Source: Halalkalicoccus sp. CGA53 (GTDB lineage: Archaea > Halobacteriota > Halobacteria > Halobacteriales > Halalkalicoccaceae). Taken from it: a stretch of DNA of 64,000 bases. Numbering within the stretch: position 1 is the first letter of the stretch; each line of letters begins with the position of its first letter. The notes below the pieces were generated by a model, which ran no database searches, was not told where the DNA came from, and saw only the letters and a list, made by a program, of their open reading frames with translations. The stretch lies in NCBI RefSeq assembly GCF_036429475.1, contig NZ_CP144124.1:1-64000 (forward strand). Reading direction: 5' to 3'. The position numbers and the translations under genes were made by a program. Below are positions 1 to 64,000 of this stretch, in pieces.

Positions 1-449
1 TGTACTGGATCGCCTTGATGTGCGTCGAATCGATGGGGTACGTCGAGTCGAGCAGGCCGCGAGCGACGGCCTGCTCGACGAGTCTCTGGAAGATATTGTC
101 GACGACGTGTTCAAGGTCAGTGAGAAAACGGCCAATCGTGTTTCTGGATGGTGGTTTGTATAGGCTGCAGTAATACCAGACGAGACCGTACTGGAGTTCT
201 CGTGTGACCGGACGTGAGCCGTAGATGTCCTTGTAGTAGTAGTGCAAAAAGCCGCGAAAGAGGTCTGGTGGCTGGTGAACTCGTGTTCGCCCCCGCTTCG
301 AGGGGGTCGAACACGTCGTACTCCATCAGAAATTCGAACTCAAGGGGCTCGAACAGCGGTACTGTCTCGGTGGCCGCGACATTCAAGAAGGCGTCTACCG
401 AAGCTAAGTCTAGCAGGGTTGGGCTTGTGGTTGGACACACTTCGCGCAC
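1..449 (-). pseudogene. DDE transposase remnant, runs off left edge
   Basis: Read on the minus strand, the first ~45 residues (LLDLASVDAFLNVAATETV and onward to LEFEFLMEYDVFDP) match the start of a widespread haloarchaeal ISH transposase. The frame ends at 117, but the neighbouring frame continues to base 1 with DLEHVVDNIFQRLVEQ and then GLLDSTYPIDSTHIKAIQ, where the DST is a typical first-catalytic-Asp region. At least one frameshift near 117-125 and sequence loss around residues 50-80 make it nonfunctional. The rest lies outside the window, so subgroup and ends cannot be fixed. Confidence 0.75.
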
Positions 450-519
450 CCTGCTGCTTTTGTACGTGACGCTTTCTATGACACGCTCGTGATAGCTAGG
501 ATACGCTGATCACCTATTA

Positions 520-690
520 TCACAGGGGAGCGTCCTCGAGAAGTTCGCCATCGGGGACATCCTCCATTATCTGACTCCCGCAGGTCTCGTCGATCGCATA
601 GAAGACGTCCTCGTAGGTCACGAACGTCCAGATCCAGGATCAAATTTACTCGTACGCGGATCGCAGACCGGCTACGATCCGTTCGGTCAT
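520..690 (-). pseudogene. small broken ORF of unknown function
   Basis: Reading from an ATG at 690, one frame gives MTERIVAGLRSAYE, then a TAA and a TGA three codons apart, then about 35 further open codons (WTFVTYEDVFYAIDETCG onward to LLEDAPL) before a final stop. The open stretch in the same frame after two nonsense codons suggests a short gene killed by mutation. I do not recognise the family. It lies between two IS remnants. Confidence 0.3.
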
Positions 691-734
691 GCTGTAGATT
701 ATTTACAGTGGGACCGGTGAAATCTCCCAGTCAG

Positions 735-1122
735 TGTGTTTCTCGGCTGAGGCGCCGAGAAAGGCACGCTAGGTTTTCGTCGGGATCCGTTCGAACCAGT
801 TGCGAAGAACCGTGTATTGAGGGAGCCGCGTGAGACCGGTCTCGTCGAGAACGCCGGGCATCTATGAGAGTAAATCCACCGTACCGTGGTAGGATTTGAC
901 TAGCTCGATACGAAGTGCATGGAGGGTGAGCATCGCCCACTTAGCGAACCCGCCACCCGCTTCGAGGTAGGCGGGTTCGTAGGGATTAGCAACAACTGCT
1001 TTAGACTTATCGACCGTAACACGGGTGAAGAGGCAAATTTCGGATGTCAAACCGATCTGTCTCTTCGGTTTCTACCGAGATAACGCAGTCGTAGCGCTCT
1101 CGCCTAGCGATACTAAAGAGCC
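735..1122 (-). mobile_element. truncated, decayed copy of the IS5-type element seen at 2704-3629
   Basis: This segment matches the right part of the complete element, including the coding start (MTSEICLFTRVTVDKSKAVV against MTSETRLFTRVTAAKAKSVV) and the terminal sequence CTAGCGATACTAAAGAGCC against CTAGCGAAACTACAGAGCC. Only about the first 105 transposase codons remain, with a frameshift near codon 62 and several nonsense codons. The left two thirds of the element is gone. It has the same orientation as the intact copy, and the lyase-like gene lies between the two. Confidence 0.8.
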
Positions 1123-1143
1123 AAAAATTTCAATGTCGCGAAT

Positions 1144-2361
1144 TCAATGTGTAACTTCTGGTAATGTTTTCAAGTCCGGAATTTCTACACTGTATATATT
1201 CTGATATTCTGATTCATTGCTACTATACAGAACCCGAGACCCATCTGGACTAATTCGGGGATGAACATGAAGACGAGGGTGCTGCCACGATCCATTATGA
1301 CATACCAGCTTTCTTGGGGTGCCTAAGGAAGAAAGACCATTGTCAATAGGCCAAATTATAAGATACGGGTATTGAGGACTCCCATCGGTTAGTAATATAT
1401 CCTCATTCCTATGAAAGTGTGACTTGTATCCACCATCCCCTAACTGAAGTAGATCGGCCGATATCTCCACCTCCTCTTGTTCGGTGTTGTCATGCCGGAT
1501 CGTACCAAAAAATGGTGTACCGTCTTCATAATACCCATGATATCCAATATGGGTCCCATCCGCAAGCCAATGTTCGTGACTCAATCCCCCATAGGGTGTG
1601 CCCTGATCCTTCGGGCGGATGGCCCAGCTTTCACCAGTTTCCATATCTAAACCAAAGATGCGTTCGTCTTGCTTTGACCAAGGCCCTTCTGGCGAAAACG
1701 TCATCAAGTTTGATTTGGTAGGTGAAGCGTTCGGGTGTCCTAACCACATATCATCCTCATACAGTGTTTGAGCGTTAACACCGGAGCGATCCAGTGAGAT
1801 TCTTAATATTTTTGACTCAGGAGTCGCTTTTTGGCGTTTAGAACTCGTTATAATCTCATCCCGAAGGATCTCGGTGATTCCTGTGCATAGGTTATTCCCG
1901 TCAGCTGTAACACTAGTTCGGAGCGGACGATAGCCTTGTGGTAATTCGTAGATTTTACTAATCGAATACGAATTTAGATCTAAAGACCATAAGTATTTAT
2001 CATACCAAAAATATGCCTCTTCTCTCTCTTGGTTAATCGAAGCACCACCGCCATAATATTTGCTTCTTGGGGGCGAAAGACTTCGTTCGAAATCGGAAAC
2101 CTCTAAATCAGTAAGCTGAGTAATTAATCCTGATTCTATATCGGCGCTGTACAAGTTCTTAGAATTGTGACGATCAGAGCCAAATAAAACCTTACCTTCG
2201 TCTTCATACCAGCTTGTATTCGTATAGTACAATTGGTGACTATGAGCAAAATAATTTGTTAATTGGGTTACTGGGGCACCGGTTTCTGAATCTTCCTTTT
2301 TTTCAACTTCCGATTCCAACTGCCGGCCTGCTGCATTCCCATTCACTTCAACTCCGGCCAT
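1144..2361 (-). CDS. oligogalacturonate lyase-like beta-propeller protein
   Basis: The product resembles PL22 oligogalacturonate lyases, which cleave short pectin oligomers by beta-elimination in the cytoplasm. Family-like stretches are VTQLTNYFAHSHQLYYTNTS near the N-terminus, LLFGSDR-type blades (VLFGSDRHNSKNLYSADIE), HEHWLADG in the middle, and a C-terminal HVHPRISPDGSRVLYSSN of TolB-propeller type. The His residues of HEHW and HVH are at the places where the family binds its metal. No signal peptide is seen. The frame is open to 2469, but the added 36 residues do not look like the family, so ATG 2361 is preferred. Base composition is AT-rich compared with the IS DNA around it and similar to the importer at 4.5-10.9 kb. 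It probably acts on oligomers brought in by that importer; substrate is inferred. Confidence 0.75.
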   Translation of the reverse strand: MAGVEVNGNAAGRQLESEVEKKEDSETGAPVTQLTNYFAHSHQLYYTNTSWYEDEGKVLFGSDRHNSKNLYSADIESGLITQLTDLEVSDFERSLSPPRSKYYGGGASINQEREEAYFWYDKYLWSLDLNSYSISKIYELPQGYRPLRTSVTADGNNLCTGITEILRDEIITSSKRQKATPESKILRISLDRSGVNAQTLYEDDMWLGHPNASPTKSNLMTFSPEGPWSKQDERIFGLDMETGESWAIRPKDQGTPYGGLSHEHWLADGTHIGYHGYYEDGTPFFGTIRHDNTEQEEVEISADLLQLGDGGYKSHFHRNEDILLTDGSPQYPYLIIWPIDNGLSSLGTPRKLVCHNGSWQHPRLHVHPRISPDGSRVLYSSNESEYQNIYSVEIPDLKTLPEVTH

Positions 2362-2695
2362 AATTGGTGGATTGATTGCAGAAGCATAAGCATTTTCATC
2401 AAAACGCAGTACCAAATTAAGGGTATATGTCGGACGAATTGTTGTGGGGTATGTCTTCGACCCATGCATAACTCAGCGAAACACGCTGAGGATGAAGCAG
2501 TCAGGAAGCCATTCAGTACTACTCCGTAAGGTTTAGCATCCGTATAAACCTTAGGTCCAAATTGACTACTTTTACCCTGTCCTGGAGCGACCGGGTGACT
2601 GCTCCAGCGGCGGATTCACTAAAACTACAGGCATACAACCTGGTTAATGTAGACGTCCTCATCAGTGACAATTCCTTTGGAGCTAACAATTATTT

Positions 2696-2703
2696 GTTTA
2701 TTC
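2696..2703. repeat. target-site duplication, left copy (GTTTATTC)
   Basis: The eight bases directly before the left inverted repeat of the IS5-type element are GTTTATTC. The identical octamer directly follows the right inverted repeat at 3630-3637. Confidence 0.9.
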
Positions 2704-3629
2704 GGCTCTGTAGTTTCGGTAGACGGCGGTCGATTTCACGGATATCGGACGCTCCGCCGGAGGTTGTAGACGGTCGCTTTGAGGATCATCTCGCGGAACT
2801 CCAGCCACCAGCTTCGCGCACGCACGGCAGCGCCGAGCGTGCGCTTGATGCTCGAGAAGACGGTTTCACTCATCGAGCGCTGGTTATACCGATCACTGTC
2901 GATGCGGGCGTTGTGAGCGTGATCGAGCGGAGTGAAAATCCGGTGTTTGATCAGCGGACGAACGCCGTGTTCACGGAGTTCGTCGCGGAAGGCTTTCGCG
3001 TCGTAGCCACGGTCAGCAGTGAGGCTGAGCAGGTCGCCGACGTTCCGCCGGGCGACCTGCGGACCGATCTTCGCATCGTGCTTCTCCGAGGTCGTCGAGT
3101 GGATATCGGTGATGTAGAGCGTTTCAACATCGACGAGAGCGGTGACTTTCAACGCTCGAACGCGATAGTGCGTCCGATTGGCGTAATGTCGGCTCGGCTG
3201 GTCACGGTCGAAGACAGTCGAGTCGATAGCGGTGTGGCCAGTGCGTTTCTCGGCTGAAGCGCCGAGAAACGCACGCCAGGTCTTCGTTGGAATCCGTTCG
3301 AACCAGGTACGCAGAACCGTGTAGTGAGGAAGCCGGGTGAGACCGATTTCCTCGAGAACACCGGGCATCTCGCTCAGCAAATCGACGGTGACGCGGTAGG
3401 ATTTGCCCAGTTCTATGCGGAGTGCATGGAGCGTGAGCATTGCCCATTCGGAGAACCCGCGACCCCTTTCGGGGTCGGCGGGTTCGTCGGGGTTTGCGAC
3501 AACTGATTTAGCTTTAGCGGCCGTAACACGAGTGAAGAGACGGGTTTCGGATGTCAAACCGATCTGTCTCTTCGCTTTCTACGGCAATAACACGGTCGTG
3601 GTGTTCACCTCTAGCGAAACTACAGAGCC
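2704..3629 (-). mobile_element. complete IS5-type insertion sequence, 926 bp
   Basis: The element has terminal inverted repeats that match at 19 of 20 positions: GGCTCTGTAGTTTCGGTAGA at 2704 and, read inward from 3629, GGCTCTGTAGTTTCGCTAGA. It is flanked by a perfect 8-bp direct repeat and carries one intact transposase gene filling 89% of its length. Intact ends, target duplication and an open frame indicate a recent insertion. Eight-base duplications fit the ISH1 branch of IS5. Confidence 0.95.
2736..3557 (-). CDS. IS5-family transposase
   Basis: A 273-residue DDE transposase, of normal length for this group. HTAIDSTVFDRD near residue 115 holds the first catalytic Asp, LSLTADRGYDAKAFRDELRE near 187 the second, and the C-terminal block RYNQRSMSETVFSSIKRTLG has the RxxxET arrangement with the catalytic Glu. 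The N-terminal third (EWAMLTLHALRIELGKSY) is the helical part that precedes the RNase H-like core. The frame is uninterrupted, so the element may still be active. Confidence 0.93.
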   Translation of the reverse strand: MTSETRLFTRVTAAKAKSVVANPDEPADPERGRGFSEWAMLTLHALRIELGKSYRVTVDLLSEMPGVLEEIGLTRLPHYTVLRTWFERIPTKTWRAFLGASAEKRTGHTAIDSTVFDRDQPSRHYANRTHYRVRALKVTALVDVETLYITDIHSTTSEKHDAKIGPQVARRNVGDLLSLTADRGYDAKAFRDELREHGVRPLIKHRIFTPLDHAHNARIDSDRYNQRSMSETVFSSIKRTLGAAVRARSWWLEFREMILKATVYNLRRSVRYP

Positions 3630-3637
3630 GTTTATTC
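3630..3637. repeat. target-site duplication, right copy (GTTTATTC)
   Basis: Identical to bases 2696-2703; it directly abuts the right inverted repeat of the IS5-type element. Confidence 0.9.
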
Positions 3638-3827
3638 TTACACACAAGTGGCGCGTGCTCCCCCACCCATCGAATCTATCTAGCTGTGTTGAATCACTAG
3701 ACTGCATCGAAGTAGTCGTTAAATCAAAGGAGTTGATGCGAGACACTTCCGGTATCTATAACGAAAACCTCCCGCTTCACCGAGCGTTTCATCTTGATTT
3801 CACGAAGCGTTATGGATGAGAGAGGCG

Positions 3828-4036
3828 AATCCTTTACTCTCCGGGGCGGCGGATTCGTCGACTACGCCTACGTTTCGCTCCACTGTCTCCGGATTTATCT
3901 CGATACGTCCTATTTATGCCCATCGACCTGTTGAAGGAGATACCAAAAATAACAGGGGAGATCGGTTTTGAACCGACCGATTTCCCTGCCCTATCGGCGC
4001 TGTGTAAGGCATTCGACCAAATTGATGCTGGCTGAA
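3828..4036 (+). pseudogene. IS5-family transposase fragment
   Basis: Two adjoining frames read RGGGFVDYAYVSLHCLRIYLDTSY and then PIDLLKEIPKITGEIGFEP followed by TDFPALSALCKAFDQIDAG before a stop. This is the N-terminal quarter of a second IS5 transposase lineage, on the opposite strand to the intact element and clearly different from it. There is one frameshift near 3915. No catalytic domain remains. Confidence 0.75.
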
Positions 4037-4039
4037 TAT

Positions 4040-4178
4040 CGTGTCTGTGAGGTCGTTAAAGTACGTCTTGCAGTTTTTGCACCAGTACTGCTGAGCGTTT
4101 TTGCCCGTGGTTTCTTGCTTGGTGATCTCATCACTTTCGTAGTGGACACACGTCTCCGTCTCGCCAAACCGGACAGAC
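4040..4178 (-). pseudogene. IS1595-family (ISH4-like) transposase fragment
   Basis: The minus strand reads FGETETCVHYESDEITKQ and then GKNAQQYWCKNCKTYFNDLT followed by DTIFSQHQFGRM. This is the zinc-ribbon N-terminus (CxxC knuckle YWCKNCKTYFNDLT) of ISH4-type IS1595 transposases. Only about 50 codons survive. Its 3' end meets the IS5 fragment at 4036, so the two remnants were joined by insertion or deletion. The stretch 4179-4520 beyond it shows no gene I can support. Confidence 0.75.
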
Positions 4179-4520
4179 GGAAACGTTTAAAGCACCATCC
4201 ACATGTTGGAATGAAGATCTGATTAGATTTTTCATTTATGGTTGCTGTTCACTGATGGATCAGGAAAATTGATGTTACGACTTATCGAGGCAAGCGGCAA
4301 AAGTTTTCTTGATGACTATCAAGCACAGTGAAGGGACCGGAGTCGCGACAGTCCAAGAAGGCTGAGTCGAACCGTTCGGATGCGTGTTCGACCACGGTGT
4401 GGGACGAGTGAACCGACCACGATGGTAGTGTGTTACGAGTAGGACCAGAACAGTTGTTCGGTTCGTTTCTACTGTTCGCTAACCAGTCAGCGAGCGCAAA
4501 GAATAGTTACCAAATCGAGG

Positions 4521-6347
4521 CTAAGAATCCAGTTGCTCTTCGATTTCCGTTACACAGGGAAATTGATCCGGATGATCCACGGGCGTATCACCCTGCGGCA
4601 ACGCAGGTCCTGTGTCATAGTCTGGTGGGTAATGTAAGTTCCCATCGCTATCCCACTCCCACCCGTTCTCCTCAAGTAAATCTCTTGCAACATCAATGTT
4701 TGAACTCGGTGAATCCGCACACCTCATCAAGATATCATCACCCGCAAACCATGGGTGCGTAGATGGCATCATGGAAGCATGAACCTCAGCATTTGTCAAA
4801 CCGTGTAGAGCTGTTTCAATGGCGCGTTCTCGGTCCAGTGCCTGAGAGAAGGCCAATCGAAAGTCCCTAAACTGGAATGGTCCAAATGACATCAGTGGTG
4901 CGTTATATATTGGTGTAAAGCCTTCTTGCGTGTGAATTTCTGCCCAATCAGAATCTTGGTATTCAAGGGCTTGTTCGGTTGGCAATTCATAGACTACATT
5001 CAAATTCCCCGCTTCAAAATCGGTTACTACTGCGCTCGTCTCTGTATATACGATAGCATCCATGGGTAACTCCGGGGTATAAACCGGGTGATCTGTGAAG
5101 GGATCCATTCGCATAAATTCGTCTCGTTGGAATTCAACCAACTGATAAGGGCCCGAGCCCACTAAGGGTAGTTCCAAATCAACATTTTCAGGGTCTTCCT
5201 CCGCACCTGCATCCAACCATACATCTCTTGGGAGGATGCCCCACTTTGGGAGTTCTCGTGGCAACAAGAATGGTGCTACCGATCCTAAATGAATCTCTAA
5301 TTGTTGATCATTTATTATTTCGAAAGATTCATAAGGGACTGAGGAGGCAACCGTGTACGCATCGTTATTGCTTTCAATGAAGTCGAGGGTCCATGCTACG
5401 TCCTCACTAGTAATCGGTGTGCCATCATGGAATGTAGCATCCCTCAGGGTAATATCATAAACTAGACCATCGTCTAAAACATCAATACTCTCAGCCAATA
5501 CGTATTCTATTTCGTAATTTTCATCATACCCGACTAGCGGCGAATAAACTAAATTATTCCATGCGGCTATCGGAGTCGTACTCACTTGGAGTACATTGTT
5601 AATTAAACTCTCTGCAAATCTGGCATCACCATTATACCGAATTCGTTCCTCTCCCTCGGCTCGAAGTTGGGTAATTGTCCCTGGATGGCCAACATTAAGT
5701 CCAGCAAGACCTAGATCGCCATCTAGCTGTAATTGATCGGTCCTTAACCCACTTAAAACCATCATGTGGGAAATTGGAATATTAGCCACATCCTCTGAAA
5801 AGATTCTTGAGGCTTCGTTAACATATTCTCTCCTTTCATCAGGGTCGCCTGCGCGAGCCTGTGCTAAGACATTCATGCTGTAGTCACAGCTCATGTAGTC
5901 GGATCTGTTACCTACACCTGAATCACCCGCATAATTAACTATAAAACGTGTAAGGAACTCTTCGGGATCTAACCTATCTGGTCCCAGGCTCATGTCCACG
6001 AATTCTATATGGTATTCCCTATAATCATTCCGGATAGCATCACCAGTAAACGCCAAAGTGACTGGCATTATATTCACATCAACTCCCAATTCATTAACAT
6101 TTTCTTCAAAAATCGGTAATGAAGCTTCAAACGTACCAGTACGAGCACCCATATCTGACCAGTAAGCCCAATCAATTGTTGGCACTCGTTCTCCTTCAGG
6201 ATCCGCGGCATCATCGACATCGTTGGCATCATCAGCATCATCACCTCCCATGCATCCCGCTACGCTCGCTGCGCCAATCGCGGACATGCTCCTCAGTAAA
6301 TTTCTTCGGTCGATGCTTGTCAAATTCGATTTGTTAGACTTTGACAT
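4521..6347 (-). CDS. extracellular substrate-binding lipoprotein, SBP family 5 (Opp/Dpp type)
   Basis: A 608-residue binding protein for an Opp/Dpp-type ABC importer. The N-terminus has a twin-arginine motif (SIDRRNLLR), a short hydrophobic stretch and the lipobox VAGC near residue 32, then an Asp-rich linker, so it is exported folded and lipid-anchored outside the membrane. The middle has family-5 hallmarks: SPLVGYDENYEIEYVLAES, the LRDATFHDGTPITSEDVAWT block and VGSGPYQLVEFQRDE. It is transcribed away from the permease/ATPase operon starting at 6932. Archaeal members bind oligosaccharides as often as peptides. The lyase-like gene nearby makes oligogalacturonides a reasonable guess, not a demonstrated substrate. 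Confidence 0.88.
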   Translation of the reverse strand: MSKSNKSNLTSIDRRNLLRSMSAIGAASVAGCMGGDDADDANDVDDAADPEGERVPTIDWAYWSDMGARTGTFEASLPIFEENVNELGVDVNIMPVTLAFTGDAIRNDYREYHIEFVDMSLGPDRLDPEEFLTRFIVNYAGDSGVGNRSDYMSCDYSMNVLAQARAGDPDERREYVNEASRIFSEDVANIPISHMMVLSGLRTDQLQLDGDLGLAGLNVGHPGTITQLRAEGEERIRYNGDARFAESLINNVLQVSTTPIAAWNNLVYSPLVGYDENYEIEYVLAESIDVLDDGLVYDITLRDATFHDGTPITSEDVAWTLDFIESNNDAYTVASSVPYESFEIINDQQLEIHLGSVAPFLLPRELPKWGILPRDVWLDAGAEEDPENVDLELPLVGSGPYQLVEFQRDEFMRMDPFTDHPVYTPELPMDAIVYTETSAVVTDFEAGNLNVVYELPTEQALEYQDSDWAEIHTQEGFTPIYNAPLMSFGPFQFRDFRLAFSQALDRERAIETALHGLTNAEVHASMMPSTHPWFAGDDILMRCADSPSSNIDVARDLLEENGWEWDSDGNLHYPPDYDTGPALPQGDTPVDHPDQFPCVTEIEEQLDS

Positions 6348-6370
6348 ACAAGGTGAAGTCGGAGGACACG

Positions 6371-6378
6371 TATTTATA
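6371..6378 (-). promoter_or_regulatory. TATA box for the binding-protein gene (leaderless)
   Basis: Reading leftward, TATAAATA occupies -31 to -24 relative to the ATG at 6347. This is the spacing expected if transcription starts at or within a few bases of the start codon. No Shine-Dalgarno sequence is seen. Confidence 0.7.
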
Positions 6379-6399
6379 ATTTATGGTGGTCAGGAACCC

Positions 6400-6900
6400 G
6401 TCGAGGGGTTCGATCATCAAGTGAACACTCATACTTATCGGCAATGTCTAGTCAACGAGCAAGCTGTTCTTGTGATTGGCTGTCATGCAGTCTCAAGAAC
6501 CGCTCACCGCTACGCTCGAAACTGATCCTCTTCATTGTGCCGTGTTGAATAGCGCCCTCAGAGCGCTCACGGTTCTCACCTTAGCCCAATACCCAAGCGG
6601 ATCCGGTTCTAGAGAGACCGTGATCAGTTCTTGGGCGGCCAAAGCATCCGTCTCGAAGAACTGTTCGCTCTTTGGCTAGACAGGCTCACTTGCCGATTTC
6701 ATCATCCACCTTGCGTTTTTGGTTCTTGTACCGTTGGATTTGAAAGAACGTTATTTCGTCTGTGTTTGACAATAATGAGAACCATATTAATGTTATGATC
6801 GTACTCCCTCGCCGTATTTTCTATGGAGTATTCTACGGAGCCTCCGAACATCTCTCTTTCCACCGCTTCACCAGAATGCACCGTACACTAAAGGCGAAAC
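6400..6900. other. intergenic region between divergent importer genes; no supported gene
   Basis: About 500 bases with no convincing ORF. Bases 6480-6680 are GC-richer than the flanking importer DNA and contain several short overlapping frames with no recognisable motif; they may be debris of an insertion. The last 100 bases before 6901 are AT-rich and hold the operon promoter. Confidence 0.4.
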
Positions 6901-6909
6901 CTTTATACG
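6897..6909 (+). promoter_or_regulatory. BRE/TATA element for the permease-ATPase operon
   Basis: GAAACCTTTATACG places a purine-rich BRE before TTTATA at 6902-6907. This is 25-30 bases before the ATG at 6932, a leaderless haloarchaeal promoter layout. It supports ATG 6932 over the upstream TTG 6917. Confidence 0.7.
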
Positions 6910-6931
6910 CTAGCATTTGGTGAAGTCTGTA

Positions 6932-7861
6932 ATGTACAAACCTGTTCAAGACATCCATTTTTGGATTATTGAACTTGTAAATCGAGTCCGAGGTCATTAC
7001 ATTGTAGAGGATGCCACCTCTGGTCTTCGGTTGTACTTCAGTACGAGAGCAACTCGTTGGCCCGCATATTTTTTAGCAGTCATGACCGTAATTGCTGTCT
7101 TCGGTTCACGCCTTGCCCCATATCATTATAATGATCAACATCGTACGGAAGTTGGTGAGTTGAATAGATTAGCTCCACCATCATTAGATCATCCTTTGGG
7201 GACGACACATAACGGGTATGATGTATTCTCTCGCGTCATAATTGGTACCCAGCCAACAATGGAAGCGGGGTTTTTAGGGGGCTTATTGATAATAACCATT
7301 GGGATGAGTATTGGTATGACTGCAGGATATATGAGAGGGCCCGTAGAGGCTATATTAATGAGGATTACGGATTTCGTATATGGGGTGCCGTTGATTCCGT
7401 TCGCAATAGTTCTATTAGCACTATTTGGAGCAGGATACTATGCATCAATACTTGTGATCGGGGCTATCGTTTGGCGAGGTAGTGCCAGAGTTATTCGATC
7501 GCAGGTATTACAGATTAGGGAAAGTGAATATATCAAAGCAGCTGAAGCTATGGGATCCCCAACTCATCGGACAATTATAAAGCACGTCTTTCCAAATGTG
7601 ATGGGATTAGTAATACTATACTTCGCAATTGGTGTCGGCGTTACGATTACTTTGCAGGCTAGCCTTTCATTCCTTGGCATGGGTGATCCATTTCTTCCTT
7701 CGTGGGGGGTTATGCTCCGCAATGTGTATAATTCGGGGTATATGGCCCGTGCGTGGTGGTGGACACTGCCGCCAGGTATATTGTTATCTCTGACTGTGTT
7801 AAGTACCTTATTACTAGGTAGGGGCGTAGAAATCTTTGATGAAGGTGGTATCCATGGCTGA
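6932..7861 (+). CDS. ABC importer permease, DppC/OppC type
   Basis: A 309-residue inner-membrane permease of the binding-protein-dependent family. One membrane helix lies near residues 41-60. A loop holds the OppC-type HPLGTTHNGYDVFSRVIIGT, followed by a five-helix core. The EAA loop that docks on the ATPases is EYIKAAEAMGSPTHRTIIKH near residue 205, and ASLSFLGMG follows as in DppC proteins. It is first in a tight four-gene operon and overlaps the next start by 8 bp. An open frame from TTG 6917 adds five residues but would sit inside the promoter spacing. Confidence 0.88.
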   Translation: MYKPVQDIHFWIIELVNRVRGHYIVEDATSGLRLYFSTRATRWPAYFLAVMTVIAVFGSRLAPYHYNDQHRTEVGELNRLAPPSLDHPLGTTHNGYDVFSRVIIGTQPTMEAGFLGGLLIITIGMSIGMTAGYMRGPVEAILMRITDFVYGVPLIPFAIVLLALFGAGYYASILVIGAIVWRGSARVIRSQVLQIRESEYIKAAEAMGSPTHRTIIKHVFPNVMGLVILYFAIGVGVTITLQASLSFLGMGDPFLPSWGVMLRNVYNSGYMARAWWWTLPPGILLSLTVLSTLLLGRGVEIFDEGGIHG

Positions 7862-8870
7862 AGAAATACTTCGAATTGAAGATTTGAGTATTACCTACCA
7901 ATCCCGTCACCATCGGGTACATGCAGTGAATAACGCAAATATGAACATAACAAAAGGAGACTGTTACGGGTTGGTTGGTGAAAGTGGATGCGGAAAAAGC
8001 ACAATTGCAAAATCAATCATGGGAGGAATTGACGAGAATGGTGAAATTGAATCTGGAAAAATTATATATAAAGGTGAAGAGATACAAGATTATTCGGAAA
8101 AGCAATTTAGAGAACAGATACGTTGGAAGGAAATATCAATGATACCTCAATCCCCAATGACTAGTCTCAATCCAATAGAACGACTGAGTGATCAAGCGTG
8201 GGAAATTGGAAAAGCACATACAGATTGGGATAAAAAATATACCCATCAAAAGTTCAAGGATTCTTTTGATATAGTTGGCTTGCCTATGGAACGAATCCAT
8301 GATTATCCATTTGAATTTTCAGGGGGGATGCAACAACGAGTTCTTATTGCGTTGTCAATCTTTTTAGAACCGTCATTAGTTATTGCCGATGAGCCTACAA
8401 CGGCACTTGATGTGATTCTACAGGATCAAATTTTTCAACACTTAGAGAAAATTCGCGAGGAAAGAGATTTAAGTATCTTAATGATCACACACGATATTTC
8501 AATCGTTTTTGAGAACAGTCAATCAGTTGGAGTCATGCACGGGGGGCAGATCGTTGAGACAGGCGATCCATCAACCATATATCATGATGCCCGGCATCCC
8601 TACTCAATACTTTTACAAAGATCCTTTCCAGACATCCAAAATACTAATAAAGAATTAGTGACTATCGGTGGAGTACCACCTAAATTGGAAACTCAAGTAA
8701 ATGAGTGTACATTTGTAAATCGTTGCCCTTGGGCGATTAATGGCTGTGAAAATGGTGCCCCAAAACTCAAGCAATCTGGTGATGTAAATTCTCATAAGGT
8801 TGCATGTATTCGTAAGGATGAGATTCCAAAATTAAAGGAAGAATACTTAAAGGAGATTGATAATAAATGA
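7854..8870 (+). CDS. ABC importer ATPase, DppD/OppD type
   Basis: ATPase subunit of the importer, 338 residues. Walker A is GESGCGKST (residues 42-50), the Q-loop region is SMIPQSPMTSLNP, the signature is FSGGMQQRVLIA and Walker B is LVIADEPTTALD. The C-terminal oligopeptide-transporter extension has the usual clustered cysteines (ECTFVNRCPWAINGCENGAP). ATG 7854 is chosen because a GGTGG stretch precedes it and it overlaps the permease stop; an upstream ATG 7836 lies in the same frame. AT-rich codon use (many AAA, ATA, TTA) is unlike most of the window. Confidence 0.9.
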   Translation: MAEEILRIEDLSITYQSRHHRVHAVNNANMNITKGDCYGLVGESGCGKSTIAKSIMGGIDENGEIESGKIIYKGEEIQDYSEKQFREQIRWKEISMIPQSPMTSLNPIERLSDQAWEIGKAHTDWDKKYTHQKFKDSFDIVGLPMERIHDYPFEFSGGMQQRVLIALSIFLEPSLVIADEPTTALDVILQDQIFQHLEKIREERDLSILMITHDISIVFENSQSVGVMHGGQIVETGDPSTIYHDARHPYSILLQRSFPDIQNTNKELVTIGGVPPKLETQVNECTFVNRCPWAINGCENGAPKLKQSGDVNSHKVACIRKDEIPKLKEEYLKEIDNK

Positions 8871-9928
8871 AACAATCCAAAATAATTTTACAAACTGAAG
8901 GTTTAGAGAAATATTATATTTCTCACACATCCTTATTAGATAAGTTATATCGTCAGATCATTGGAGACCTAGAATATGTTAAAGCTGTTGACGGTGTCTC
9001 ATTAGACCTTACTTCTAATCAAGTAGAGGGTGTTATTGGTGAAAGTGGTTGTGGTAAAACCACGTTGATTAAAACTCTAATTGGACTGGAAGAGAATACA
9101 GGCGGTGAGATTATATATAATGGAAAAAACCGGAGAAATTTCAATAAATCCGACTGGAAAAATTACCGAAATAATATCCAAATGATTTTTCAGGACCCCT
9201 ATAATTCATTGAATCCAAAAATGCGGGTTGAGGATATTGTATCAGAGCCATTGGATATTCACGGAATATCAAATAAAGAAGAGAAGGTTTTGAATGCACT
9301 ACACGACGTTGAATTGGAACCCGTCAGCCAATTTGTAAGACGGAAACCTCCTCAGCTTTCCGGAGGCCAAAAGCAGAGAGTAGCTATTGCAAGAGCGTTG
9401 GTTTCCGATCCGGATATTATTTTAGCTGACGAGCCGGTTTCAATGTTGGACGTGTCTACTCAAGCCTCTATTTTAAAATTATTGTCTAAAATATCATCGG
9501 AAAGAGATTTTTCAATGATTTATATTTCGCACGATTTGTCCACGGTATCATATGTTTGTGATAATATAAATGTAATGTATTTGGGTCGGATTGTTGAATC
9601 AGGTCCAACAAAGGAAATTTTAACTAACCCAAAACACCCCTATACAAAAGCCTTAATAAAAGCTATCCCAACGCCGGATCCCAATCATAAACGGCCTAGA
9701 ACTGAATTAAAAGGTGACCCAGGCAGTCCTACGGGAGAATTTATAGGATGCCGTTTTAAAGAACGTTGTCCAGAGCGTATGGAAATTTGCAGCAAAAAAC
9801 CAAAAAGTGTGATTATTGATGGGAACCCAAATCATAAAGCGGCTTGTCATTTATACTACTCTCACTCAAATAATGAGGAAGTTAGAAGGCATGAAGATAC
9901 CTCTCGTCTTTTCAGGGAGGACCGTTAA
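8867..9928 (+). CDS. ABC importer ATPase, DppF/OppF type
   Basis: Second ATPase of the importer, 353 residues, starting in an ATGA overlap with the previous stop. Walker A GESGCGKTT near residue 58, signature LSGGQKQRVAIARAL, Walker B ILADEPVSMLD, and a C-terminal Cys-containing extension (GCRFKERCPERMEICSKK) are all present. Such pairs form the ATPase heterodimer with the OppD-type partner. Codon use is strongly AT-biased, as in its neighbour. Confidence 0.9.
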   Translation: MKQSKIILQTEGLEKYYISHTSLLDKLYRQIIGDLEYVKAVDGVSLDLTSNQVEGVIGESGCGKTTLIKTLIGLEENTGGEIIYNGKNRRNFNKSDWKNYRNNIQMIFQDPYNSLNPKMRVEDIVSEPLDIHGISNKEEKVLNALHDVELEPVSQFVRRKPPQLSGGQKQRVAIARALVSDPDIILADEPVSMLDVSTQASILKLLSKISSERDFSMIYISHDLSTVSYVCDNINVMYLGRIVESGPTKEILTNPKHPYTKALIKAIPTPDPNHKRPRTELKGDPGSPTGEFIGCRFKERCPERMEICSKKPKSVIIDGNPNHKAACHLYYSHSNNEEVRRHEDTSRLFREDR

Positions 9929-9930
9929 CC

Positions 9931-10923
9931 ATGGTAAGTTTAAAATATATTGCTAAAAGGATCGTAATTACAATTTTCTTGGTATGGGCAATCATTACAT
10001 TCCTATTTGGTCTCTTTAGGTTCATGCCTGGTACATACGTTGATATCCTCACTCAAGGAATAGCGGATCCAGAGCTAATTGAAGAAATCGAGGAAAAATA
10101 TGCTGTCCATGAGCCGTTACATGAACAGTATATCGCATATATGCACAACATGCTAACAGGTGACATGGGAGATTCGTTTCAGTATCGAGATCCTGTGTTA
10201 GAAGTCGTATTACCAGCTATGGCGAATTCATTAATTCTTGTCCTTCCCGCGACAGTAATTGGATATATCATAGGTTCATATGTCGGAACGTATATGGCGA
10301 AAAATCGCGGCTCAATTCAGGAGAAAGGGGCATTTTCTTTTGCTACACTTTGCGGCACCATTCCTGAATTTTACACGTCGATGTTACTTATTGTCGTCTT
10401 TGCGGTATGGTTTGGACTATTTCCTACTTCCGGTATGGCCTCTATAGATGTTCGAGCTGAAACCGACGGCTTGTTTGAGTTAATGCAAACAGCAAATTTT
10501 TGGTGGCACTATACTTTGCCCGCATCCGCCATTGTTATACGATATATCTACGCCCCGTCGTTGATCATGCGCACTAGTGTCATTGAAACACGACGGAAAG
10601 AATTTATTTACTATATTAGAATGACGGGGTTGGCTCCTTGGAAGCAGACAAGGCATTTAATGAAGCATGCTTCCCTTCCTGTTATTACTGCTTTCCCTTC
10701 AGAGTTAACACGCGTAATTGGTGGCATGGTATTAGTGGAAGTGGTATTTAACTGGCCGGGGATAGGTTTCTTATTGGTCCAATCAATTCTCGTGCGTGAT
10801 TTCCCGGTCGTTCAATTTGTCTTTTTCCTCATCGCGCTTTCTGTGATTCTCGGTAACTTTGCTGTAGATATCATATATAGCATTATCGATCCACGAATTG
10901 CGATTGACGAATCAAACGACTAG
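9931..10923 (+). CDS. ABC importer permease, DppB/OppB type
   Basis: Second permease, 330 residues, starting two bases after the ATPase stop with AGGGAGGA upstream as a ribosome-binding site. It opens with a membrane helix (IVITIFLVWAIITFLFGLF), has the family GDMGDSFQYRDPVLEVV loop near 89, and a docking loop around EFIYYIRMTGLAPWKQTRH. The DppB-type VEVVFNWPGIGFLLVQSI is in the C-terminal third. It completes a full importer (binding protein, two permeases, two ATPases). Confidence 0.88.
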   Translation: MVSLKYIAKRIVITIFLVWAIITFLFGLFRFMPGTYVDILTQGIADPELIEEIEEKYAVHEPLHEQYIAYMHNMLTGDMGDSFQYRDPVLEVVLPAMANSLILVLPATVIGYIIGSYVGTYMAKNRGSIQEKGAFSFATLCGTIPEFYTSMLLIVVFAVWFGLFPTSGMASIDVRAETDGLFELMQTANFWWHYTLPASAIVIRYIYAPSLIMRTSVIETRRKEFIYYIRMTGLAPWKQTRHLMKHASLPVITAFPSELTRVIGGMVLVEVVFNWPGIGFLLVQSILVRDFPVVQFVFFLIALSVILGNFAVDIIYSIIDPRIAIDESND

Positions 10924-11697
10924 ACCAATAATCAAACCGTTTCTAAACTTCCATAAATTCTATTAGTCAAATCATATGACATTATAATCTATATATTATT
11001 AGCAATCAAACATTAGGATTTTCCGGAAGAATATTATAGACTCGTCTATCACAATGTTCATTCCGTCCAGTCATAAGTTTCGGTACCGAGGAGTTCGTTG
11101 GTATCCGTCGATGACAATGAGACTGCCATAAGTGCTTCCTCTTGATCCAGACTATGGCAATGAGCGACTCCATCGAGCCTGGTTCGTTTTGCGATCATCA
11201 GAAATTCCCACCGAGAAGATTTTCTACATGATCAAAAAATGGGACCTGTGCTGACCATACAGATTACCTCGGATCTTGAGTAGGACTAGGGTCAGTGTTG
11301 GGCTTACCCCACGATCTGAATGAGCCTGTATGGTGAACTGGACGATTAGATCCTATCGAACGTGCGGCAAGCGGGCAATATCTGCGTACTGAAGTGAGAA
11401 CGCAATCGAGAACAGAAGAGTGTCCGGACTGTGTGTTCTGATCAAAGTTTGAATCCACTAGATGACGGTGGGTTGTAGATCAGTGTAGACACTATCCGTT
11501 CTAGGCTAATCCCGCTGTATCCGGGACAATCGAACCGGAATTCTGTTCGTTGGATGGGTCAGCACAGTCGGTCATAGTCAATTGCTCCGACGTGAAGGAA
11601 CTCCAGGAGCGCTCACCACGGTGAGCGCCCCGAACCATCTACTGAATCCGAAAGCTGTCGCTGGCGACCGTCACGAATTCTACCCGAGTAGGGCGGA
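10924..11697. other. intergenic, no recognised gene
   Basis: The first 120 bases are very AT-rich and could hold the operon terminator, though no clean hairpin is visible. On the minus strand, 11058-11198 is a 46-codon ORF (MIAKRTRLDGVAHCHSLDQ and onward) that also extends upstream without a start; it may be the tail of a lost gene. No motif was recognised. The segment 11460-11697 leads into the IS4 remnants. Confidence 0.35.
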
Positions 11698-12600
11698 TTA
11701 CGCAAGGTCAGGAGCGAACGGCTCTTGCTGAACTCTCTCCGACAGTAGGGCTCGGTGAGCGTTCGGATCTAACGCATTGTCCAGAAGCGATTTTCCCAGA
11801 CTCGGTGGGTCGTAGCCGAGTCGCCGAGCGACTCGGCACAGAATACGATCACTCTGACGGCTGAACACCCGTGCCCACCGTTCCTTTGGAAGCAGCGACG
11901 ATGCATCAACGTCGTCGTTGCTGCTGTCTATCTGGTGTTGTTCGATGATCTCGATGAACAGCTCCAGAAGATTGCGGCTGACAACGAGCGAATACAGGCC
12001 GATCAGAATTTGTGCCACAACGACGTCTGGCTTGCTGAAGATGATCTCGTCAAGTCCGTACACCCGCTTGAGCTCACGAAACAGCAGTTCGATCTCCCAT
12101 CTCGCTTGATAGAACTTCGCGATATCAGGCGCGCGATACTCTTCAGTCGGCAGATTCATTATATACAGTTGATAGCGTTGTTCCTCTGTAATCCAGACAC
12201 CGACGACACGGGATGTCTCAACGGCACACGAAGCCGTGCCGTTGAAGACGCGCCGTTTGAGCTGGACTTCGCCCCCGACGTCGATGACGTCTTGGTAAAG
12301 ATCTTTCAAGAACTCCTGAACCTACTTCCCTTTCAGGAAAATGGCATTGCCGCGCCATTTCCTAAATTCGTCGGTGATTTCGGGTTTTGCGTTGGTCTTG
12401 AGCCACGTGAGGAACCAGCCGCCGTTGGCATCAATGAGATCTATCTGCCGGTAGTCAAAGTAGGCTTGAACAACAATAGCAGGGGGTTCTCAACCCATAT
12501 GGACCGGTCGAACGTTGACTCATGCGTACGTGCGTCTGTGGTGGTGAAGTATTCGTATTCGGTTAAACCGTGAAACCAGTATACACCGCTGTATTCACCT
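11698..12600 (-). pseudogene. IS4-family (ISH8-like) transposase, broken copy 1
   Basis: The C-terminal half is open (203 codons) with the IS4 YREK-like region FYQARWEIELLFRELKRVYGLD. Upstream, a TAG at 12322-12324 interrupts the frame. Before it, NAKPEITDEFRKWRGNAIFL and IDLIDANGGWFLTWLK match the family. A frameshift near 12480 leads to TTDARTHESTFDRSIW. The first third is highly diverged or missing. Several lesions make it nonfunctional. Confidence 0.85.
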
Positions 12601-12776
12601 TGTCGAGAAGCGTTTGGTATGATGGAGATGGTTGTTTCGCTTCCTGCTACTACGAATTCGGAAGAATCGGGTCGTACTCCCACGAAACAACGATCTCAGA
12701 GAGTACTTGCTGGGCGTACGAACTTCCGGTCGTACGCCCAGCGTTCCGTTGGAAACACGCACTTAACACCTAGCCC

Positions 12777-13859
12777 CTAGGCGTGATCGACGAATAACCG
12801 AAGGATGGCTCTGCTGACCACCAGTGTCAGCAGAGCCGCCGTCACCTGAGTCCGGACGATTTGTTCCTTCCCTGTCTGAAATCTTCCAAGCCCGTACTGC
12901 GATTTCAACTCAAGAAACAGCAACTCCACGACCCACCGAGCATGGTACAGCGTCGATACGTCCTCGGGACTAAACTCCCACTCTGCAAGTTCGTGATGTA
13001 CAACCGATAGCCGTCGTCGGCGTCCGCGATGAGGACGCCGACGACTCGAAACCGTTTGCTGTCCCACGACCGCCTCTCATTGCTCGAACCGAACTTTGAC
13101 CTCAACGTCGATCTGTTCTTGACACAGATCGTCGACTACGTCGAACACTTTTGTTCCTTCAAGCGGAATGGTGCGGCCGCGCCATTCCCGCAGTTCGCGC
13201 ACGATCACCAGATTCGCACTCCGCTTCAGTCTGCTAACGAAGAAGCCGTCGTTCTCGTCGATCAAAGCGAAACGGCGGTGCTTGAAAAATCCGAGATCGA
13301 GCAAGAACAGCCGTCCACGCATCCACAATCCCGTATTGAATAGGGTGCTCTCGTGGGTTCATTCGTCAGTGATCGCCCGGGTGACCACCGACTGAGCAGT
13401 GATGCTGTGGACAAGGTAGAGCTTGATTCCGGAGACGTCTGGATGCGTCGCAGGGCACGCCGATAGAAACCGATGTAACCGCACGACGGTGGCATCGGCA
13501 ACGACAACGTCGCGGAACTGCTCGAAGAGTGAGGCGATGGTGTGAGGAACAGCGACCCCCTCGACCACGCCGTCAAGGAGGTCGCGTAGGAGGAGTTCCA
13601 GTAGTTGGGTGAATCAGTCGTAGAAGCTGGAGGTGACGAGATTCTGACCTGTTGCGCCGTTGTAGGTGCGGCGATAGGGGGCGATGGAGCGGGCTTCGCC
13701 GCCGACGGCTAAGTCCACGATTACCGTCCAGACTAATATCCTAACAGCGGGCTTTCGCTCTCTCACAACGACTTCGCTCTCACGCGCGAGGTCGTCGATC
13801 ATCGTTGACGGAAATAGCGAAGTCAACAGTGACGTAATTGCAACTGGTGAGAGATTCAT
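12777..13859 (-). pseudogene. IS4-family (ISH8-like) transposase, broken copy 2
   Basis: From an ATG at 13859 (MNLSPVAITSLLTSLFPSTM) the family can be followed nearly to the end: FRDVVVADATVVRLHRFL (first catalytic Asp), LFLLDLGFFKHRRFALIDEN (second), and YHARWVVELLFLELKSQYGL (Glu region). The reading is interrupted by stops near 13614, 13360 and 13077 and a frameshift near 13000. It is nearly full-length but long inactive. It directly follows copy 3, in the same orientation. Confidence 0.88.
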
Positions 13860-13904
13860 TATCCTCCCCTCGCAGACTGAGTTCAGGTAGCAATCGTCTT
13901 GCGA

Positions 13905-14412
13905 TTTCGCCTTTCCGTCGGTCCCGGTCTCGTCGACGACGTGTTCAGACGTTGCGCAGACCACGCTCGCTCCAGCGTGGTCGTCGCCATACTCTGGAAA
14001 CAGGCCCAAGAGGAATTGATACAGCGTGATGACCGTCATATCAATCAGGAATACTTCGCGGAACTGGTCGAACCGACCCTGGAGACGGTCGTCGTTCTCT
14101 TCGAGAGGTCCTCAAGGACGCGCTTGAGGACCTCTCGAAGAAACGCACAGAGCGCCTCGGTGAACCAATCGTGAAACGACGAGTCGCGAAGTTCAACCTG
14201 ACGGTGTTGATGTATTCCTGCCGGAACTCTTCGAGTGTTTTATAGTGTCCGGTAACGAACTCGAGTGTGAGCGACCAGAACAGGGCATCAGCCTCGAGTT
14301 TTCCCCCCTCAAGCTGGTCCAACTCAGTTGTGCGAGCAAGCTTGGGCAGCCGGGTATTCGGAAACGTCTTTACTAGCCGTTCTTCTATTACCGAATCCGG
14401 TGGGAGAGTCAT
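13905..14412 (-). pseudogene. IS4-family (ISH8-like) transposase, broken copy 3 (N-terminal part)
   Basis: Starts MTLPPDSVIEERLVKTFPN, a typical ISH8-type start, and continues to about residue 90. After a frameshift, MTVITLYQFLLGLFPEYGDD and HAGA match the first catalytic-Asp region of the family. Sequence similarity then stops where copy 2 begins, so copy 3 lost its C-terminal two thirds by insertion or deletion at about 13900. Confidence 0.8.
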
Positions 14413-14535
14413 TCATCTCCTCACCGGGTCTCATACCGCTAACACGGCTAGCGGTCTCTTCGTCTTTTCCAGTTAGCCTAGAACGGATGGGGGAACACCA
14501 AGGTCTAAGTAAGTAATCTTCGTTAGAGAAATTAT

Positions 14536-14919
14536 ATGTCATCGTTTCCAAGTACCGAATGGCTCGAATTGGCAGCATTGGCAATCGCTGAAGACCCTCA
14601 GTTCGAGCGAACGAGCCGGGCGTTCGACGCGACGATCCGGTTCGACTTTGGCGACGACGCGTACGCCGTAACGGTCGATGAAACCGATCTAACCGTCCAT
14701 GAAGATCCTACGTTTGTGGGATGGGACTTCGCGCTCCGGGCGCCGGAGGACACTTGGCGGAAAATGTTCTCAGAAACGCCATCCCCGCTACACCACGACC
14801 TGCTCGGAGCCTGGCTCCGCGGCCCCATGACTATTGAAGGTGATCTCAAGACGGCCATCCAGCATATTCGGCCATTGAAGCGCATGCTAGTCGTCTTCCA
14901 GGAGGTCAACCATGACTGA
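14536..14919 (+). CDS. SCP2 sterol-binding-like domain protein
   Basis: A 127-residue single-domain protein resembling the SCP2 lipid-binding fold: FDATIRFDFGDDAYAVTVDE gives the paired strands, DFALRAPEDTWRKMF the central helix, and LLGAWLRGPMTIEGDLKTAI the segment that closes the cavity. The gene overlaps the hydrolase that follows by 8 bp, so the two are cotranslated. SCP2-like domains bind hydrophobic ligands; it may present a substrate to the hydrolase. The ligand cannot be read from sequence. Confidence 0.65.
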   Translation: MSSFPSTEWLELAALAIAEDPQFERTSRAFDATIRFDFGDDAYAVTVDETDLTVHEDPTFVGWDFALRAPEDTWRKMFSETPSPLHHDLLGAWLRGPMTIEGDLKTAIQHIRPLKRMLVVFQEVNHD

Positions 14920-15799
14920 CGGCGTCAGTTCGCCCAGAGACTTCGAGCACAGCGTACACGAGGCGATCAACGCTGGATTCGTCTGGTTGGAATTTGAGGG
15001 AGAAAAGTACCGTACCTACTACGAGACGGCCGGCAACGGGGACATCCCCCTCGTCCTACTCCACACGGCCAGCGCTGACTCCAGACAGTACCGGCACATC
15101 ATGAACAACGAGCGCCTCCACGAGGACTTCACTTTTTACGCTTTCGATATGCCATGGCACGGCAAGACGCTCCCACCGATGACTAGAGAATGGTGGACCG
15201 AGGACTACCGCCTAACGACGGATTTTTATGCCGGTTTTATCATGACGTTCGTCAGCGCGCTTGATCTCGACCAACCCGGGATCGTCGGGTGTTCTATGGG
15301 TGGTGCGATCGTGCTGGAGCTGGCTAACTCCTATGCCGATGACCTGCGGGCAGTCGTCGCTCTTGAGTCGACCGCTCACGCACCGACACGGGACATTGGC
15401 TACCTTGATCACCCCCACATTAACCAAGAAGTCGTCCGTCCGGAGTGGACCTATGGGCTGCAGGCACCCCAGAGTCCCGAACAGTTTAAGCGGGAATCTT
15501 GGTGGCACTATACACAGGGCGGCCATGATGTGTATGTCGGCGACCTGCACTTTTACACGGAGGACTGGGATATCCGTGACGAACTGGGCGACATCGACAC
15601 CGACGAGTGCAGCGTCTATTTGTTAACCGGAGAGTACGACTTCTCAGCCAGTCCCGAGGACACCCGCGAGGTAGCCGAACAAATCGCCGGAGCCGAGTTC
15701 CATATCATGAAAGAGATGGGTCACTTCCCTATGGTCGAGAACCCAGGACTGTTCAATGAGTACTTTTACCCCATATTAGAGAAGGTCAAGAATGATTGA
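14912..15799 (+). CDS. alpha/beta hydrolase
   Basis: A 295-residue alpha/beta hydrolase. The nucleophile elbow is GCSMGG (near residue 131), an HTASADSRQYRHIMN oxyanion segment follows the strand LVLLH, the acid lies in LLTGEYDFSASPEDT and the base in MGHFPMVENP. The set is complete, so it should be active as an esterase, C-C hydrolase or similar. AGGAGG sits eight bases before the ATG, inside the SCP2-like gene. A catabolic role together with the following dehydrogenase is inferred from position only. Confidence 0.85.
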   Translation: MTDGVSSPRDFEHSVHEAINAGFVWLEFEGEKYRTYYETAGNGDIPLVLLHTASADSRQYRHIMNNERLHEDFTFYAFDMPWHGKTLPPMTREWWTEDYRLTTDFYAGFIMTFVSALDLDQPGIVGCSMGGAIVLELANSYADDLRAVVALESTAHAPTRDIGYLDHPHINQEVVRPEWTYGLQAPQSPEQFKRESWWHYTQGGHDVYVGDLHFYTEDWDIRDELGDIDTDECSVYLLTGEYDFSASPEDTREVAEQIAGAEFHIMKEMGHFPMVENPGLFNEYFYPILEKVKND

Positions 15800-15987
15800 G
15801 CGTCCGTTCGTCGAACCTTGGCGACTCAGGTGGACCACAGCACTGGAGGCCAGCTCGGATTGCACACTCGTCGCGACGGTGCGTTCACGATCAGATTCTG
15901 ACAGCAGTGGCGAGAGTTCTCCCCACGTACTCCATCGGTAACCGTCCAATCACGGCGGAACAATGATCTCGAGAGAAGAGCGAACCG

Positions 15988-17088
15988 TCACGGGAGGACG
16001 ATCTGTGCCGGCCCGAGTGCGTCGCAGTCCTCCTTGTTCAGGGTCATCTCGACCGCACATTCGAACGACTCGAGCCCCGAGAGTTCGTGAGTGACGTACT
16101 CCTCGATGGATACACGGCCCCGTTCGACCAGCCGTGCGGCGAAGGTACCGGTGGTCCGATCGGGTCCGAGGTCAGTGACGCCGGTGACGGGGTTGACCCA
16201 GTCCACGCTCTTCGACCGGAAGATCTGTGGCGCCATCGTCAGATCGCCGATGAGGTAGCCGATCTGGACCACTGTCCCGCCACGTGCGACCATCTCGATA
16301 GCCTGGGCGAGGGGGTCCGAACCGTCGGTGGCGTGGGTCTGGTCCCCACCGACAGCCTCGATCACGACGTCCGCGCCGATACCGCCGGCGCGTTCGCGGA
16401 CCGCCTCGACCGGATCGACCGCCGTCGCGTCGACGGGGGTCAGGTCGTACCGATCCGCGATCTTAAGTTTCCGTTCGTCGAAGTCGATCACGACGACCTC
16501 TTCCGCACCCTGGATGAGCGCGATCTGAGCGCTCTGAAACCCCATGACGCCGGTGCCGACAACTGCGACGACATCGCCTTGCTTGATGCCGGCCTCCCGT
16601 AGGCAGAGAACGGTGCTGGCAAGCGGCTGCATCGCGGCGGCTTCCGCGTCGCTGACCCCGTCGGGGACGCGAGACAACGGTTCGGCAGGGAGGGCGGCGT
16701 ACTCCGCCAACGCCCCCGGGATGTCGTAGCCGATGTATTCCTTATTCGAACAGTATAATTCGCGATCGGACCGGCAATATCCACACTCGCCACAGGAGAT
16801 CTTCCCAGGTGCGTAGACTCGGTCTCCAACGTTGAACGCAGTCACATCGTCGGCGGTCTCAACGACCTCGGCACAGAACTCATGACCGAACAGGCGACTG
16901 GGGCCGTCCCGAAGGTGGTCCCGTACCGTCTCGTGGTGTGAGATTTCCTCACCGTGGTAGAGGTTACACTCGGTAACGCTCAACTGGACACGGTGGATCT
17001 TGATGAGGACCTCGCCTGGTCCGACCGACGGCATCGGTACGTCCTCGATACGTGACTCCCCGAAGTCCGTGCAGACAACGGCTTGCAT
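15988..17088 (-). CDS. zinc-dependent medium-chain alcohol dehydrogenase
   Basis: A 366-residue MDR-family NAD(P)-dependent dehydrogenase. Catalytic zinc ligands appear as Cys in SVTECNLYHGEE and HE in FGHEFCAE. The structural zinc lobe is CGECGYCRSDRELYC near residue 99, and the Rossmann motif is GTGVMG with acidic strand end VVVIDFDE, which favours NAD. Closest overall style is threonine/sorbitol dehydrogenase-like enzymes. It starts 12 bases after the stop of the MFS gene, so the two form an operon. Substrate not predictable. Confidence 0.85.
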   Translation of the reverse strand: MQAVVCTDFGESRIEDVPMPSVGPGEVLIKIHRVQLSVTECNLYHGEEISHHETVRDHLRDGPSRLFGHEFCAEVVETADDVTAFNVGDRVYAPGKISCGECGYCRSDRELYCSNKEYIGYDIPGALAEYAALPAEPLSRVPDGVSDAEAAAMQPLASTVLCLREAGIKQGDVVAVVGTGVMGFQSAQIALIQGAEEVVVIDFDERKLKIADRYDLTPVDATAVDPVEAVRERAGGIGADVVIEAVGGDQTHATDGSDPLAQAIEMVARGGTVVQIGYLIGDLTMAPQIFRSKSVDWVNPVTGVTDLGPDRTTGTFAARLVERGRVSIEEYVTHELSGLESFECAVEMTLNKEDCDALGPAQIVLP

Positions 17089-17100
17089 ACCGCCACGTAC

Positions 17101-18197
17101 CTAGCCCCGGTACAAATGAATTCGTATAGTCGAGAGCCGACCAGCCGACTCTCGGACGAAAATCGAACACCCTCGCCCGATTGAACGTCGCAGGTAGATC
17201 TGGGAAGTGTAGAGCAGACCGACGCAGCCGAGCCCAACCAGTGTACCGAGAGGCAAGACACCGAAGCTCGTCCGAATACCCGGCCGTGTCGACCAAATAG
17301 CCGATGAGAGTGGGAAACGCTGCGCTTCCGATGAGCGCCATCGTGTACATGTAGCCGAATGTCAGCCCTCGTAATTGTCGGCGGAGATGTCGCTGACGAG
17401 AGCATCTCGAAGGGGGTTCAGACCGAAGATACTGCTACCAACAACCGCGAACACGGCCAGCAGAGCGATCGGCGTCAGCGTGAGGACCGACAGAAGCAAT
17501 AGATCGACCGTCGACGGCCCGAGATACGCGACGAGGAAGGCACGATGATCGAACCGATCGGCGAGGACGCGCGAGACCAGTTGCGAGGCGGCAGCGCTGA
17601 CCAGTAAGACCGCGAAATAGAAGTTGGCGATCGACTCGGGTTCGATATCGACTCCAGCGACCGAAAGGGAATACCCGTAACGTCGTCGACGAACCCGGTG
17701 CGAACGCGACGAGTCCGTTGCCCGCGGAGAGGATCCCGAAGAACAACACCAGAAGTAAGTGGTCGGGAGGAAGAACTGGCGGGGGTCGGTCCGCCACGAC
17801 TTGTCGGGGCGCCCCATTCCGATACGACCGTTATCGGATGACGACGGCTCGGAATCGAACCCCGGTCGTCGCAGAACGAACAGTAACCACGCAGCGGACG
17901 CGAAACCGAACATCGCGACGCCGAAGAGCACTCGTTCCCAGAACACGACGAGTACGAAAACTGCGAAGAGAAGAGGGGCATCGGCATCCCCGATCTTCGA
18001 GGTGCTCCCCCACATCCCCAGAACCTTTTCCTTTTTCTCCGGATCGACGTTGGTCGATATGAACGGGTAGCCTACGGGTGGATACCGGTGTATCCGAGCC
18101 CGGCGACGGCCATCCCCAAGGCCATAATCTGGTACCCCCCGGTGAACGCGTGGTCGAAGAGCCACCCGGTGAAAGCGACGAACCAAGAATGATTCAT
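17101..18197 (-). pseudogene. MFS transporter, frameshifted
   Basis: Pieces of a 12-helix major facilitator can be read in order across three frames: MNHSWFVAFTGWLFDHAFTG and YQIMALGMAVAGLGYTGIHP, then VGYPFISTNVDPEKKEKVLG (loop 2-3 region with GMWGS), LLLVLFFGILSAGNGLVAFAP, SRVLADRFDHRAFLVAYLGP, FGLNPLRDALVSDISADNYEG, and finally MALIGSAAFPTLIGYLVDTAG and LPLGTLVGLGCVGLLYTSQIYL. Frame changes near 18070, 17770, 17650, 17370 and 17270 break it. It is the first gene of an operon with the downstream alcohol dehydrogenase. Sequencing error is possible but five shifts argue for decay. Confidence 0.75.
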
Positions 18198-18209
18198 ATG
18201 GTTTGATAA

Positions 18210-18263
18210 CATTCCGCTCGGAATGACGTTTATACCATAATTTTGTTCCGTTGAACGGAACAA
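18210..18263 (-). promoter_or_regulatory. promoter with two TTCCG/CGGAA palindromes
   Basis: A perfect 16-bp palindrome CATTCCGCTCGGAATG (18210-18225) and a 21-bp palindrome with core TTCCG-N5-CGGAA (18243-18263, one central mismatch) flank a TATA-like GGTATAAA at 18230-18237 (minus strand). The TATA lies about 35 bases before ATG 18197. Paired TTCCG/CGGAA half-sites around a core promoter look like operators, and IclR-type regulators use this kind of site. No regulator gene is adjacent. Confidence 0.6.
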
Positions 18264-18831
18264 TAGATTACATACACATATTTGTAATTTGGTTTTGTTC
18301 TCCGAGTGGATCTGGCCAACCGTGTCGGAGAGCTTGGAAGATGCTTATCAGAGGTTTTCTCTAGAGGTCAGTCAATTCCTCGCGCAGGTCACTGTCCGCA
18401 CTCAATTAGCTCCGACGACCCCGACGATTTTACTTGTTCGTACTACGATAAGCGAAAGTGGATCGTGATGTCGATTTTTGGCCGAAAATCGCACGACTGC
18501 GGTGACTTTGCCCGTCTATAAACTGTATACTACGATAACGAATCTTTTTCTCGATCTCTAAGAAACACCCTTCCCAGATACGTGAGCTCAGCTCTGATGG
18601 TGTATGATTTCCGCTCCTGCGACATTTGATCGGATCAATGGACCTCTGAGGTATGATATAGCAACATGAAAGGTCAGTAAGTTTTTGATGGAAATATTCC
18701 CCTTCTGCACCTAGGATCTACTCGTACAAACCGTCTTAGCCGAGAGAAATATCCGAATAAAATCGCGACCTCAATTCCCTTCCTCCAGTACGTAGAGATT
18801 GCCTGCTCGCTGGGTTCCCATAATCGCTCCA
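18264..18831. other. intergenic, no supported gene
   Basis: A plus-strand frame at 18306-18521 (71 codons) has no recognisable motif. It contains a strong hairpin CGATTTTTGGCCGAAAATCG near 18472-18491. The rest is low in coding signal and leads into the repeat array. Confidence 0.35.
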
Positions 18832-19312
18832 TCTGTAACATACATCTGTAATGGACATCTGTACCGGAAAGCGCCTAATTCAATATCTTCAGCCTTCAAC
18901 CATGACTGGATGAGGCCGAACTCGTGTCGTCGGTAGCGTGTATCTGTAACAGATATCTGTAACAGTAGATCCAGTCCTATGAGTCGGCGAAAGTGGTCTC
19001 AGTATTGTTCACTACATAGGAATGTCTGTACTCACAATCTGTAGCAGATTTCTGTATGAACAATCTGTAATAGATGGGTGCAATCGAGAATGAACGTCTC
19101 TGAACGGCCGTCGTTCTCGAATTCCATTGAGGATGCCTTTCAGTAATTATTGGGACAGACGACTGTTACTGACAACCGTTACAGACAATTGTCACAGATA
19201 TAACGAACAGATGTGGGCCCCCTCCACGGATGCTTCAACCACGGAATAGACCATTCCTAAATTCCTGTCTGTACCAGCCGTCTGTAACAGCCATCTGTAA
19301 CGTGTGTCTGAC
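18832..19312. repeat. iteron array: 17 TCTGTA-type units in five 13-bp-phased groups
   Basis: Units begin at 18832, 18845, 18858; 18943, 18956; 19025, 19038, 19051, 19064; in reverse orientation at 19154, 19167, 19180, 19193; and 19268, 19281, 19294, 19307. Inside every group the step is exactly 13 bp, and groups are about 70-90 bp apart. The commonest unit is TCTGTAACAG plus three variable bases; some units are degenerate (TCTGAC at 19307, reverse units TACTGA, CACAGA and GACAGA). The array ends 37 bases before parA. It looks like a centromere or iteron-type origin bound by a sequence-specific protein. Confidence 0.9.
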
Positions 19313-19348
19313 ACAGATTTATGCTACGGCCTGTGTAACATCGGGTCC

Positions 19349-20344
19349 ATGATCGCAGCTGTGGTCTACTCGGAGTCGGGTGGAACATACAAGACGACGA
19401 TGACGGCTAACATCGCAGTTGCTTTGGAGCGGATGGGCCAGAGCACCCTCGTCATCGATCTCGATCCGCAGGAAGGAAACTTGACGAGTCTTTTCGACGT
19501 CGGCGCACATCGAAGTGATCCCGGTGCAGACAATCTAGTCAAACACATTCTTGGTATGCCGGACGGTGACTTCGATAATCTGATCGAGACGACTGATGAG
19601 GGGGTTGACGTCATTCCGAGCCACGATATGCTCGGTGATTTCACCTCTAACCTGGAGCAGAAGATCTCGTACGAGACGGGAATGAAGAACATGAGTCGCG
19701 AGGACTATCCTCGATACGAACTCCTTTACGAGCTGCTCTGGAACGAACAGGAGCTGTACGACAAGTACGATGCGGTGTTGATCGACCCGAACGCTCGAGC
19801 AGAGGACCTTCTCTATAACGCGATCTTCGCCCTAAGGACGCTCGTCGCTCCAGTCAAGCCGGCCGGAAAGGGTAATCTCAGCCTCGAGGGCCTTGAAGAA
19901 CTCGTGAGAAACATGGAATCGCAACTCGACATCGAAATCGGCCTCTCGTGTGTCGTTCCCTGCGGAGTGGGCCAGACGAACGCTCACCGACAATACCGGG
20001 AGCAGTTCGAGGCTACCGACGCGTTCGACACCCCGGTGACGATTGGAAATCGCGAGAGTCTCATGGACGCGATGTGGGAAGCACGAGGCTCGGCGTTCAA
20101 AGTGGTGGAACAGCGATGGAAAACGTTCGAACGAGACGGCGAGATGGCAAGCGAACCTGGCCAACGGAGAATTCGGGACAGAGAAATCGAAACGTTGCGG
20201 GATCTATACAAACTCGCCTACTTCATCGCGACCGATACCTTCGATGTAGATGTCAATCCGGTGCTGGAACTCGATATTCAGGACTATGAAAGTCGTATTA
20301 TCGACCTTCGAGAGGATGAGACACCGGAGGTGACGACAGCATGA
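19349..20344 (+). CDS. parA: ParA/SegA-type partition ATPase
   Basis: A 331-residue deviant-Walker ATPase. The P-loop reads SGGTYKTT, followed by TANIAVALERMGQSTLVIDL and DPQEGNLT (switch I region with DxD), then VLIDPNARAEDL (switch II) and LVAPVKPAGKGNLSLEGLEE. The usual GGVGKTT is changed to GGTYKTT and the signature Lys before GG is absent, with Glu-Ser there instead. GTG 19304 is in frame, but ATG 19349 starts immediately before the conserved AAVVYSESGG strand and avoids reading through the repeats. The stop overlaps the next start by ATGA. Role: ATP-dependent segregation of the replicon, with the repeats as site and the next gene as adaptor. Confidence 0.85.
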   Translation: MIAAVVYSESGGTYKTTMTANIAVALERMGQSTLVIDLDPQEGNLTSLFDVGAHRSDPGADNLVKHILGMPDGDFDNLIETTDEGVDVIPSHDMLGDFTSNLEQKISYETGMKNMSREDYPRYELLYELLWNEQELYDKYDAVLIDPNARAEDLLYNAIFALRTLVAPVKPAGKGNLSLEGLEELVRNMESQLDIEIGLSCVVPCGVGQTNAHRQYREQFEATDAFDTPVTIGNRESLMDAMWEARGSAFKVVEQRWKTFERDGEMASEPGQRRIRDREIETLRDLYKLAYFIATDTFDVDVNPVLELDIQDYESRIIDLREDETPEVTTA

Positions 20345-20832
20345 GTAGCTTCAAATCTGGGTCCGGAAATCTTGACTTCGGAGGTAGCGACAGTGACGAA
20401 AAAGCAGACCAGTCTGCCGAGGACGTACCCAGCGATCAAGAAGAAGCCGATGTTGTCTCGACGTCAGAGGCCGACTCAGTGCCAGTCATCTCTGAGAGCA
20501 CAGAATCTGAGTCGGAAGACGGCGCCGATCAGCTATCGGCTTATCAGAACCCGGCAGAAGCGAAATCGGAACCACAGCCCTCGCCTGAAACCTACCCATA
20601 TTTCATTCGGAGAAGGAATGTTGGTGATGAGAGGGACACACGTCTCGAGATTCATGTGCGAGATGAGGTAGCCGATCAAGAGGGACAGTATCGCACCAGG
20701 CTAGCCGAAGAACTCGGAGCGAGTGAGGTCTCGAAAACGGATGCACGTGAATTCGCCCTTCTGGCAGCATTCAAACATCCTGACCGCGTTGCCAAGCTAA
20801 TGCGCGAAGAAGGATTTGGTGCCCTGGATTAG
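20341..20832 (+). CDS. small acidic partner of ParA, candidate centromere-binding protein
   Basis: A 163-residue protein translationally coupled to parA. The first ~90 residues are low-complexity and acidic (Ser/Glu/Asp-rich), likely disordered. The last ~70 form a folded domain: YPYFIRRRNVGDERDTRLEI, then HVRDEVADQE and a helical tail LAEELGASEVSKTDAREFAL. I do not recognise a family. Position and organisation (ATPase followed by a small gene with a disordered N-terminus and a C-terminal domain that could bind DNA) match ParB/SegB-like adaptors. Binding to the 13-bp repeats is inferred. Confidence 0.6.
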   Translation: MSSFKSGSGNLDFGGSDSDEKADQSAEDVPSDQEEADVVSTSEADSVPVISESTESESEDGADQLSAYQNPAEAKSEPQPSPETYPYFIRRRNVGDERDTRLEIHVRDEVADQEGQYRTRLAEELGASEVSKTDAREFALLAAFKHPDRVAKLMREEGFGALD

Positions 20833-21021
20833 AACTCGTTATCGTGGCGTCTATTCGAGATACGAAGCTTGAGAAATCATACAGCGAAATATAGTTTATA
20901 ACTCGTCATCGCAGCTGATGTGAGTCGTCGTGTCCTCAAGCCACCCTTAGGGACTTAATCTAATTGCTATTTTGGAGTCTCCAGGGAAATGTGCTAGGAA
21001 TCACTGGGCATATTCGGTTTA

Positions 21022-21498
21022 GTGTCAATTGAGGTCCCAACCCACGATGGACGGAATACTCAATTAGATGCACGATATCTTATGTATGAGATGTCGGAGT
21101 TCCGGCGGGCCGGTCACGAACAGGTCAATGTGTTTTCGATCGATGATTTCTACCTGTTCAAACACTATTTTGACGGCGAGGAGGTGTTCGCTCGCCTCAA
21201 GGGGTACTACAACAATCAGCAGTATCGGTTTGAAGTACCGTCTGAGGAGTTCGAAGCGATCCGCTCGTTTTTGGCGGATCACGGGTATGGATTAGTCGTC
21301 GTCGACGTAATTGAGGCCTTCGTAGTCGTAGTCAAGCAGTACACGGCTCACCCGAATAATATCTTCAAGGCATCCGTGATTCACCGAGCAGCCGACGGAT
21401 ATAACTGTTTTTTGATGACCGATCAGAAAGCGGTTGAAGAAGCAGTCCAAGAAGGAGCCATTCGACTTACGAACACGGATTTACGGAACCCGTTTTGA
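21022..21498 (+). CDS. conserved-looking hypothetical protein
   Basis: A 158-residue soluble protein, start GTG (MSIEVPTHDGRNTQLDARYL). It has mixed alpha/beta predicted character with hydrophobic strands GLVVVDVIEAFVVVVKQY and a C-terminal helix DQKAVEEAVQEGAI. No catalytic motif or known family was recognised. An in-frame ATG 21 codons downstream is an alternative start. It follows the partition genes by about 190 bases and has ordinary haloarchaeal codon use, so it is probably part of the same replicon backbone. Confidence 0.6.
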   Translation: MSIEVPTHDGRNTQLDARYLMYEMSEFRRAGHEQVNVFSIDDFYLFKHYFDGEEVFARLKGYYNNQQYRFEVPSEEFEAIRSFLADHGYGLVVVDVIEAFVVVVKQYTAHPNNIFKASVIHRAADGYNCFLMTDQKAVEEAVQEGAIRLTNTDLRNPF

Positions 21499-21606
21499 GC
21501 CAATGCTCCGACTAGATGTGAATTTGAAATTGGGCTTGTCAGTTACTCGAAATCGTTCTCGATGGTCGATATCATCCATTCGAAGAAGCTGGCGATCGGT
21601 TGAGTA

Positions 21607-22207
21607 CTATTCAAACTCGTTCATTTCTACTCGGATTTCACCGCCGCATTTACAGCGATAGTTATCGGGTTTCTGAATGACTTTTTTGCGCTTGTATCGG
21701 GGGTCACGGCCCTCACAGCTGTCACAGACAATCCAGTATTTCGGATCGGCGTACTGCTCACAATAACGATCGGTATCTAGCGGCTTGATCCACCGGGTAA
21801 ACCTTGACCCGTGGTCAGCTGTTCCGTGTTCGTGATACTGGTGGGCGTGAATCAGTTCGTGGCGAACAACATGAGCGTACTTTTTCCAGCCGTACGCCCG
21901 ATAGGAATCCCACGAAAGCCGTATAACGATCCCGCCGGTCTGCTCGTTATACACAGCTTTTCCGGCGGTTCGCTGCATCCGGCCAGATTTCCTCCGGTGC
22001 ATCGCCCTCGAAGCCGATTTTCTCGATATCGTGATAATCCACAAACGTCGCAAACGAGACCCGATGGAACGAGAGGTGACGGTATCCCCGGCTACACATC
22101 TTATCTCCGGGGCCCCTGCGATCGAACGAAAATCCGGAGTCGGAATCCGAGTCAACGGCGTCCGTATCGATGACGTGTGCCACTGTTCCGCTTCCGATCT
22201 CGATCAC
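21607..22207 (-). pseudogene. SprT-like zinc metallopeptidase, frameshifted
   Basis: The C-terminal part is clear: VVRHELIHAHQYHEHGTADH with the HExxH zinc motif and third His ligand, then a zinc ribbon (CDSCEG and CKCGG). SprT-like proteins in this group are about 180-200 residues. The N-terminal family-like sequence FATFVDYHDIEKIGFEGD and APEEIWPDAANR lies in another frame (to 22207), so a frameshift near 21960-22000 separates the two halves. The long open frame upstream of the motif in the downstream frame (MTRIPTPDFRSIAG) looks like out-of-frame noise. It may be a sequencing artefact; otherwise inactive. Confidence 0.7.
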
Positions 22208-22233
22208 GAATCAATCTATTGGCTCATTTATGT

Positions 22234-23036
22234 TTAATTGTATTGATCTTCGAGGTCGTCGAGTGCCCGCCAGAACTGCTCGCTGTTGATCAGCGGATCC
22301 GACGACGCTCGCTTCTCCAGAACGCCGGCGTAGCGGTCGAACTCTTCGGGATTCGGGTCGGTCGCGAAGACGCAGTCGGCGTAGCCATCGAGTGCCCGCT
22401 GGATGGTCCGTGCATAGTGGTCGTAGGCACCGTCGATCCAGTTCGATTTCTCGTCGACCTTCTCGAACAGCGCCCGATAGACGGTCGCGGCGGCCAGATA
22501 CCTGTCTCGGTCGCGGTACTGCTCGGCTATCTCGAAAAACCGTGAGAAGTCGATTGCGGTGAACACGATTGGTTCGGCGTGCTGCTCGAACAGTTGGGCG
22601 ATCTCCTCGCGGTACTCCTCAACCGACTTGTGCTCGTCGGCAAACCGTGCGAGAAACCGATCGCGCAGGTCCGCGTGCGTGGCAAGGGTATCTCGAACGA
22701 ACGCGCGGAGGTCGTCGGCGGCAACATCGTTGAGTACCGCTTGGATCCGATCGCTCTCGTCAGCAGGTGGGTCCGCAACGAGGTCGAGCAACACTGCGAC
22801 GACGTGCTTACACTCTTCGAGCGTTGCGAGTTCGCGAGCTGGCTCGCGCTCCACGTCGACGTACGACGGGAGGCGGTGGTAGCGGAACCCGGGGCAGCTG
22901 CACGAGCGGACGCGGGCGATCGCCGCCTTGACGCCGGCGGCCCGGAGAGTCGCCAGGTCTTCCGGGACGGTCGCGACGTCGAGCTGACGACCGAAGTACG
23001 TCCGAGCGGGTGGACACTGCCCAACGCAACGTTTAG
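22234..23036 (-). pseudogene. SWIM zinc-finger protein lacking a start codon
   Basis: The frame is open from a TAA at about 23037 to the stop at 22234 and reads RTYFGRQLDVATVPEDLATL, then RVRSCSCPGFRYHRLPSYVD and LATLEECKHVVAVLLDLV. CSC and CKH make the CxC...CxH SWIM signature. A helical C-terminal region follows (SRFFEIAEQYRDRDRYLAAA, VYRALFEKV). No ATG or usable GTG precedes the zinc motif in this frame; the GTG at 22854 would remove CxC. An ATG at 23029 exists one frame away, so a 5' frameshift or truncation is likely. Confidence 0.6.
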
Positions 23037-23070
23037 ATCGATTTATGACGAACTATAATCGAAATGTGTC

Positions 23071-23664
23071 ATGGACGATGACTTCACTCGGACGTTAGCC
23101 CCTCGTACCATCGAGGGGACAGAATCTCTGGTGAGTACCGATCCTGGCGAGATCTTCCTCGACATGCCCGCTACAAGCCCCCGCTACATACGCGTACGGG
23201 AGGGGGAGATCGTGCAAGAAGGCGATATACGATCACGAGATGAACGCGAGTTAGAATCGGTAGCACTTCGGAAATGGAACATCGAAGAGATCGGGACGAA
23301 AACGGTCATCGGAACCAGCACAGAAACCGGTGAGCAGCGAGAGTGGGACCGCGAATCACTCGAACATCGACTCGGGATCGGCACTTTCAGTACCGACCTC
23401 ACTAACTTCGAACGTGTCAGTGTTACCGAGTCAGAGGGCGAAGACGACGATCACCCTCCAGTCGTGATCGTAGTCGTCTACGGAAATAATGGAACGAAGT
23501 TCATCCAACGATACCGAATCGTTGAGGACGGGATGGAGAACGATAACCGCCAGCTCGAACTCTACCGATCTGATCGGGCGACGGAGGCATTCGACGAAGA
23601 CATACACGAGCAATTCGTTCGCTCGGTCGAACGTGCTCTACGCGGCGAAGGCTATGCTGTCTAA
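23071..23664 (+). CDS. hypothetical protein
   Basis: A 197-residue acidic soluble protein (MDDDFTRTLAPRTIEGTESL). It contains beta-rich segments (TKTVIGTSTETGEQREWDRE; PPVVIVVVYGNNGTKFIQRY) and a C-terminal helix DIHEQFVRSVERALRGEGY. No known motif. ATG 23071 is supported by TTTATG at about -29, consistent with a leaderless transcript. It is divergent from the broken SWIM gene. Confidence 0.6.
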   Translation: MDDDFTRTLAPRTIEGTESLVSTDPGEIFLDMPATSPRYIRVREGEIVQEGDIRSRDERELESVALRKWNIEEIGTKTVIGTSTETGEQREWDRESLEHRLGIGTFSTDLTNFERVSVTESEGEDDDHPPVVIVVVYGNNGTKFIQRYRIVEDGMENDNRQLELYRSDRATEAFDEDIHEQFVRSVERALRGEGYAV

Positions 23665-24133
23665 TCCTTCAACCAACTACCCTGACAAAATACAGGAGGC
23701 GGAATTAAATAGATTTTCTTTTTATTATCTTACATCAAATAGACGTGTTTGTGGATGAGCTTAGATATGAAGATAATCGATAGTCATAGCTGTGAACTAA
23801 TACAACACTACGAGGGTACTGTCTAGTTGAGGCGGATCAGCTGATGACAAAGGTCTGAGACATGACCGTGAATCGTTTTCAGATCCCACTCACCGTTTTC
23901 CGTCGAGATCACTCCAGAAGGGCCTTCAACAGTTGAATCGAGAATTATCCGTTCGATTGGCTCAGAACATCGTCTATATGACACTACATCGGAAGAATTC
24001 GCTCATCTAGACGGTGCCCAGGATTCTTCGATGTCGGTTGGATCGGAAGATGCATTCGGGGGTGGATGAGAGTACTCCAGCCCGAGAACGTGGATGTAGT
24101 CGTCGTTGTAAAGGTGTTTTCCCCACTGGAAGT
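23665..24133. other. intergenic, no supported gene
   Basis: About 470 bases with AT-rich starts and many stops in all frames. A GGTACTGTCTAGTTGA stretch at about 23816 resembles ends of some insertion sequences, but no partner end was found. The right part trails into the glycosyltransferase remnant. Confidence 0.3.
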
Positions 24134-24424
24134 TCACTCCGACTCGAACCCTTTCCGCTCCATCGCACCCCACGAATCGTCCCCTCGGAGGAACTCGACG
24201 AACCCGCGCCAGAGGACGATCGTCTTCCACTGCCGGTAGAGGACGTTCTCGAGGACACCGTAGCCGAGCAACAGGGCGATGTCCCGTGGCCGATCGTACC
24301 GTCGGTAGCTCGCTACCTCGCTCAGCACGGACAGCCACGAGAGGAACATACTGAGAACCAGTGAGATCTGTGCCTGAGGGATCCGGGCGGCTACGATTAT
24401 CCCTCTGAATTCGGCCGGTTGCAA
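24134..24424 (-). pseudogene. C-terminal fragment of a membrane glycosyltransferase (GT2-like)
   Basis: The 96 open codons read LSMFLSWLSVLSEVASYRRY, then LLLGYGVLENVLYRQWKTIV and LWRGFVEFLRGDDSWGAMER. This is the terminal pair of membrane helices and the RGDxSWGxMxRxGF-type tail of haloarchaeal GT2 glycosyltransferases. The catalytic domain (~300 residues) is absent, and upstream DNA belongs to the TauE gene, so the gene is a stump. Confidence 0.6.
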
Positions 24425-24488
24425 CCGTCTCGGTCAGGACTTGAGTCTCGGCAATTCGTCACTCGCAGCTTTAACCGAAGGTGGATCG

Positions 24489-25286
24489 TTACAGCGCAAT
24501 CACTGGGGATATCAACAGAAGGACCACGCCGAGGGCGATCCGAAGTCGTCCCTCTGCAACCAAATGGGCTATCCGCCACCCGACGACGACACCGATCAAT
24601 TGTGGAACTCCAACAAGGATCGCGATCGGGATCGAGACCGCGTCTCCGAGGAAGTAGCCAGCCGTCGCGAAGCCGGAGATGAATATTGACTGAACCTGTG
24701 CGACCGCTAGTGCCGTAAGCATCGGCACTCCGAGGAGTACCAGAATGGGAACGCCGATTACGGGACCACCGACACCGAGCAACCCGCCGATGAAACCGAC
24801 GCCGAATCCGATCGTTCCAAGCGTACCTCGTCGTTGCCCGGTGGAGATCAACTGAACGTGGTTCGACGGTTCAAATCCGTGGACCTCTCGATAGAGAATG
24901 ATGCCCCCAACCACGGCGACGAATACCGCTAACAAGTAGCCGAAGACTTCGTCCGAAATAACGAGGTTCGCCTGCGAGCCGGTGTACGCACCAATAATGC
25001 TCATTCCACTCAAGATGATCGCCATCTCGCGGGCAAATCCCTCGGCGAAATCTCCCGACCGCTGGAAGAGGCCTGTGGCGAGCAGACCCGTGAAGATAAA
25101 GGTCAAACTCGCTGTGCCGGCAACCTCTGCAGAGGAGATTGGTACCAACAAGAAGAGAGCGATCGTCACAAAGATCCCGCCCGGTCCGATCGCACTGATC
25201 CCGACGCCAGCGACCAGCGCAATGACGAACAGCAACACGGCCATCTCAAGAGAGATAATTGCTAAAACCACGTCAGCCACCCTCAC
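24489..25286 (-). CDS. TauE/SafE-family membrane exporter
   Basis: A 265-residue membrane protein with about eight helices. Diagnostic glycine-rich loops are VGISAIGPGGIFVTIALFL in the first half and GFIGGLLGVGGPVIGVPILV in the second, the inverted repeat that defines the family. Members export sulfite, sulfoacetate or other anions. The listed start is GTG; ATG 25244 (MAVLLFVIALVAGVG) also begins just before helix 1 and may be the true start. Neighbours give no clue to substrate. Confidence 0.85.
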   Translation of the reverse strand: MRVADVVLAIISLEMAVLLFVIALVAGVGISAIGPGGIFVTIALFLLVPISSAEVAGTASLTFIFTGLLATGLFQRSGDFAEGFAREMAIILSGMSIIGAYTGSQANLVISDEVFGYLLAVFVAVVGGIILYREVHGFEPSNHVQLISTGQRRGTLGTIGFGVGFIGGLLGVGGPVIGVPILVLLGVPMLTALAVAQVQSIFISGFATAGYFLGDAVSIPIAILVGVPQLIGVVVGWRIAHLVAEGRLRIALGVVLLLISPVIAL

Positions 25287-25881
25287 CAGACGGACTGACA
25301 GGGATCATCGTAGCCACGCGAATCTCGTGGGCTCACACCTCATCGATGTCGTCCGATCCGCGATCGAGGAACTATAAACTACTCCGATGATTCCTATCAT
25401 TGCTACCGGAAGTTACGACTGGTCGGGAGGAACGGTTGCGATATACGGTTTCAACCCCCTCCCCACTCTTCCGAGTGTCGTAGGTTCACGGAACTCGAGT
25501 GAGATCATTATACCGATCTGTAGACCTGAATCCACCAGGATCGACGCCCCCACTTATAACTGAGCTGCCGATCACTCCGACTTACCAGAGCTAATCCGGT
25601 CTCAATCTGTCGGTGTCACGGAGACGAAAGGGTGTATTATTGAACCGATGGCAGGGGATGGGCTGGTATCTAAGCCCGAATTGAGTCTGTTGCCTAGTCA
25701 AATAACTGAATTGCTTGCACAAAAAGTGGAGCGCAGATATCCGGAGTGGTTACCCCGCATACACCCCTCAGGATAGCGAGTGCCATACACCACTTGCTCC
25801 TCAGGGATAGTAGCGCAGAAAGGGTACTCCCCATCCGGGCCGTCCCTTTCAGCGGTGTATGGGGATCGCCATTCCGATCTA
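25287..25881. other. intergenic, no supported gene
   Basis: About 600 bases before the left inverted repeat of the methyltransferase cassette. Short overlapping frames at 25690-26010 have no motif. A short inverted match around 25839-25866 (CCTTTCAGCGG and neighbours) was not long enough to call. Confidence 0.3.
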
Positions 25882-25909
25882 CTATAGGGATTAGCAAAAG
25901 AAGTTATAG
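25882..25909. repeat. left 28-bp inverted repeat of the methyltransferase cassette
   Basis: The repeat contains GGGATTAGCAAAAGAAGT between CTATA and TATAG. The reverse complement of 26883-26910 matches it at 27 of 28 positions. It starts with the self-complementary CTATAG, which might be a target duplication. Confidence 0.85.
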
Positions 25910-25987
25910 ACCCAGTGGAATATCTTCTGATAGCTGTCAAAAATGCCGTACAAAACTTAGAGGGGACATGCCACACGACGCAGTCGG

Positions 25988-26686
25988 TTATTGCAGCTCC
26001 CCCTGCCATCGGCAGGTGTACGACGCGTAGAACCCGTCCCGATAGGTCGAGTCAAGGATCTCGAACCCGACCTCTTCCAGCATGGGTTCGAACAGGAAGT
26101 CGTACGTGCTGAACTCCTCTCGAAAGTGAGCGTGGAGTTCTTCGTCGGTGAAAAGGGTCGATTCCATCCCCTCAAGCCACGCTTCGATCGCCTCATGACT
26201 GTCCGCTGGATCGAACGAATAGACGAGATCGCGGAGTCGGAGGATACCACCTGGTTCAAGCGTGTCACCGATGTTTTTGAGCGCCTCGACTTTCCAAAAG
26301 TCGGGAAGGTGATGGAGCGCGTTCTTCGAAAACGCGAACGAAGCGGGGGTCCATTCATGCTCGTAGCTCAGGAACCCGTCATTAACAAACTCGACGTTCC
26401 GAACCCCCTTAGCCTCCATTTTCTCCCGAGCCACGTCCAACATGACGTCCGAGATATCGACCGCCACCACGCGGTCACAGTGTTCGGCTACGGCGAGCGG
26501 GAACCCGCCCGTTCCCGTCCCAAAATCCACGACTGTATCCTCCTCAGAGAGCTCGTACTCCGACAGCAATTCGATCTCCCCGGCCGGATCGAACGGGATT
26601 TTCTCGTCGTATTGGGCTACCTGCGTCGGGTCGAGGTGTTCTTCACCTGCATGCGTCTTCTCGTCAAGGATCCACTCGCGGCTCAT
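25988..26686 (-). CDS. class I SAM-dependent methyltransferase
   Basis: A 232-residue small-molecule-type methyltransferase. Motif I is VVDFGTGTGGFPLA (residues ~49-62), the acidic residue after strand 2 is VVAVDISDVMLDVA, and motif IV/post-I region reads FAFSKNALHHLPDFWKVEAL, with LEPGGILRLRDLVY after it. This is the UbiE/Methyltransf_25 style, not a DNA methylase. It is the only gene between the two 28-bp inverted repeats. Substrate is unknown. Confidence 0.85.
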   Translation of the reverse strand: MSREWILDEKTHAGEEHLDPTQVAQYDEKIPFDPAGEIELLSEYELSEEDTVVDFGTGTGGFPLAVAEHCDRVVAVDISDVMLDVAREKMEAKGVRNVEFVNDGFLSYEHEWTPASFAFSKNALHHLPDFWKVEALKNIGDTLEPGGILRLRDLVYSFDPADSHEAIEAWLEGMESTLFTDEELHAHFREEFSTYDFLFEPMLEEVGFEILDSTYRDGFYASYTCRWQGELQ

Positions 26687-26816
26687 GGGCGGCCACTATG
26701 GAGACGGGAGCGAAATTTTTGTTGGTCGGAGAATCACAGCGGCGAACACTAAACGACTCGCTCCCTGTTCCCCTGCACCGGCCAATTCTCACGTTCTGAG
26801 TCTGGACACGGCATCA

Positions 26817-26843
26817 TGCGAGATACGCACTCTGTATCTCGCA
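26817..26843. other. 10-bp stem hairpin upstream of the methyltransferase
   Basis: TGCGAGATAC and GTATCTCGCA form a perfect 10-bp stem with a 7-base loop. It lies 130 bases before the methyltransferase start and inside the inverted-repeat unit. It could be an operator, or part of the element's end structure. Confidence 0.5.
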
Positions 26844-26882
26844 CAGTGTTTCTGGCAGCTACCAGATAGTACGAAGTCGACT

Positions 26883-26910
26883 CTATGACTTCTTTTGCTA
26901 ATCCCTATAG
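26883..26910. repeat. right 28-bp inverted repeat of the methyltransferase cassette
   Basis: Reverse-complement match (27/28) to 25882-25909. Together the repeats enclose 1,029 bp including one gene. Confidence 0.85.
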
Positions 26911-27071
26911 AAGTAGTATCATATAATAGCAATTTCTGACGACCTCGTTCTATGATACATCTGGCGTTTCCCTGTCAGAATCTGTTATATGCGCAGGATT
27001 CACCCAGATTGTCAAACTATATCAAATCATATCTACCCAGGTCGCCTTATACAGACGGGTTAGAAGAACCG

Positions 27072-27251
27072 ATGGCAACACCAGAAAGTCCGAATCCGCT
27101 CGGATTCCGTGAGAACGATGAACCGCTCATCAACTCTGAGGGGATCTTCATCTGCGGACGAGAGTCAAAGGACGGAACTCGGTGTAATGCACACGTTTCT
27201 CTCCCCCACCTGGCCTGCTGGCAACACGACAGGGACGATCCCATCATCTGA
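27072..27251 (+). CDS. small zinc-finger-like protein (59 aa)
   Basis: From ATG 27072 the product is MATPESPNPLGFRENDEPLI followed by a metal-binding-type core: IFICGRESKDGTRCNAHVSL then PHLACWQH, giving C-x8-C-x9-C-x2-H. Such tiny Cys/His proteins are common near haloarchaeal viral and plasmid genes. TTATA at 27047-27051 is about 25 bases upstream, supporting this start over the ATG at 26952. Confidence 0.6.
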   Translation: MATPESPNPLGFRENDEPLINSEGIFICGRESKDGTRCNAHVSLPHLACWQHDRDDPII

Positions 27252-27427
27252 TCGGGCGTCTCTGGATGCCAGCTGGCATCTCGAGACAAAGTCCACATAG
27301 TTACCGTAACCTGGACGTCGCGACCGTCGTAGAACCAGGACCCGCTTCCCGAAACCTATTTAGAAACCCAGAATACAATATTTTAGTAGGGTGCTGGCTG
27401 ATAGCATACCACTCAAAGGAGCTGGCT

Positions 27428-27580
27428 GTGAAGTATACAACAAAACCAATCACAGCAACGTGCACGGAGTGTGGGTCGACCTTTGCAGCACGCCGCGAAA
27501 GGAACGGAACGATCCACATAGTGAGTGGTTCCCCAGAGTGCACGTGCGGTAGTACTACGTTCAGAGATTTGATACTCTGA
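27428..27580 (+). CDS. small zinc-ribbon protein (50 aa)
   Basis: From GTG 27428 the product contains TCTECGSTFAARRERNGTIH and ECTCGSTTF: two Cys pairs (CxxC and CxC) of zinc-ribbon type with a short strand between. The longer frame to 27266 has no family-like sequence. A similar size and style to the preceding Cys/His gene suggests both belong to the same mobile element. The segment 27581-28008 after it has no supported gene. Confidence 0.5.
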   Translation: MKYTTKPITATCTECGSTFAARRERNGTIHIVSGSPECTCGSTTFRDLIL

Positions 27581-27986
27581 GGAACCCTACCACCAGGGAG
27601 GATAATCAGCAAATCAACGCCAGTGTGTAATAGTATGTGTTACTGTCAACGTTTATATGACTGAAGCGCTTCATAATCAATGGTAGCAACGCGGGCTGTG
27701 CTACCACAGCCACCACTGTACTCGCACACGATATCGTCGAGCGGATGGGTTTTTCAGAGGTACCCCATCCTCTTACCAAAACCAGGCACAAGAGGGACAG
27801 GAGGTACACTGTCCTACGTGGACGCTTTTACATCAGGTGACTGGTAAGAAAGGGTCCATACGCTAGAAGCGATAATAAGAAGACAAAAGTTGTGCCTGCG
27901 AAGGGGGACCAATAGGACCCATCTGGCATGCTCCTGAGAAAGGTCCACTAGAGGACCCACTGATCACTGACCCAAACCATCACCGC

Positions 27987-28001
27987 AACCCAGCCGTCGC
28001 G
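27987..28001 (+). repeat. AACCCAGCCGTCGCG repeat, copy 1
   Basis: Shared with 29042-29065 and 30308-30330. This copy directly precedes the ATG at 28009 and lacks the CCTCCGGCG extension. Confidence 0.7.
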
Positions 28002-28008
28002 TCCCACT

Positions 28009-28332
28009 ATGAGCGAATCACCCGCCCTAGGATCTAACGTAAGTTCATATACGAAGACCGGACCACCTGGGTCGATGAATCGAGATCGACGTCGGCCCGA
28101 CTACCGACCGCCCGAGCCCCCGATCGACTGGCACGAACAAGACTGGTTGCTCATCCTCCAGGCGCTCGATTGCCACGCCCTCGAAGGCCACCTCACCGAG
28201 GGCGAAGAGCTCCGCGCCTACCAGCTCGTCGAGTCGATCGCCCGGATGCACGGCAGCCGTTCGCTTGGGGCCATTCGACGGCGGAACCTGAGATACTTCG
28301 AACAGTACGTCCGTCGCGAACCGACCTCGTGA
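28009..28332 (+). CDS. hypothetical protein, helical, basic/acidic
   Basis: A 107-residue protein with a disordered Arg/Pro-rich start (NRDRRRPDYRPPEPPIDWHE) and a helical rest (DWLLILQALDCHALEGHLTE; ELRAYQLVESIARMH). It has strong GC-rich haloarchaeal codon use, unlike the flanking DNA, so it is a real gene. No family recognised. It sits seven bases after one copy of the CCCAGCCGTCGCG repeat. Confidence 0.6.
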   Translation: MSESPALGSNVSSYTKTGPPGSMNRDRRRPDYRPPEPPIDWHEQDWLLILQALDCHALEGHLTEGEELRAYQLVESIARMHGSRSLGAIRRRNLRYFEQYVRREPTS

Positions 28333-28563
28333 GCAAAGCAGGAGGTCACCAGGACTCGGATTAATTAGGGCCGGTTTGTCGACATCACGGAGATGGGAGA
28401 ATCACTTCTGGCTTGCAGATTGTACAAAATATTGAGGGCGCTTTTGATCTTACGGGAAATAAGAGAGCGAAAGTAGCCAACATGTTACAAAACTATTGAG
28501 GGAATTTAAAAGGTCTTCGTATTCAGAGGGTAAAGTTATTTAGATAGGGGTTCCTTCAATGTT

Positions 28564-28580
28564 GCTGGATAACATCCAGC
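28564..28580. other. hairpin GCTGGAT-AAC-ATCCAGC
   Basis: Perfect 7-bp stem with a 3-base loop. A second hairpin with the same CTGGAT/ATCCAG stem and loop CACT occurs at 28895-28910, so the pair is unlikely to be accidental. Confidence 0.6.
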
Positions 28581-28596
28581 TGGGAAAGTTAGAAGA

Positions 28597-28659
28597 CCAC
28601 TCTGCTTCCCACCGAGATGAGCTCACGTGCCTCTGAGCAGCACCGGGGAAGCAGAGTGG
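28597..28659. repeat. 14-bp perfect inverted repeat, CCACTCTGCTTCCC
   Basis: CCACTCTGCTTCCC at 28597-28610 and its reverse complement GGGAAGCAGAGTGG at 28646-28659 are separated by 35 bases. The long stem in a non-coding segment could be a recombination or replication site. Confidence 0.7.
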
Positions 28660-29041
28660 AGCATTATCCTAACAGCAGCGAGCCAGTCACATGGTGGTGG
28701 TGGTGGTGGTGTGGTTCGCTGTCAATCTCCGACACCCTACAGCCTTGAAGACGGCGACCTAACGATGATTCACAGATACAGCACGAAGAGCCCTCTCAAC
28801 TCCCAGGCACACTCGTCGTTAAGTCAACCATCTGACTTGATCGGTTTCGTATAAAGGGAAAAAGCCCAAGTAGTCAAGCGTTGCTCTCCGAATGCTGGAT
28901 CACTATCCAGTAAGGAAGACGGCTGTCGACTTCCTGCACAGAGGCACATGGGTCAGATCCGCACCCACTATCCCAGCACCAGGGTAGCGGCGCGGGTTTT
29001 CATTTTTTTGACCAGGCCCCCACCACCATTATCACCACCGA

Positions 29042-29065
29042 AACCCAGCCGTCGCGCCTCCGGCG
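29042..29065 (+). repeat. CCCAGCCGTCGCG repeat, copy 2
   Basis: AACCCAGCCGTCGCG followed by CCTCCGGCG. It is preceded by a CACC-rich stretch (CACCACCATTATCACCACCG), as copy 1 is preceded by ACCATCACCG. Confidence 0.7.
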
Positions 29066-29119
29066 CTCTAACTGGACGTATTTGACGTTTCCTTGTCGGT
29101 GCCCAAAAATCGTACCTAA

Positions 29120-29235
29120 TATGTTAGTAGAATACTGTCAATTGTGTACTCTGAGCTATGAAAAAGGTCTACAAAGCTCTACACCCTATTGTCATTTTAA
29201 TGGATGAACCAGATATAACCCCACGAGCGGCAGAA
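29120..29235 (+). repeat. duplicated leader segment, copy 1
   Basis: This block, including TACCTAATATGTTAGTA, then GAGCTATGAAAAAGGTCTAC and CTCTACACCC, aligns base for base with few changes to 29645-29765. Each copy precedes a small gene. Copy 1 reads in frame as a 26-codon extension of the following HTH gene. Confidence 0.65.
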
Positions 29236-29472
29236 ATGAGCACCAAAGCGTCCTACAATCACACCGAAGTGGCGATCGACGACCTCCCGACTGAACTCGA
29301 ATCGTCCGGCTCAAAGCTCGTCTACCTTTACCTTGACCTCACCGGCGACGCGACGATCAACGAACTCGAAGCGACGCTGGGGATGAGGAAACTCGCGCTC
29401 TACCCGGTCCTCGACACACTCTCGGCGGCGGGCCTCGTCGAGCGTGACGGCGAGGCGTTCACCGCGGCCTGA
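29236..29472 (+). CDS. small winged-helix DNA-binding protein (78 aa)
   Basis: From ATG 29236: MSTKASYNHTEVAIDDLPTE, then SKLVYLYLDLTGDATINELE and a recognition-helix region TLGMRKLALYPVLDTLSAAG with the wing LVERDGEAFTA. This is the winged-helix core found in TrmB/ArsR-like and haloarchaeal viral regulators. The frame is open to ATG 29158 through a block duplicated upstream of the next gene; 29236 is preferred because family-like sequence begins there. Confidence 0.65.
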   Translation: MSTKASYNHTEVAIDDLPTELESSGSKLVYLYLDLTGDATINELEATLGMRKLALYPVLDTLSAAGLVERDGEAFTAA

Positions 29473-29644
29473 ACCGATCTAGACGGCTCTCTTTCCCGGT
29501 CCTCCGATCACCTTGAGCATGTACACCGTCTCACTCAGCGCCGTTCACCGTCTCGATGTCGAATACTCCGACCAGTACACTCAGCATAAACGGACCCTAG
29601 ACGAGAAATCACGCGCGATACGCTGTCGATGCTCTCCAAGAAAT

Positions 29645-29729
29645 GTACCCAATATATTACTAAAACAACATCATGTGTACTGTTCCAAGTTATGAAAAGG
29701 CCTACAAAACTCTACAATCTATTTCCATT
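29645..29729 (+). repeat. duplicated leader segment, copy 2
   Basis: TACCCAATATATTACTA, then CAAGTTATGAAAAGGCCTAC and ATGGGCCAGATACAACAAGC (into the coding region), parallel to 29120-29235. Both copies carry an AT-rich box and the peptide-like reading KAYKTL / KVYKAL. Confidence 0.65.
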
Positions 29730-30233
29730 ATGGTGGATGGGCCAGATACAACAAGCCGAGAGCGGGAGGCAGTCCTCTACATGCGATCGGTTGCACCGTA
29801 CGGCATCAATGGCATTCAAGAAGAGACGATCGAGCGGTTAGAACACCTTACAGACGACACCAGACTCGGTTCAGTCGACTATGAGATATGGGGGCACAAT
29901 ATTCCAGTCGACGACTCCACGACAGCCATCAAGAAGGTCTATGATGAGTTCGAGGAGTGGGCCGACGAGCACGGGTACTCACTCGCACCAGCATTTCACG
30001 TTCGAGAGACAGAGACGATAGTCTCCGAGCGATCACACACCGTCATCAGTGTCCCGTTACTCTGTCTCGGAGTGTATGACGACCACGGAATTGAGGCCGT
30101 CTTCCCGTGTTCTGACGACGAGCGGACCTACACGCTCGAGGATGGACTCCGTGCACTCGAATCCGGAGACGTTGATTCACTCATTGAGCGATCACTTACC
30201 GAACAGGAAATTCGCAGTCGACCACACCAGTAA
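29730..30233 (+). CDS. haloarchaeal HTH-domain family protein
   Basis: A 167-residue protein. The first part (YMRSVAPYGINGIQEETIER and LEHLTDD) is a short helical region, followed by DYEIWGHNIPVDDSTTAIKK, DEFEEWADEHGYSLAPAFHV and ISVPLLCLGVYDDHGIEAVF with PCSDDERTYTLEDGLRALES. This arrangement (WG..., W(A/...)...SLAPxF, PxLxLxxY, PCSD) is typical of a common haloarchaeal family annotated as HTH domain-containing. Function unknown, probably regulatory. ATG 29730 is chosen; the frame is open to 29673 through the duplicated leader. Confidence 0.65.
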   Translation: MVDGPDTTSREREAVLYMRSVAPYGINGIQEETIERLEHLTDDTRLGSVDYEIWGHNIPVDDSTTAIKKVYDEFEEWADEHGYSLAPAFHVRETETIVSERSHTVISVPLLCLGVYDDHGIEAVFPCSDDERTYTLEDGLRALESGDVDSLIERSLTEQEIRSRPHQ

Positions 30234-30307
30234 ACCAAAACGGAGCCAGGATCGAAGGTTCTGAGTGAGGGTTCCGTAAGTCTCCCGAAGATTCGACTGC
30301 CACTGCC

Positions 30308-30330
30308 ACCCAGCCGTCGCGCCTCCGGCG
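30308..30330 (+). repeat. CCCAGCCGTCGCG repeat, copy 3
   Basis: ACCCAGCCGTCGCG followed by CCTCCGGCG, identical in its core to copy 2. It lies between convergent genes. A related CCTCGCGCTCCCGGCGC occurs near 30959. Confidence 0.7.
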
Positions 30331-30406
30331 AAACGTGTACGACCGGCACCTCCCGTCCCGATTCTTACCAAAACAGCCCTTCGATCACCGCCGCGCAGCG
30401 GCGGAC

Positions 30407-30724
30407 TCACACCCAGTCATCAGGGAGTTCATCCGCGTGATCGGCCATCAGTTCGAGCAACGGCTTGATCTCATCAAATCGCGGGCCTCTCACCACTTCG
30501 TGATTCTCCTCATCCCAGCGGATGAATCCTGACTCTTCCAATTTAGGGAGATGGGTGTGGAACATCTCGGTCTGTAAGATTTCAAATTCCTTCTCACCCA
30601 CGTGAACCTCCTCCGGGATATGGATCTCCTCGTCGTGCTGGGGGTTATGCTCCAACAGCGCCATCAATACCCGTCGACGGTGAATATCCAACAGCGCATC
30701 AAGTGCCTCATCGACCATACTCAA
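30407..30724 (-). CDS. winged-helix regulator (DUF7344/ArsR-like)
   Basis: A 105-residue protein: LDALLDIHRRRVLMALLEHN is the typical first helix pair of the haloarchaeal DUF7344-type winged helix, and MFHTHLPKLEESGFIRWDEE with NHEVVRGPRFDEIKPLLEL gives the recognition helix and wing. It should act as a DNA-binding regulator. Overall negative charge is high. It is convergent to the HTH-family gene before it. The 400 bases beyond (30725-31121) have no supported gene. Confidence 0.75.
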   Translation of the reverse strand: MSMVDEALDALLDIHRRRVLMALLEHNPQHDEEIHIPEEVHVGEKEFEILQTEMFHTHLPKLEESGFIRWDEENHEVVRGPRFDEIKPLLELMADHADELPDDWV

Positions 30725-31121
30725 AGTCGGGAGAAAAACCCGCTTAGGTTTAATGGGTGTATGTCTTAATATGCATCTTTAATTATCAGCATTATATCGT
30801 ATTTGATCCAAAGTCAGGTTCGAGATCGGTGAGACGGGTTGCGTCACGGACGCGGATTCTCCCGTCGGCACGGACGACAGTGCTGGCCGTATTATTTTTG
30901 TTGCATCGAGATGGTGTTGGTGGAATGTTTTGAAGAGACACGCATAGATACATGTCTGCCCTCGCGCTCCCGGCGCTCTGCCAGGTAAGGTATCCTCGAG
31001 CGTCTGACGTACTTGATAACTCTCTCTCTCCGAGGTGTGTCACATGGTTCAGTGAACGTCGGAGTTTACTCCAAACCCCGACGTTCGTACCCGGACACCA
31101 GACCACCTCTTAGAAAAACCA

Positions 31122-31751
31122 TGTCGACGACACACACTGACGTAAGAATTCCCGACATTCAACACACCGATAGGCCGCGTCCGTACCTGGTTGAAACCCG
31201 AGCAGGTCGGCTGACTCCGAGACGTCTGTCTCACCGACGCCGTCCCGACGTACCTACAGGATCGTAACGAGGCGATCGTCGCCCTGCTCTATGACGCCGG
31301 CCTTCGCGCCGGCGAGGTGTGCGCTCTCGACGTAGACTACGTCGATTTAGGAGTCGGAACCGTGTACCTCCTGAGCCGGATTCAGAAAGGCACGTCCCCA
31401 CCGGCGACACTCGAGTTCGCGCCCGACACCCTCCGCCTACTCCGGCGATACCTTCGCGACCGCTGGAAAGACACCGACGCCCTGTTTCCTACGCGCTCGA
31501 GCGACCGCCTTACCACTCGGTCGCTCCAGCGCCTCGTCGAAAAGCTCGCGACCGAGGCCGACGTCCCGCCCCTGGTAGCCGGCGGCGGTGTCGGTGAGCC
31601 CGATAACGTCACCCCTCACACCCTTCGCCACTCGGTCGCCTATCGGATTATCCAGGTCGACGGCGGCCGCCTTGAGGCCGTGCAACTCCGGTTACGTCAT
31701 GCGAACCGACAGACTACCGATCAAATATACAGCCACCTCGTCCCGAGGTGA
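31122..31751 (+). pseudogene. tyrosine recombinase/integrase, broken near the N-terminus
   Basis: Starts MSTTHTDVRIPDIQHTDRPR, then a frameshift near 31180 and an in-frame TGA at about 31219 (LKPEQVG*LRDVCLTDAVPT), then an open catalytic domain. The domain has GLRAGEVCALDVDY (Arg I), RIQKGTSPPATL (beta-hairpin Lys), TPHTLRHSVAYRII (HxxR), LRLRHANRQTTDQIYSHLV (His and nucleophile Tyr). The catalytic residues all survive. Family style is that of haloarchaeal viral/plasmid integrases. It marks one end of the element at 27-31.8 kb. Confidence 0.85.
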
Positions 31752-31936
31752 AAATCAGATGCTCAACCGAATAGGAACGGACCGATTATAGGTAGCTGGA
31801 GAACAAGCGGCTCGCCGTAAAGAAGCCAATGTCCGACCAGATTGAGTGCTCTTCCTCTCGATAGCCAACGAGAGCGCTCCATAGCTACCTTGGAGACGAA
31901 AGCGGCTTAGACTCCCGCGGTCAAGGGTAATGGTGA

Positions 31937-32596
31937 ATGCGTATCGTCGCTCACCGCGGCTGCGCCCATCAGTACCCGGAGAACACGATCGGCGCGGTCC
32001 GGGCGTGTTCGCCGCACGTCGACATGATCGAAGTCGACGTCCGTCGGTGTGGCTCTGGCGAACTCGTCGTCTTCCACGATCAGAACCTCTCGCGACTCGC
32101 CGGCGTCAACCTCCGGGTTGACGCCACGGACTACGCCGAGCTCTCGCGGTACACGGTCCTCGACTCGGACGAACCGATCCCCACGCTCGCAGACCTTCTC
32201 CGGGTGACTCCCCCACACGTCGGGCTCAACCTCGAACTCAAGCGGGCCGGGATGGCAAGCGACGTCCTCCGCGCGATCGACGGGATAGAGAACGAACTCG
32301 TCCTCTCCTCGTTCGTCCCGGACGCGCTGTGGGAGGTACGCGACCGGAACGACTCCGTGGGGCTCGCGCCCATCTTCGTCGACTGGCCAGATGAGTACCT
32401 CGACCTGGCGATCGAGCTCGACGCGATCATGGTTCACCCGCAGTATGAACTCTGTTTAAAGGGGGATATTGTCGACCGCGCCGCGGAGCACGACCTGGAG
32501 GTGGACGCCTGGTGCGTCTCGACGCTCTCGCAGGCCCGGGCGCTCACCGCAGCGGGCATCGACGGGGTAATCACCGATCGCTGGGACTTCTTCTAG
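31937..32596 (+). CDS. ugpQ: glycerophosphodiester phosphodiesterase
   Basis: A 219-residue GDPD-fold TIM barrel that hydrolyses glycerophosphodiesters to an alcohol and glycerol phosphate. Key motifs are AHRGCAHQYPENTIGAV (catalytic His with Glu), MIEVDVRRCGSGELVVFHDQ (metal-binding Glu and Asp plus second catalytic His), LNLELKRAG, and the C-terminal VDAWCVSTLSQARALTAAGI with DGVITDRWDF. No signal peptide, so cytoplasmic. Complete and intact, of normal length for short archaeal members. Confidence 0.9.
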   Translation: MRIVAHRGCAHQYPENTIGAVRACSPHVDMIEVDVRRCGSGELVVFHDQNLSRLAGVNLRVDATDYAELSRYTVLDSDEPIPTLADLLRVTPPHVGLNLELKRAGMASDVLRAIDGIENELVLSSFVPDALWEVRDRNDSVGLAPIFVDWPDEYLDLAIELDAIMVHPQYELCLKGDIVDRAAEHDLEVDAWCVSTLSQARALTAAGIDGVITDRWDFF

Positions 32597-32670
32597 CGTG
32601 AGCGAGCCGCGACCAAGTAGGGTATCCAGTAAAGTATTCCTGTTTCCCCAATAACGGACTCACAGACGCG

Positions 32671-34092
32671 ATGAAACTCGAGTTCGACGACGGAACACTC
32701 CTCCTTCGCGGAGTCACTGAAACGGTTCCATTCATGGAGTGGGATGACCGCGTCGATGAGTACCGTGCCCAAGCATACCGGTATCGGGAGCTGCTCGAAT
32801 GGGCTGGAACGTGGGTTGAGACACACGGACAGGAAGCTGATAACGCCGAACAGCGAACGCTTCAGCAGGGATTCGAGGACGCCGCTCGCCGGTATCCCGA
32901 TCTCGACCTTACACCAGCCCTCCATATCGAACCGCGTGACTACCAGCAAGCTGCCCTTGATGCCTGGATCGCCCACGGACGTCGGGGCAGCGTCGTCCTT
33001 CCGACAGGGAGCGGGAAGACGTTCCTCGGGCTTCAAGCGATCGCTGATGCCGGCGTCAGCGCACTCGTTGTGACGCCGACGATCGACCTGATGAACCAGT
33101 GGCACGCCACGCTCACTAACGCCTTCGGCGACCAGCTGCGAGACCCGATCGGCGTCCTTGGCGGTGGCTCTCACGAGGTCACTGCGATTACCGTCACCAC
33201 CTACGACAGCGCGTATCGCTATATCAACGAGTACGGCGATCGATTCGGGTTGCTCGTCGTCGACGAGGAACACCACCTCCCCGCTCCGACCTACCAGCTG
33301 ATTCCAGAGATGACGATCGCACCGTATCGACTCGGGCTGACCGCGACCTACGAGCGCCCGGACGGGAAACACGAACTCTTAGAGGACCTTATCGGACCGG
33401 TGGTCTACCGCGAAAGCGTCGACGAACTCGCCGGTGAGTACCTCAGCGAGTACGAGACGATCCACATGTCGATCGACCTCACGTCCGACGAACGTTCAGA
33501 GTACGACAAAGAGTACCAGATCTATCGAGATTATGTCGACAGCCACGAGTTCGACCTCTGGAAAGCAGAGGGATATGCCGAGTTCCTCAAGCGGACCTCC
33601 TACGACCCAGAGGGACGACGGGCACTCATCGCCAAACAACGAGCCGAGCGGATCGCCCGCACGGCCTCGAAGAAGCTCGACACGCTTGATAACCTGATCA
33701 AGCGTCACCACGACGACCGCGCTATCATCTTCACCGCGAACAACGACTTCGCCTACGACATCTCCCAGGAGTTCATCATCCCCTGTATTACCCACCAGAC
33801 CAAAACCGAGGAACGCACCGAGATCCTCGACCGATTCCGATCCGGCGAGTACTCGATGCTCGTCACGTCGCAAGTTCTCGACGAGGGGATCGACGTACCC
33901 GCTGCGAACGTCGGGATCATCCTTTCGGGGAGTGCCTCGAAACGCCAGTACGCCCAGCGACTTGGCCGAATCCTGCGACCGACGGACGATCGACAGCCGG
34001 CACGCCTCTACGAGATCATCTCGGAGGATACGATGGAGACGTACGTCTCCCAACGCCGCCGTGAGGGGGTGAGTATGAGTGCTAACGGCTAA
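32671..34092 (+). CDS. xpb: XPB/Rad25-type DNA helicase
   Basis: A 473-residue SF2 helicase. Walker A is PTGSGKT near residue 114, motif II VVDEEHHLP, motif III GLTATYERPDG, and motifs V/VI TSQVLDEGIDVPAANVGII and QYAQRLGRILRP. An N-terminal damage-recognition-like region (~85 residues) precedes the first RecA domain. In canonical XPB the residues after TATL carry an RED triplet; here the matching spot reads ERPD. It overlaps its partner gene by 14 bp. XPB and Bax1 work together in opening and cutting damaged DNA. Confidence 0.9.
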   Translation: MKLEFDDGTLLLRGVTETVPFMEWDDRVDEYRAQAYRYRELLEWAGTWVETHGQEADNAEQRTLQQGFEDAARRYPDLDLTPALHIEPRDYQQAALDAWIAHGRRGSVVLPTGSGKTFLGLQAIADAGVSALVVTPTIDLMNQWHATLTNAFGDQLRDPIGVLGGGSHEVTAITVTTYDSAYRYINEYGDRFGLLVVDEEHHLPAPTYQLIPEMTIAPYRLGLTATYERPDGKHELLEDLIGPVVYRESVDELAGEYLSEYETIHMSIDLTSDERSEYDKEYQIYRDYVDSHEFDLWKAEGYAEFLKRTSYDPEGRRALIAKQRAERIARTASKKLDTLDNLIKRHHDDRAIIFTANNDFAYDISQEFIIPCITHQTKTEERTEILDRFRSGEYSMLVTSQVLDEGIDVPAANVGIILSGSASKRQYAQRLGRILRPTDDRQPARLYEIISEDTMETYVSQRRREGVSMSANG

Positions 34093-35464
34093 TCTCGCGC
34101 GCTCGCGCACGACTGATGAGGAAGTGACGCCGTTGTTCATCGACCCGGCCGACGAACGCTACCGGCAGACCGCCCGAGAGCTCATCGAACTGTTCGAGGC
34201 GCATCTCGAGGAAACGAAGGGTGACCTCGAGGACGCGATCGACGAACTGACCGTCGCGGATACCGACTACAAGATCGTTCAAGGGCTAGCGAAACTCCTG
34301 AAAGACGAGTGTGAATTCGAGGTCGTCTCGCCGGTCGAGCCGCGCGAGATCCGTCGACGACTGTTCGAGAGAGCTAACGAACGATATCCGATCGTCCGCC
34401 AGCCAACGCTCGGCGAGGACACCCAGAAGCTGGAGGTGTATAGCGGGGTCGCCGATTCGTTGGGTATCTCGCTCGAAGAGTGTTATCGGGGGATGTACGC
34501 CGATCTAGAGGACAACAAGCGTCTCGTCCGGATCGGGACGCGAACTGCCGAGAAGTATGCCGATGCTGGTATTGGTGATGAGGGGACAGCAGCGTCGACA
34601 TCGACGACTTCGCTGACCGGCAGTAGCTCCGAAGAGTACGAACACACGGATCTCACCGTCGACTGGTTGTTAACCCGGTATAATCTCGCGCTCGCACAGG
34701 CAGTACTCTACAATGCGACGGAGATGCGCATTCGCGTGTGGGATCACTTCGGGACAGTGTTCAGCTACGTGAAGCTGTTCGGGCTAATGCACCGCATCTA
34801 CCCGATCGACGCCGATGGCAAGCGCGTCGGGAGTACCGATCAGGCTGCAGGGTACGAGGCCGTGCTCGATGGACCGGCATCGCTGTTTTCGCAATCACAG
34901 AAGTACGGGATCCGAATGGCGAACTTCCTCCCGGCGCTCCCGCTCTGTGATCGGTGGGAGATGGCCGCCGAGATCCTTATCGACGAGACACTCGGAGAGA
35001 CGCGCCAGTTCACATTGGATCATACCGACGGGCTGGATTCGCATTACAGCGCCGGGAAGCGCTTCGATAGCGACGTCGAACGGACGCTCGCCCAGAAGTG
35101 GGAACGAGCAACGACGGAGTGGGAGTTAGTGCGAGAGGACGATGTGTTCGACCTCGGTGCAGAGGTGATGATACCCGATTTTGCGATCGAACATCCGGAT
35201 GGTCGTCGAGCGATCCTCGAGGTCGTTGGATTCTGGACCCCCGAGTATCTGGACTCGAAGCTGGAGAAGATCCGGCAGGTAGACGCGGACAACTTCATTC
35301 TCGCTGTCTCAGAGCGCTTGGATTGTTCCAGTGAGGAGTTCGGGAGCGCTGCCGATCGCGTGCTGTGGTTCAAGACCGGGATTCACGTCTACGACGTGGT
35401 TGAGCTGGCTGAGACGTACGCCAGTCAGGCTGAACCAACGGCGACGACTGAGATCGATACCTAA
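34079..35464 (+). CDS. bax1: Bax1-type nuclease, partner of XPB (DUF790)
   Basis: A 461-residue protein, GTG start inside the end of xpb, with GAGGGGGTGAG just upstream as binding site. The N-terminal helical domain interacts with XPB in the family. The middle has LTRYNLALAQAVLYNATEMR, the Bax1 hallmark. The C-terminal PD-(D/E)xK nuclease is seen in MIPDFAIEHPDGRRAILEVV with FWTPEYLDSKLEKI. It is a structure-specific endonuclease in nucleotide-excision-like repair. It is intact and cotranslated with the helicase. Confidence 0.9.
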   Translation: MLTANLARSRTTDEEVTPLFIDPADERYRQTARELIELFEAHLEETKGDLEDAIDELTVADTDYKIVQGLAKLLKDECEFEVVSPVEPREIRRRLFERANERYPIVRQPTLGEDTQKLEVYSGVADSLGISLEECYRGMYADLEDNKRLVRIGTRTAEKYADAGIGDEGTAASTSTTSLTGSSSEEYEHTDLTVDWLLTRYNLALAQAVLYNATEMRIRVWDHFGTVFSYVKLFGLMHRIYPIDADGKRVGSTDQAAGYEAVLDGPASLFSQSQKYGIRMANFLPALPLCDRWEMAAEILIDETLGETRQFTLDHTDGLDSHYSAGKRFDSDVERTLAQKWERATTEWELVREDDVFDLGAEVMIPDFAIEHPDGRRAILEVVGFWTPEYLDSKLEKIRQVDADNFILAVSERLDCSSEEFGSAADRVLWFKTGIHVYDVVELAETYASQAEPTATTEIDT

Positions 35465-35522
35465 AGGAACAGACGTATTACCCGTACGTGAGCTCGATCG
35501 CCATAGAGACATGGTTATTCCA

Positions 35523-35568
35523 CCTTGTGCAACAATGGCGATGGGTTAAGCAGTGGATGTTGCACAAG
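35523..35568. repeat. 12-bp inverted repeat CCTTGTGCAACA; possible IS terminus
   Basis: CCTTGTGCAACA and TGTTGCACAAGG are perfect inverted copies 22 bases apart just after bax1, and are followed by GTTCTGTGAATAGAGCC. This text resembles ends of haloarchaeal insertion sequences, so it may be a solo scar. It could also serve as a transcription terminator stem. Confidence 0.45.
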
Positions 35569-35611
35569 GTTCTGTGAATAGAGCCAAGCCCTTCGCTCTC
35601 GAAAGCTCAGT

Positions 35612-35848
35612 ATGTCGAAATCGATGGTCGAGCGTGTCCATTCGACCGTCTACTACAACGCGGGCGAACCGGAGGGAATTTCTGATGCGATCGACGCGAC
35701 CCACATTCGGGTGATCCTCTGTGCGAACGGGGGATATGACTCCTGGAAGGTGAACAAAGGAATCATCGAAGCACTGGAAACAGGACTCATTCATGAGGTC
35801 GATGGAGGCTATCGTTCCGCGATCCATCCGAGAGAATCTCGATCCTGA
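35612..35848 (+). CDS. hypothetical protein (78 aa)
   Basis: MSKSMVERVHSTVYYNAGEP, then IDATHIRVILCANGGYDSWK and VNKGIIEALETGLIHEVDGG. A compact soluble protein with alternating strand and helix character; no motif recognised. Codon use is ordinary for the group. It could be a short regulator or a fragment of a larger gene. Confidence 0.4.
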   Translation: MSKSMVERVHSTVYYNAGEPEGISDAIDATHIRVILCANGGYDSWKVNKGIIEALETGLIHEVDGGYRSAIHPRESRS

Positions 35849-35997
35849 GGACTTATCGAGATTAGTAGAGCAATCCACACTTCCGCTTCAGTGCTCTTGA
35901 AGGGCTGATAGATATGCGATGCTGGATACACCGCGCGAATGTGGCACAAATTGAGAGACGATCTGCGAAGGGTAGTGATCGCTCAGTACAGGCAACG

Positions 35998-36005
35998 TAT
36001 AAAGC
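35998..36005 (+). promoter_or_regulatory. TATA box for the 60-aa membrane protein
   Basis: GTATAAAG lies about 24-31 bases before ATG 36029, the spacing of a leaderless transcript. Confidence 0.6.
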
Positions 36006-36028
36006 GTTCTGTCACTAAAAATGCTACC

Positions 36029-36211
36029 ATGAACAGTGTTGATGTTCTAAAGATTGGGAGCGGTATTCTCATTGGGCTCATTTTCGCAACGATCGCAAGC
36101 TGGCGTACTGGTGTTGACCTCCAACTTCTCATTTTAGGAGTTGTGATGGCTCTAATTGTTGCAGGTGTCGTACTCTATCTACTCGGAAAAGTTCCAGCCA
36201 CCAGTTCATAA
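36029..36211 (+). CDS. small two-helix membrane protein (60 aa)
   Basis: From ATG 36029 the product has two hydrophobic helices, IGSGILIGLIFATIASW and LLILGVVMALIVAGVVLYLL, joined by a short RTGVDLQ loop. No family recognised. The longer frame from 35939 adds a basic stretch upstream of the promoter and is unlikely. Confidence 0.55.
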   Translation: MNSVDVLKIGSGILIGLIFATIASWRTGVDLQLLILGVVMALIVAGVVLYLLGKVPATSS

Positions 36212-36400
36212 GCAGTCTTCAGCGAAGGGGGTGTTTCATACTGTATTCTATCTGAAGAATGGGATTTCAACAGAGCCGAATAGTGTATACCCACACCTAC
36301 TTCCCGTAGTCGTCCATACGGAATGAGCGAAGCATGCAGATACAACACGTGGATGAGTTGTTCTCTCGGCCGGTTGCGGAGCACATCCAGAGGTACGAAG

Positions 36401-36577
36401 ATGAGTGACGATCCGTCTCCCGACCCAATTAGTAGAGAGGGCACGCCTCGTTGGGTGAAAGTCTTCGTGATCCTCTTTATCGTCTTGCTCCTGTTCGTCG
36501 TCGTGTTGCTGCTCACTGGCAGCCACAGCCCTCGAGAACGAGATACGTGTTCGGCCAAGCGTTCACCGCCCATGTGA
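36401..36577 (+). CDS. small single-helix membrane protein (58 aa)
   Basis: MSDDPSPDPISREGTPRWVK then one helix VFVILFIVLLLFVVVLLLTG and a short tail. A PRWVKVFxII start followed by a helix and a His/Gly-rich tail is a recurrent small haloarchaeal membrane protein. Here the tail is short and lacks the His-rich pattern, so the 3' end may be frameshifted. Confidence 0.55.
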   Translation: MSDDPSPDPISREGTPRWVKVFVILFIVLLLFVVVLLLTGSHSPRERDTCSAKRSPPM

Positions 36578-36916
36578 TCGTCGTTACGCTACGTTCAGGT
36601 TGTTCACGAGTCGCTGGTCGTGACCGTTCCCGTGCTATTACGACCCCAAAGACGGCTCCGAGGAGCACACCGTAGAAGAGGTGCGTGACGAATTTTATCG
36701 GAGTCAAGAACGAGTAAGGCAGTTCGTTGAATCACTCTGATCGATATGCGCCTTGTATCTCGCAAGACTATCAGAACACCCCATTGAGTTGGAGAACTCT
36801 TGACGGTCAATTCCCAATTATAGTGATCGGTCGGTTCGACGATCTTCGTATGAACGAATGGACTCAATTACTAAGCGCACAGCTTATCCTGAATCGAATT
36901 CCAACGACGGATACTC
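36578..36916. other. intergenic with a possible membrane-protein fragment
   Basis: On the minus strand, 36580-36707 reads MTPIKFVTHLFYGVLLGAVF then GVVIARERSRPATREQ, like one membrane helix pair of a larger protein. No start context or partner sequence is evident. Otherwise no gene. Confidence 0.3.
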
Positions 36917-37606
36917 TCACTCAGAGCCGAAGGCATCGAGTCCGCTCTGTTCGTGCTCTACAGGCTCGATGACCGAGGGATTGTCGTTTCCCGGGTTGTT
37001 CACTCGTGTCGAGATTTCATACGCTTTGAGACCATCTCGGGAGTAGGGACCGCACAGCTCTCTTCGCTCGTCAGGGCCAGCGGTGAGCCAGGTTTCTTCG
37101 GCATCGGTAGGCAGCACGACGGGCATCCGATCGTGGATCGGTTCCATCAGTTCACTCGGTTCGGTGGTCAGAATAGTCACACACGGTATCTCTCGTTCAC
37201 CACCGGCCCACACCTCCCAGAGGCCGGCCATCGCGAAGGCGGGCGTCTCCTCGCGGTAGATTCGATAGGGTTGTTTCGGGCCGCTTGCTCGCTTCTGCCA
37301 TTCATAGAACCCCGAGGAGAGGACGAGACAGGGCCTCGATTCCCAGGCGTCCTGAAAGACCCGTTTTTCGTTTGCTGTCTCCGATCGTGCGTTGATGATG
37401 CCCTCTTCGGGCTCATCAGCCCAGAACGGAATCAATCCCCAGTGATACTGGTCGATCTCGTCAGTCGCCTCGTTTGTGATGACTTCTAAACCATCACCTG
37501 GGGCGATGTTATACCTCGGGACGTAACCACCATCAGTAACGATCTTCGCTCCGAATCGATTTTCGAGTTCACTCTGTGCTACGAAGAGCGCGTTTCGCCC
37601 ACACAT
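36917..37606 (-). CDS. yedK: SRAP-family DNA-protein crosslink protease (YedK/HMCES)
   Basis: A 229-residue SRAP protein. Met is followed by the invariant Cys2 (MCGRNALF), which crosslinks abasic sites after Met removal. YNIAPGDGLEVI holds the active-site Asn, GLIPFWADEPEEGIINARSE the RSE motif, LVLSSGFYEWQK the catalytic Glu, and EPIHDRMPVVL the catalytic His. The family shields abasic sites in single-stranded DNA. The C-terminal ~20 residues are an ordinary acidic tail. It is divergent from the RecA-like gene, as expected for a DNA-damage locus. Confidence 0.93.
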   Translation of the reverse strand: MCGRNALFVAQSELENRFGAKIVTDGGYVPRYNIAPGDGLEVITNEATDEIDQYHWGLIPFWADEPEEGIINARSETANEKRVFQDAWESRPCLVLSSGFYEWQKRASGPKQPYRIYREETPAFAMAGLWEVWAGGEREIPCVTILTTEPSELMEPIHDRMPVVLPTDAEETWLTAGPDERRELCGPYSRDGLKAYEISTRVNNPGNDNPSVIEPVEHEQSGLDAFGSE

Positions 37607-37812
37607 GTATCTACAACGTCGGGTATGAGCTTCAACGTGTTCCCAACAACCCTAATAGTAGAGCGGAGCCCCGTTTTCGGATCCGATTCTGGAGTTTACA
37701 CACTCGACCGAAATCGAGTGACAGAGCGGACACTGATCGTAGGCTCTCTCTTTCCGGAAGATCTGGAAGCGACACGCCGAGGCTTATTCCGCTCTTGACT
37801 GTCTTGTACACT

Positions 37813-38508
37813 ATGAGATCTGAACCAGACCCACCACCGATTCCGGAGCTCCCGACGCTTGGAACAGGAATACGAATGCTTGAGACTGAGGACCGACCGA
37901 TCGGACCACTTCACGCCCTCGTTGTCGATCACGTCTCGCTCAACCGAGGTCCGGCATACTGGATCGACACCCACGGTCACGCAACGACCCAGCCACTCGC
38001 ACGGCTCGTTTCCGACCGGCGATTGCTTGATCGAATCCAGGTTGCCCGTGGGTTCACCCCCTGGCAACACTACAGTCTCGTTCAGATTCTCACCGAGCGC
38101 ATTAACGAGAACACGTCCCTGCTGATTCTACCGGCCCTCGACGGGATGTATCGCGACGACGCGCTTCGCGACGGTGAGGGAACGACGATGCTCGTTCGAG
38201 TCCTCGCCAACCTCGCTGGCCTCGCTCGCGAGTACGACCTCCCAATTCTCGTTACCCGGACTCATGACGACGGTCTCACCGCTCCGATCGAGGCGGCAGC
38301 TGTCGAGACGATTCGCTGCGAACGGACACGAATGGGACCGCGATTTACCGCTGAGTCGTTTGAGACGTTGGTCTATCCGCTTGGCAACGGGCAGTTCCAA
38401 ACGACGCTTGCGTACTGGACGGAGATCCTGAGTGCCCGGCAGCCGCTCTACGACGCTGCTCAGGCCGGCCTACAGACGCCGGAGGTGCCAGTCGATGGGT
38501 CGTACTAA
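37813..38508 (+). CDS. RecA/RadA-like protein without Walker A
   Basis: A 231-residue protein with the RecA-fold pattern after the P-loop: LHALVVDHVSLNRGPAYWID (start of core, no GxxxxGKT), then TPWQHYSLVQILTERI, the Walker B-like strand TSLLILPALDGMY, and AREYDLPILVTRTHDDG with a final CERTRMGPRF. The phosphate-binding loop is missing, so it likely binds DNA or a polymerase rather than hydrolysing ATP. It is the first gene of a three-gene unit with tight coupling (next start overlaps by 14 bp). Logic is like ImuA in bacterial mutasomes; this is inference. Confidence 0.65.
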   Translation: MRSEPDPPPIPELPTLGTGIRMLETEDRPIGPLHALVVDHVSLNRGPAYWIDTHGHATTQPLARLVSDRRLLDRIQVARGFTPWQHYSLVQILTERINENTSLLILPALDGMYRDDALRDGEGTTMLVRVLANLAGLAREYDLPILVTRTHDDGLTAPIEAAAVETIRCERTRMGPRFTAESFETLVYPLGNGQFQTTLAYWTEILSARQPLYDAAQAGLQTPEVPVDGSY

Positions 38509-38755
38509 TCCGACGTATCGGGACGTCCTCCGGGCGCTCGACAATCTCTGGTTTGATTATCGACGTGGACTCCGTCGAGAGGACCAACAGCACTTCGATA
38601 GGCTGTTCTCGTATATTCGTGCGCACGCCGACGCGAGCGGCTATCTCAACCACACAGAGCCGTTCTATCCGGCGTTGATCTCGATCGATCTCGAACAGGA
38701 AGCCCGCATTGAGGAGCTCGAAACACGACTCACCCCGATTGGAGGAAGCGACTGA
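38495..38755 (+). CDS. conserved small helical protein of the RecA-like/PolB unit (86 aa)
   Basis: MGRTNPTYRDVLRALDNLWF then DYRRGLRREDQQHFDRLFSY and a helical tail LEQEARIEELETRLTPIG. GGAGGTG lies eight bases before the ATG, inside the preceding gene, so translation is coupled. It is wholly helical and basic early, acidic late. It may be an adaptor between the RecA-like protein and the polymerase. Confidence 0.6.
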   Translation: MGRTNPTYRDVLRALDNLWFDYRRGLRREDQQHFDRLFSYIRAHADASGYLNHTEPFYPALISIDLEQEARIEELETRLTPIGGSD

Positions 38756-38775
38756 ATCCTCCGACGGGGAGTGAG

Positions 38776-39234
38776 ATGGTCTACAAGATCGACTACCTCG
38801 AGGATGTCTACGAGTGGTCGATCACCTCAGACGGTACCGAGTATGAACGGGTGAGCGGCTACACGCCGACGATCTACGCGACGTATGATGGTGAAGAGAC
38901 GACCGAGGCCGTCCTGATCGGGCGAGCGTTCTTGACCGGGAAAAGCGGAAGCGGGAAGAGCAACAGCGCGAGCGTCGTCGCCGAGGAGCTTATAGAGCGC
39001 GATCACGCGATCCTGATCGTCGATACGGACGGCGAGTATTTCGGCCTCAAAGAGCACTACGAGCTGTTTCACGCCGGAGCAGACGACGAGTGCGATATTC
39101 AGGTCGGCCCCGAGCAGGCCGGCAAGCTCGCCGAGTTCGCCCTTGAGCAGAACGTCCCGCTGATTTTGGGAGTCTCTGGATATCTCAAAAGCGCTTTACT
39201 GTCGACGTACGTTCCAGGGCCATGGTTCGTCTGA
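38776..39234 (+). pseudogene. chimeric ORF: PolB N-terminus joined to HerA-like ATPase, truncated
   Basis: Residues 1-~43 (MVYKIDYLEDVYEWSITSDG, YERVSGYTPTIYATYDGE) look like the extreme N-terminus of a haloarchaeal family-B DNA polymerase. From about residue 47 the frame changes identity to a HerA/DUF87 ATPase: FLTGKSGSGKSNSASVVAEE (Walker A), HAILIVDTDGEYFGLKEHYE and CDIQVGPEQAGKLAEFALEQ. That homology stops near residue 136 (LGVSGYL), just before the promoter of the next gene. The missing polymerase body and HerA C-terminus imply two deletions. Unlikely to be a working enzyme. Confidence 0.6.
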
Positions 39235-40232
39235 AAACCAACCTCCGTCCCATCTTGGGGGTCGAGCATCCGATCGTACAGGCGCCGATCGGTTCGAGCC
39301 CGGAGCTGGCTGCCGCGGTCGCCGAGGCGGGCGGACTGGGGATGCTCTCTATCACCTGGAACGATCCCGAGTCCTCTCGGGAGCTGCTCCGGAAGGCCCG
39401 CGAACTGACCGACCGGCCGGTCGCGGTCAACGTGGTTCTCGATCCCGACGCGAAGGAGGTAGCGACGAACGCGGCGCTGGACGCTGCGATCGACGAGGGC
39501 GTCGACGTCTACTCGCTGTCCTTCGGGGCAGCCGACCCGTACGTCGATCGGATTCAGGACGCCGGCGGCGTCGTGTTACAAACCGTCAATTCGGCAGCGG
39601 AGGCTGTCGAAGCCGAGAACGCCGGCGTCGACGTCGTCGTCACCCAAGGGATGGAGGCCGGCGGGCACGTCCAAAGCGACGTCGCGACGTTCCCGCTGGT
39701 TCCACGGGTCGTCGACGCTGTCGAGGTCCCGGTCGTCGCGGCCGGCGGCATCGCGGACGGTCGCGGCATTGCGGCGGCGCTCGCGCTCGGCGCCGACGGC
39801 GCCTGGCTCGGGACGCGGTTCGTCGCGACCCGGGAGGCAGCGAAGCACCCGCGATACCAGCAACGGGTCCTCGATGCCTCGGAGACGGACACCGAACTGA
39901 CCGACCTGTTCAACGTCGGCTGGCCAGGCGTCCCACACCGCGTGGTCCGGAACGAGACCGTCGAGCGCTGGGAAGACGCCGGACGGCCGCCGGCGGGGAC
40001 GCGACCCGGCGAGGGCGAGACTGTCGCCGAACGTTCCGGTAGCGACGTCGAACGGTACGATTTCCGGTCACCGACTGCAGAGACAGAGGGGGACGTCGAC
40101 GCGATGGCGCTGTACGCCGGACAGAGCGCCGGCTTGGTCGACGACCTACCGAGCGCCGCGAACGTCGTCGACGAACTCGTCGAGGAAACGGTCGCCGCGA
40201 TCGAGGAACTCCTCGACCTGTGCGACGGCTGA
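39222..40232 (+). CDS. nitronate monooxygenase / 2-nitropropane dioxygenase-like FMN enzyme
   Basis: A 336-residue TIM-barrel flavoenzyme. Motifs: HPIVQAPIGSSPELAAAVAE (FMN-binding start), GGLGMLSITWND, VVTQGMEAGGHV with the catalytic-region His, VVAAGGIADGRGIAAALALG (phosphate site), and GADGAWLGTRFVATREA. Members oxidise nitronates or related compounds. The gene begins with ATG 39222 and overlaps the tail of the chimeric ORF. Strong GC-rich codon use. Intact and full length. Confidence 0.9.
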   Translation: MVRLKTNLRPILGVEHPIVQAPIGSSPELAAAVAEAGGLGMLSITWNDPESSRELLRKARELTDRPVAVNVVLDPDAKEVATNAALDAAIDEGVDVYSLSFGAADPYVDRIQDAGGVVLQTVNSAAEAVEAENAGVDVVVTQGMEAGGHVQSDVATFPLVPRVVDAVEVPVVAAGGIADGRGIAAALALGADGAWLGTRFVATREAAKHPRYQQRVLDASETDTELTDLFNVGWPGVPHRVVRNETVERWEDAGRPPAGTRPGEGETVAERSGSDVERYDFRSPTAETEGDVDAMALYAGQSAGLVDDLPSAANVVDELVEETVAAIEELLDLCDG

Positions 40233-40691
40233 CTCGTCGTGTACGACGCTCGTTCCGACCGACGACGAAGCATGCCGGTCCTGCCACCGAAAGGACGGTT
40301 TGACGTGAGCTACCTCCGCTTTAACGACGCGACTTATAGATACGGAAGGAGGTTGCCACAGAAAGGTTCACACACCAGCCGCCCTCTTGCGGTTATTTCG
40401 CTGATAAAGTCCCGTTTTCGATGAAGAGTTGATGATAATCCACAGAAGCGTCACCGTCTTTAGGCATATTACCAAGAACCATGTCAAATATTCTGTGGGC
40501 GCATCTACGGAAGACGTATCTACAGCGGTTGCATCCTCGGAGGCTTCGAAAATCGTCCAGCGGGGTTTATTGCTCTCTTTTCCAGTGAACTCAGCTTTGC
40601 ACGTTGAAGTATTTTACATTTCGCTCTTGTGACGGAGGTTGTTGGTGGAGAGCTGCCTTGCGGTTTTCAAGCTTATGAGGAACAGCAGTTG
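40233..40691. other. intergenic, no supported gene
   Basis: A 67-codon plus-strand frame at 40429-40632 has no motif and AT-rich codons. Nothing else is visible. Confidence 0.3.
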
Positions 40692-40952
40692 ATGGGTACG
40701 ATCGAGGTCGTTCCCGAGCGAGAAGGTGATTCTCCGGCCACTGAAAGAGCGTCGGTATCGCTACCAACAATCTGCTTCCCAAGAGCGTTCACCGAAGATC
40801 CCGAATCCCAGGATTGGCTTGCAGAAGGACGTCGAAGAGGACGCTCGAAATCATTCTTCGAGAAGAGCGACGAAGAACGTGAGGAGATCGCGAGAGAGGC
40901 AGAAAAAAAGGCCGAGCGCCTGAAAGACGAACAGAACGCGGATGGCGAATAA
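40692..40952 (+). CDS. hypothetical charged protein (86 aa)
   Basis: From ATG 40692: MGTIEVVPEREGDSPATERA, SVSLPTICFPRAFTEDPESQ, then a long charged helix EEREEIAREAEKKAERLKDE that could be a coiled coil. A GTG 63 bases upstream is an alternative start. No family recognised. Confidence 0.4.
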   Translation: MGTIEVVPEREGDSPATERASVSLPTICFPRAFTEDPESQDWLAEGRRRGRSKSFFEKSDEEREEIAREAEKKAERLKDEQNADGE

Positions 40953-40974
40953 CGGTTGTATCGCGAGCTGATCA

Positions 40975-41412
40975 ATGGTCACGCGAATCGAAGCAACGTG
41001 GAACGGGCGCGTACAGCGACAACAAATTGAAATTGGATCAACGGGAAGAATGGCTATGGAAAACATCTTTCAGCCTGCTGAGAAAGCGTATTCAGAGGGA
41101 GTCCGTGTTCGAATCTATCTCTCCGAGGACGATCCAGATGCTCGCTATCATGGTCTCGTCTGTGAGGTGATTGAGGACATCTCGGACGGGTTAGGGCGCT
41201 TACCGGACGGGAGCAGGACAGCCATCAGTATCGGCTCAATCGGACCGATACCGGCACAGAGCTTCCGTTTCTCTTTCGACATGAGGATCTCGTACCGGAG
41301 GCGGAGTGGCCGGAACGAGAATGAAGACCGATCTGTATCGCGGGCCGAGCCGTCGGCCTCGTGCTCACCGTCCCACTCTACGCTGTACTTGCTGTGGTAT
41401 CGGGTCTCCTAG
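40975..41412 (+). CDS. hypothetical protein, possibly frameshifted at its 3' end
   Basis: The first ~105 residues (MVTRIEATWNGRVQRQQIEI, YSEGVRVRIYLSEDDPDARY, HGLVCEVIEDISDG, SFRFSFDMRIS) look like a real beta-rich domain. The last ~40 residues (RRRSGRNENEDRSVSRAEPS) run over the start of the next gene in the wrong frame and look non-native, so the true gene probably ended near 41300 before a frameshift. No family recognised. Confidence 0.45.
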   Translation: MVTRIEATWNGRVQRQQIEIGSTGRMAMENIFQPAEKAYSEGVRVRIYLSEDDPDARYHGLVCEVIEDISDGLGRLPDGSRTAISIGSIGPIPAQSFRFSFDMRISYRRRSGRNENEDRSVSRAEPSASCSPSHSTLYLLWYRVS

Positions 41413-41888
41413 GGCTCGCGACGCTCGTTGTCGCGGAGAACGTTCCTCTGGTTCGGGATCTAGTGATCTCCGGGCCGCTTCCGATGGACGCCCGCATTGG
41501 CCTCTTCACCTCACTCTTTCCGTTTATCGGTGGGATGACCGACCCGTTTGCAGAGGCGATCCTCCTCGTGATTAGCGCGCTCATGGGCGTGAACCTCGCG
41601 ATGCTCGTCTATCACCTGCGAGAACATGACGTCTCGCTCACCGGTAGCTCCGGGAGCTTCGGTGCAGTCGCACTCGGCGCGCTCGGCGCGGGCTGTGCGG
41701 CCTGTGGCTCGGTGTTGCTGATGGGCGTTCTCGGGGTGTTCGGTGCGACCGGTACCGTCGCGTTGATGCCGTACGACGGCTACGAACTGACGGTACTTGC
41801 GGTCGCCGCGCTGGTGCTATCGACGGTCTAGCTCGCGAAGGGGATGCGCGGCGGGGAGATCCGCGGCTGTCCGGTCGACCCACCATAG
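41340..41888 (+). pseudogene. four-helix membrane protein with a nonsense codon
   Basis: Reads LTVPLYAVLAVVSGLLGLAT, LFTSLFPFIGGMTDPFAEAI, LLVISALMGVNLAMLVYHLR and ALGALGAGCAACGSVLLMGV: four to five helices with a Cys-Ala-Ala-Cys pair in the fourth. A TAG at 41829-41831 is followed in frame by LAKGMRGGEIRGCPVDPP and a normal stop at 41886, so the last 19 codons are cut off. The start is also lost: no ATG precedes helix 1 in frame, but an MKTDLYRG start is one frame away at 41321. The family resembles haloarchaeal membrane proteins of unknown function. Confidence 0.6.
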
Positions 41889-41943
41889 GTGAACAGCGTC
41901 GAGGACTCTCTAAACAAGCCTTTAGAGGAGTGGCACGCTATCA

Positions 41944-42201
41944 CTATCGCTTCAACTTTCGCACTTCTCGCGCAGCTCTTTTCGGGTGCATTCGAAGTTG
42001 GCGACGGGCTTGTTTCAGACGATGGAGATCGCGACAACTATCACGAGTGCCGGAACGTGAATCGTTGCTGTCCCACGCACTGACATCGATGCCTTCGTTC
42101 GCGAGGTAGTCACGGACCTCGCTCTGCTGCTCTCGAATCTTCTCGCTCAGTTCGTCGAGTTCGTCGTCAGTCATAGGTCGTCGCGCCCGATCCCGTGCCA
42201 T
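41944..42201 (-). CDS. hypothetical protein (85 aa)
   Basis: MARDRARRPMTDDELDELSE, KIREQQSEVRDYLANEGIDV then a basic helical tail (DLHRLKQARRQLRMHPKRAA). Helical and very charged; no motif. It starts 32 bases after the end of the next gene on the same strand, so both may be one transcript. Confidence 0.4.
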   Translation of the reverse strand: MARDRARRPMTDDELDELSEKIREQQSEVRDYLANEGIDVSAWDSNDSRSGTRDSCRDLHRLKQARRQLRMHPKRAAREVRKLKR

Positions 42202-42233
42202 GATTTGAATCTCTCGATCTACTATTGTACGTG

Positions 42234-42902
42234 CTACACTAGACGATCAAGCGAGCCATAGAGCTCTTCGTTCTGAATGTGAGTGCAGAACTGTGCGCAT
42301 AGCCGGCAGCAGTCCGCCGTATCGGTAAACGTCCGGACACTGGCGTCCCAGCGTGCGTGGACTGCTCCAAGCATCGCACTTCGAACTGATGGTTCGGTCG
42401 CGACCATTACCCGTCGCATTCGCTCTGGTGGAGTCGCGTCCCTCGCTGGCCCCTGCATACCAGTCGTCGACAGCATATCCTCAAGGACGCTCCCGATCTC
42501 AATTCCGACGCCGAGGTTATCGCCGACCTGTGGAGCGATAAAAACGGTTGCATTACTCGCCTGTGCGAAGGCAATGCTCTGTGTGGCAGCATCCATCTCA
42601 TCAAGCGGGATTCCGACGTCAATTGCGAGGAAAGCATTGAAACCACGGTCGCGAAGACAGTCCCTCGTCTCCTGCAGGAGGCGTAACACCTCGTCTTCGG
42701 CATACTCGCCATTGCCCTCGTCCCACGTCGCAAATGACGGAGCTTCGGTTTCGATATCGGCTTCATCAGGGAGCAACGCCTCGATGTCGAACGTCCGGTA
42801 CGGTCCCATCAAGTACACGAGAAATTGTTCCCGCCTAACTGGGGCGAGCGAATCCGAGTCATCGACAGCACGGGGGAGATTGTCGATAATCCGTTGCCGC
42901 AT
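42234..42902 (-). CDS. conserved haloarchaeal protein with deoxyribosyltransferase-like motifs
   Basis: A 222-residue protein. After MRQRIIDNLPRAVDDSDSLA comes FLVYLMGPYRTFDIEALLPD, then LRDRGFNAFLAIDVGIPLDE, and SNATVFIAPQVGDNLGVGIE with IGSVLEDML. The order (first strand with GPY, hydrophobic strand, NATVFI strand, then GxGxEIG helix with Glu) recalls the nucleoside 2-deoxyribosyltransferase fold. The C-terminus is Cys-rich (DCCRLCAQFCTHIQNEEL). It is divergent from a winged-helix regulator. Role unknown; a nucleotide-hydrolysing activity is one option. Confidence 0.6.
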   Translation of the reverse strand: MRQRIIDNLPRAVDDSDSLAPVRREQFLVYLMGPYRTFDIEALLPDEADIETEAPSFATWDEGNGEYAEDEVLRLLQETRDCLRDRGFNAFLAIDVGIPLDEMDAATQSIAFAQASNATVFIAPQVGDNLGVGIEIGSVLEDMLSTTGMQGPARDATPPERMRRVMVATEPSVRSAMLGAVHARWDASVRTFTDTADCCRLCAQFCTHIQNEELYGSLDRLV

Positions 42903-42924
42903 TCGAATCGTTGTTTGAAAGGAT

Positions 42925-42937
42925 AGTATATAAATAC
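42925..42937 (-). promoter_or_regulatory. TATA box for the deoxyribosyltransferase-like gene
   Basis: GGTATTTATATAC (minus strand) is centred about 29 bases before ATG 42902, a leaderless arrangement. The opposite strand of the same element could serve the divergent regulator. Confidence 0.65.
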
Positions 42938-43013
42938 CTGTGTTTTCAGAAATATTCTAGTAGAGAACGACTAAGTATGTGGCGCTCTAATTCTCGGATT
43001 GAGACAACCCCAG

Positions 43014-43406
43014 ATGTCCGAAACCGATCGCCATCAAACAGAGGAGGTTCGCCAGCCCGAGCCGCCGCTTCCTAAAGAGAGCGGACTAACGCTTGAGGAG
43101 TATCTCGCAATGCAACAGGCGATCGGTCACTCGACACGGTTTCGGATCCTCCGCACGCTCATTGCCAACGACGAACTGAGCGCCGCTGATCTCAAAACCG
43201 CGGTTGACGTAGAATCTCCCAATTTCCACTACCATCTCGATGAACTGGTTGATGTTGGGTTAGTCGACAAGCGCAAACGGCGAACTGCCGACAGTCGAGG
43301 CTTCTACACGTACTATCGGCCGACAGCGATGGGTCGTGGCATTCTTGAGCACGGCATCGAGGAACTGATGCGTCGTGAACACGAATTCAATGACACCTAT
43401 TCGTGA
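43014..43406 (+). CDS. ArsR-like winged-helix transcription regulator
   Basis: A 130-residue regulator. EEYLAMQQAIGHSTRFRILR starts the winged helix, TLIANDELSAADLKTAVDVE gives the HTH, SPNFHYHLDELVDVGLVDKR the recognition helix, and RRTADSRGFYTYYRPTAMGR the wing. ATG 43014 is preferred over TTG 42999. Divergent to the deoxyribosyltransferase-like gene, which it may control. Confidence 0.8.
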   Translation: MSETDRHQTEEVRQPEPPLPKESGLTLEEYLAMQQAIGHSTRFRILRTLIANDELSAADLKTAVDVESPNFHYHLDELVDVGLVDKRKRRTADSRGFYTYYRPTAMGRGILEHGIEELMRREHEFNDTYS

Positions 43407-43798
43407 CTATTCCCATGCCCTGAAGGGCGTTTCAACGCCTGAAATTCAGCCATCAAGCTCACTGTCTTTGTTTCACTGCATATCTATTTGGTTTTTGTAA
43501 TGCTATCTCTCAAGAACTGAAATTCAGATCGGACCAGATTGTGGGATGCCTCGATAGGGATGTCGGAGCCACGGAGCGAGCACCGGCGGCAATGGTCGAC
43601 CGACCGGATACGAAAGGCACTGTGGTTGACGACTGGGATCGCTTTCTCCGTGGCCAATCAAACTCACGATACGAATCATATTTAGTATATCCACCTTACT
43701 GTCGAACTAAATGAAGATCAACCAAGGTCAATTCGTTATCTCTGAATTGTTAAGGGTATTATCAGTCAGTGGGAAAGAATGAAGGAGACGGCAGTGAA
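43407..43798. other. intergenic with short hairpins, no supported gene
   Basis: GGCGTTTCAACGCC at about 43424 is a short perfect hairpin just after the regulator stop and may terminate it. The palindrome CTGAAATTCAG occurs twice, 76 bases apart. Nothing else is visible. Confidence 0.35.
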
Positions 43799-44358
43799 AT
43801 GCTTTCGGCCTTACCGTCTCATGAGCCATTCGTAAAACCGCTCCACGTCGACGATCTCGATACATGGGATTGTGATTCGGAAGCGCAGGCCGTCTTCGAG
43901 GAGCTTCAGGAACTCTATCGGGTCGAAGGTGAGTACCTACCGGGACTGAAAGAAGATCCTCTGATTGATGCGTGGATCGACCCGGTACTCGAAACGCTCG
44001 GGTTTTCGAGGATCCCGGAGATGACGCTTCCCGACGGCGGGGCTACGTTGGCCGGCTGTTGTTCGCCTCTGCCGATGACCGACACGATGCCTCGCATTTG
44101 AATGCCGACGGACAGGCGGGTGCGGCGTTCAGCCGAGGGATTTCTGTGCTGGAGGTCAAGCAATGGGACGCCGATTTCGAGAAGGTGCTCAATGAGGACC
44201 GCAACTATCGCGACGCCTCACACCAGATCAAGTACTATCTCGAACGGACCCCCGAGGCGATTCAGTGGGATTATCTCCTGATGCGCCGTTATCTCGTTGA
44301 AGACGCGCTGCGACTCTACGACCGATTCCCCAGTGACCCACGCTCTGCCTCCGCATGA
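43799..44358 (+). pseudogene. 5' fragment of an Eco57I-like restriction-modification gene, copy 1
   Basis: Two frames read TWDCDSEAQAVFEELQELYR and DPLIDAWIDPVLETLGFSRI, then after a shift near 44040 RLLFASADDRHDASHLNADG, FSRGISVLEVKQWDADFEKV and ASHQIKYYLERTPEAIQWD. These match residues ~32-165 of the gene at 48964. After QWD the sequence diverges. No methylase motifs remain. Bases 44359-44716 downstream hold nothing recognisable. Confidence 0.8.
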
Positions 44359-44716
44359 GTCGATGAGCTGAACGTCCGTGTCACTGCTTGGATCGGGTTT
44401 CGAGACGGGCGGCCGAACGGATGCTGATGATCGGCTTTCGACCGATGTGCGATGGTGACCCCCACAGCGCACGACAGCAATTCCGATCTCCGATCGAAAC
44501 CGAGCGAAAGTAATCCGACAGCGCTTGTACCGTAACATTTCGGCCGCCTCAGGCCACTGACGGACTACTTTCATACTGCACTTAGAGCGAGTATATGTTC
44601 TGAGCTGGCCTATGATATGCCCAGGAGAAACGCATGGAAAATCAGTCCCGAACCGAGATGATGGCCCGTCGCGTCGCCCGCGATCAGACACGATCCATAC
44701 CCGTGGAGGGGGAGGT

Positions 44717-45844
44717 ATGACGGCGTTCCGATCGGCGCGCAATACCGTCGATCACAGTGGATCATCGCCCCCCTCGTCGGCAGCCTCGACGGAACCGAAC
44801 CGGACAGCGTCGACATCGACGGACGGCAACAGCGAGTGGGCAGCCGGAGCGTCGGCCGGTCCCGTCGACGCCGACGCGGATCTCGCGATCCACGCCAAGG
44901 GGCTGATCAAGTACTTCGGAGAGACGATGGCCGTCGACGGGGTCGATCTAGCGGTGCCAGCAGGCGGCATCTACGGCCTCCTCGGACCGAACGGCGCTGG
45001 AAAGACGACTACCATTCGGATGCTCGCAACGCTGTTGCGCCCCGATTCGGGGACTGCTCGAGTGTTCGGCCAGGACGTAGTGAGCGACGCCGACGCGGTA
45101 CGGGGCCGGGTGAGCATGACCGGCCAGTTCGCGTCGGTGGACGAGGATCTCACCGGACGCGAGAACCTCGTCCTGCTGGCCCGGCTGCTCGGCTACTCGC
45201 GAGCGGGGGCCAAATCACGGGCGAGTGAACTACTTGAGGCATTCGGGCTGACCGAGGCGGCGACACGGCAGGTAAAGACGTACTCGGGCGGGATGCGCCG
45301 CCGCCTCGACATCGCAGCGAGCATCGTCGTCACGCCGGAGTTACTATTCCTGGATGAACCGACGACCGGGCTTGACCCGCGAAACCGGTCCCAGGTCTGG
45401 GAGATCATCCGCACGCTCGTCGCCAACGGGACGACCGTCTTACTGACCACGCAATACCTGGACGAGGCGGATCGACTCGCCGACCGGATCGCAGTCATCG
45501 ATGACGGGCGGATCATCGCCGAGGGGACACCGGGCAAGCTCAAGTCGCAGGTGGGTTCGGGGGTTTTGAACGTCCGTGTCCGCGATCCCGACCGGCGTGC
45601 GGAGGCCGAACGAACGTTGACTCGAATCCTCGACGTCCCCGTCGATCTGGAGGCCGACCCGACGGCACTGTCGGCTCGAGTCGCCAACACCGACCGCATC
45701 GCACACGCGTTCGTGGAGCTCTCTCATGCCGAAGTCGAGGTGACGGAGTTCGCGCTCGGCCAGACCACGCTCGACGAGGTGTTCTTGGCTCTCACCGATC
45801 GACCTGCTCGAGAGCCTGCTGGTGCCAAGGAAGAACCCCGATGA
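44717..45844 (+). CDS. ABC transporter ATPase, DrrA/NatA type
   Basis: A 375-residue exporter ATPase. A Ser/Thr-rich leader of about 55 residues precedes [20 protein letters not shown]. Walker A is [10 protein letters not shown]-loop [16 protein letters not shown], signature [14 protein letters not shown], Walker [13 protein letters not shown], and the C-terminal domain is of daunorubicin-resistance type ([20 protein letters not shown]). ATG 44717 has GGAGGGGGAGGT immediately before it, the strongest ribosome-binding site in the region; the frame opens at 44612. Its stop overlaps the permease start. Confidence 0.9.
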
Positions 45845-46674
45845 GCGACGAGCGCGTCGCTGGGGGACCCGACCTCGACGTCCTGCAAGGGGCTGTGTCG
45901 AACCAGCCCCGGCCGCCGCGGGCGAACGCGCTGTCAACATCGCTTACGTTCGGCTGGCGAGCGCTACTGAAGATCAAGCACGTCCCCGAGCAGCTCTTCG
46001 ACGTCACCGTCTTCCCGATCATGTTTCTGCTGATGTTCACCTACCTGTTCGGCGGTGCACTCGCGGGATCGACAAGCGTCTACCTACAGGCGCTCCTGCC
46101 GGGGATCCTGGCCATGACGGTCGTGTTTATCACCATCTATACCGGTGTTACGCTGAACGACGATATTGACGAGGGGGTCTTCGATCGTTTCCGTACGCTC
46201 CCGATTTGGCAACCTTCAGTCATCGTTGGCGCGTTGCTCGGTGACGCCGTGCGATACACGATCGCCTCGACGATTGTTATCGTCCTCGGGCTGGTGCTCG
46301 GATTCCGCCCGGACGGCGGCGTCACCGGGCTGCTAGCGGCGGTTGCGCTTTTGCTAGTGTTCTCATTTTCCCTTTCGTGGGTCTGGACCGCCCTCGGGTT
46401 CGTCCTGCGGACACCAGAATCAGTCATGGGTGTGAGCATGATGATCATGTTTCCGCTCACATTCGTCAGCAACGTCTTCGTCGATCCAGAGACGATGCCC
46501 GGCTGGCTCGAGGCGTTCGTCGGCATCAACCCCTTCAGTCATCTCGTCACTGCGATGCGTGGGCTGATGCACGGATCTGCGACGGTAAGTGAGATCGGCA
46601 TCGTGATGTTCATGTCCGCAGCGCTCGTGGCCGTATTCGGCCCCCTGACGATGTACCTATTCCGCAATGTATAG
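45841..46674 (+). CDS. ABC-2 type permease, DrrB family
   Basis: A 277-residue membrane protein with six helices, coupled by ATGA to the ATPase. Family features: [20 protein letters not shown] (amphipathic interface), [28 protein letters not shown]-like [20 protein letters not shown], and [20 protein letters not shown] near helix 5. With DrrA-type ATPases it exports drugs or lipids. Substrate is unknown. Confidence 0.9.
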
Positions 46675-46719
46675 TCCGGTCTATGTATGAACGGTCCACG
46701 GTTTCAACATTCTCTCACG

Positions 46720-46775
46720 GAAGAGCGCTCTTTTCTAGTTACTATCTCAGAGAGCGTGTCGACGATCTCGAAGCG
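46720..46775 (+). pseudogene. short fragment of the Eco57I-like restriction-modification gene, copy 2
   Basis: Bases around 46729-46772 read LFSSYYLRERVDDLEA, matching the start of the gene at 48964 (LFSSYYLRERVDDLIA) at nearly every base. Only about 16 codons survive, in the leader of the next regulator gene. Confidence 0.7.
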
Positions 46776-46887
46776 CGGCCGATCTTCATGAACTGTCGGA
46801 ATTTTGCCCAACGGAACTGGAGTCTCGTGGTGTCACCATACCACTTTGGCGGGAGAGCGTTATCGTGGTCGGTCGCGAGCGAATCGT

Positions 46888-47538
46888 ATGGGTCTAATCG
46901 CGGAGTTTCGCCTACAGTCACCGGACGCACCGTTGGTCGACGTTGCCCGTGCGGTTCCTGATTGCACGATCACAGTCGAATACGAAGAGCAGACCGTTTC
47001 CGGCCCGCTCATACACGTCGTACGTGTCGAATGTGCTTCGTTTGGAGCGTTCGAAGCCGCTATCGAAGCCGCGGAGTACATCGAGGAAATCACGCTCATC
47101 AGCGACGACGGCGCTACGAGGACCTATCACGTCATCAACGGTGGACCGTTCCCAGGAGCGATGGACGAACTCAGGTTCAACAAGACGCTCATCGAGCGGA
47201 TGCACGTCACAGAGGACGGCTGGCATCTACGACAGTGCTTCGCCAACCGCGACGAACTCGCTGCCTACCGCGAGAGTTGTCGAAAAATGGGCTCTCAGTT
47301 TCACCTCGACCGACTCTATGGAACGGCCGACGCCGATGGGACGGTCCCAGGTATCTCCAAGAAACAGCGCGAAGCCCTTCTGGCTGCCCACGGGGCGGGC
47401 TACTTCGCAGTTCCCCGTCGGGCGTCGCTCACGGACGTCGCCAGCGACCTCGAGATCTCTCGATCCGCACTCGCTGAACGGTTACACCGCGGAGAGGCAC
47501 ACCTCATCGATCATTACATCCACGACGATCGGTACTGA
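46888..47538 (+). CDS. bacterio-opsin activator-like HTH_10 regulator
   Basis: A 216-residue regulator. MGLIAEFRLQSPDAPLVDVA begins the Bat-type N-terminal domain, ITLISDDGATRTYHVINGG its second half. The C-terminal HTH_10 is ISKKQREALLAAHGAGYFAV, PRRASLTDVASDLEISRSAL, AERLHRGEAHLI. This family activates or represses nearby genes. ATG 46888 matches the family start; the frame is open upstream to 46804. Confidence 0.88.
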   Translation: MGLIAEFRLQSPDAPLVDVARAVPDCTITVEYEEQTVSGPLIHVVRVECASFGAFEAAIEAAEYIEEITLISDDGATRTYHVINGGPFPGAMDELRFNKTLIERMHVTEDGWHLRQCFANRDELAAYRESCRKMGSQFHLDRLYGTADADGTVPGISKKQREALLAAHGAGYFAVPRRASLTDVASDLEISRSALAERLHRGEAHLIDHYIHDDRY

Positions 47539-47871
47539 CCGTTTCTGGTGAGTATCAAACCCCGGACTATGTGGGGTCGCGGTGATTCACGTCCTCTTCC
47601 TCGATACGTGTATGGACGACCCAACTGCTATCCGAACGTCCGATGGATCGATCCGAGTCGCCGCCATCCATGGAAGCCACCGTGAAGGAGGTGTGAGCAG
47701 GATAGGTATACGATTGACCGGTACTTCGGCTCGGCCGTTCGTTGATCCGAAAGTGAGCCAGAGCGCGATAGGAGCCTGGTCACTGACGGCCGCGACGGTC
47801 GTGACATCCACATCTGAGGCGCCCCTCAGAGTGGGTCAGACCAACGAACTCGAGCGTAGCGGGGGGCGGCG
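47539..47871. other. intergenic, no supported gene
   Basis: A plus-strand frame 47582-47881 and minus-strand frames have no motif. No strong repeats were noticed. Confidence 0.3.
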
Positions 47872-48798
47872 ATGCTCCTGATCGGAACGACGGAGGGTGG
47901 ATTTCTCGCCCCAGAAGATGGGATCGAGTACGCGGATCGTACCCTCGAGAGCGAGCGTGTGAACCGAATTCGAACGTTCGTCGACGTGGTCTTCGCGGCC
48001 ACGGGTTCGGGACTGTTTCGTTCCGAGGATGGCGCCACGACGTGGCGCGACCTCGGCGTCCCCCGGCGTGAGGTCTTCGCCGTCCTCGAGAGCCCCGACG
48101 GCGAGTCCCTCTACGCCGGCACGCACCCGGCGCACCTCTTCGTCTCCAGCGATGGCGGCGAGTCCTGGCGCGAGCGCACGGGCCTGCGGGAGGTCCCCTC
48201 GTACGACACGTGGAGAACCCCCCGCCACCGGGACGAGGGTCGAATCGACAGTCTCGGCGCGCACCCCGACGTCCCCGATCGACTTATCGCTGGCGTCGAG
48301 GTCGGCGGCGTTCTGGTTAGCGAGGATCGTGGGGTGACCTGGAGCGAGCGGGTAGACGGACTCGAGCTCGACGTCCACCATGTGCTCGTTCGAGGGCCTG
48401 AGGAGTACATCGTCTCGACCGGCGACGGTCTGTACCGGACACGCGACACGGGTCGGTCGTGGACGCGTCTAGACAAAGACCTCAACCAGAATTATTTCAT
48501 CGGGTCGATTGTTGCAGGCGGGCGGCTTTACACTGCCGCGGCCGCCTCACCCCTGGTGTGGGATGGCGAGCGCGGGCCGGACACAGTACTGTACGAATCG
48601 ATCGACGACGGCGACACGTTTGAGGCCGTCCCATCTCCCGTCGGCCCCGACGCGGTCGTTTCCGCTTGGACGACCGACGAGGACGGGGAGGACGTGTTTG
48701 CAGCAACGTACGGCGGCCACGTTCTCCGGTGGCGGGCGGGAACATGGAACTCGATCGGGTCGCTTCCCTATGAGATTCACTCAATCGAGGTCGTGTGA
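47872..48798 (+). CDS. Asp-box (BNR-type) beta-propeller protein
   Basis: A 308-residue propeller built of repeats with S-x-D-x-G-x-T/S-W Asp boxes: RSEDGATTWRDL, SSDGGESWRER, SEDRGVTWSER, RTRDTGRSWTR, SIDDGDTFEAV. No signal peptide, so probably cytoplasmic. This type is common in haloarchaea and may act as a binding scaffold or glycosidase-like protein. It is intact. Confidence 0.85.
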   Translation: MLLIGTTEGGFLAPEDGIEYADRTLESERVNRIRTFVDVVFAATGSGLFRSEDGATTWRDLGVPRREVFAVLESPDGESLYAGTHPAHLFVSSDGGESWRERTGLREVPSYDTWRTPRHRDEGRIDSLGAHPDVPDRLIAGVEVGGVLVSEDRGVTWSERVDGLELDVHHVLVRGPEEYIVSTGDGLYRTRDTGRSWTRLDKDLNQNYFIGSIVAGGRLYTAAAASPLVWDGERGPDTVLYESIDDGDTFEAVPSPVGPDAVVSAWTTDEDGEDVFAATYGGHVLRWRAGTWNSIGSLPYEIHSIEVV

Positions 48799-48963
48799 GG
48801 GTTAACCCCGCTGTGATTCGTCCAAGCGTTCGGCTCGACTAGACGGCAGGCGGCCGCATCGGCCATCCGTGTGGATGGTTCGACGACCCCTCGCGAGGTA
48901 ACATCCCACGATACGTCTCCCTATACTTTCATAATCCTTGCCTGATCAGAGGGTGACAATACG

Positions 48964-50090
48964 ATGTCCGAGGTCCTAACGCAGGCCGATCCCTACGCCA
49001 ATTCGAATCTCTTCTCCAGTTACTATCTCAGAGAGCGTGTCGACGACCTCATTGCGTGGGACTGTGATCCGGAAGCGCAGGCCGTTTTCGAAGAACTCCA
49101 AGAGCTCTACCGAACTGAGCGCGGTCTCGTCGAGACGTACAACGAAGATCAGCTGATCGACGCCTGGATCGACGAGGTGCTTGATATTCTCGGCTTCGCG
49201 CGAATGCCGGAGGTGAACCTTCCTGATGATCGGGGGTTCGTCGACCGACTGCTGTTCGATTCACCCAACGATCGGCGCGATGCAGTCCACCTCAATGCCG
49301 AAGGGGAGGCACGTGCCGCATTCAGTCGCGGAGTGACGATTCTCGAAGCCAAACAGTGGGAGGCTGATTTCGAGAAGCGCTTCAACGAGGATCGCCAGTA
49401 TCGCGATGCCTCACATCAGATCAAGTACTACCTCGAACGCACACCCGAGGCGATCCAGTGGGGTATCCTCACGAACGGGCGGAAGTGGCGACTCTACGGC
49501 ACTCGTGATTACGAGACACAGACCTACTACGAGGTGGATCTTCCTGAGTTGCTTGAACGAGGATCGCTCGATGAGTTCAAAGCGTTCTACCTGTTCTTCC
49601 GACCGGCGGCCTTTCGCGAGACCGCCGGGACGACGTTTCTCGATACGGTCTGGTCAGAAAGTGAAACGGCAGCACAAGAACTCGGTGAGGACCTCCAGGA
49701 TAACGTCTTCACTGCACTGCAGACACTCGGGACGGGCTTCGTTTCGACGAACGAGTTAGGGATTGAGGCAGACGATGATGCGGCACTCTCCGAGCTCAAA
49801 GAGCAATCGTTGGTGTTGCTCTACCGGTTGATGTTCATTCTTTACGCCGAAGCCCGCGACCTCATCGATCCCGACGATCCGAAAGCGAGAGCCGAGTACG
49901 TGGAGAACTTCAGTCTTGAACAGCTCCGAGCAAAGATCCTAGAGGAGATCGAGACGGGACGTGAGGAGGAATTCGAACGTGAGTACAGCGAGTACTCGAC
50001 GACGATGTGGTCACGGATGCAGGACCTCTTTCGTTTGATCGACAACGGAGAGTCGAAGCTCGGGATTCCGGCGTACAACGGCAGAAGTAG
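48964..50090 (+). pseudogene. 5' third of an Eco57I-like restriction-modification gene, copy 3
   Basis: About 375 codons: LFSSYYLRERVDDLIAWDCD, then IDEVLDILGFARMPEVNLPD, AFSRGVTILEAKQWEADFEK, ASHQIKYYLERTPEAIQWGI, LTNGRKWRLYGTRDYETQTY and KEQSLVLLYRLMFILYAEAR. This is the N-terminal nuclease-like and helical region of large Eco57I-type restriction-methylase proteins (usually >1,200 residues). Family sequence stops at LGIPAYNG, just before the methylase, where the toxin-like gene begins on the other strand. The reading frame runs on to 50301 through unrelated sequence. Confidence 0.85.
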
Positions 50091-50092
50091 GA

Positions 50093-50365
50093 TTAGGCGT
50101 GGTTCCGGGCGTAGCTTTCAGCGTACTGGCGCCAGTGTTCGCGGAGATGTTCTTCGGCCTCCCATGGCGTCTCCATATCGAGGGGGTCCTTTGGTTGGTC
50201 GGCACGGTAGAGACGGTCGAAGTGAACGTAGCCGTGACTCGTGTCGATGCGGGCGATCTCGATGGTTTCCCTGGTCTGGGGATCGTCGTAGTGGATGGTG
50301 ACGACGAACGCTTGGACGTCGTTGATCGATGGCTCGCCTGAGACGGTGAGATAGTAGTCGTAGTC
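50093..50365 (-). pseudogene. TumE-like toxin candidate, start codon lost
   Basis: One open frame without a start codon reads DYDYYLTVSGEPSINDVQAF, VVTIHYDDPQTRETIEIARI, DTSHGYVHFDRLYRADQPKD and WEAEEHLREHWRQYAESY. Small proteins of this kind (beta-strand HYDDP, then HGYxHxDRLYR) sit beside HTH genes as TumE/DUF7718-type toxins in haloarchaea. A TAA stands directly before the first codon shown and no ATG/GTG is available, so the 5' end is missing. It lies 46 bases after the HTH gene on the same strand and cuts off the restriction gene on the other. Confidence 0.55.
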
Positions 50366-50411
50366 TTAGTTGGTACCAAGTAGAGTTGTATAGAACCTGT
50401 CCATAATGCCC

Positions 50412-50753
50412 CTATGCGATCGGTTCAGTGACGACAGTCTCGTGTTTTAGGTGGGGGATTTTGCGTTGGCCGTCGGTTTCGAACTCGACGATGTCGGCCT
50501 TAAAGAGGAGGTCGAGGTCACGACTGACGCCGGAGACATCGCGGTCAAGGTCGTCAGCGAGGCCGCGGACGGACTCGATGTCTCCCTCACGGATGCGGGC
50601 GATGAGTTCCTGGCGCTTTTCGGTGAGGACCTTCTTTGCGGTCTTGCGGTTGGTGACGAGGACGTCCTCGAACCCGCCGGTAGCGAGGGCGCGGGCCATT
50701 CGAGACCGTTGTTCGGCGTCTCCGTCTGTGTCGGTGGGGTGTTCCGTTGCCAT
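50412..50753 (-). CDS. HTH antitoxin-like regulator (HVO_A0114 type)
   Basis: A 113-residue protein: GGFEDVLVTNRKTAKKVLTE, then KRQELIARIREGDIESVRGL and ADDLDRDVSGVSRDLDLLFK with the wing DIVEFETDGQRKIPHLKHET. This is the family of MarR-like winged helices that pair with TumE-like toxins. ATG 50753 is favoured over the ATG at 50825, whose extra residues (MCDTRYCSSPSKPLLV) are not family-like. Confidence 0.75.
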   Translation of the reverse strand: MATEHPTDTDGDAEQRSRMARALATGGFEDVLVTNRKTAKKVLTEKRQELIARIREGDIESVRGLADDLDRDVSGVSRDLDLLFKADIVEFETDGQRKIPHLKHETVVTEPIA

Positions 50754-50953
50754 CTTTGTGTTGTAGCTAGACCGCAACACCAATAGAGGTTTCGACGGGC
50801 TCGAACAGTATCGTGTGTCGCACAATCATCGATCGCGGAGCCAGCACAGTGCCTTCTCCAGCGGCTTCGGCAGCGGCAGCCTGTTATGATCGATGGTTGA
50901 CTAGCTCAGTTATCGATAGATTTCTGCTTAAGTGCCTGCGCGAACTGGTGGCG

Positions 50954-52416
50954 CTATTGGTCGATATCGTTCAGTGAGAGTGTTTCTTCCTTTGTTGCTT
51001 CTTCGTTGGTGAAGATCAATCGCAGCACGCAGTCTCGAGTCGAATTAGCCTGAGAAAGTGCACAAGCATACAGCCGGAGCTGAGTGAAGTAGTGCTCAGC
51101 TACGGCCTCGATATCACGATTACGTAGTGAATCCGTTTTGTAGTCCGAAATATAGTAGCAGTCATCGGTCACCGTGAGATGATCGATATCACCGACTACC
51201 TGACCAGTGGTAAGCTCAAGACGTACTTGGTATTCATTATAGGTCGTTCGGACGGTTAGCCCTGTTTCAAACTGCTGAACGTCTGAGACGGCATACTGAA
51301 CCTGATTTCGCAGGTCCTCAATGACCATCGGCGAAAATCCCTCAGGGTCACCGACAATCTGGCCCGGCGTTGTGCTCCAATCAATGGTGCTGCTAGTAAG
51401 GGGGAGTTCACACAATCGGTGGACGGCCGTCCCGAATTGGGTCGATGTCAGTCCCTCTGAGGAGACCAGATCCTCGAGGAAGGAGCCTTGCTCAGTCGAG
51501 GTTGGCTCCGTATCCGTCTGTAACTTTTTGTGTGCGGGATAGTCCGAGACAAGATCACGAACAACGGTTGCGGACAAGGCGACCCCTACTGGCGATTCAG
51601 AGGGCTCTGGAAGCTCGATATCAAAGGCACGGTCAGTAGTTGCTGACTCGACCGGTCCGGAAACCGGTGTTGGTGGTCGACGAACCGAGTACTGGCTGTC
51701 CCCGAGTGAGCGTGTCGCGACGCCTGTTGTGGCCAGGTCCGCAAGGAGTTCTCTGTCTTCGAGCAGAATCGGTTGGATCAGATCACGCCAACAGGAGGCC
51801 TGTTCACCGGTATCGTAGTCACCGAAGGTTGCCTCACTGTCCGATCCAACGGTGTGAGTGCTCGTCAACAAGAGGTGATCCCGAACGCGTGTCCTTGCAA
51901 CGTACAGGAGACGCCGACTTTCCGCCCGAATTTCTTGCTGCTGGACCTCCATTGTGATCTCGTAATCCGGTGTCGCGATCGTCTCGAAGCTATTCGCTGG
52001 GAATGGACCCTTGATACCGTGGACTGGCTCATCAGCGACTATTTCGAGATATGCAAGCGAATGTCGACGCTGACTACTGTCGGTGATCGTTGCCCGTTTG
52101 TTAACGCCGCGACTAAGCTCAGGGACAATAACAATAGGGAACTCGAGTCCCTTCGCGGAATGAACCGTTCGGAGCTGGACACCGTAGATTGCTATCGGGA
52201 TAGTTGCTTCGCCGGGGTCGCTCTCATGATCGCGTTCGCGCTCGATTCGTTGGATCACTTCACTAAGTGGGAGGGCACTTCCCTCCTCCCAGGTCCGAAG
52301 CCGTTCGCGGAATTTCTCAACGTTCACAACAGCCTGTTCCGGTCGTTCGTCGGCACCGACACTGATCAAATAGCCCGTGTTCTCGAAGTTAAAATCAGTG
52401 GTATAGCGAATAGACC
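50954..52416 (-). pseudogene. RecB/AddA-type helicase-nuclease, N-terminal motor missing
   Basis: The frame begins RWSIRYTTDFNFENTGYLIS and goes through VQLRTVHSAKGLEFPIVIVP (motif V/VI region of UvrD-like helicases) to a RecB-type nuclease: VVGDIDHLTVTDDCYYISDY followed by KTD, with AEHYFTQLRLYACAL after it. The ATP-binding half (motifs I to IV) is absent; a stop stands just before RWSI, and the neighbouring amidohydrolase region starts about 70 bases on. The fragment could only act as a nuclease, if expressed from an internal TTG (52369). Confidence 0.75.
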
Positions 52417-52486
52417 AACGCTAGTGAAAACCAATGTGACAGATACTTTTAAAACAACTACAATACTAGTCCATGCTTCTACTCGT

Positions 52487-53713
52487 GTGCTCGAAATCGA
52501 CCCCCACCGCCTCCGCGATAGCTTCGAGAGATATTCAGATATAGGAAGAACCGAAAACGAGGGCCTTCACCGACTCACACTTACCGAAGAAGATCGAGAC
52601 GTCCGAAACCTCTTCGTCGATGATCTCGAGAACCTCGGCCTCGAAGTGAGGATTGATGAGGTAGGCAACATCTTCGGTAGACGAGAAGGGACGCACTCGG
52701 ATGCAGATCCACTCTTGATAGGATCTCATTTAGATTCCCAACCGTCCGGTGGTCGATTTGATGGGCAGTTAGGGGTGTTACTCGCATTGGAGACCCTACG
52801 AACTTTCGAGGATCATGAGCTGGAGACACACCGCCCAATAGAGATAGTCAATTGGACTAATGAAGAGGGCTCTCGATTCAAGCCAGCACTGATGGGAAGT
52901 GGTACCTACATCGGAGAATTTTCCGTGGATGAGACGCTCGCTCAAACAGATTCCGATGGGGTATCTGTAAAAGAAGCACTCGAAAAGATCGGGTACGATG
53001 GTGACGAGCCATGCCGTCCACGGGAAACTCATCACGCGTATCTCGAACTCCATATCGAACAGGGGCCGAAGCTAGAAGAACGAGGGCTTTCCGTTGGTGT
53101 AGTTGAGGGTGTATTTGGAATGTCATGGCTAGAGGCTACAATTCATGGAGAATCAGACCACGCCGGCCCTTCGCCAATGCATTCACGGAAAGATGCATTA
53201 GTCGCGGCGACCGATGTCGTACAGGGTATCCGTCGCCTTTCAAACAGATTAGCCGAGGACGTGGTGACCACGGTCGGCGAGCTACAATTAAAACCCGGTT
53301 CAATCAACGTCATTCCATCCGAGGTGTGGTTTACCATCGACGTCCGAAGCTATGACGATGAGGTCGTAGGTGAACTCGTTGAGCGTGTCGAACAAGAATT
53401 AGAAGCTGCGTGTGCACGCGAGGGCACCTCATTTGATCTAGAAGAGATATGGCGGATTCCGCACACCGAGTTTTCGACGAGAATCAGAGAGACAGCTCTC
53501 GAAGCAGCAGAGGCGGTAGGGGCATCGCATCAGGAGATTGCTAGTGGGGCCGCCCACGACGCGACCTACCTGAACGAAATAACTGATACTGGTATGTTAT
53601 TCGTTCCAAGTGTCGACGGTAAGACACACAACGAAGCAGAATTTACAGAGTGGGACGATGTGGTTGAGGGTGCTATGGTATTCGCCGAGACATGTAATAG
53701 ACTGGCTAGTTAG
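52487..53713 (+). CDS. M20-family N-carbamoyl-L-amino-acid hydrolase / allantoate amidohydrolase
   Basis: A 408-residue metallo-amidase of HyuC/AllC type. Binuclear-metal ligands: GSHLDSQPSGGRFDGQLGV (His and Asp), NWTNEEGSRF (Glu pair), LELHIEQGPKLEERG (His), and the C-terminal SGAAHDATYLNEITDTGMLF with HNEAEF. The substrate-side dimerisation domain is DHAGPSPMHSRKDALVAATD. These enzymes hydrolyse N-carbamoyl amides, allantoate or similar ureides. GTG 52487 is chosen; the much longer frame from 51773 is the antisense of the nuclease gene. It is the first gene of a ureide/amide cluster. Confidence 0.88.
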   Translation: MLEIDPHRLRDSFERYSDIGRTENEGLHRLTLTEEDRDVRNLFVDDLENLGLEVRIDEVGNIFGRREGTHSDADPLLIGSHLDSQPSGGRFDGQLGVLLALETLRTFEDHELETHRPIEIVNWTNEEGSRFKPALMGSGTYIGEFSVDETLAQTDSDGVSVKEALEKIGYDGDEPCRPRETHHAYLELHIEQGPKLEERGLSVGVVEGVFGMSWLEATIHGESDHAGPSPMHSRKDALVAATDVVQGIRRLSNRLAEDVVTTVGELQLKPGSINVIPSEVWFTIDVRSYDDEVVGELVERVEQELEAACAREGTSFDLEEIWRIPHTEFSTRIRETALEAAEAVGASHQEIASGAAHDATYLNEITDTGMLFVPSVDGKTHNEAEFTEWDDVVEGAMVFAETCNRLAS

Positions 53714-53724
53714 GGGAAGCGACT

Positions 53725-54069
53725 TTACGGGCCAGTAATCAGGTGATACTGTCGTGCCTGTTCAATCGCTGTCTCAAATGTCCGAGTTTCCTCGCCTAAC
53801 CATGCGAACGGGTCATTACCACCATACGTTTCAAGTTCAAATGTCGAACCAATAGCAACTCGGGGACACCGAGTGTAGCAAACACAAGACGGCTGATTTG
53901 ATACCCACCTTCTTGAGCGCCAACATATCGTTCGCTTCGGTTGTTGTACCACTGATTCGTCCAACACCGCCTGCAAATACGATTCGAGCCCTTTGAGATA
54001 CTCAGAGGTATGTACTTCTTCCAGTCTCGAGCGAGATGCCAGCTCAACTGGAATAAATATCACGGTCAA
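53725..54069 (-). pseudogene. frameshifted ORF of unknown function
   Basis: Two frames read ELASRSRLEEVHTSEYLKGL, then YVGAQEGGYQISRLVFATLG in one frame and VAIGSTFELETYGGNDPFAW with LGEETRTFETAIEQARQYHL in the other. The pieces look like one short gene broken near 53870. I do not recognise the family. Bases 54070-54231 contain nothing else. Confidence 0.4.
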
Positions 54070-54231
54070 TCAAAGTCTCTTCGATGATACGTCGGTTATT
54101 CTCACTCGATTGAGGGGGAGATACCGAATATCGAGCACTTGGTGTTCAGTGAATTGGTCGAAATTCGGCTTCCGCGAACGGGGCCCTTGTATGCCAACGG
54201 TAGCCGAACGTGAGTGGCTATTCGGTGGATT

Positions 54232-55245
54232 TTATCGCCGTATCAGCTCCCGAAGTTGACTTACTAGTTCGTTTCGCGAATTGTCTACACCGGTACCGCG
54301 ACCAACGATTCCATTCGGAACGAAGATGATCGCGACGATCAGCAAAATTCCCCATATGAGGAGCCGAGCGGTGCCGATCGGGCGTAGCGCCTCGGACAGT
54401 CCAAACACCACGAGTGTTCCGAAGATTCCGCCGCTGATCGTGCGAAGGCCGCCGACGATCCCCATTGCCATAAATTCGATCATCCGCTCGAGTTCAAACA
54501 TCGGGGGAGCGATGACAAGGATGTTGTACGCCTGGAGTCCTCCCGCGACCCCGGCCATTATGGACCCGATCACGAATCCGATCAGCTTATACTGCCGAGT
54601 GTTGTTTCCGAGCATCTGCGCGGCTTCTTCGGATTCTCGAATCGCCCTGGCGACTAGGCCGAACCGGTTGACCGTGATCAGGTATAATACACCGACAAGC
54701 ACCGTCACGACGACAAGCGTAAAGTAATATAGCATTACGCGGTCCCCCCCAAACAGCATCGGGAAGCCGGAGTACCCTGTGGGCCCGCCGGTCACGCCGC
54801 GCCAGATGATCGCGGTGAGAAATATAATCTCGGCGTAAGCGATCGTCAACATCGCCACATATGCCCCTCGGAGGTGGAGCACCGACACCGCCATTGGCAG
54901 GCTAAATACCCCGGTGACCACGCCGGCCAACAAGATAGCGAGCGGGGCGGGGACCCCCATTTCGGCGGCGAACATGGCACCCGCATACCCGCCGACCCCG
55001 AAGAGGGCAGCGTGGACGAATGAGAGGATGCCGAGGTAGCCCGCGATGAAATTCCAACTCGTTACGACCAGGATGAAAATAAGCGCCTGCGTCCCCACGT
55101 CTAACGCGAACCGCGAGGCGATGAAGGGATAGACGAGCGCGAACGCAAACCCCGCAACCAGCAGCTTACCCGTTATCGTTTGTAGGTTGAGCTTCACATT
55201 GGCCCGAATGCGACTGATCAGGATACTAGCAGACTCTATGTTCAT
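54232..55245 (-). CDS. livM: LIV-type ABC importer permease LivM
   Basis: A 337-residue permease with ~9 helices. Family features: VVTSWNFIAGYLGILSFVHA, ALFGVGGYAGAMFAAEMGVP, TGGPTGYSGFP and FVPNGIVGRGTGV near the C-terminus. The EAA-like loop is in FGLVARAIRESEEAAQMLGN. ATG 55245 overlaps the LivH stop by ATGA. It belongs to the branched-chain amino acid/amide/urea type of importers. Confidence 0.9.
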   Translation of the reverse strand: MNIESASILISRIRANVKLNLQTITGKLLVAGFAFALVYPFIASRFALDVGTQALIFILVVTSWNFIAGYLGILSFVHAALFGVGGYAGAMFAAEMGVPAPLAILLAGVVTGVFSLPMAVSVLHLRGAYVAMLTIAYAEIIFLTAIIWRGVTGGPTGYSGFPMLFGGDRVMLYYFTLVVVTVLVGVLYLITVNRFGLVARAIRESEEAAQMLGNNTRQYKLIGFVIGSIMAGVAGGLQAYNILVIAPPMFELERMIEFMAMGIVGGLRTISGGIFGTLVVFGLSEALRPIGTARLLIWGILLIVAIIFVPNGIVGRGTGVDNSRNELVSQLRELIRR

Positions 55246-56117
55246 GACTCGAGCCACCCGGCGATTCCGTCAGGACTAACAATCAACACAAGCGCCATAC
55301 ACAGGAAGAGCACGATCAGGGCACCCTGCGCGGACGTCCAGATCATCGCGAGCGACCGAACCATCGCGAGGACGAGCGCGGCAATCAGGGTGCCGCGGAC
55401 GCTGCCGAGCCCACCGATCATAACGACGATGAACGCCAACAAGAATGGCTGGTTTCCGACAGCGGGATAGACGGAGAAGATTGGTGCCAAGAGAACACCG
55501 GCCAGCCCCGCCAGCGCAGCACTCAGGCCGAACGTCAGCGCGTACACTCGGTGGATGTCTACGCCCATCAATTGCGTCGTCTGACTGTCCTCCGCGGCTG
55601 CACGGACCGCGAGTCCGAACTTGGTGTACTTGATGATCGCGAACAGTACGCCGATCGCGGCTACCGAGATGACGAAGATGATTACTCGATTGATGCTGAT
55701 GACCACGCCGTACACTTCCCACGTGCCGGGAACAATCGGCGACACCCCCCGTTGGTGGGACGTAAACGCGAATCGCGCGCTGTGTTCGAGGACGAACCAT
55801 AGGCCAAGGGTGACCACCATTGAGGCGATGTCGAACTCCCGCCTTCCTCTCAGCGGCTTCACGAGAAAGACTTCGGTCGCGTACCCGAGGACGAACGTCA
55901 CTGCCATTCCCGTGACGATCGCGACGAGCCAGCTCCCAGTGAACGCAAGCGAGAAGTACCCGGTGTACGCCCCGAGCATGAAGACAGCCCCGTGAGCAAA
56001 ATTAAGCACGCGAGCGACGCCCCAGATGAGCGTGAAGCCAACGCCGATCAGCGCCAGTTGCCCGCCGAACGAGAGCCCGTTGATGATCTGTTGGACGAAG
56101 AGCCCGATATCAACCAT
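55242..56117 (-). CDS. livH: LIV-type ABC importer permease LivH
   Basis: A 291-residue permease with ~8 helices. FVQQIINGLSFGGQLALIGV, GFTLIWGVARVLNFAHGAVF, MLGAYTGYF and FGLAVRAAAEDSQTTQLMGV match LivH. IGGLGSVRGTLIAALVLAMV is the conserved late helix. It is coupled to LivM and separated by about 150 bases from the binding-protein gene upstream, where TTTAAA and a GGTGGTG ribosome site are seen. Confidence 0.9.
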   Translation of the reverse strand: MVDIGLFVQQIINGLSFGGQLALIGVGFTLIWGVARVLNFAHGAVFMLGAYTGYFSLAFTGSWLVAIVTGMAVTFVLGYATEVFLVKPLRGRREFDIASMVVTLGLWFVLEHSARFAFTSHQRGVSPIVPGTWEVYGVVISINRVIIFVISVAAIGVLFAIIKYTKFGLAVRAAAEDSQTTQLMGVDIHRVYALTFGLSAALAGLAGVLLAPIFSVYPAVGNQPFLLAFIVVMIGGLGSVRGTLIAALVLAMVRSLAMIWTSAQGALIVLFLCMALVLIVSPDGIAGWLES

Positions 56118-56266
56118 TTACACCACCAATCAAGCAGCACTTCGATTTAAAATGAAAACGAGGACATAAATAGGTCGCTCGAAACTTCGTGTGGAGTTTT
56201 CCGGTCATAGTATCTGCATTTATAACTTGGTAACGTGTTTTAATAGCGTATAGCGGGTCACTCGCC

Positions 56267-57556
56267 TTAGTCGTAATACTCCTCATTGACTTCCGCTTCC
56301 GCGATCTCGAACGGCCAGACGAGGTTCGTTTCACCGCCGTCGATCTGGTAGGCGAGCGTCGGGATGGTGTCCACCGCTCCCCAGGCGGCCTGGTGGTCGT
56401 CCTCGTAATCGATGTAGCCGATGCCTGCCTGTATCGGTTCGTGATCGATCACGTGTTGTTGCCACTCTTCCGCACTCATCTCCCTGAAGTCGGAGACACC
56501 GCCCGTGCTCTCGACGATATTTGCAATCACCCACATGTTTGTCATCGATGTCGCGGCGTAGCTGGCAAGGTCCATATCCGTCTCCGACTCCCAAAGGTCG
56601 ATCCAGCCAAGATCGTCAAGGTATTCGGGCACACCATCCGGGTGCACGTTTGAGAATGCCCCGTTCGCGGCATCGCCCGCCGCATCTCGCGCGTCGCTTC
56701 CCTGCAGGCCGAAGTTGTGGAGGAAGTGTGACTCTCCGAAGTCCAACTCGTCGTACTGATCGACGAGTGCTCCAGTGCCGGCGGGGTTGGTCTGCACCGC
56801 CCAGACAATGTCAGGTTCGTCGGAGCGAATTGACGCCAGCAGCGACGTGAAGTCAGTTTCTTCCAAGGGGACGTCGTTCTTCGAGAGCACTTCCCACCCG
56901 GCGTCCTCGACTTGTTCCGCCGTAGCGTCCATCACGCTGATCCCGTAGGAGGTGTCCTCGGCGATCATCGCGATCGTCTGATCGTCGAACGGGAAGTAGC
57001 CGACCTCTTCATCGTCGAAATCCTCCACGAGGTTCCCCCAAGCGACGGCGTACGCCTCAGATGGCGGCGAGGTCTTGAACACCGTCTGCATATCCTCGTC
57101 AAGAATCAGCTGATTGATTGCCTCGCTCACCGGTTCGTCGAGGATGAAGGGCATCTGTTCGGCGTGGGCGAGTTCCGCTACGGCCAGTCCGACGTCACTG
57201 TGGAATCCGCCGCCGAGGATGTCGATGTCGTCGATGATCCTGTTGACGTCGCTCCGACCCGCCGACGGCTCCGATTCCGAATCTGCCTTCACGAGCTCGA
57301 TCTCGGCGCCGGCTACGCCGCCGTTCTCATTTACGTGATCAGCAATTACTTCCCACGCTCGCTCCTTCGCTTCTCCGATCACCGCGTTCGGGCCGGTTAG
57401 TGGCCCGAAGACGCCAACCCTGAGCACGTCGTCGTCAGGCTCGTCGTCGTCGCCAAGACACCCGGCCAGCGCCCCGGCCGCACCCACCGCTGTCACCTTT
57501 AGAACGTCCCTTCTCCGTCTGTTTACCCCATTATCAGCTGTGCTATTCTTGCCCAT
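56267..57556 (-). CDS. livK: LIV-type substrate-binding lipoprotein
   Basis: A 429-residue binding protein (Peripla_BP_6). It starts MGKNSTADNGVNRRRRDVLK with the Tat motif, a hydrophobic stretch and the lipobox LAGC, then LRVGVFGPLTGPNAVIGEAK of the first lobe, ADSESEPSAGRSDVNRIIDD (hinge region), and TDFTSLLASIRSDEPDIVWA and LHNFGLQGSDARDAAGDAAN of the second lobe. It captures an amino acid-, amide- or urea-like ligand. ATG 57556 is preferred over ATG 57574 on TATA spacing. Confidence 0.9.
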   Translation of the reverse strand: MGKNSTADNGVNRRRRDVLKVTAVGAAGALAGCLGDDDEPDDDVLRVGVFGPLTGPNAVIGEAKERAWEVIADHVNENGGVAGAEIELVKADSESEPSAGRSDVNRIIDDIDILGGGFHSDVGLAVAELAHAEQMPFILDEPVSEAINQLILDEDMQTVFKTSPPSEAYAVAWGNLVEDFDDEEVGYFPFDDQTIAMIAEDTSYGISVMDATAEQVEDAGWEVLSKNDVPLEETDFTSLLASIRSDEPDIVWAVQTNPAGTGALVDQYDELDFGESHFLHNFGLQGSDARDAAGDAANGAFSNVHPDGVPEYLDDLGWIDLWESETDMDLASYAATSMTNMWVIANIVESTGGVSDFREMSAEEWQQHVIDHEPIQAGIGYIDYEDDHQAAWGAVDTIPTLAYQIDGGETNLVWPFEIAEAEVNEEYYD

Positions 57557-57579
57557 GACCTCGGGTTGCATCATCGTCT

Positions 57580-57585
57580 CTTATA
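57580..57585 (-). promoter_or_regulatory. TATA-like box for the binding-protein gene
   Basis: TATAAG (minus strand) is about 29 bases before ATG 57556. The spacing fits leaderless transcription and argues against ATG 57574. Confidence 0.5.
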
Positions 57586-57599
57586 GCTTTCGACGGTGG

Positions 57600-58141
57600 G
57601 TTTTCGTAATGCTATCATCATCATTTATTGGACGCTTTTCAATCAATATTTCCCGGTCCGCACTCATTTCAGCGGCGACTGACGAGAGTAAAGGCACCAC
57701 GGAAGTGTATACAGTTCATCTAGAGCTTCCCGCGGCGAACAACGCTCTGCGGGATCCCGCTGTGTTTGGATGATTTATATTATTCGAAATATTCGTGTCC
57801 AGTTGAGGCTCTGAGTGACGAATTGCTGGGTTTCGGGCTCTGACTCAAGTGGTTTAAAGGGTCGATTTCTGTTTTTCAGCTGGTGAATTCGGGCTAATGT
57901 CTGATCAGCGAATATTACTGGCAGTGTTATCCGAACATAGTTGTTATACGAACATAGTCATTCCGACGACCGACCTGCATCTCTGGATTCTCGGTTCTTC
58001 ACGGCCGAATCGAACGAGGTCGATACCAACGCAGTACTAGCACCATCGTCAAGTCCAGAGTCGCGAAAAAGATAGGGATCGAGCCACCTCATACCCACAC
58101 CGGCTCGTCTCCCGTCCGGACCTTGACACGCCCGTCACCGT
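57600..58141. other. intergenic, no supported gene
   Basis: A 540-base AT-rich stretch between two minus-strand genes. Frames here lack motifs. It probably holds the 3' end of the amidase transcript and control sequences of the binding-protein gene. Confidence 0.35.
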
Positions 58142-59566
58142 TCAGCCGAGGCTTTCGACCACCGAGGCGAGCCGGGTCGCCGTGCCGTCAGCGTTCCAGT
58201 CCGCGACGACCTGTAACCCGACCGGGAGTCCGTCCACCTCTCCACCCGGCACCGAGATCGCGGGGTGGCCCGTGAGATTAAACGGGCCGGTGTTAGCCTC
58301 CGTGTAGAGGAGGTCGTCGACGCTGGCCACCTCGCCAAATTCTGGCGCTGTCATTGGCGTCGTGGGGGTGATCAGCGCGTCGTACGTCTGGAACAGCCGG
58401 TCGATCGTCCGAACGAATTCCCGACGAGCGTTCTGTGCGGCGACGTACTGTTCGCCCTCCGTCGTGCGCAGCAGGTGGCTGTTGATCAGGATGCTCTCCT
58501 CGAGGTGCTCGCCGTACTCCCCTTTCGAGACGAATTCCGAAACTGCCTGTCGCCACGACTCGCTGTAGCCCGTTCCGCATCCGTACAGGTGGCCGTTGTT
58601 CGACAGCAACGTCGCGAACTCGCAGCTTTCGATCGTCGTCAACGCGTCGATCGTCCCCGTGTACCCGGGCGCCGAGACCTCGTCGACCGAACAGTCGAAC
58701 TCGGACAGGCCCGCCGCGGTTTCCCTGACTGCCGTGGCGACGCGATCGCTCGAGCGATCGAACCCCTCCTTGAGCAGACCGACCTGCAGCCCGGCAACAG
58801 GCTCTTTGAGCGCCTCGAGGATCCCCTGCGGTGGTGCGGTTGCGTACGTCGAAGGGTCATGCACGTCGGGGTCGGTTAGCGACTCAAGCACCCTCGCAGC
58901 GGTTTCCACCGACCGGGCGAGTGTCCCTACGTGATCGAGAGAGGGCGCGAGATCGACCATTCCGAACCGTGAGACGGATCGATAGGTCGGTTTGAACCCG
59001 ACGATTCCACAGAACGCAGCCGGAATCCTGACCGAACCTCCGGTGTCAGTCCCAAGCGCGGCGTCGACCAGCCCGCCGGCGACTGCGGCACCGCTTCCCG
59101 ACGAGGAGCCGCCGGCGACTCGATCCGTCACCTCGGGATTCTTCGTGGGGCCGAAATCGCATGTCTCACCCGTCGTGAAGTATGCCAGCTTGTCCATGTT
59201 GGTTGTTCCGAGGAGGGTCGCCCCTTCCGCCAGGAGATTGGCGGTTGCCGTCGCATGATACGGCGAAATATACTCGATCTCCCGGGAGCCACAGTGCATT
59301 GGAACTCCAGCGACGGCGATGTTGTCTTTGATCGCGACATTGTAGCCGCTCAATGCCCCGTCACCTCCACTCGCCCGGAAACGATACCGAAAGGCGTTGT
59401 ATGAATCGTCACCGTCATCGACCCCCTCGACTGGATCGTGGTCGGGATCGGCCGCCTCAAAAACGTTCAGCCGTTCCTGAAAGGTCTCGGCGTCCATCGT
59501 GAGCTCCGCGGCCCGTTCGTCGGTGAGCTCGATTCCGAACTCGCGAGCGATCTCCTTTATCTTCAT
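58142..59566 (-). CDS. amidase-signature enzyme 1
   Basis: A 474-residue amidase of the Ser-cisSer-Lys class. Catalytic Lys80 lies in YNVAIKDNIAVAG, the cis-Ser in GGSSSGSGAAV near 152-162, and the nucleophile Ser178 in GTDTGGSVRIPAAFCG. VGFKPTYRSVSRFGMVDLAP and GHPAISVPGGEVDGLPVGLQ are also typical. Best described as a short-chain amidase or allophanate-hydrolase-like enzyme; GatA is less likely because no GatB or GatC is beside it. It is complete and lies between the binding protein and the ATPase genes of the importer. Confidence 0.9.
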   Translation of the reverse strand: MKIKEIAREFGIELTDERAAELTMDAETFQERLNVFEAADPDHDPVEGVDDGDDSYNAFRYRFRASGGDGALSGYNVAIKDNIAVAGVPMHCGSREIEYISPYHATATANLLAEGATLLGTTNMDKLAYFTTGETCDFGPTKNPEVTDRVAGGSSSGSGAAVAGGLVDAALGTDTGGSVRIPAAFCGIVGFKPTYRSVSRFGMVDLAPSLDHVGTLARSVETAARVLESLTDPDVHDPSTYATAPPQGILEALKEPVAGLQVGLLKEGFDRSSDRVATAVRETAAGLSEFDCSVDEVSAPGYTGTIDALTTIESCEFATLLSNNGHLYGCGTGYSESWRQAVSEFVSKGEYGEHLEESILINSHLLRTTEGEQYVAAQNARREFVRTIDRLFQTYDALITPTTPMTAPEFGEVASVDDLLYTEANTGPFNLTGHPAISVPGGEVDGLPVGLQVVADWNADGTATRLASVVESLG

Positions 59567-59777
59567 GTCTATGTAGCCCGAGCGAACCGTTAACTTTCGG
59601 TACCATAATTGTAGTGCCGAGGATAGTACAGGCTCGGAATTCCCAGTCGGTCGCCCTATCGGTGGTTCGCTATAGCAGTCGACGAAGCAGCTGTCAGTGA
59701 AAACTAACGTCGGAGGGGTTCATGTCGAAAGTGTTCGGCAGGTGGACGGTACCTGCTCCATTCGTTGGGTAACTTCG
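59567..59777. other. intergenic, no supported gene
   Basis: A 210-base spacer between two minus-strand genes. It shows no repeat and no frame with a recognisable motif, and may hold the amidase promoter. Confidence 0.35.
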
Positions 59778-60491
59778 TCAGTGCTTCCCGAAGTACATTC
59801 CCATCAATTCTTCACTGTCTTCGAAGCCCTCTTTCGGCCCCCGGTAGGCGACCTCACCCTGGTCGAGGACAAAAACGTACTCCGCGATATCCAACACTTT
59901 CCTGACGTTCTGTTCGACAATGACCATGTCGATCCCCGACTCTTTTAGCCTCTGGATCTGGTCGAACACTTGGTCGGTGAGGTTCGGGGCTAACCCCGCG
60001 CTCGGTTCGTCGAGCAGGAGTACCTTTGGATCCGCCATCAATGACCGCCCGATCGCGACCATCATCTGCTGGCCGCCGCTGAGATCGCCAGCGCGCTGGT
60101 CGTTTCGCTCTTCGAGGATCGGAAACACGTCGTAAACCCCCTCGTACCGCCGCTTAAGCTCCTCTTTATCGTCGTTCAGGTAGGCACCGATCTTCAGATT
60201 CTCCTTTACCGTCATCTCCGTGAAAACGTTTCCACCCTGGGGGAGCATCACCACTCCTTTTTCCACGATCTCCTTTGTACTGGCATCCGTAATCCGATCC
60301 CCACGAATAAAAATATCGCCTTCCCACACAGGTACCAAGCCCGAAATCGCCTTTAGCGTCGTCGATTTCCCCGATCCATTTGGACCGATGATCGTGCTCA
60401 CGCGATCCTCTTCGATGGCCATCGACAACTCGTGTAAGATCTCGTTGTCACCGTAACCTGTCGTCACGTTCTCAAGTTCAATCGCAGTCAT
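59778..60491 (-). CDS. livF: LIV-type ABC importer ATPase LivF
   Basis: A 237-residue ATPase: GPNGSGKSTTLKAISGL (Walker A), VVMLPQGGNVFTEMTVKENL (Q-loop), DLSGGQQMMVAIGRSLMADP (signature), KVLLLDEPSAGLAP (Walker B) and MVIVEQNVRKVLDIAEYVFV. Coupled by ATGA to LivG upstream. With LivG, LivH, LivM and LivK it makes a complete importer in the cluster. Confidence 0.92.
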   Translation of the reverse strand: MTAIELENVTTGYGDNEILHELSMAIEEDRVSTIIGPNGSGKSTTLKAISGLVPVWEGDIFIRGDRITDASTKEIVEKGVVMLPQGGNVFTEMTVKENLKIGAYLNDDKEELKRRYEGVYDVFPILEERNDQRAGDLSGGQQMMVAIGRSLMADPKVLLLDEPSAGLAPNLTDQVFDQIQRLKESGIDMVIVEQNVRKVLDIAEYVFVLDQGEVAYRGPKEGFEDSEELMGMYFGKH

Positions 60492-61195
60492 CCTAGATAT
60501 GCTTCCTTAACCTTGGCGTCGTGTTGAATCTCATCGAATGACCCCGTGGCGATTTTCCGTCCGCTATCCATTACAATGATTCGTTCGCAGAGAGTACGTA
60601 CTACCGACATGTCGTGCTCGACGACCAGGAACGTCTTGCCGCGCTCGTTTAATCTCTTGATACGATCTATGATGTCATCCATGAGCGCTGGATTAACCCC
60701 CGCAGCAGGCTCGTCGAGCAGGATGAATTTCGGATCAAGCATCAGGACTCTTGCAAGTTCGAGGAGCTGTTTCTGTCCCCCGCTTAGCTCATTCGCATTA
60801 CTGTACGCGATGTGATCGATATCCAATTCCTCGAGAATCGACCAGATCTGTTCCTCCGTCTCGGCGCTGTAGGTGCTGCCCTCGATATTCGGGACGAGCA
60901 TGTTTTCGAAGACCGTGAGGCGTCCGAACGGTCTGTTGATCTGGAACGTCCGGCCCAGCCCCATCTTTGCGATCGAGTAGGGTTTCGCGTTCGTGATTTC
61001 TTGTCCGTCGAACGTCACTTTCCCGGAGTCCGGCTTCAAAAATCCCGTTATCAGATTAAACGTGGTGGTCTTTCCGCTCCCGTTCGGTCCAATCAGTCCG
61101 ACAATTTCGTCCTCATCTACCGAAAATTCCAATCCGTCTACTGCATGAATACCCCCAAAAGATTTGCTAAGGGTATTCACATCAAGGACTTCCAT
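60488..61195 (-). CDS. livG: LIV-type ABC importer ATPase LivG
   Basis: A 235-residue ATPase: GPNGSGKTTTFNLITGF (Walker A), GLGRTFQINRPFGRLTVFEN (typical LivG Q-loop), ELSGGQKQLLELARVLMLDP (signature), KFILLDEPAAGVNP (Walker B) and FLVVEHDMSVVRTLCERIIV. First gene of a livG-livF pair. The gap to the divergent amidase 2 is about 380 bases. Confidence 0.92.
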   Translation of the reverse strand: MEVLDVNTLSKSFGGIHAVDGLEFSVDEDEIVGLIGPNGSGKTTTFNLITGFLKPDSGKVTFDGQEITNAKPYSIAKMGLGRTFQINRPFGRLTVFENMLVPNIEGSTYSAETEEQIWSILEELDIDHIAYSNANELSGGQKQLLELARVLMLDPKFILLDEPAAGVNPALMDDIIDRIKRLNERGKTFLVVEHDMSVVRTLCERIIVMDSGRKIATGSFDEIQHDAKVKEAYLG

Positions 61196-61576
61196 ATCTC
61201 CCTCCTGACATCGACAAGGCGAAATCCCTATTTATAACTTTGGCTTCGCAGAATCACAAGTCAACAATGGGTTGACCCGTCGGTTCAGGGTCATCTGTTT
61301 GAATCTCAATGTCGTCCCGACGATCGTTGCCACGATGTTCTACTGGCAGCCGAACGCCGCCTGTCGACCGGCTGTCCGTATTCGGTGCCGAGAACCGAAC
61401 GGCCAATCACCTCTCGTCCTCGTTCTTATCGGCCATCGCTTCCTCTTCACAAAGGATAATTATCCGAATTCGGGTGTGGGGCTCCATGGCACCCATTCGA
61501 TCACGGTCGGACTGTGACGATGCCTCGCTGTGTCCGGCACCCACACCAATTTTCGGACACTCTCGAGGTGGTGGCC
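61196..61576. other. intergenic between divergent livG and amidase 2, no supported gene
   Basis: Contains TATTTATAAC near 61230, probably part of the livG promoter. A 451-codon antisense frame starting here (61460-62815) is a shadow of amidase 2. Confidence 0.4.
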
Positions 61577-63076
61577 ATGGATGAGTTCGAGAGGAGTCGA
61601 ATCCGCGACCTGGGGGCGGAATTCGGCTTTACTATCGGCTCTTCCGAGGCAGAGCGGTACGCCTGCGCGATCGACGAGGAGTTCCGCGGGCATGAGCGGC
61701 TGGATGAGATAGCGGCCCCTCGTTCGTTCGACGACGCCGTCCGGGATGTCGTTTTTGGTCCCGGTAGCGACATCGATCCGCTCAACGCATTCACCAGCCT
61801 GTTTAGTCATCCGGAGACGGCAGGACCGCTGTCGGATCTCGAGATCGCGATCAAGGACAATTTCGCGGTCGCGGGCGCGCCAATGACGTGCGGATCGCGG
61901 GTGTTTGAGTCCGTCATCCCCACAAGCCACGCTACCGTCGTCAGCCGGTTGCTGGCGGCCGGCGCGACGATTCGCGGCAAGACAAACATGGACGAACTCG
62001 CTTACGGTCCGACGAGCGAGACTAGCGGATTCGGCCCCGTATCCAATCCCGAGGCGCATGAGCACGTCGCCGGTGGCTCCTCGTCGGGGAGCGGTGCTGC
62101 GGTGGGAAACAACACGGTGGATGCCGCGCTCGGGTCCGACACCGGAGGCTCGGTCAGGATTCCAGCGGCGTTCTGTGGAATCGTCGGGTTCAAACCCACA
62201 TGGGGTGCGATCCCGAGAACGGGGATGGTCGAGCTGGCGTACACCCTCGACCACGTCGGCCCCATCGCACGCGACCTCCGGACGGCGGCTCGCGTCTTCG
62301 ACGCGATCGTAGGACCGGACCCAGGCGACTTCTCCTCGGCACGTGCCACTCGCCTCGTAGGGTCGGCCGCCGACGCCGTTGAGGCGCCCCCGGCCGTTGA
62401 GAAGCTGTCGTTTGGGCTCGTCCACGAGCTGTTCGGCTCCCACGTCGACGAACCCGTCGAAAACTGCGTCCGATCGACGATCGATGACCTCGAAGGCGCG
62501 GGCGCAACCGTATCGAAGGTGTCGATACCCGACATCGAGGAGTGCGTTCACATTTGGAACACGATCACCAACGCCGAATTCGCCGACACGCTTCGATCGG
62601 GGCTCGTCCCGGTTCGTCGGAGGGAAGCTCTCGACATTGGCTGGCAGGACGCCGCTGCGGCAGCGCTCCAGGCCGGCGCTGACGAGCTGGGCGTCGTGGC
62701 CCGGCGAAAAGCGATCGTTGGTGCGAAGATTCTCGAGAACAGCCGGAGTTACGTTCGGGCGCGTTTCTCGGCGGACGCCCTCTACGAGCAGTTTGAGACG
62801 GCATTGTCTGATCACGACGTGCTGATTTCCCCGACGATGCCGGTGACGGCTCCGGGGCTCGGCACATGGACACCGGACACTTACTCGACGGCGAGCGACA
62901 GCTACGATGTGCCGTTGGCATACAACACGCGACCGGCGAACCTCGCGGGCATTCCCGCGATGACCCTCCCTTGCGGACGGGCCGACGAGCTCCCAGTCGG
63001 GTTACAGCTGATCGGTGAGGAATACGGTGATCTGGAACTGTTCGCAGCCGCCGCCGCTGTCGAACAACACGTGTGA
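61577..63076 (+). CDS. amidase-signature enzyme 2
   Basis: A 499-residue amidase, clearly related to amidase 1. Catalytic Lys93 is in IAIKDNFAVAGAPM, the cis-Ser in GGSSSGSGAAV near 166-176, nucleophile Ser192 in GSDTGGSVRIPAAFCG, and the C-terminal IPAMTLPCGRADELPVGLQL is conserved. ATG 61577 has GAGGTGGTGG just before it; the frame runs up to 61514. Having two amidases with one importer suggests two hydrolytic steps, or two related substrates. Confidence 0.9.
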   Translation: MDEFERSRIRDLGAEFGFTIGSSEAERYACAIDEEFRGHERLDEIAAPRSFDDAVRDVVFGPGSDIDPLNAFTSLFSHPETAGPLSDLEIAIKDNFAVAGAPMTCGSRVFESVIPTSHATVVSRLLAAGATIRGKTNMDELAYGPTSETSGFGPVSNPEAHEHVAGGSSSGSGAAVGNNTVDAALGSDTGGSVRIPAAFCGIVGFKPTWGAIPRTGMVELAYTLDHVGPIARDLRTAARVFDAIVGPDPGDFSSARATRLVGSAADAVEAPPAVEKLSFGLVHELFGSHVDEPVENCVRSTIDDLEGAGATVSKVSIPDIEECVHIWNTITNAEFADTLRSGLVPVRRREALDIGWQDAAAAALQAGADELGVVARRKAIVGAKILENSRSYVRARFSADALYEQFETALSDHDVLISPTMPVTAPGLGTWTPDTYSTASDSYDVPLAYNTRPANLAGIPAMTLPCGRADELPVGLQLIGEEYGDLELFAAAAAVEQHV

Positions 63077-63274
63077 CCGACCTAACATCACGTCTGTTAC
63101 GAGGTGAGCGTTTACGTGGATCAAAGATGAGATTGGAACAGAGATAGCAGTCCGCTTGGAGGAACTGGCACTGCCGTAAGTGACATCCTTAGATCTCACC
63201 GATTTAAAATCTTGTTTCGAGTTCGATCAGTTCTCATTATTCTCCGATTGTGCCTAGCCATCCCTCGTACTCGA

Positions 63275-63649
63275 TCTCCGGATCTCGAAGTGCTACTCGT
63301 CGAAGAGGCATACGAAAAGGTGCTGGCCGAAGCCAAACACGCTGCAAAGTGTGAAGGCGCTAGAGCCGAGACCCGTAAGACGAGGCGTGCGCCCAGCGTC
63401 GAATTCCCCAGTCAATGTGTTAGAGCCGTCCAATCCACTGCAGATTGCCTGGACTACAGTAGCATGCGGTTAGTTTCTGGGGCGGGTCACGATGCCACTC
63501 ATCTGGCCTCTGTGACCGATATCAGTATGGTGTTTGCAGTAAGTGAGAAGGGAAAGAGTCACTCTCCCTCAGAGTATACCAGCTGGGATGATTGCTACAA
63601 GTTAGCGAATACGTTATTCAACGCTACACTGGACATTGCCGTCAAGTAG
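63275..63649 (+). pseudogene. C-terminal fragment of a second M20 N-carbamoylase
   Basis: The last ~120 codons read LLVEEAYEKVLAEAKHAAKC, then CVRAVQSTADCLDYSSMRLV, SGAGHDATHLASVTDISMVF and KSHSPSEYTSWDDCYKLANT. This is the second half of the catalytic domain (SGAGHDA metal region) of HyuC/AllC-type enzymes and is distinct from the gene at 52487. The N-terminal two thirds is missing; the start shown by the longest frame (63212) has no family-like sequence. Confidence 0.7.
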
Positions 63650-63717
63650 CCTGACGCCGAGATCGAACGATGATCCTTTCTCGAGGTTTAGAGGGTAAGC
63701 ACCCTGCATGCTAACGA

Positions 63718-64000
63718 CTAATCGGCCGTCAGTTCCTCTTGTTCACCGTCGCTACGGTCGTGTTTGGTTTCCGGTCGAGGCATTTGCTCGAGTTCACGCA
63801 TCTCGGTGTCCTTTACCACCCGTGAGTACTGGCGCTTCCAGGGCTCTCGAGGGAACAGTCCGTTGTCCTCGAAGAGAGCACGAGCGCGGTCAGTTAGTTG
63901 GTAGAACTTGTACGGATAGCCTCGGGTGCGCTCACCGACAGGGATGACCAACTCATCGACAACACCGACGTCTTTGAGAACGCTCAGATGGCCCCTGATC
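63718..64000 (-). CDS. winged-helix regulator, partial at right edge
   Basis: The frame runs to the window edge: IRGHLSVLKDVGVVDELVIP, VGERTRGYPYKFYQLTDRAR, ALFEDNGLFPREPWKRQYSR then a charged tail. This is the wing and C-terminal part of a haloarchaeal ArsR-like regulator family. The N-terminal HTH lies outside. No defect is seen in the part present. Confidence 0.75.
   Translation of the reverse strand, partial: IRGHLSVLKDVGVVDELVIPVGERTRGYPYKFYQLTDRARALFEDNGLFPREPWKRQYSRVVKDTEMRELEQMPRPETKHDRSDGEQEELTAD

Follow-up and report, generated by a model that had tools for sequence, protein, structure and literature searches.

The stretch analysed here, called the window, comprises the opening 64 kb of a 279,642-bp contig (G000:C1) in a 4.04-Mb haloarchaeal genome. 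It carries an array of short phased repeats directly followed by genes for a ParA-type ATPase and a small partner protein. Comparison with related loci makes it very likely that these are the three components of a ParA-type partition locus of this 280-kb replicon, with the partner-bound array as its centromere. The best reading of the relatives is an undescribed, haloarchaea-wide family of ParA-type partition systems with a 13-bp-phased centromere.

Architecture of the locus

The array consists of 17 TCTGTA-type units in five groups spanning 18832-19304, immediately 5' of the parA promoter (Table 1). The step inside every group is exactly 13 bp, and the orientation of group IV is inverted. Each complete unit forms a short dyad, TCTGTwACAGA, and 2 bp separate one dyad from the next; the best dyad lies in group II, where the unit at 18943 is the perfect dyad TCTGTAACAGA and a weak unit is found one step upstream at 18930. 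Across 18587-19348, 37 5-mer matches occur at distance 13 compared with 4 at the best distance that is not a multiple of 13, and the maximum over all distances in 1,000 dinucleotide-preserving shuffles of this region was 11. The spaced pair TCTGTA-N7-TCTGTA has eight copies in the array and one elsewhere in the 4.04 Mb (reversed control, 0), and the array is unique within the genome. Coordinates, shuffles and genome count thus confirm the seventeen units, five groups, exact 13-bp step and single reversed group that the earlier note had described. Structurally, a candidate repeat centromere adjoining the par genes is present. Upstream of the array, 17362-18186 holds an MFS transporter remnant whose match to the MFS_1 profile is partial, and ORFs near it suggest frameshifts.

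Table 1 Features of the array-parA-partner locus (positions in the window).
Feature	Position	Strand	Basis
Array group I, 3 forward TCTGTA units (18832, 18845, 18858)	18832..18868	+	13-bp step
Array group II, 2 forward units (18943, 18956)	18943..18966	+	
Array group III, 4 forward units (19025, 19038, 19051, 19064)	19025..19074	+	13-bp step
Array group IV, 5 inverted units, more degenerate, one exact TCTGTA	19149..19211	-	13-bp step
Array group V, 3 forward units (19268, 19281, 19294); abuts promoter	19268..19304	+	13-bp step
Conserved core promoter GTCTGACACAGATTTATG, GTCTGAC-N5-TTTATG	19306..19323	+	Common to most related loci
parA, Walker ATPase, 331 aa, P-loop SESGGTYKTT	19349..20344	+	Profile matches, relatives
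Partner, predicted centromere-binding adaptor, 163 aa	20341..20832	+	Alignment, AF2

Most related loci have this core promoter element ahead of parA, regardless of which repeat word they carry. Its conserved, promoter-proximal GTCTGAC (19306-19312) adjoins the last array unit, and TCTGAC is assigned to the promoter because it is also present in clades with other repeat words. The TATA-like TTTATG lies ~28 nt upstream of the ATG at 19349, a position consistent with a leaderless parA-partner transcript. This ATG, rather than the GTG at 19304, is very probably the parA start, because the homology of relatives begins there and the TATA-like box is appropriately placed.

A ParA without the signature lysine

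The gene following the array encodes a ParA/MinD-type Walker ATPase, as the earlier note had proposed, with matches to AAA_31 (6e-18), PHROG ParA (1.6e-30) and, in the PDB, Thermus thermophilus Soj (4.7e-7). Most partition ParAs possess the signature lysine of the deviant Walker A motif (KGGxxK[ST]). This lysine is absent from all 82 ParA sequences compared, which have S or A in its place, and the protein is therefore not a canonical ParA. The P-loop is SGGT[YF]KTT in 53 of the 82 and mostly AGGVGKTT in the remainder; by clade, close relatives have SESGGT[YF]KTT and distant ones mostly SEAGGVGKTT. Among P-loops tabulated elsewhere (PMC9178275), that of McdA (SGGQGKT) has likewise lost the signature lysine, and that of SopA (KGGVYKT) has Y replacing the last glycine. 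The family's ParA most likely works like a canonical ParA despite the missing lysine.

A partner outside known families

The parA stop overlaps the partner start (ATGA, 20341-20344); this coupling and the 163-residue length of the partner had both been given correctly. The partner had been said to belong to no recognised family, and indeed no match was found in Pfam, NCBIfam, PHROGs or PDB sequences, nor any to the ParB family (ParB N-terminal and HTH domains) in the profile libraries searched. AF2 modelling agrees with the proposed disordered N-terminus and helical C-terminus, and places two strands ahead of the C-terminal helices. In the model, the N-terminal half is disordered and residues 85-156 form a beta-beta-alpha-alpha-alpha arrangement (strands 87-92 and 100-105; helices 108-125, 132-145 and 147-156); the helical part, in beta-alpha-alpha order, has a pLDDT of about 84-92 from an MSA only 5 deep. 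Invariant columns comprise K5, G7, G9, L11 and F13 at the N-terminus and positions in the C-terminal domain. The resulting tail motif, K-x-G-x-G-x-L-x-F, is invariant among 40 close relatives, and the acidic linker varies freely.

The tail motif, the disordered linker and the modelled beta-alpha-alpha C-terminus suggest that the partner is a centromere-binding adaptor. By analogy, its tail resembles those of adaptors in which a basic tail residue stimulates the ParA ATPase, as the arginine fingers in the ParB and ParG tails do (PMC9178275). The strand-helix-helix order of the model also fits a ribbon-helix-helix (RHH) fold; Pfam RHH gave no match to the partner, hhalign of the partner profile against seven haloarchaeal RHH_1 proteins of the same genome was negative, and Foldseek with both AF2 partner models, built from shallow alignments, returned no match. 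Many partner relatives carry the RefSeq name 'acyl-CoA dehydrogenase' (for example, on NZ_CP119560.1, NZ_MN918442.1 and NZ_AP017559.1). Nothing in the analysis backs this label, which indicates that it is wrong, apparently a spurious transferred name.

On one viral contig, a gene directly upstream of the par locus (L135:3157-3933) fuses the partner C-terminal domain to an N-terminal region that looks by eye like a PD-(D/E)xK nuclease and has no Pfam match. Judged from this fusion, the partner C-terminal domain may be a portable DNA reader.

The phased array accompanies ParA and partner across haloarchaea

Partner relatives are present in 213 of the 394 sampled genomes of the class. A single-protein scan of genome contigs yielded one partial relative; it was the whole-genome search that succeeded. 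With the distant-clade profile, 26 of 247 in a phylum-wide sample matched, all within the window's own order. IMG/VR scans with the close partner and close ParA profiles gave no match, and three viral contigs matched the distant ParA profile. Comparisons below refer to a set of 100 related loci from close and distant clades, in nearly all of which the ParA and partner genes overlap by 4 bp or 1 bp.

Summed over the first locus set, the 5-mer autocorrelation upstream of parA peaks at 13, 26, 39, 52 and 65 bp alone (heights 1132, 794, 563, 432 and 257; mean 99). Individual loci were scored over the 700 bp upstream of parA, where a 13-bp period was called dominant if 13 beat every non-multiple of 13. 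The refuting condition set by the earlier note, a lack of repeats beside parA in other genomes, was checked and did not hold, the co-occurrence being strong. Among close loci whose ParA is full-length (70-86% identity), 13 bp dominates in 52 of 54; among distant paralogous loci, whose ParA is 32-54% identical, it does so in 19 of 29. The remaining 10 distant loci have no dominant 13-bp period, and several of them still bear the word of their clade. None of five loci with truncated ParA shows 13-bp dominance, their ParA start, and hence the upstream region, being less certain. The signal is confined largely to the upstream side, with 13-bp dominance in 0/59 close and 0/30 distant loci inside parA and in 4/57 and 2/30, respectively, downstream. 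The array is thus coupled to full-length ParA plus partner.

Two kinds of exception were seen. In a close relative, L045, TCTGTA units recur at a 22-bp period (also 44 and 66) and not mainly at 13. Four loci appear decayed (L058, L072, L091 and L093); L058 has a partner without recognisable ParA, and the others have truncated ParA with the phased array absent.

The extent of the array bears on whether it is an operator only, through which the partner or ParA would repress its own promoter, with no centromere function. Such a role would suit an array that abuts the conserved core promoter, and it has a parallel in SegB, for which autoregulation has been suggested and which has its sites within the promoter region of segAB (PMC12284271). 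However, 17 units spread over ~470 bp as spaced groups of either orientation go far beyond what an operator needs, and the extent is alike in relatives, in which 13-bp pairs lie mostly within the first 300 bp upstream and continue to ~700 bp. A purely regulatory array is very improbable on these grounds.

Contigs of secondary-replicon size account for most family copies, and viral contigs for some. Halobacterium salinarum NRC-1 carries the locus and array on pNRC200 (VNG_RS11335/VNG_RS11340), adjoining the gas-vesicle cluster. This neighbourhood could point to an ATPase that positions non-plasmid cargo in the manner of ParA/McdA proteins, with the repeats serving another role, and the missing signature lysine is shared with the type 1 beta-McdA carboxysome-positioning ATPases (PMC8262871, PMC9178275). 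Against this, neighbouring genes vary between loci while the array is the constant third component, and the copies sit mainly on contigs of the kinds just described; cargo positioning is extremely improbable as an explanation.

The replicon of the window carries a second par locus of the same family, from a distant clade (L034; G000:C1:126602-128037), with TTAGGT-type units that, read by eye, stand at 13-bp steps. Its presence points to a cointegrate or to a pair of partition systems that are compatible. At G000:C1:195595-195732 lies what is left of a third partner gene, interrupted by three in-frame stops.

Repeat words change with the partner while the step stays constant

TCTGTA arrays are absent from the distant clades, which keep the 13-bp step with other words: CTATAG (dyad AACTATAGTT), TCTTAGA, TTGAAC and TTTGTTACAAA. 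The units are short dyads, and the word changes with the partner clade. In the distant clades, the similarity of array words correlates with partner identity (r = 0.85; 0/2000 permutations). When ParA is controlled for in a balanced set of 29 loci, word and partner show a partial correlation of 0.57; when the partner is controlled for, the value for word and ParA is 0.18. Traced through the partner sequence, the correlation has its main peak at residues 93-103, a stretch that takes in the predicted strand 100-105, and a secondary one at residues 128-134, where the next helix begins. Word similarity therefore appears to go with the partner and not with ParA, the link being strongest at the predicted beta-strand; joint descent of the linked locus can contribute to this relationship, and the partial correlation reduces that contribution without removing it. 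Bases are read by the strand in ribbon-helix-helix proteins, and the backbone is held where the following helix begins, so the two peaks form a suggestive pattern. The TCTTAGA word expected with a SITDGR-type partner was looked for afterwards in three viral contigs that encode such a partner; units at 13-bp steps are plain in L134 and L136, neither of which had served to define the word, and partial in L135.

That the words follow the partner, and not a replication gene, speaks against the array being the iteron set of a replication origin, with an initiator bound to the 13-bp repeats and the parA-partner pair adjacent by chance. Phased repeats beside parA are typical of plasmid origins generally, and some relatives do have orc1/cdc6 nearby, such as Haloprofundus pMHR1-2. 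In the window's contig, however, the two full orc1/cdc6 genes lie at 239.7 and 247.8 kb, with none close to the array, and such genes occur in the examined flanks of only 16 of the 100 related loci. Essentially every relative that has a full-length ParA has the array directly 5' of parA. A G-string is a feature of haloarchaeal ORBs, and G-string ORBs are absent at the array by published criteria (PMC3528665). Because there is neither a nearby orc1/cdc6 gene nor a G-string ORB, the iteron origin was rejected as very unlikely. Of the two possibilities raised in the earlier note, an origin with iterons is accordingly disfavoured, and an undescribed haloarchaeal partition system gains support from the co-occurrence of array and parA and from a partner outside known families.

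Comparison with known segregation systems

Type Ib systems, such as ParF-ParG-parH of TP228 and delta-omega of pSM19035, pair a short ParA without an N-terminal HTH with a small downstream adaptor gene, whose product has a flexible N-terminal tail, and place a centromere of short repeats upstream of parA. The window locus has the same layout, a flexible tail and a predicted beta-alpha-alpha DNA-reading core. It differs in having an adaptor without detectable sequence homology, a 13-bp step, a long acidic linker and a ParA without the signature lysine.

Among archaeal systems, SegAB of the Sulfolobales (PMC12284271, PMC5120986) likewise consists of two genes, one for a ParA-type protein and, downstream, one for a small partner that binds DNA, and short, palindromic sites lie just upstream of segA. 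SegB sites are scattered on the chromosome with the consensus TCTAGA-S-TCTAGA, whereas the window has a phased array of TCTGTwACAGA, and SegAB is chromosomal, whereas the window's family is mostly on secondary replicons. No TCTAGA-S-TCTAGA sites were found at the window array, and the words of the other clades differ from this consensus too. SegB structures exist (PMC9178275); profiles of both partner clades found no significant chain in the PDB, a search that gave no indication of a SegB-type partner. AspA-ParBA of Sulfolobus pNOB8 (PMC5120986) also couples the ParA of an archaeal plasmid to a dedicated DNA-binding adaptor, but it has three proteins and shows spreading at a 23-bp palindrome, compared with two proteins and a phased multi-unit array here.

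Type 1 beta-McdAB (PMC8262871) shares an ATPase without the signature lysine and a partly disordered partner. It has no DNA array, its cargo is the carboxysome, and its SGGQGKT P-loop contrasts with SGGT[YF]KTT or AGGVGKTT in the window's family. The haloviruses phiCh1 and ChaoS9 carry a haloarchaeal ParA-like gene on a plasmid-like replicon, and the excerpted account of them (PMC6471424) describes no repeat centromere. The phiCh1 ParA is about 30% identical over 56%, and no annotated phage record contains a partner relative. None of these closest systems matches the window locus in partner sequence or centromere layout. Open-access PMC full text held no description of the parA-partner pair or the array; paywalled accounts could exist.

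Proposed mechanism and implications

We propose that a dimer of the partner binds each 10-11-bp dyad unit (TCTGTwACAGA) and that neighbouring dimers sit 13 bp apart, their spacing apparently set by dimer-dimer contacts. At 10.5 bp per turn, 13 bp corresponds to ~446 degrees of twist, so each dimer would be rotated ~86 degrees from the previous one, and touching dimers would form a superhelical filament or cluster, the partition complex. Such fixed protein-protein spacing would account for a step that persists as the words diverge. The complex probably also represses the parA promoter abutting the array, a form of autoregulation. The flexible K-x-G-x-G-x-L-x-F tail would reach ParA-ATP and trigger hydrolysis, and the resulting cycle would move plasmids or space them over the nucleoid, thereby stabilising the replicon.

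A broader possibility, which we put forward tentatively, is a haloarchaea-wide class in which the 13-bp ruler is invariant and the words diversify to give many compatible centromeres for the megaplasmids of a single cell, with a ParA that works without the signature lysine and so through a nucleotide switch unlike that of known partition ParAs, and with an adaptor of a new fold family that binds the centromere. Diverging words would allow several such plasmids to coexist, and an unchanging step combined with variable words hints at how their compatibility is maintained.

Multi-replicon segregation in halophiles and the centromeres of archaeal plasmids are listed as open questions in a review of archaeal genome segregation (PMC5120986), and the window locus is a concrete candidate answer that can be tested. 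Partner relatives occur in over half of the sampled haloarchaeal genomes, including the model laboratory plasmid pNRC200, so the system can be tested in H. salinarum NRC-1. The array-parA-partner locus could also supply stability modules for haloarchaeal vectors.
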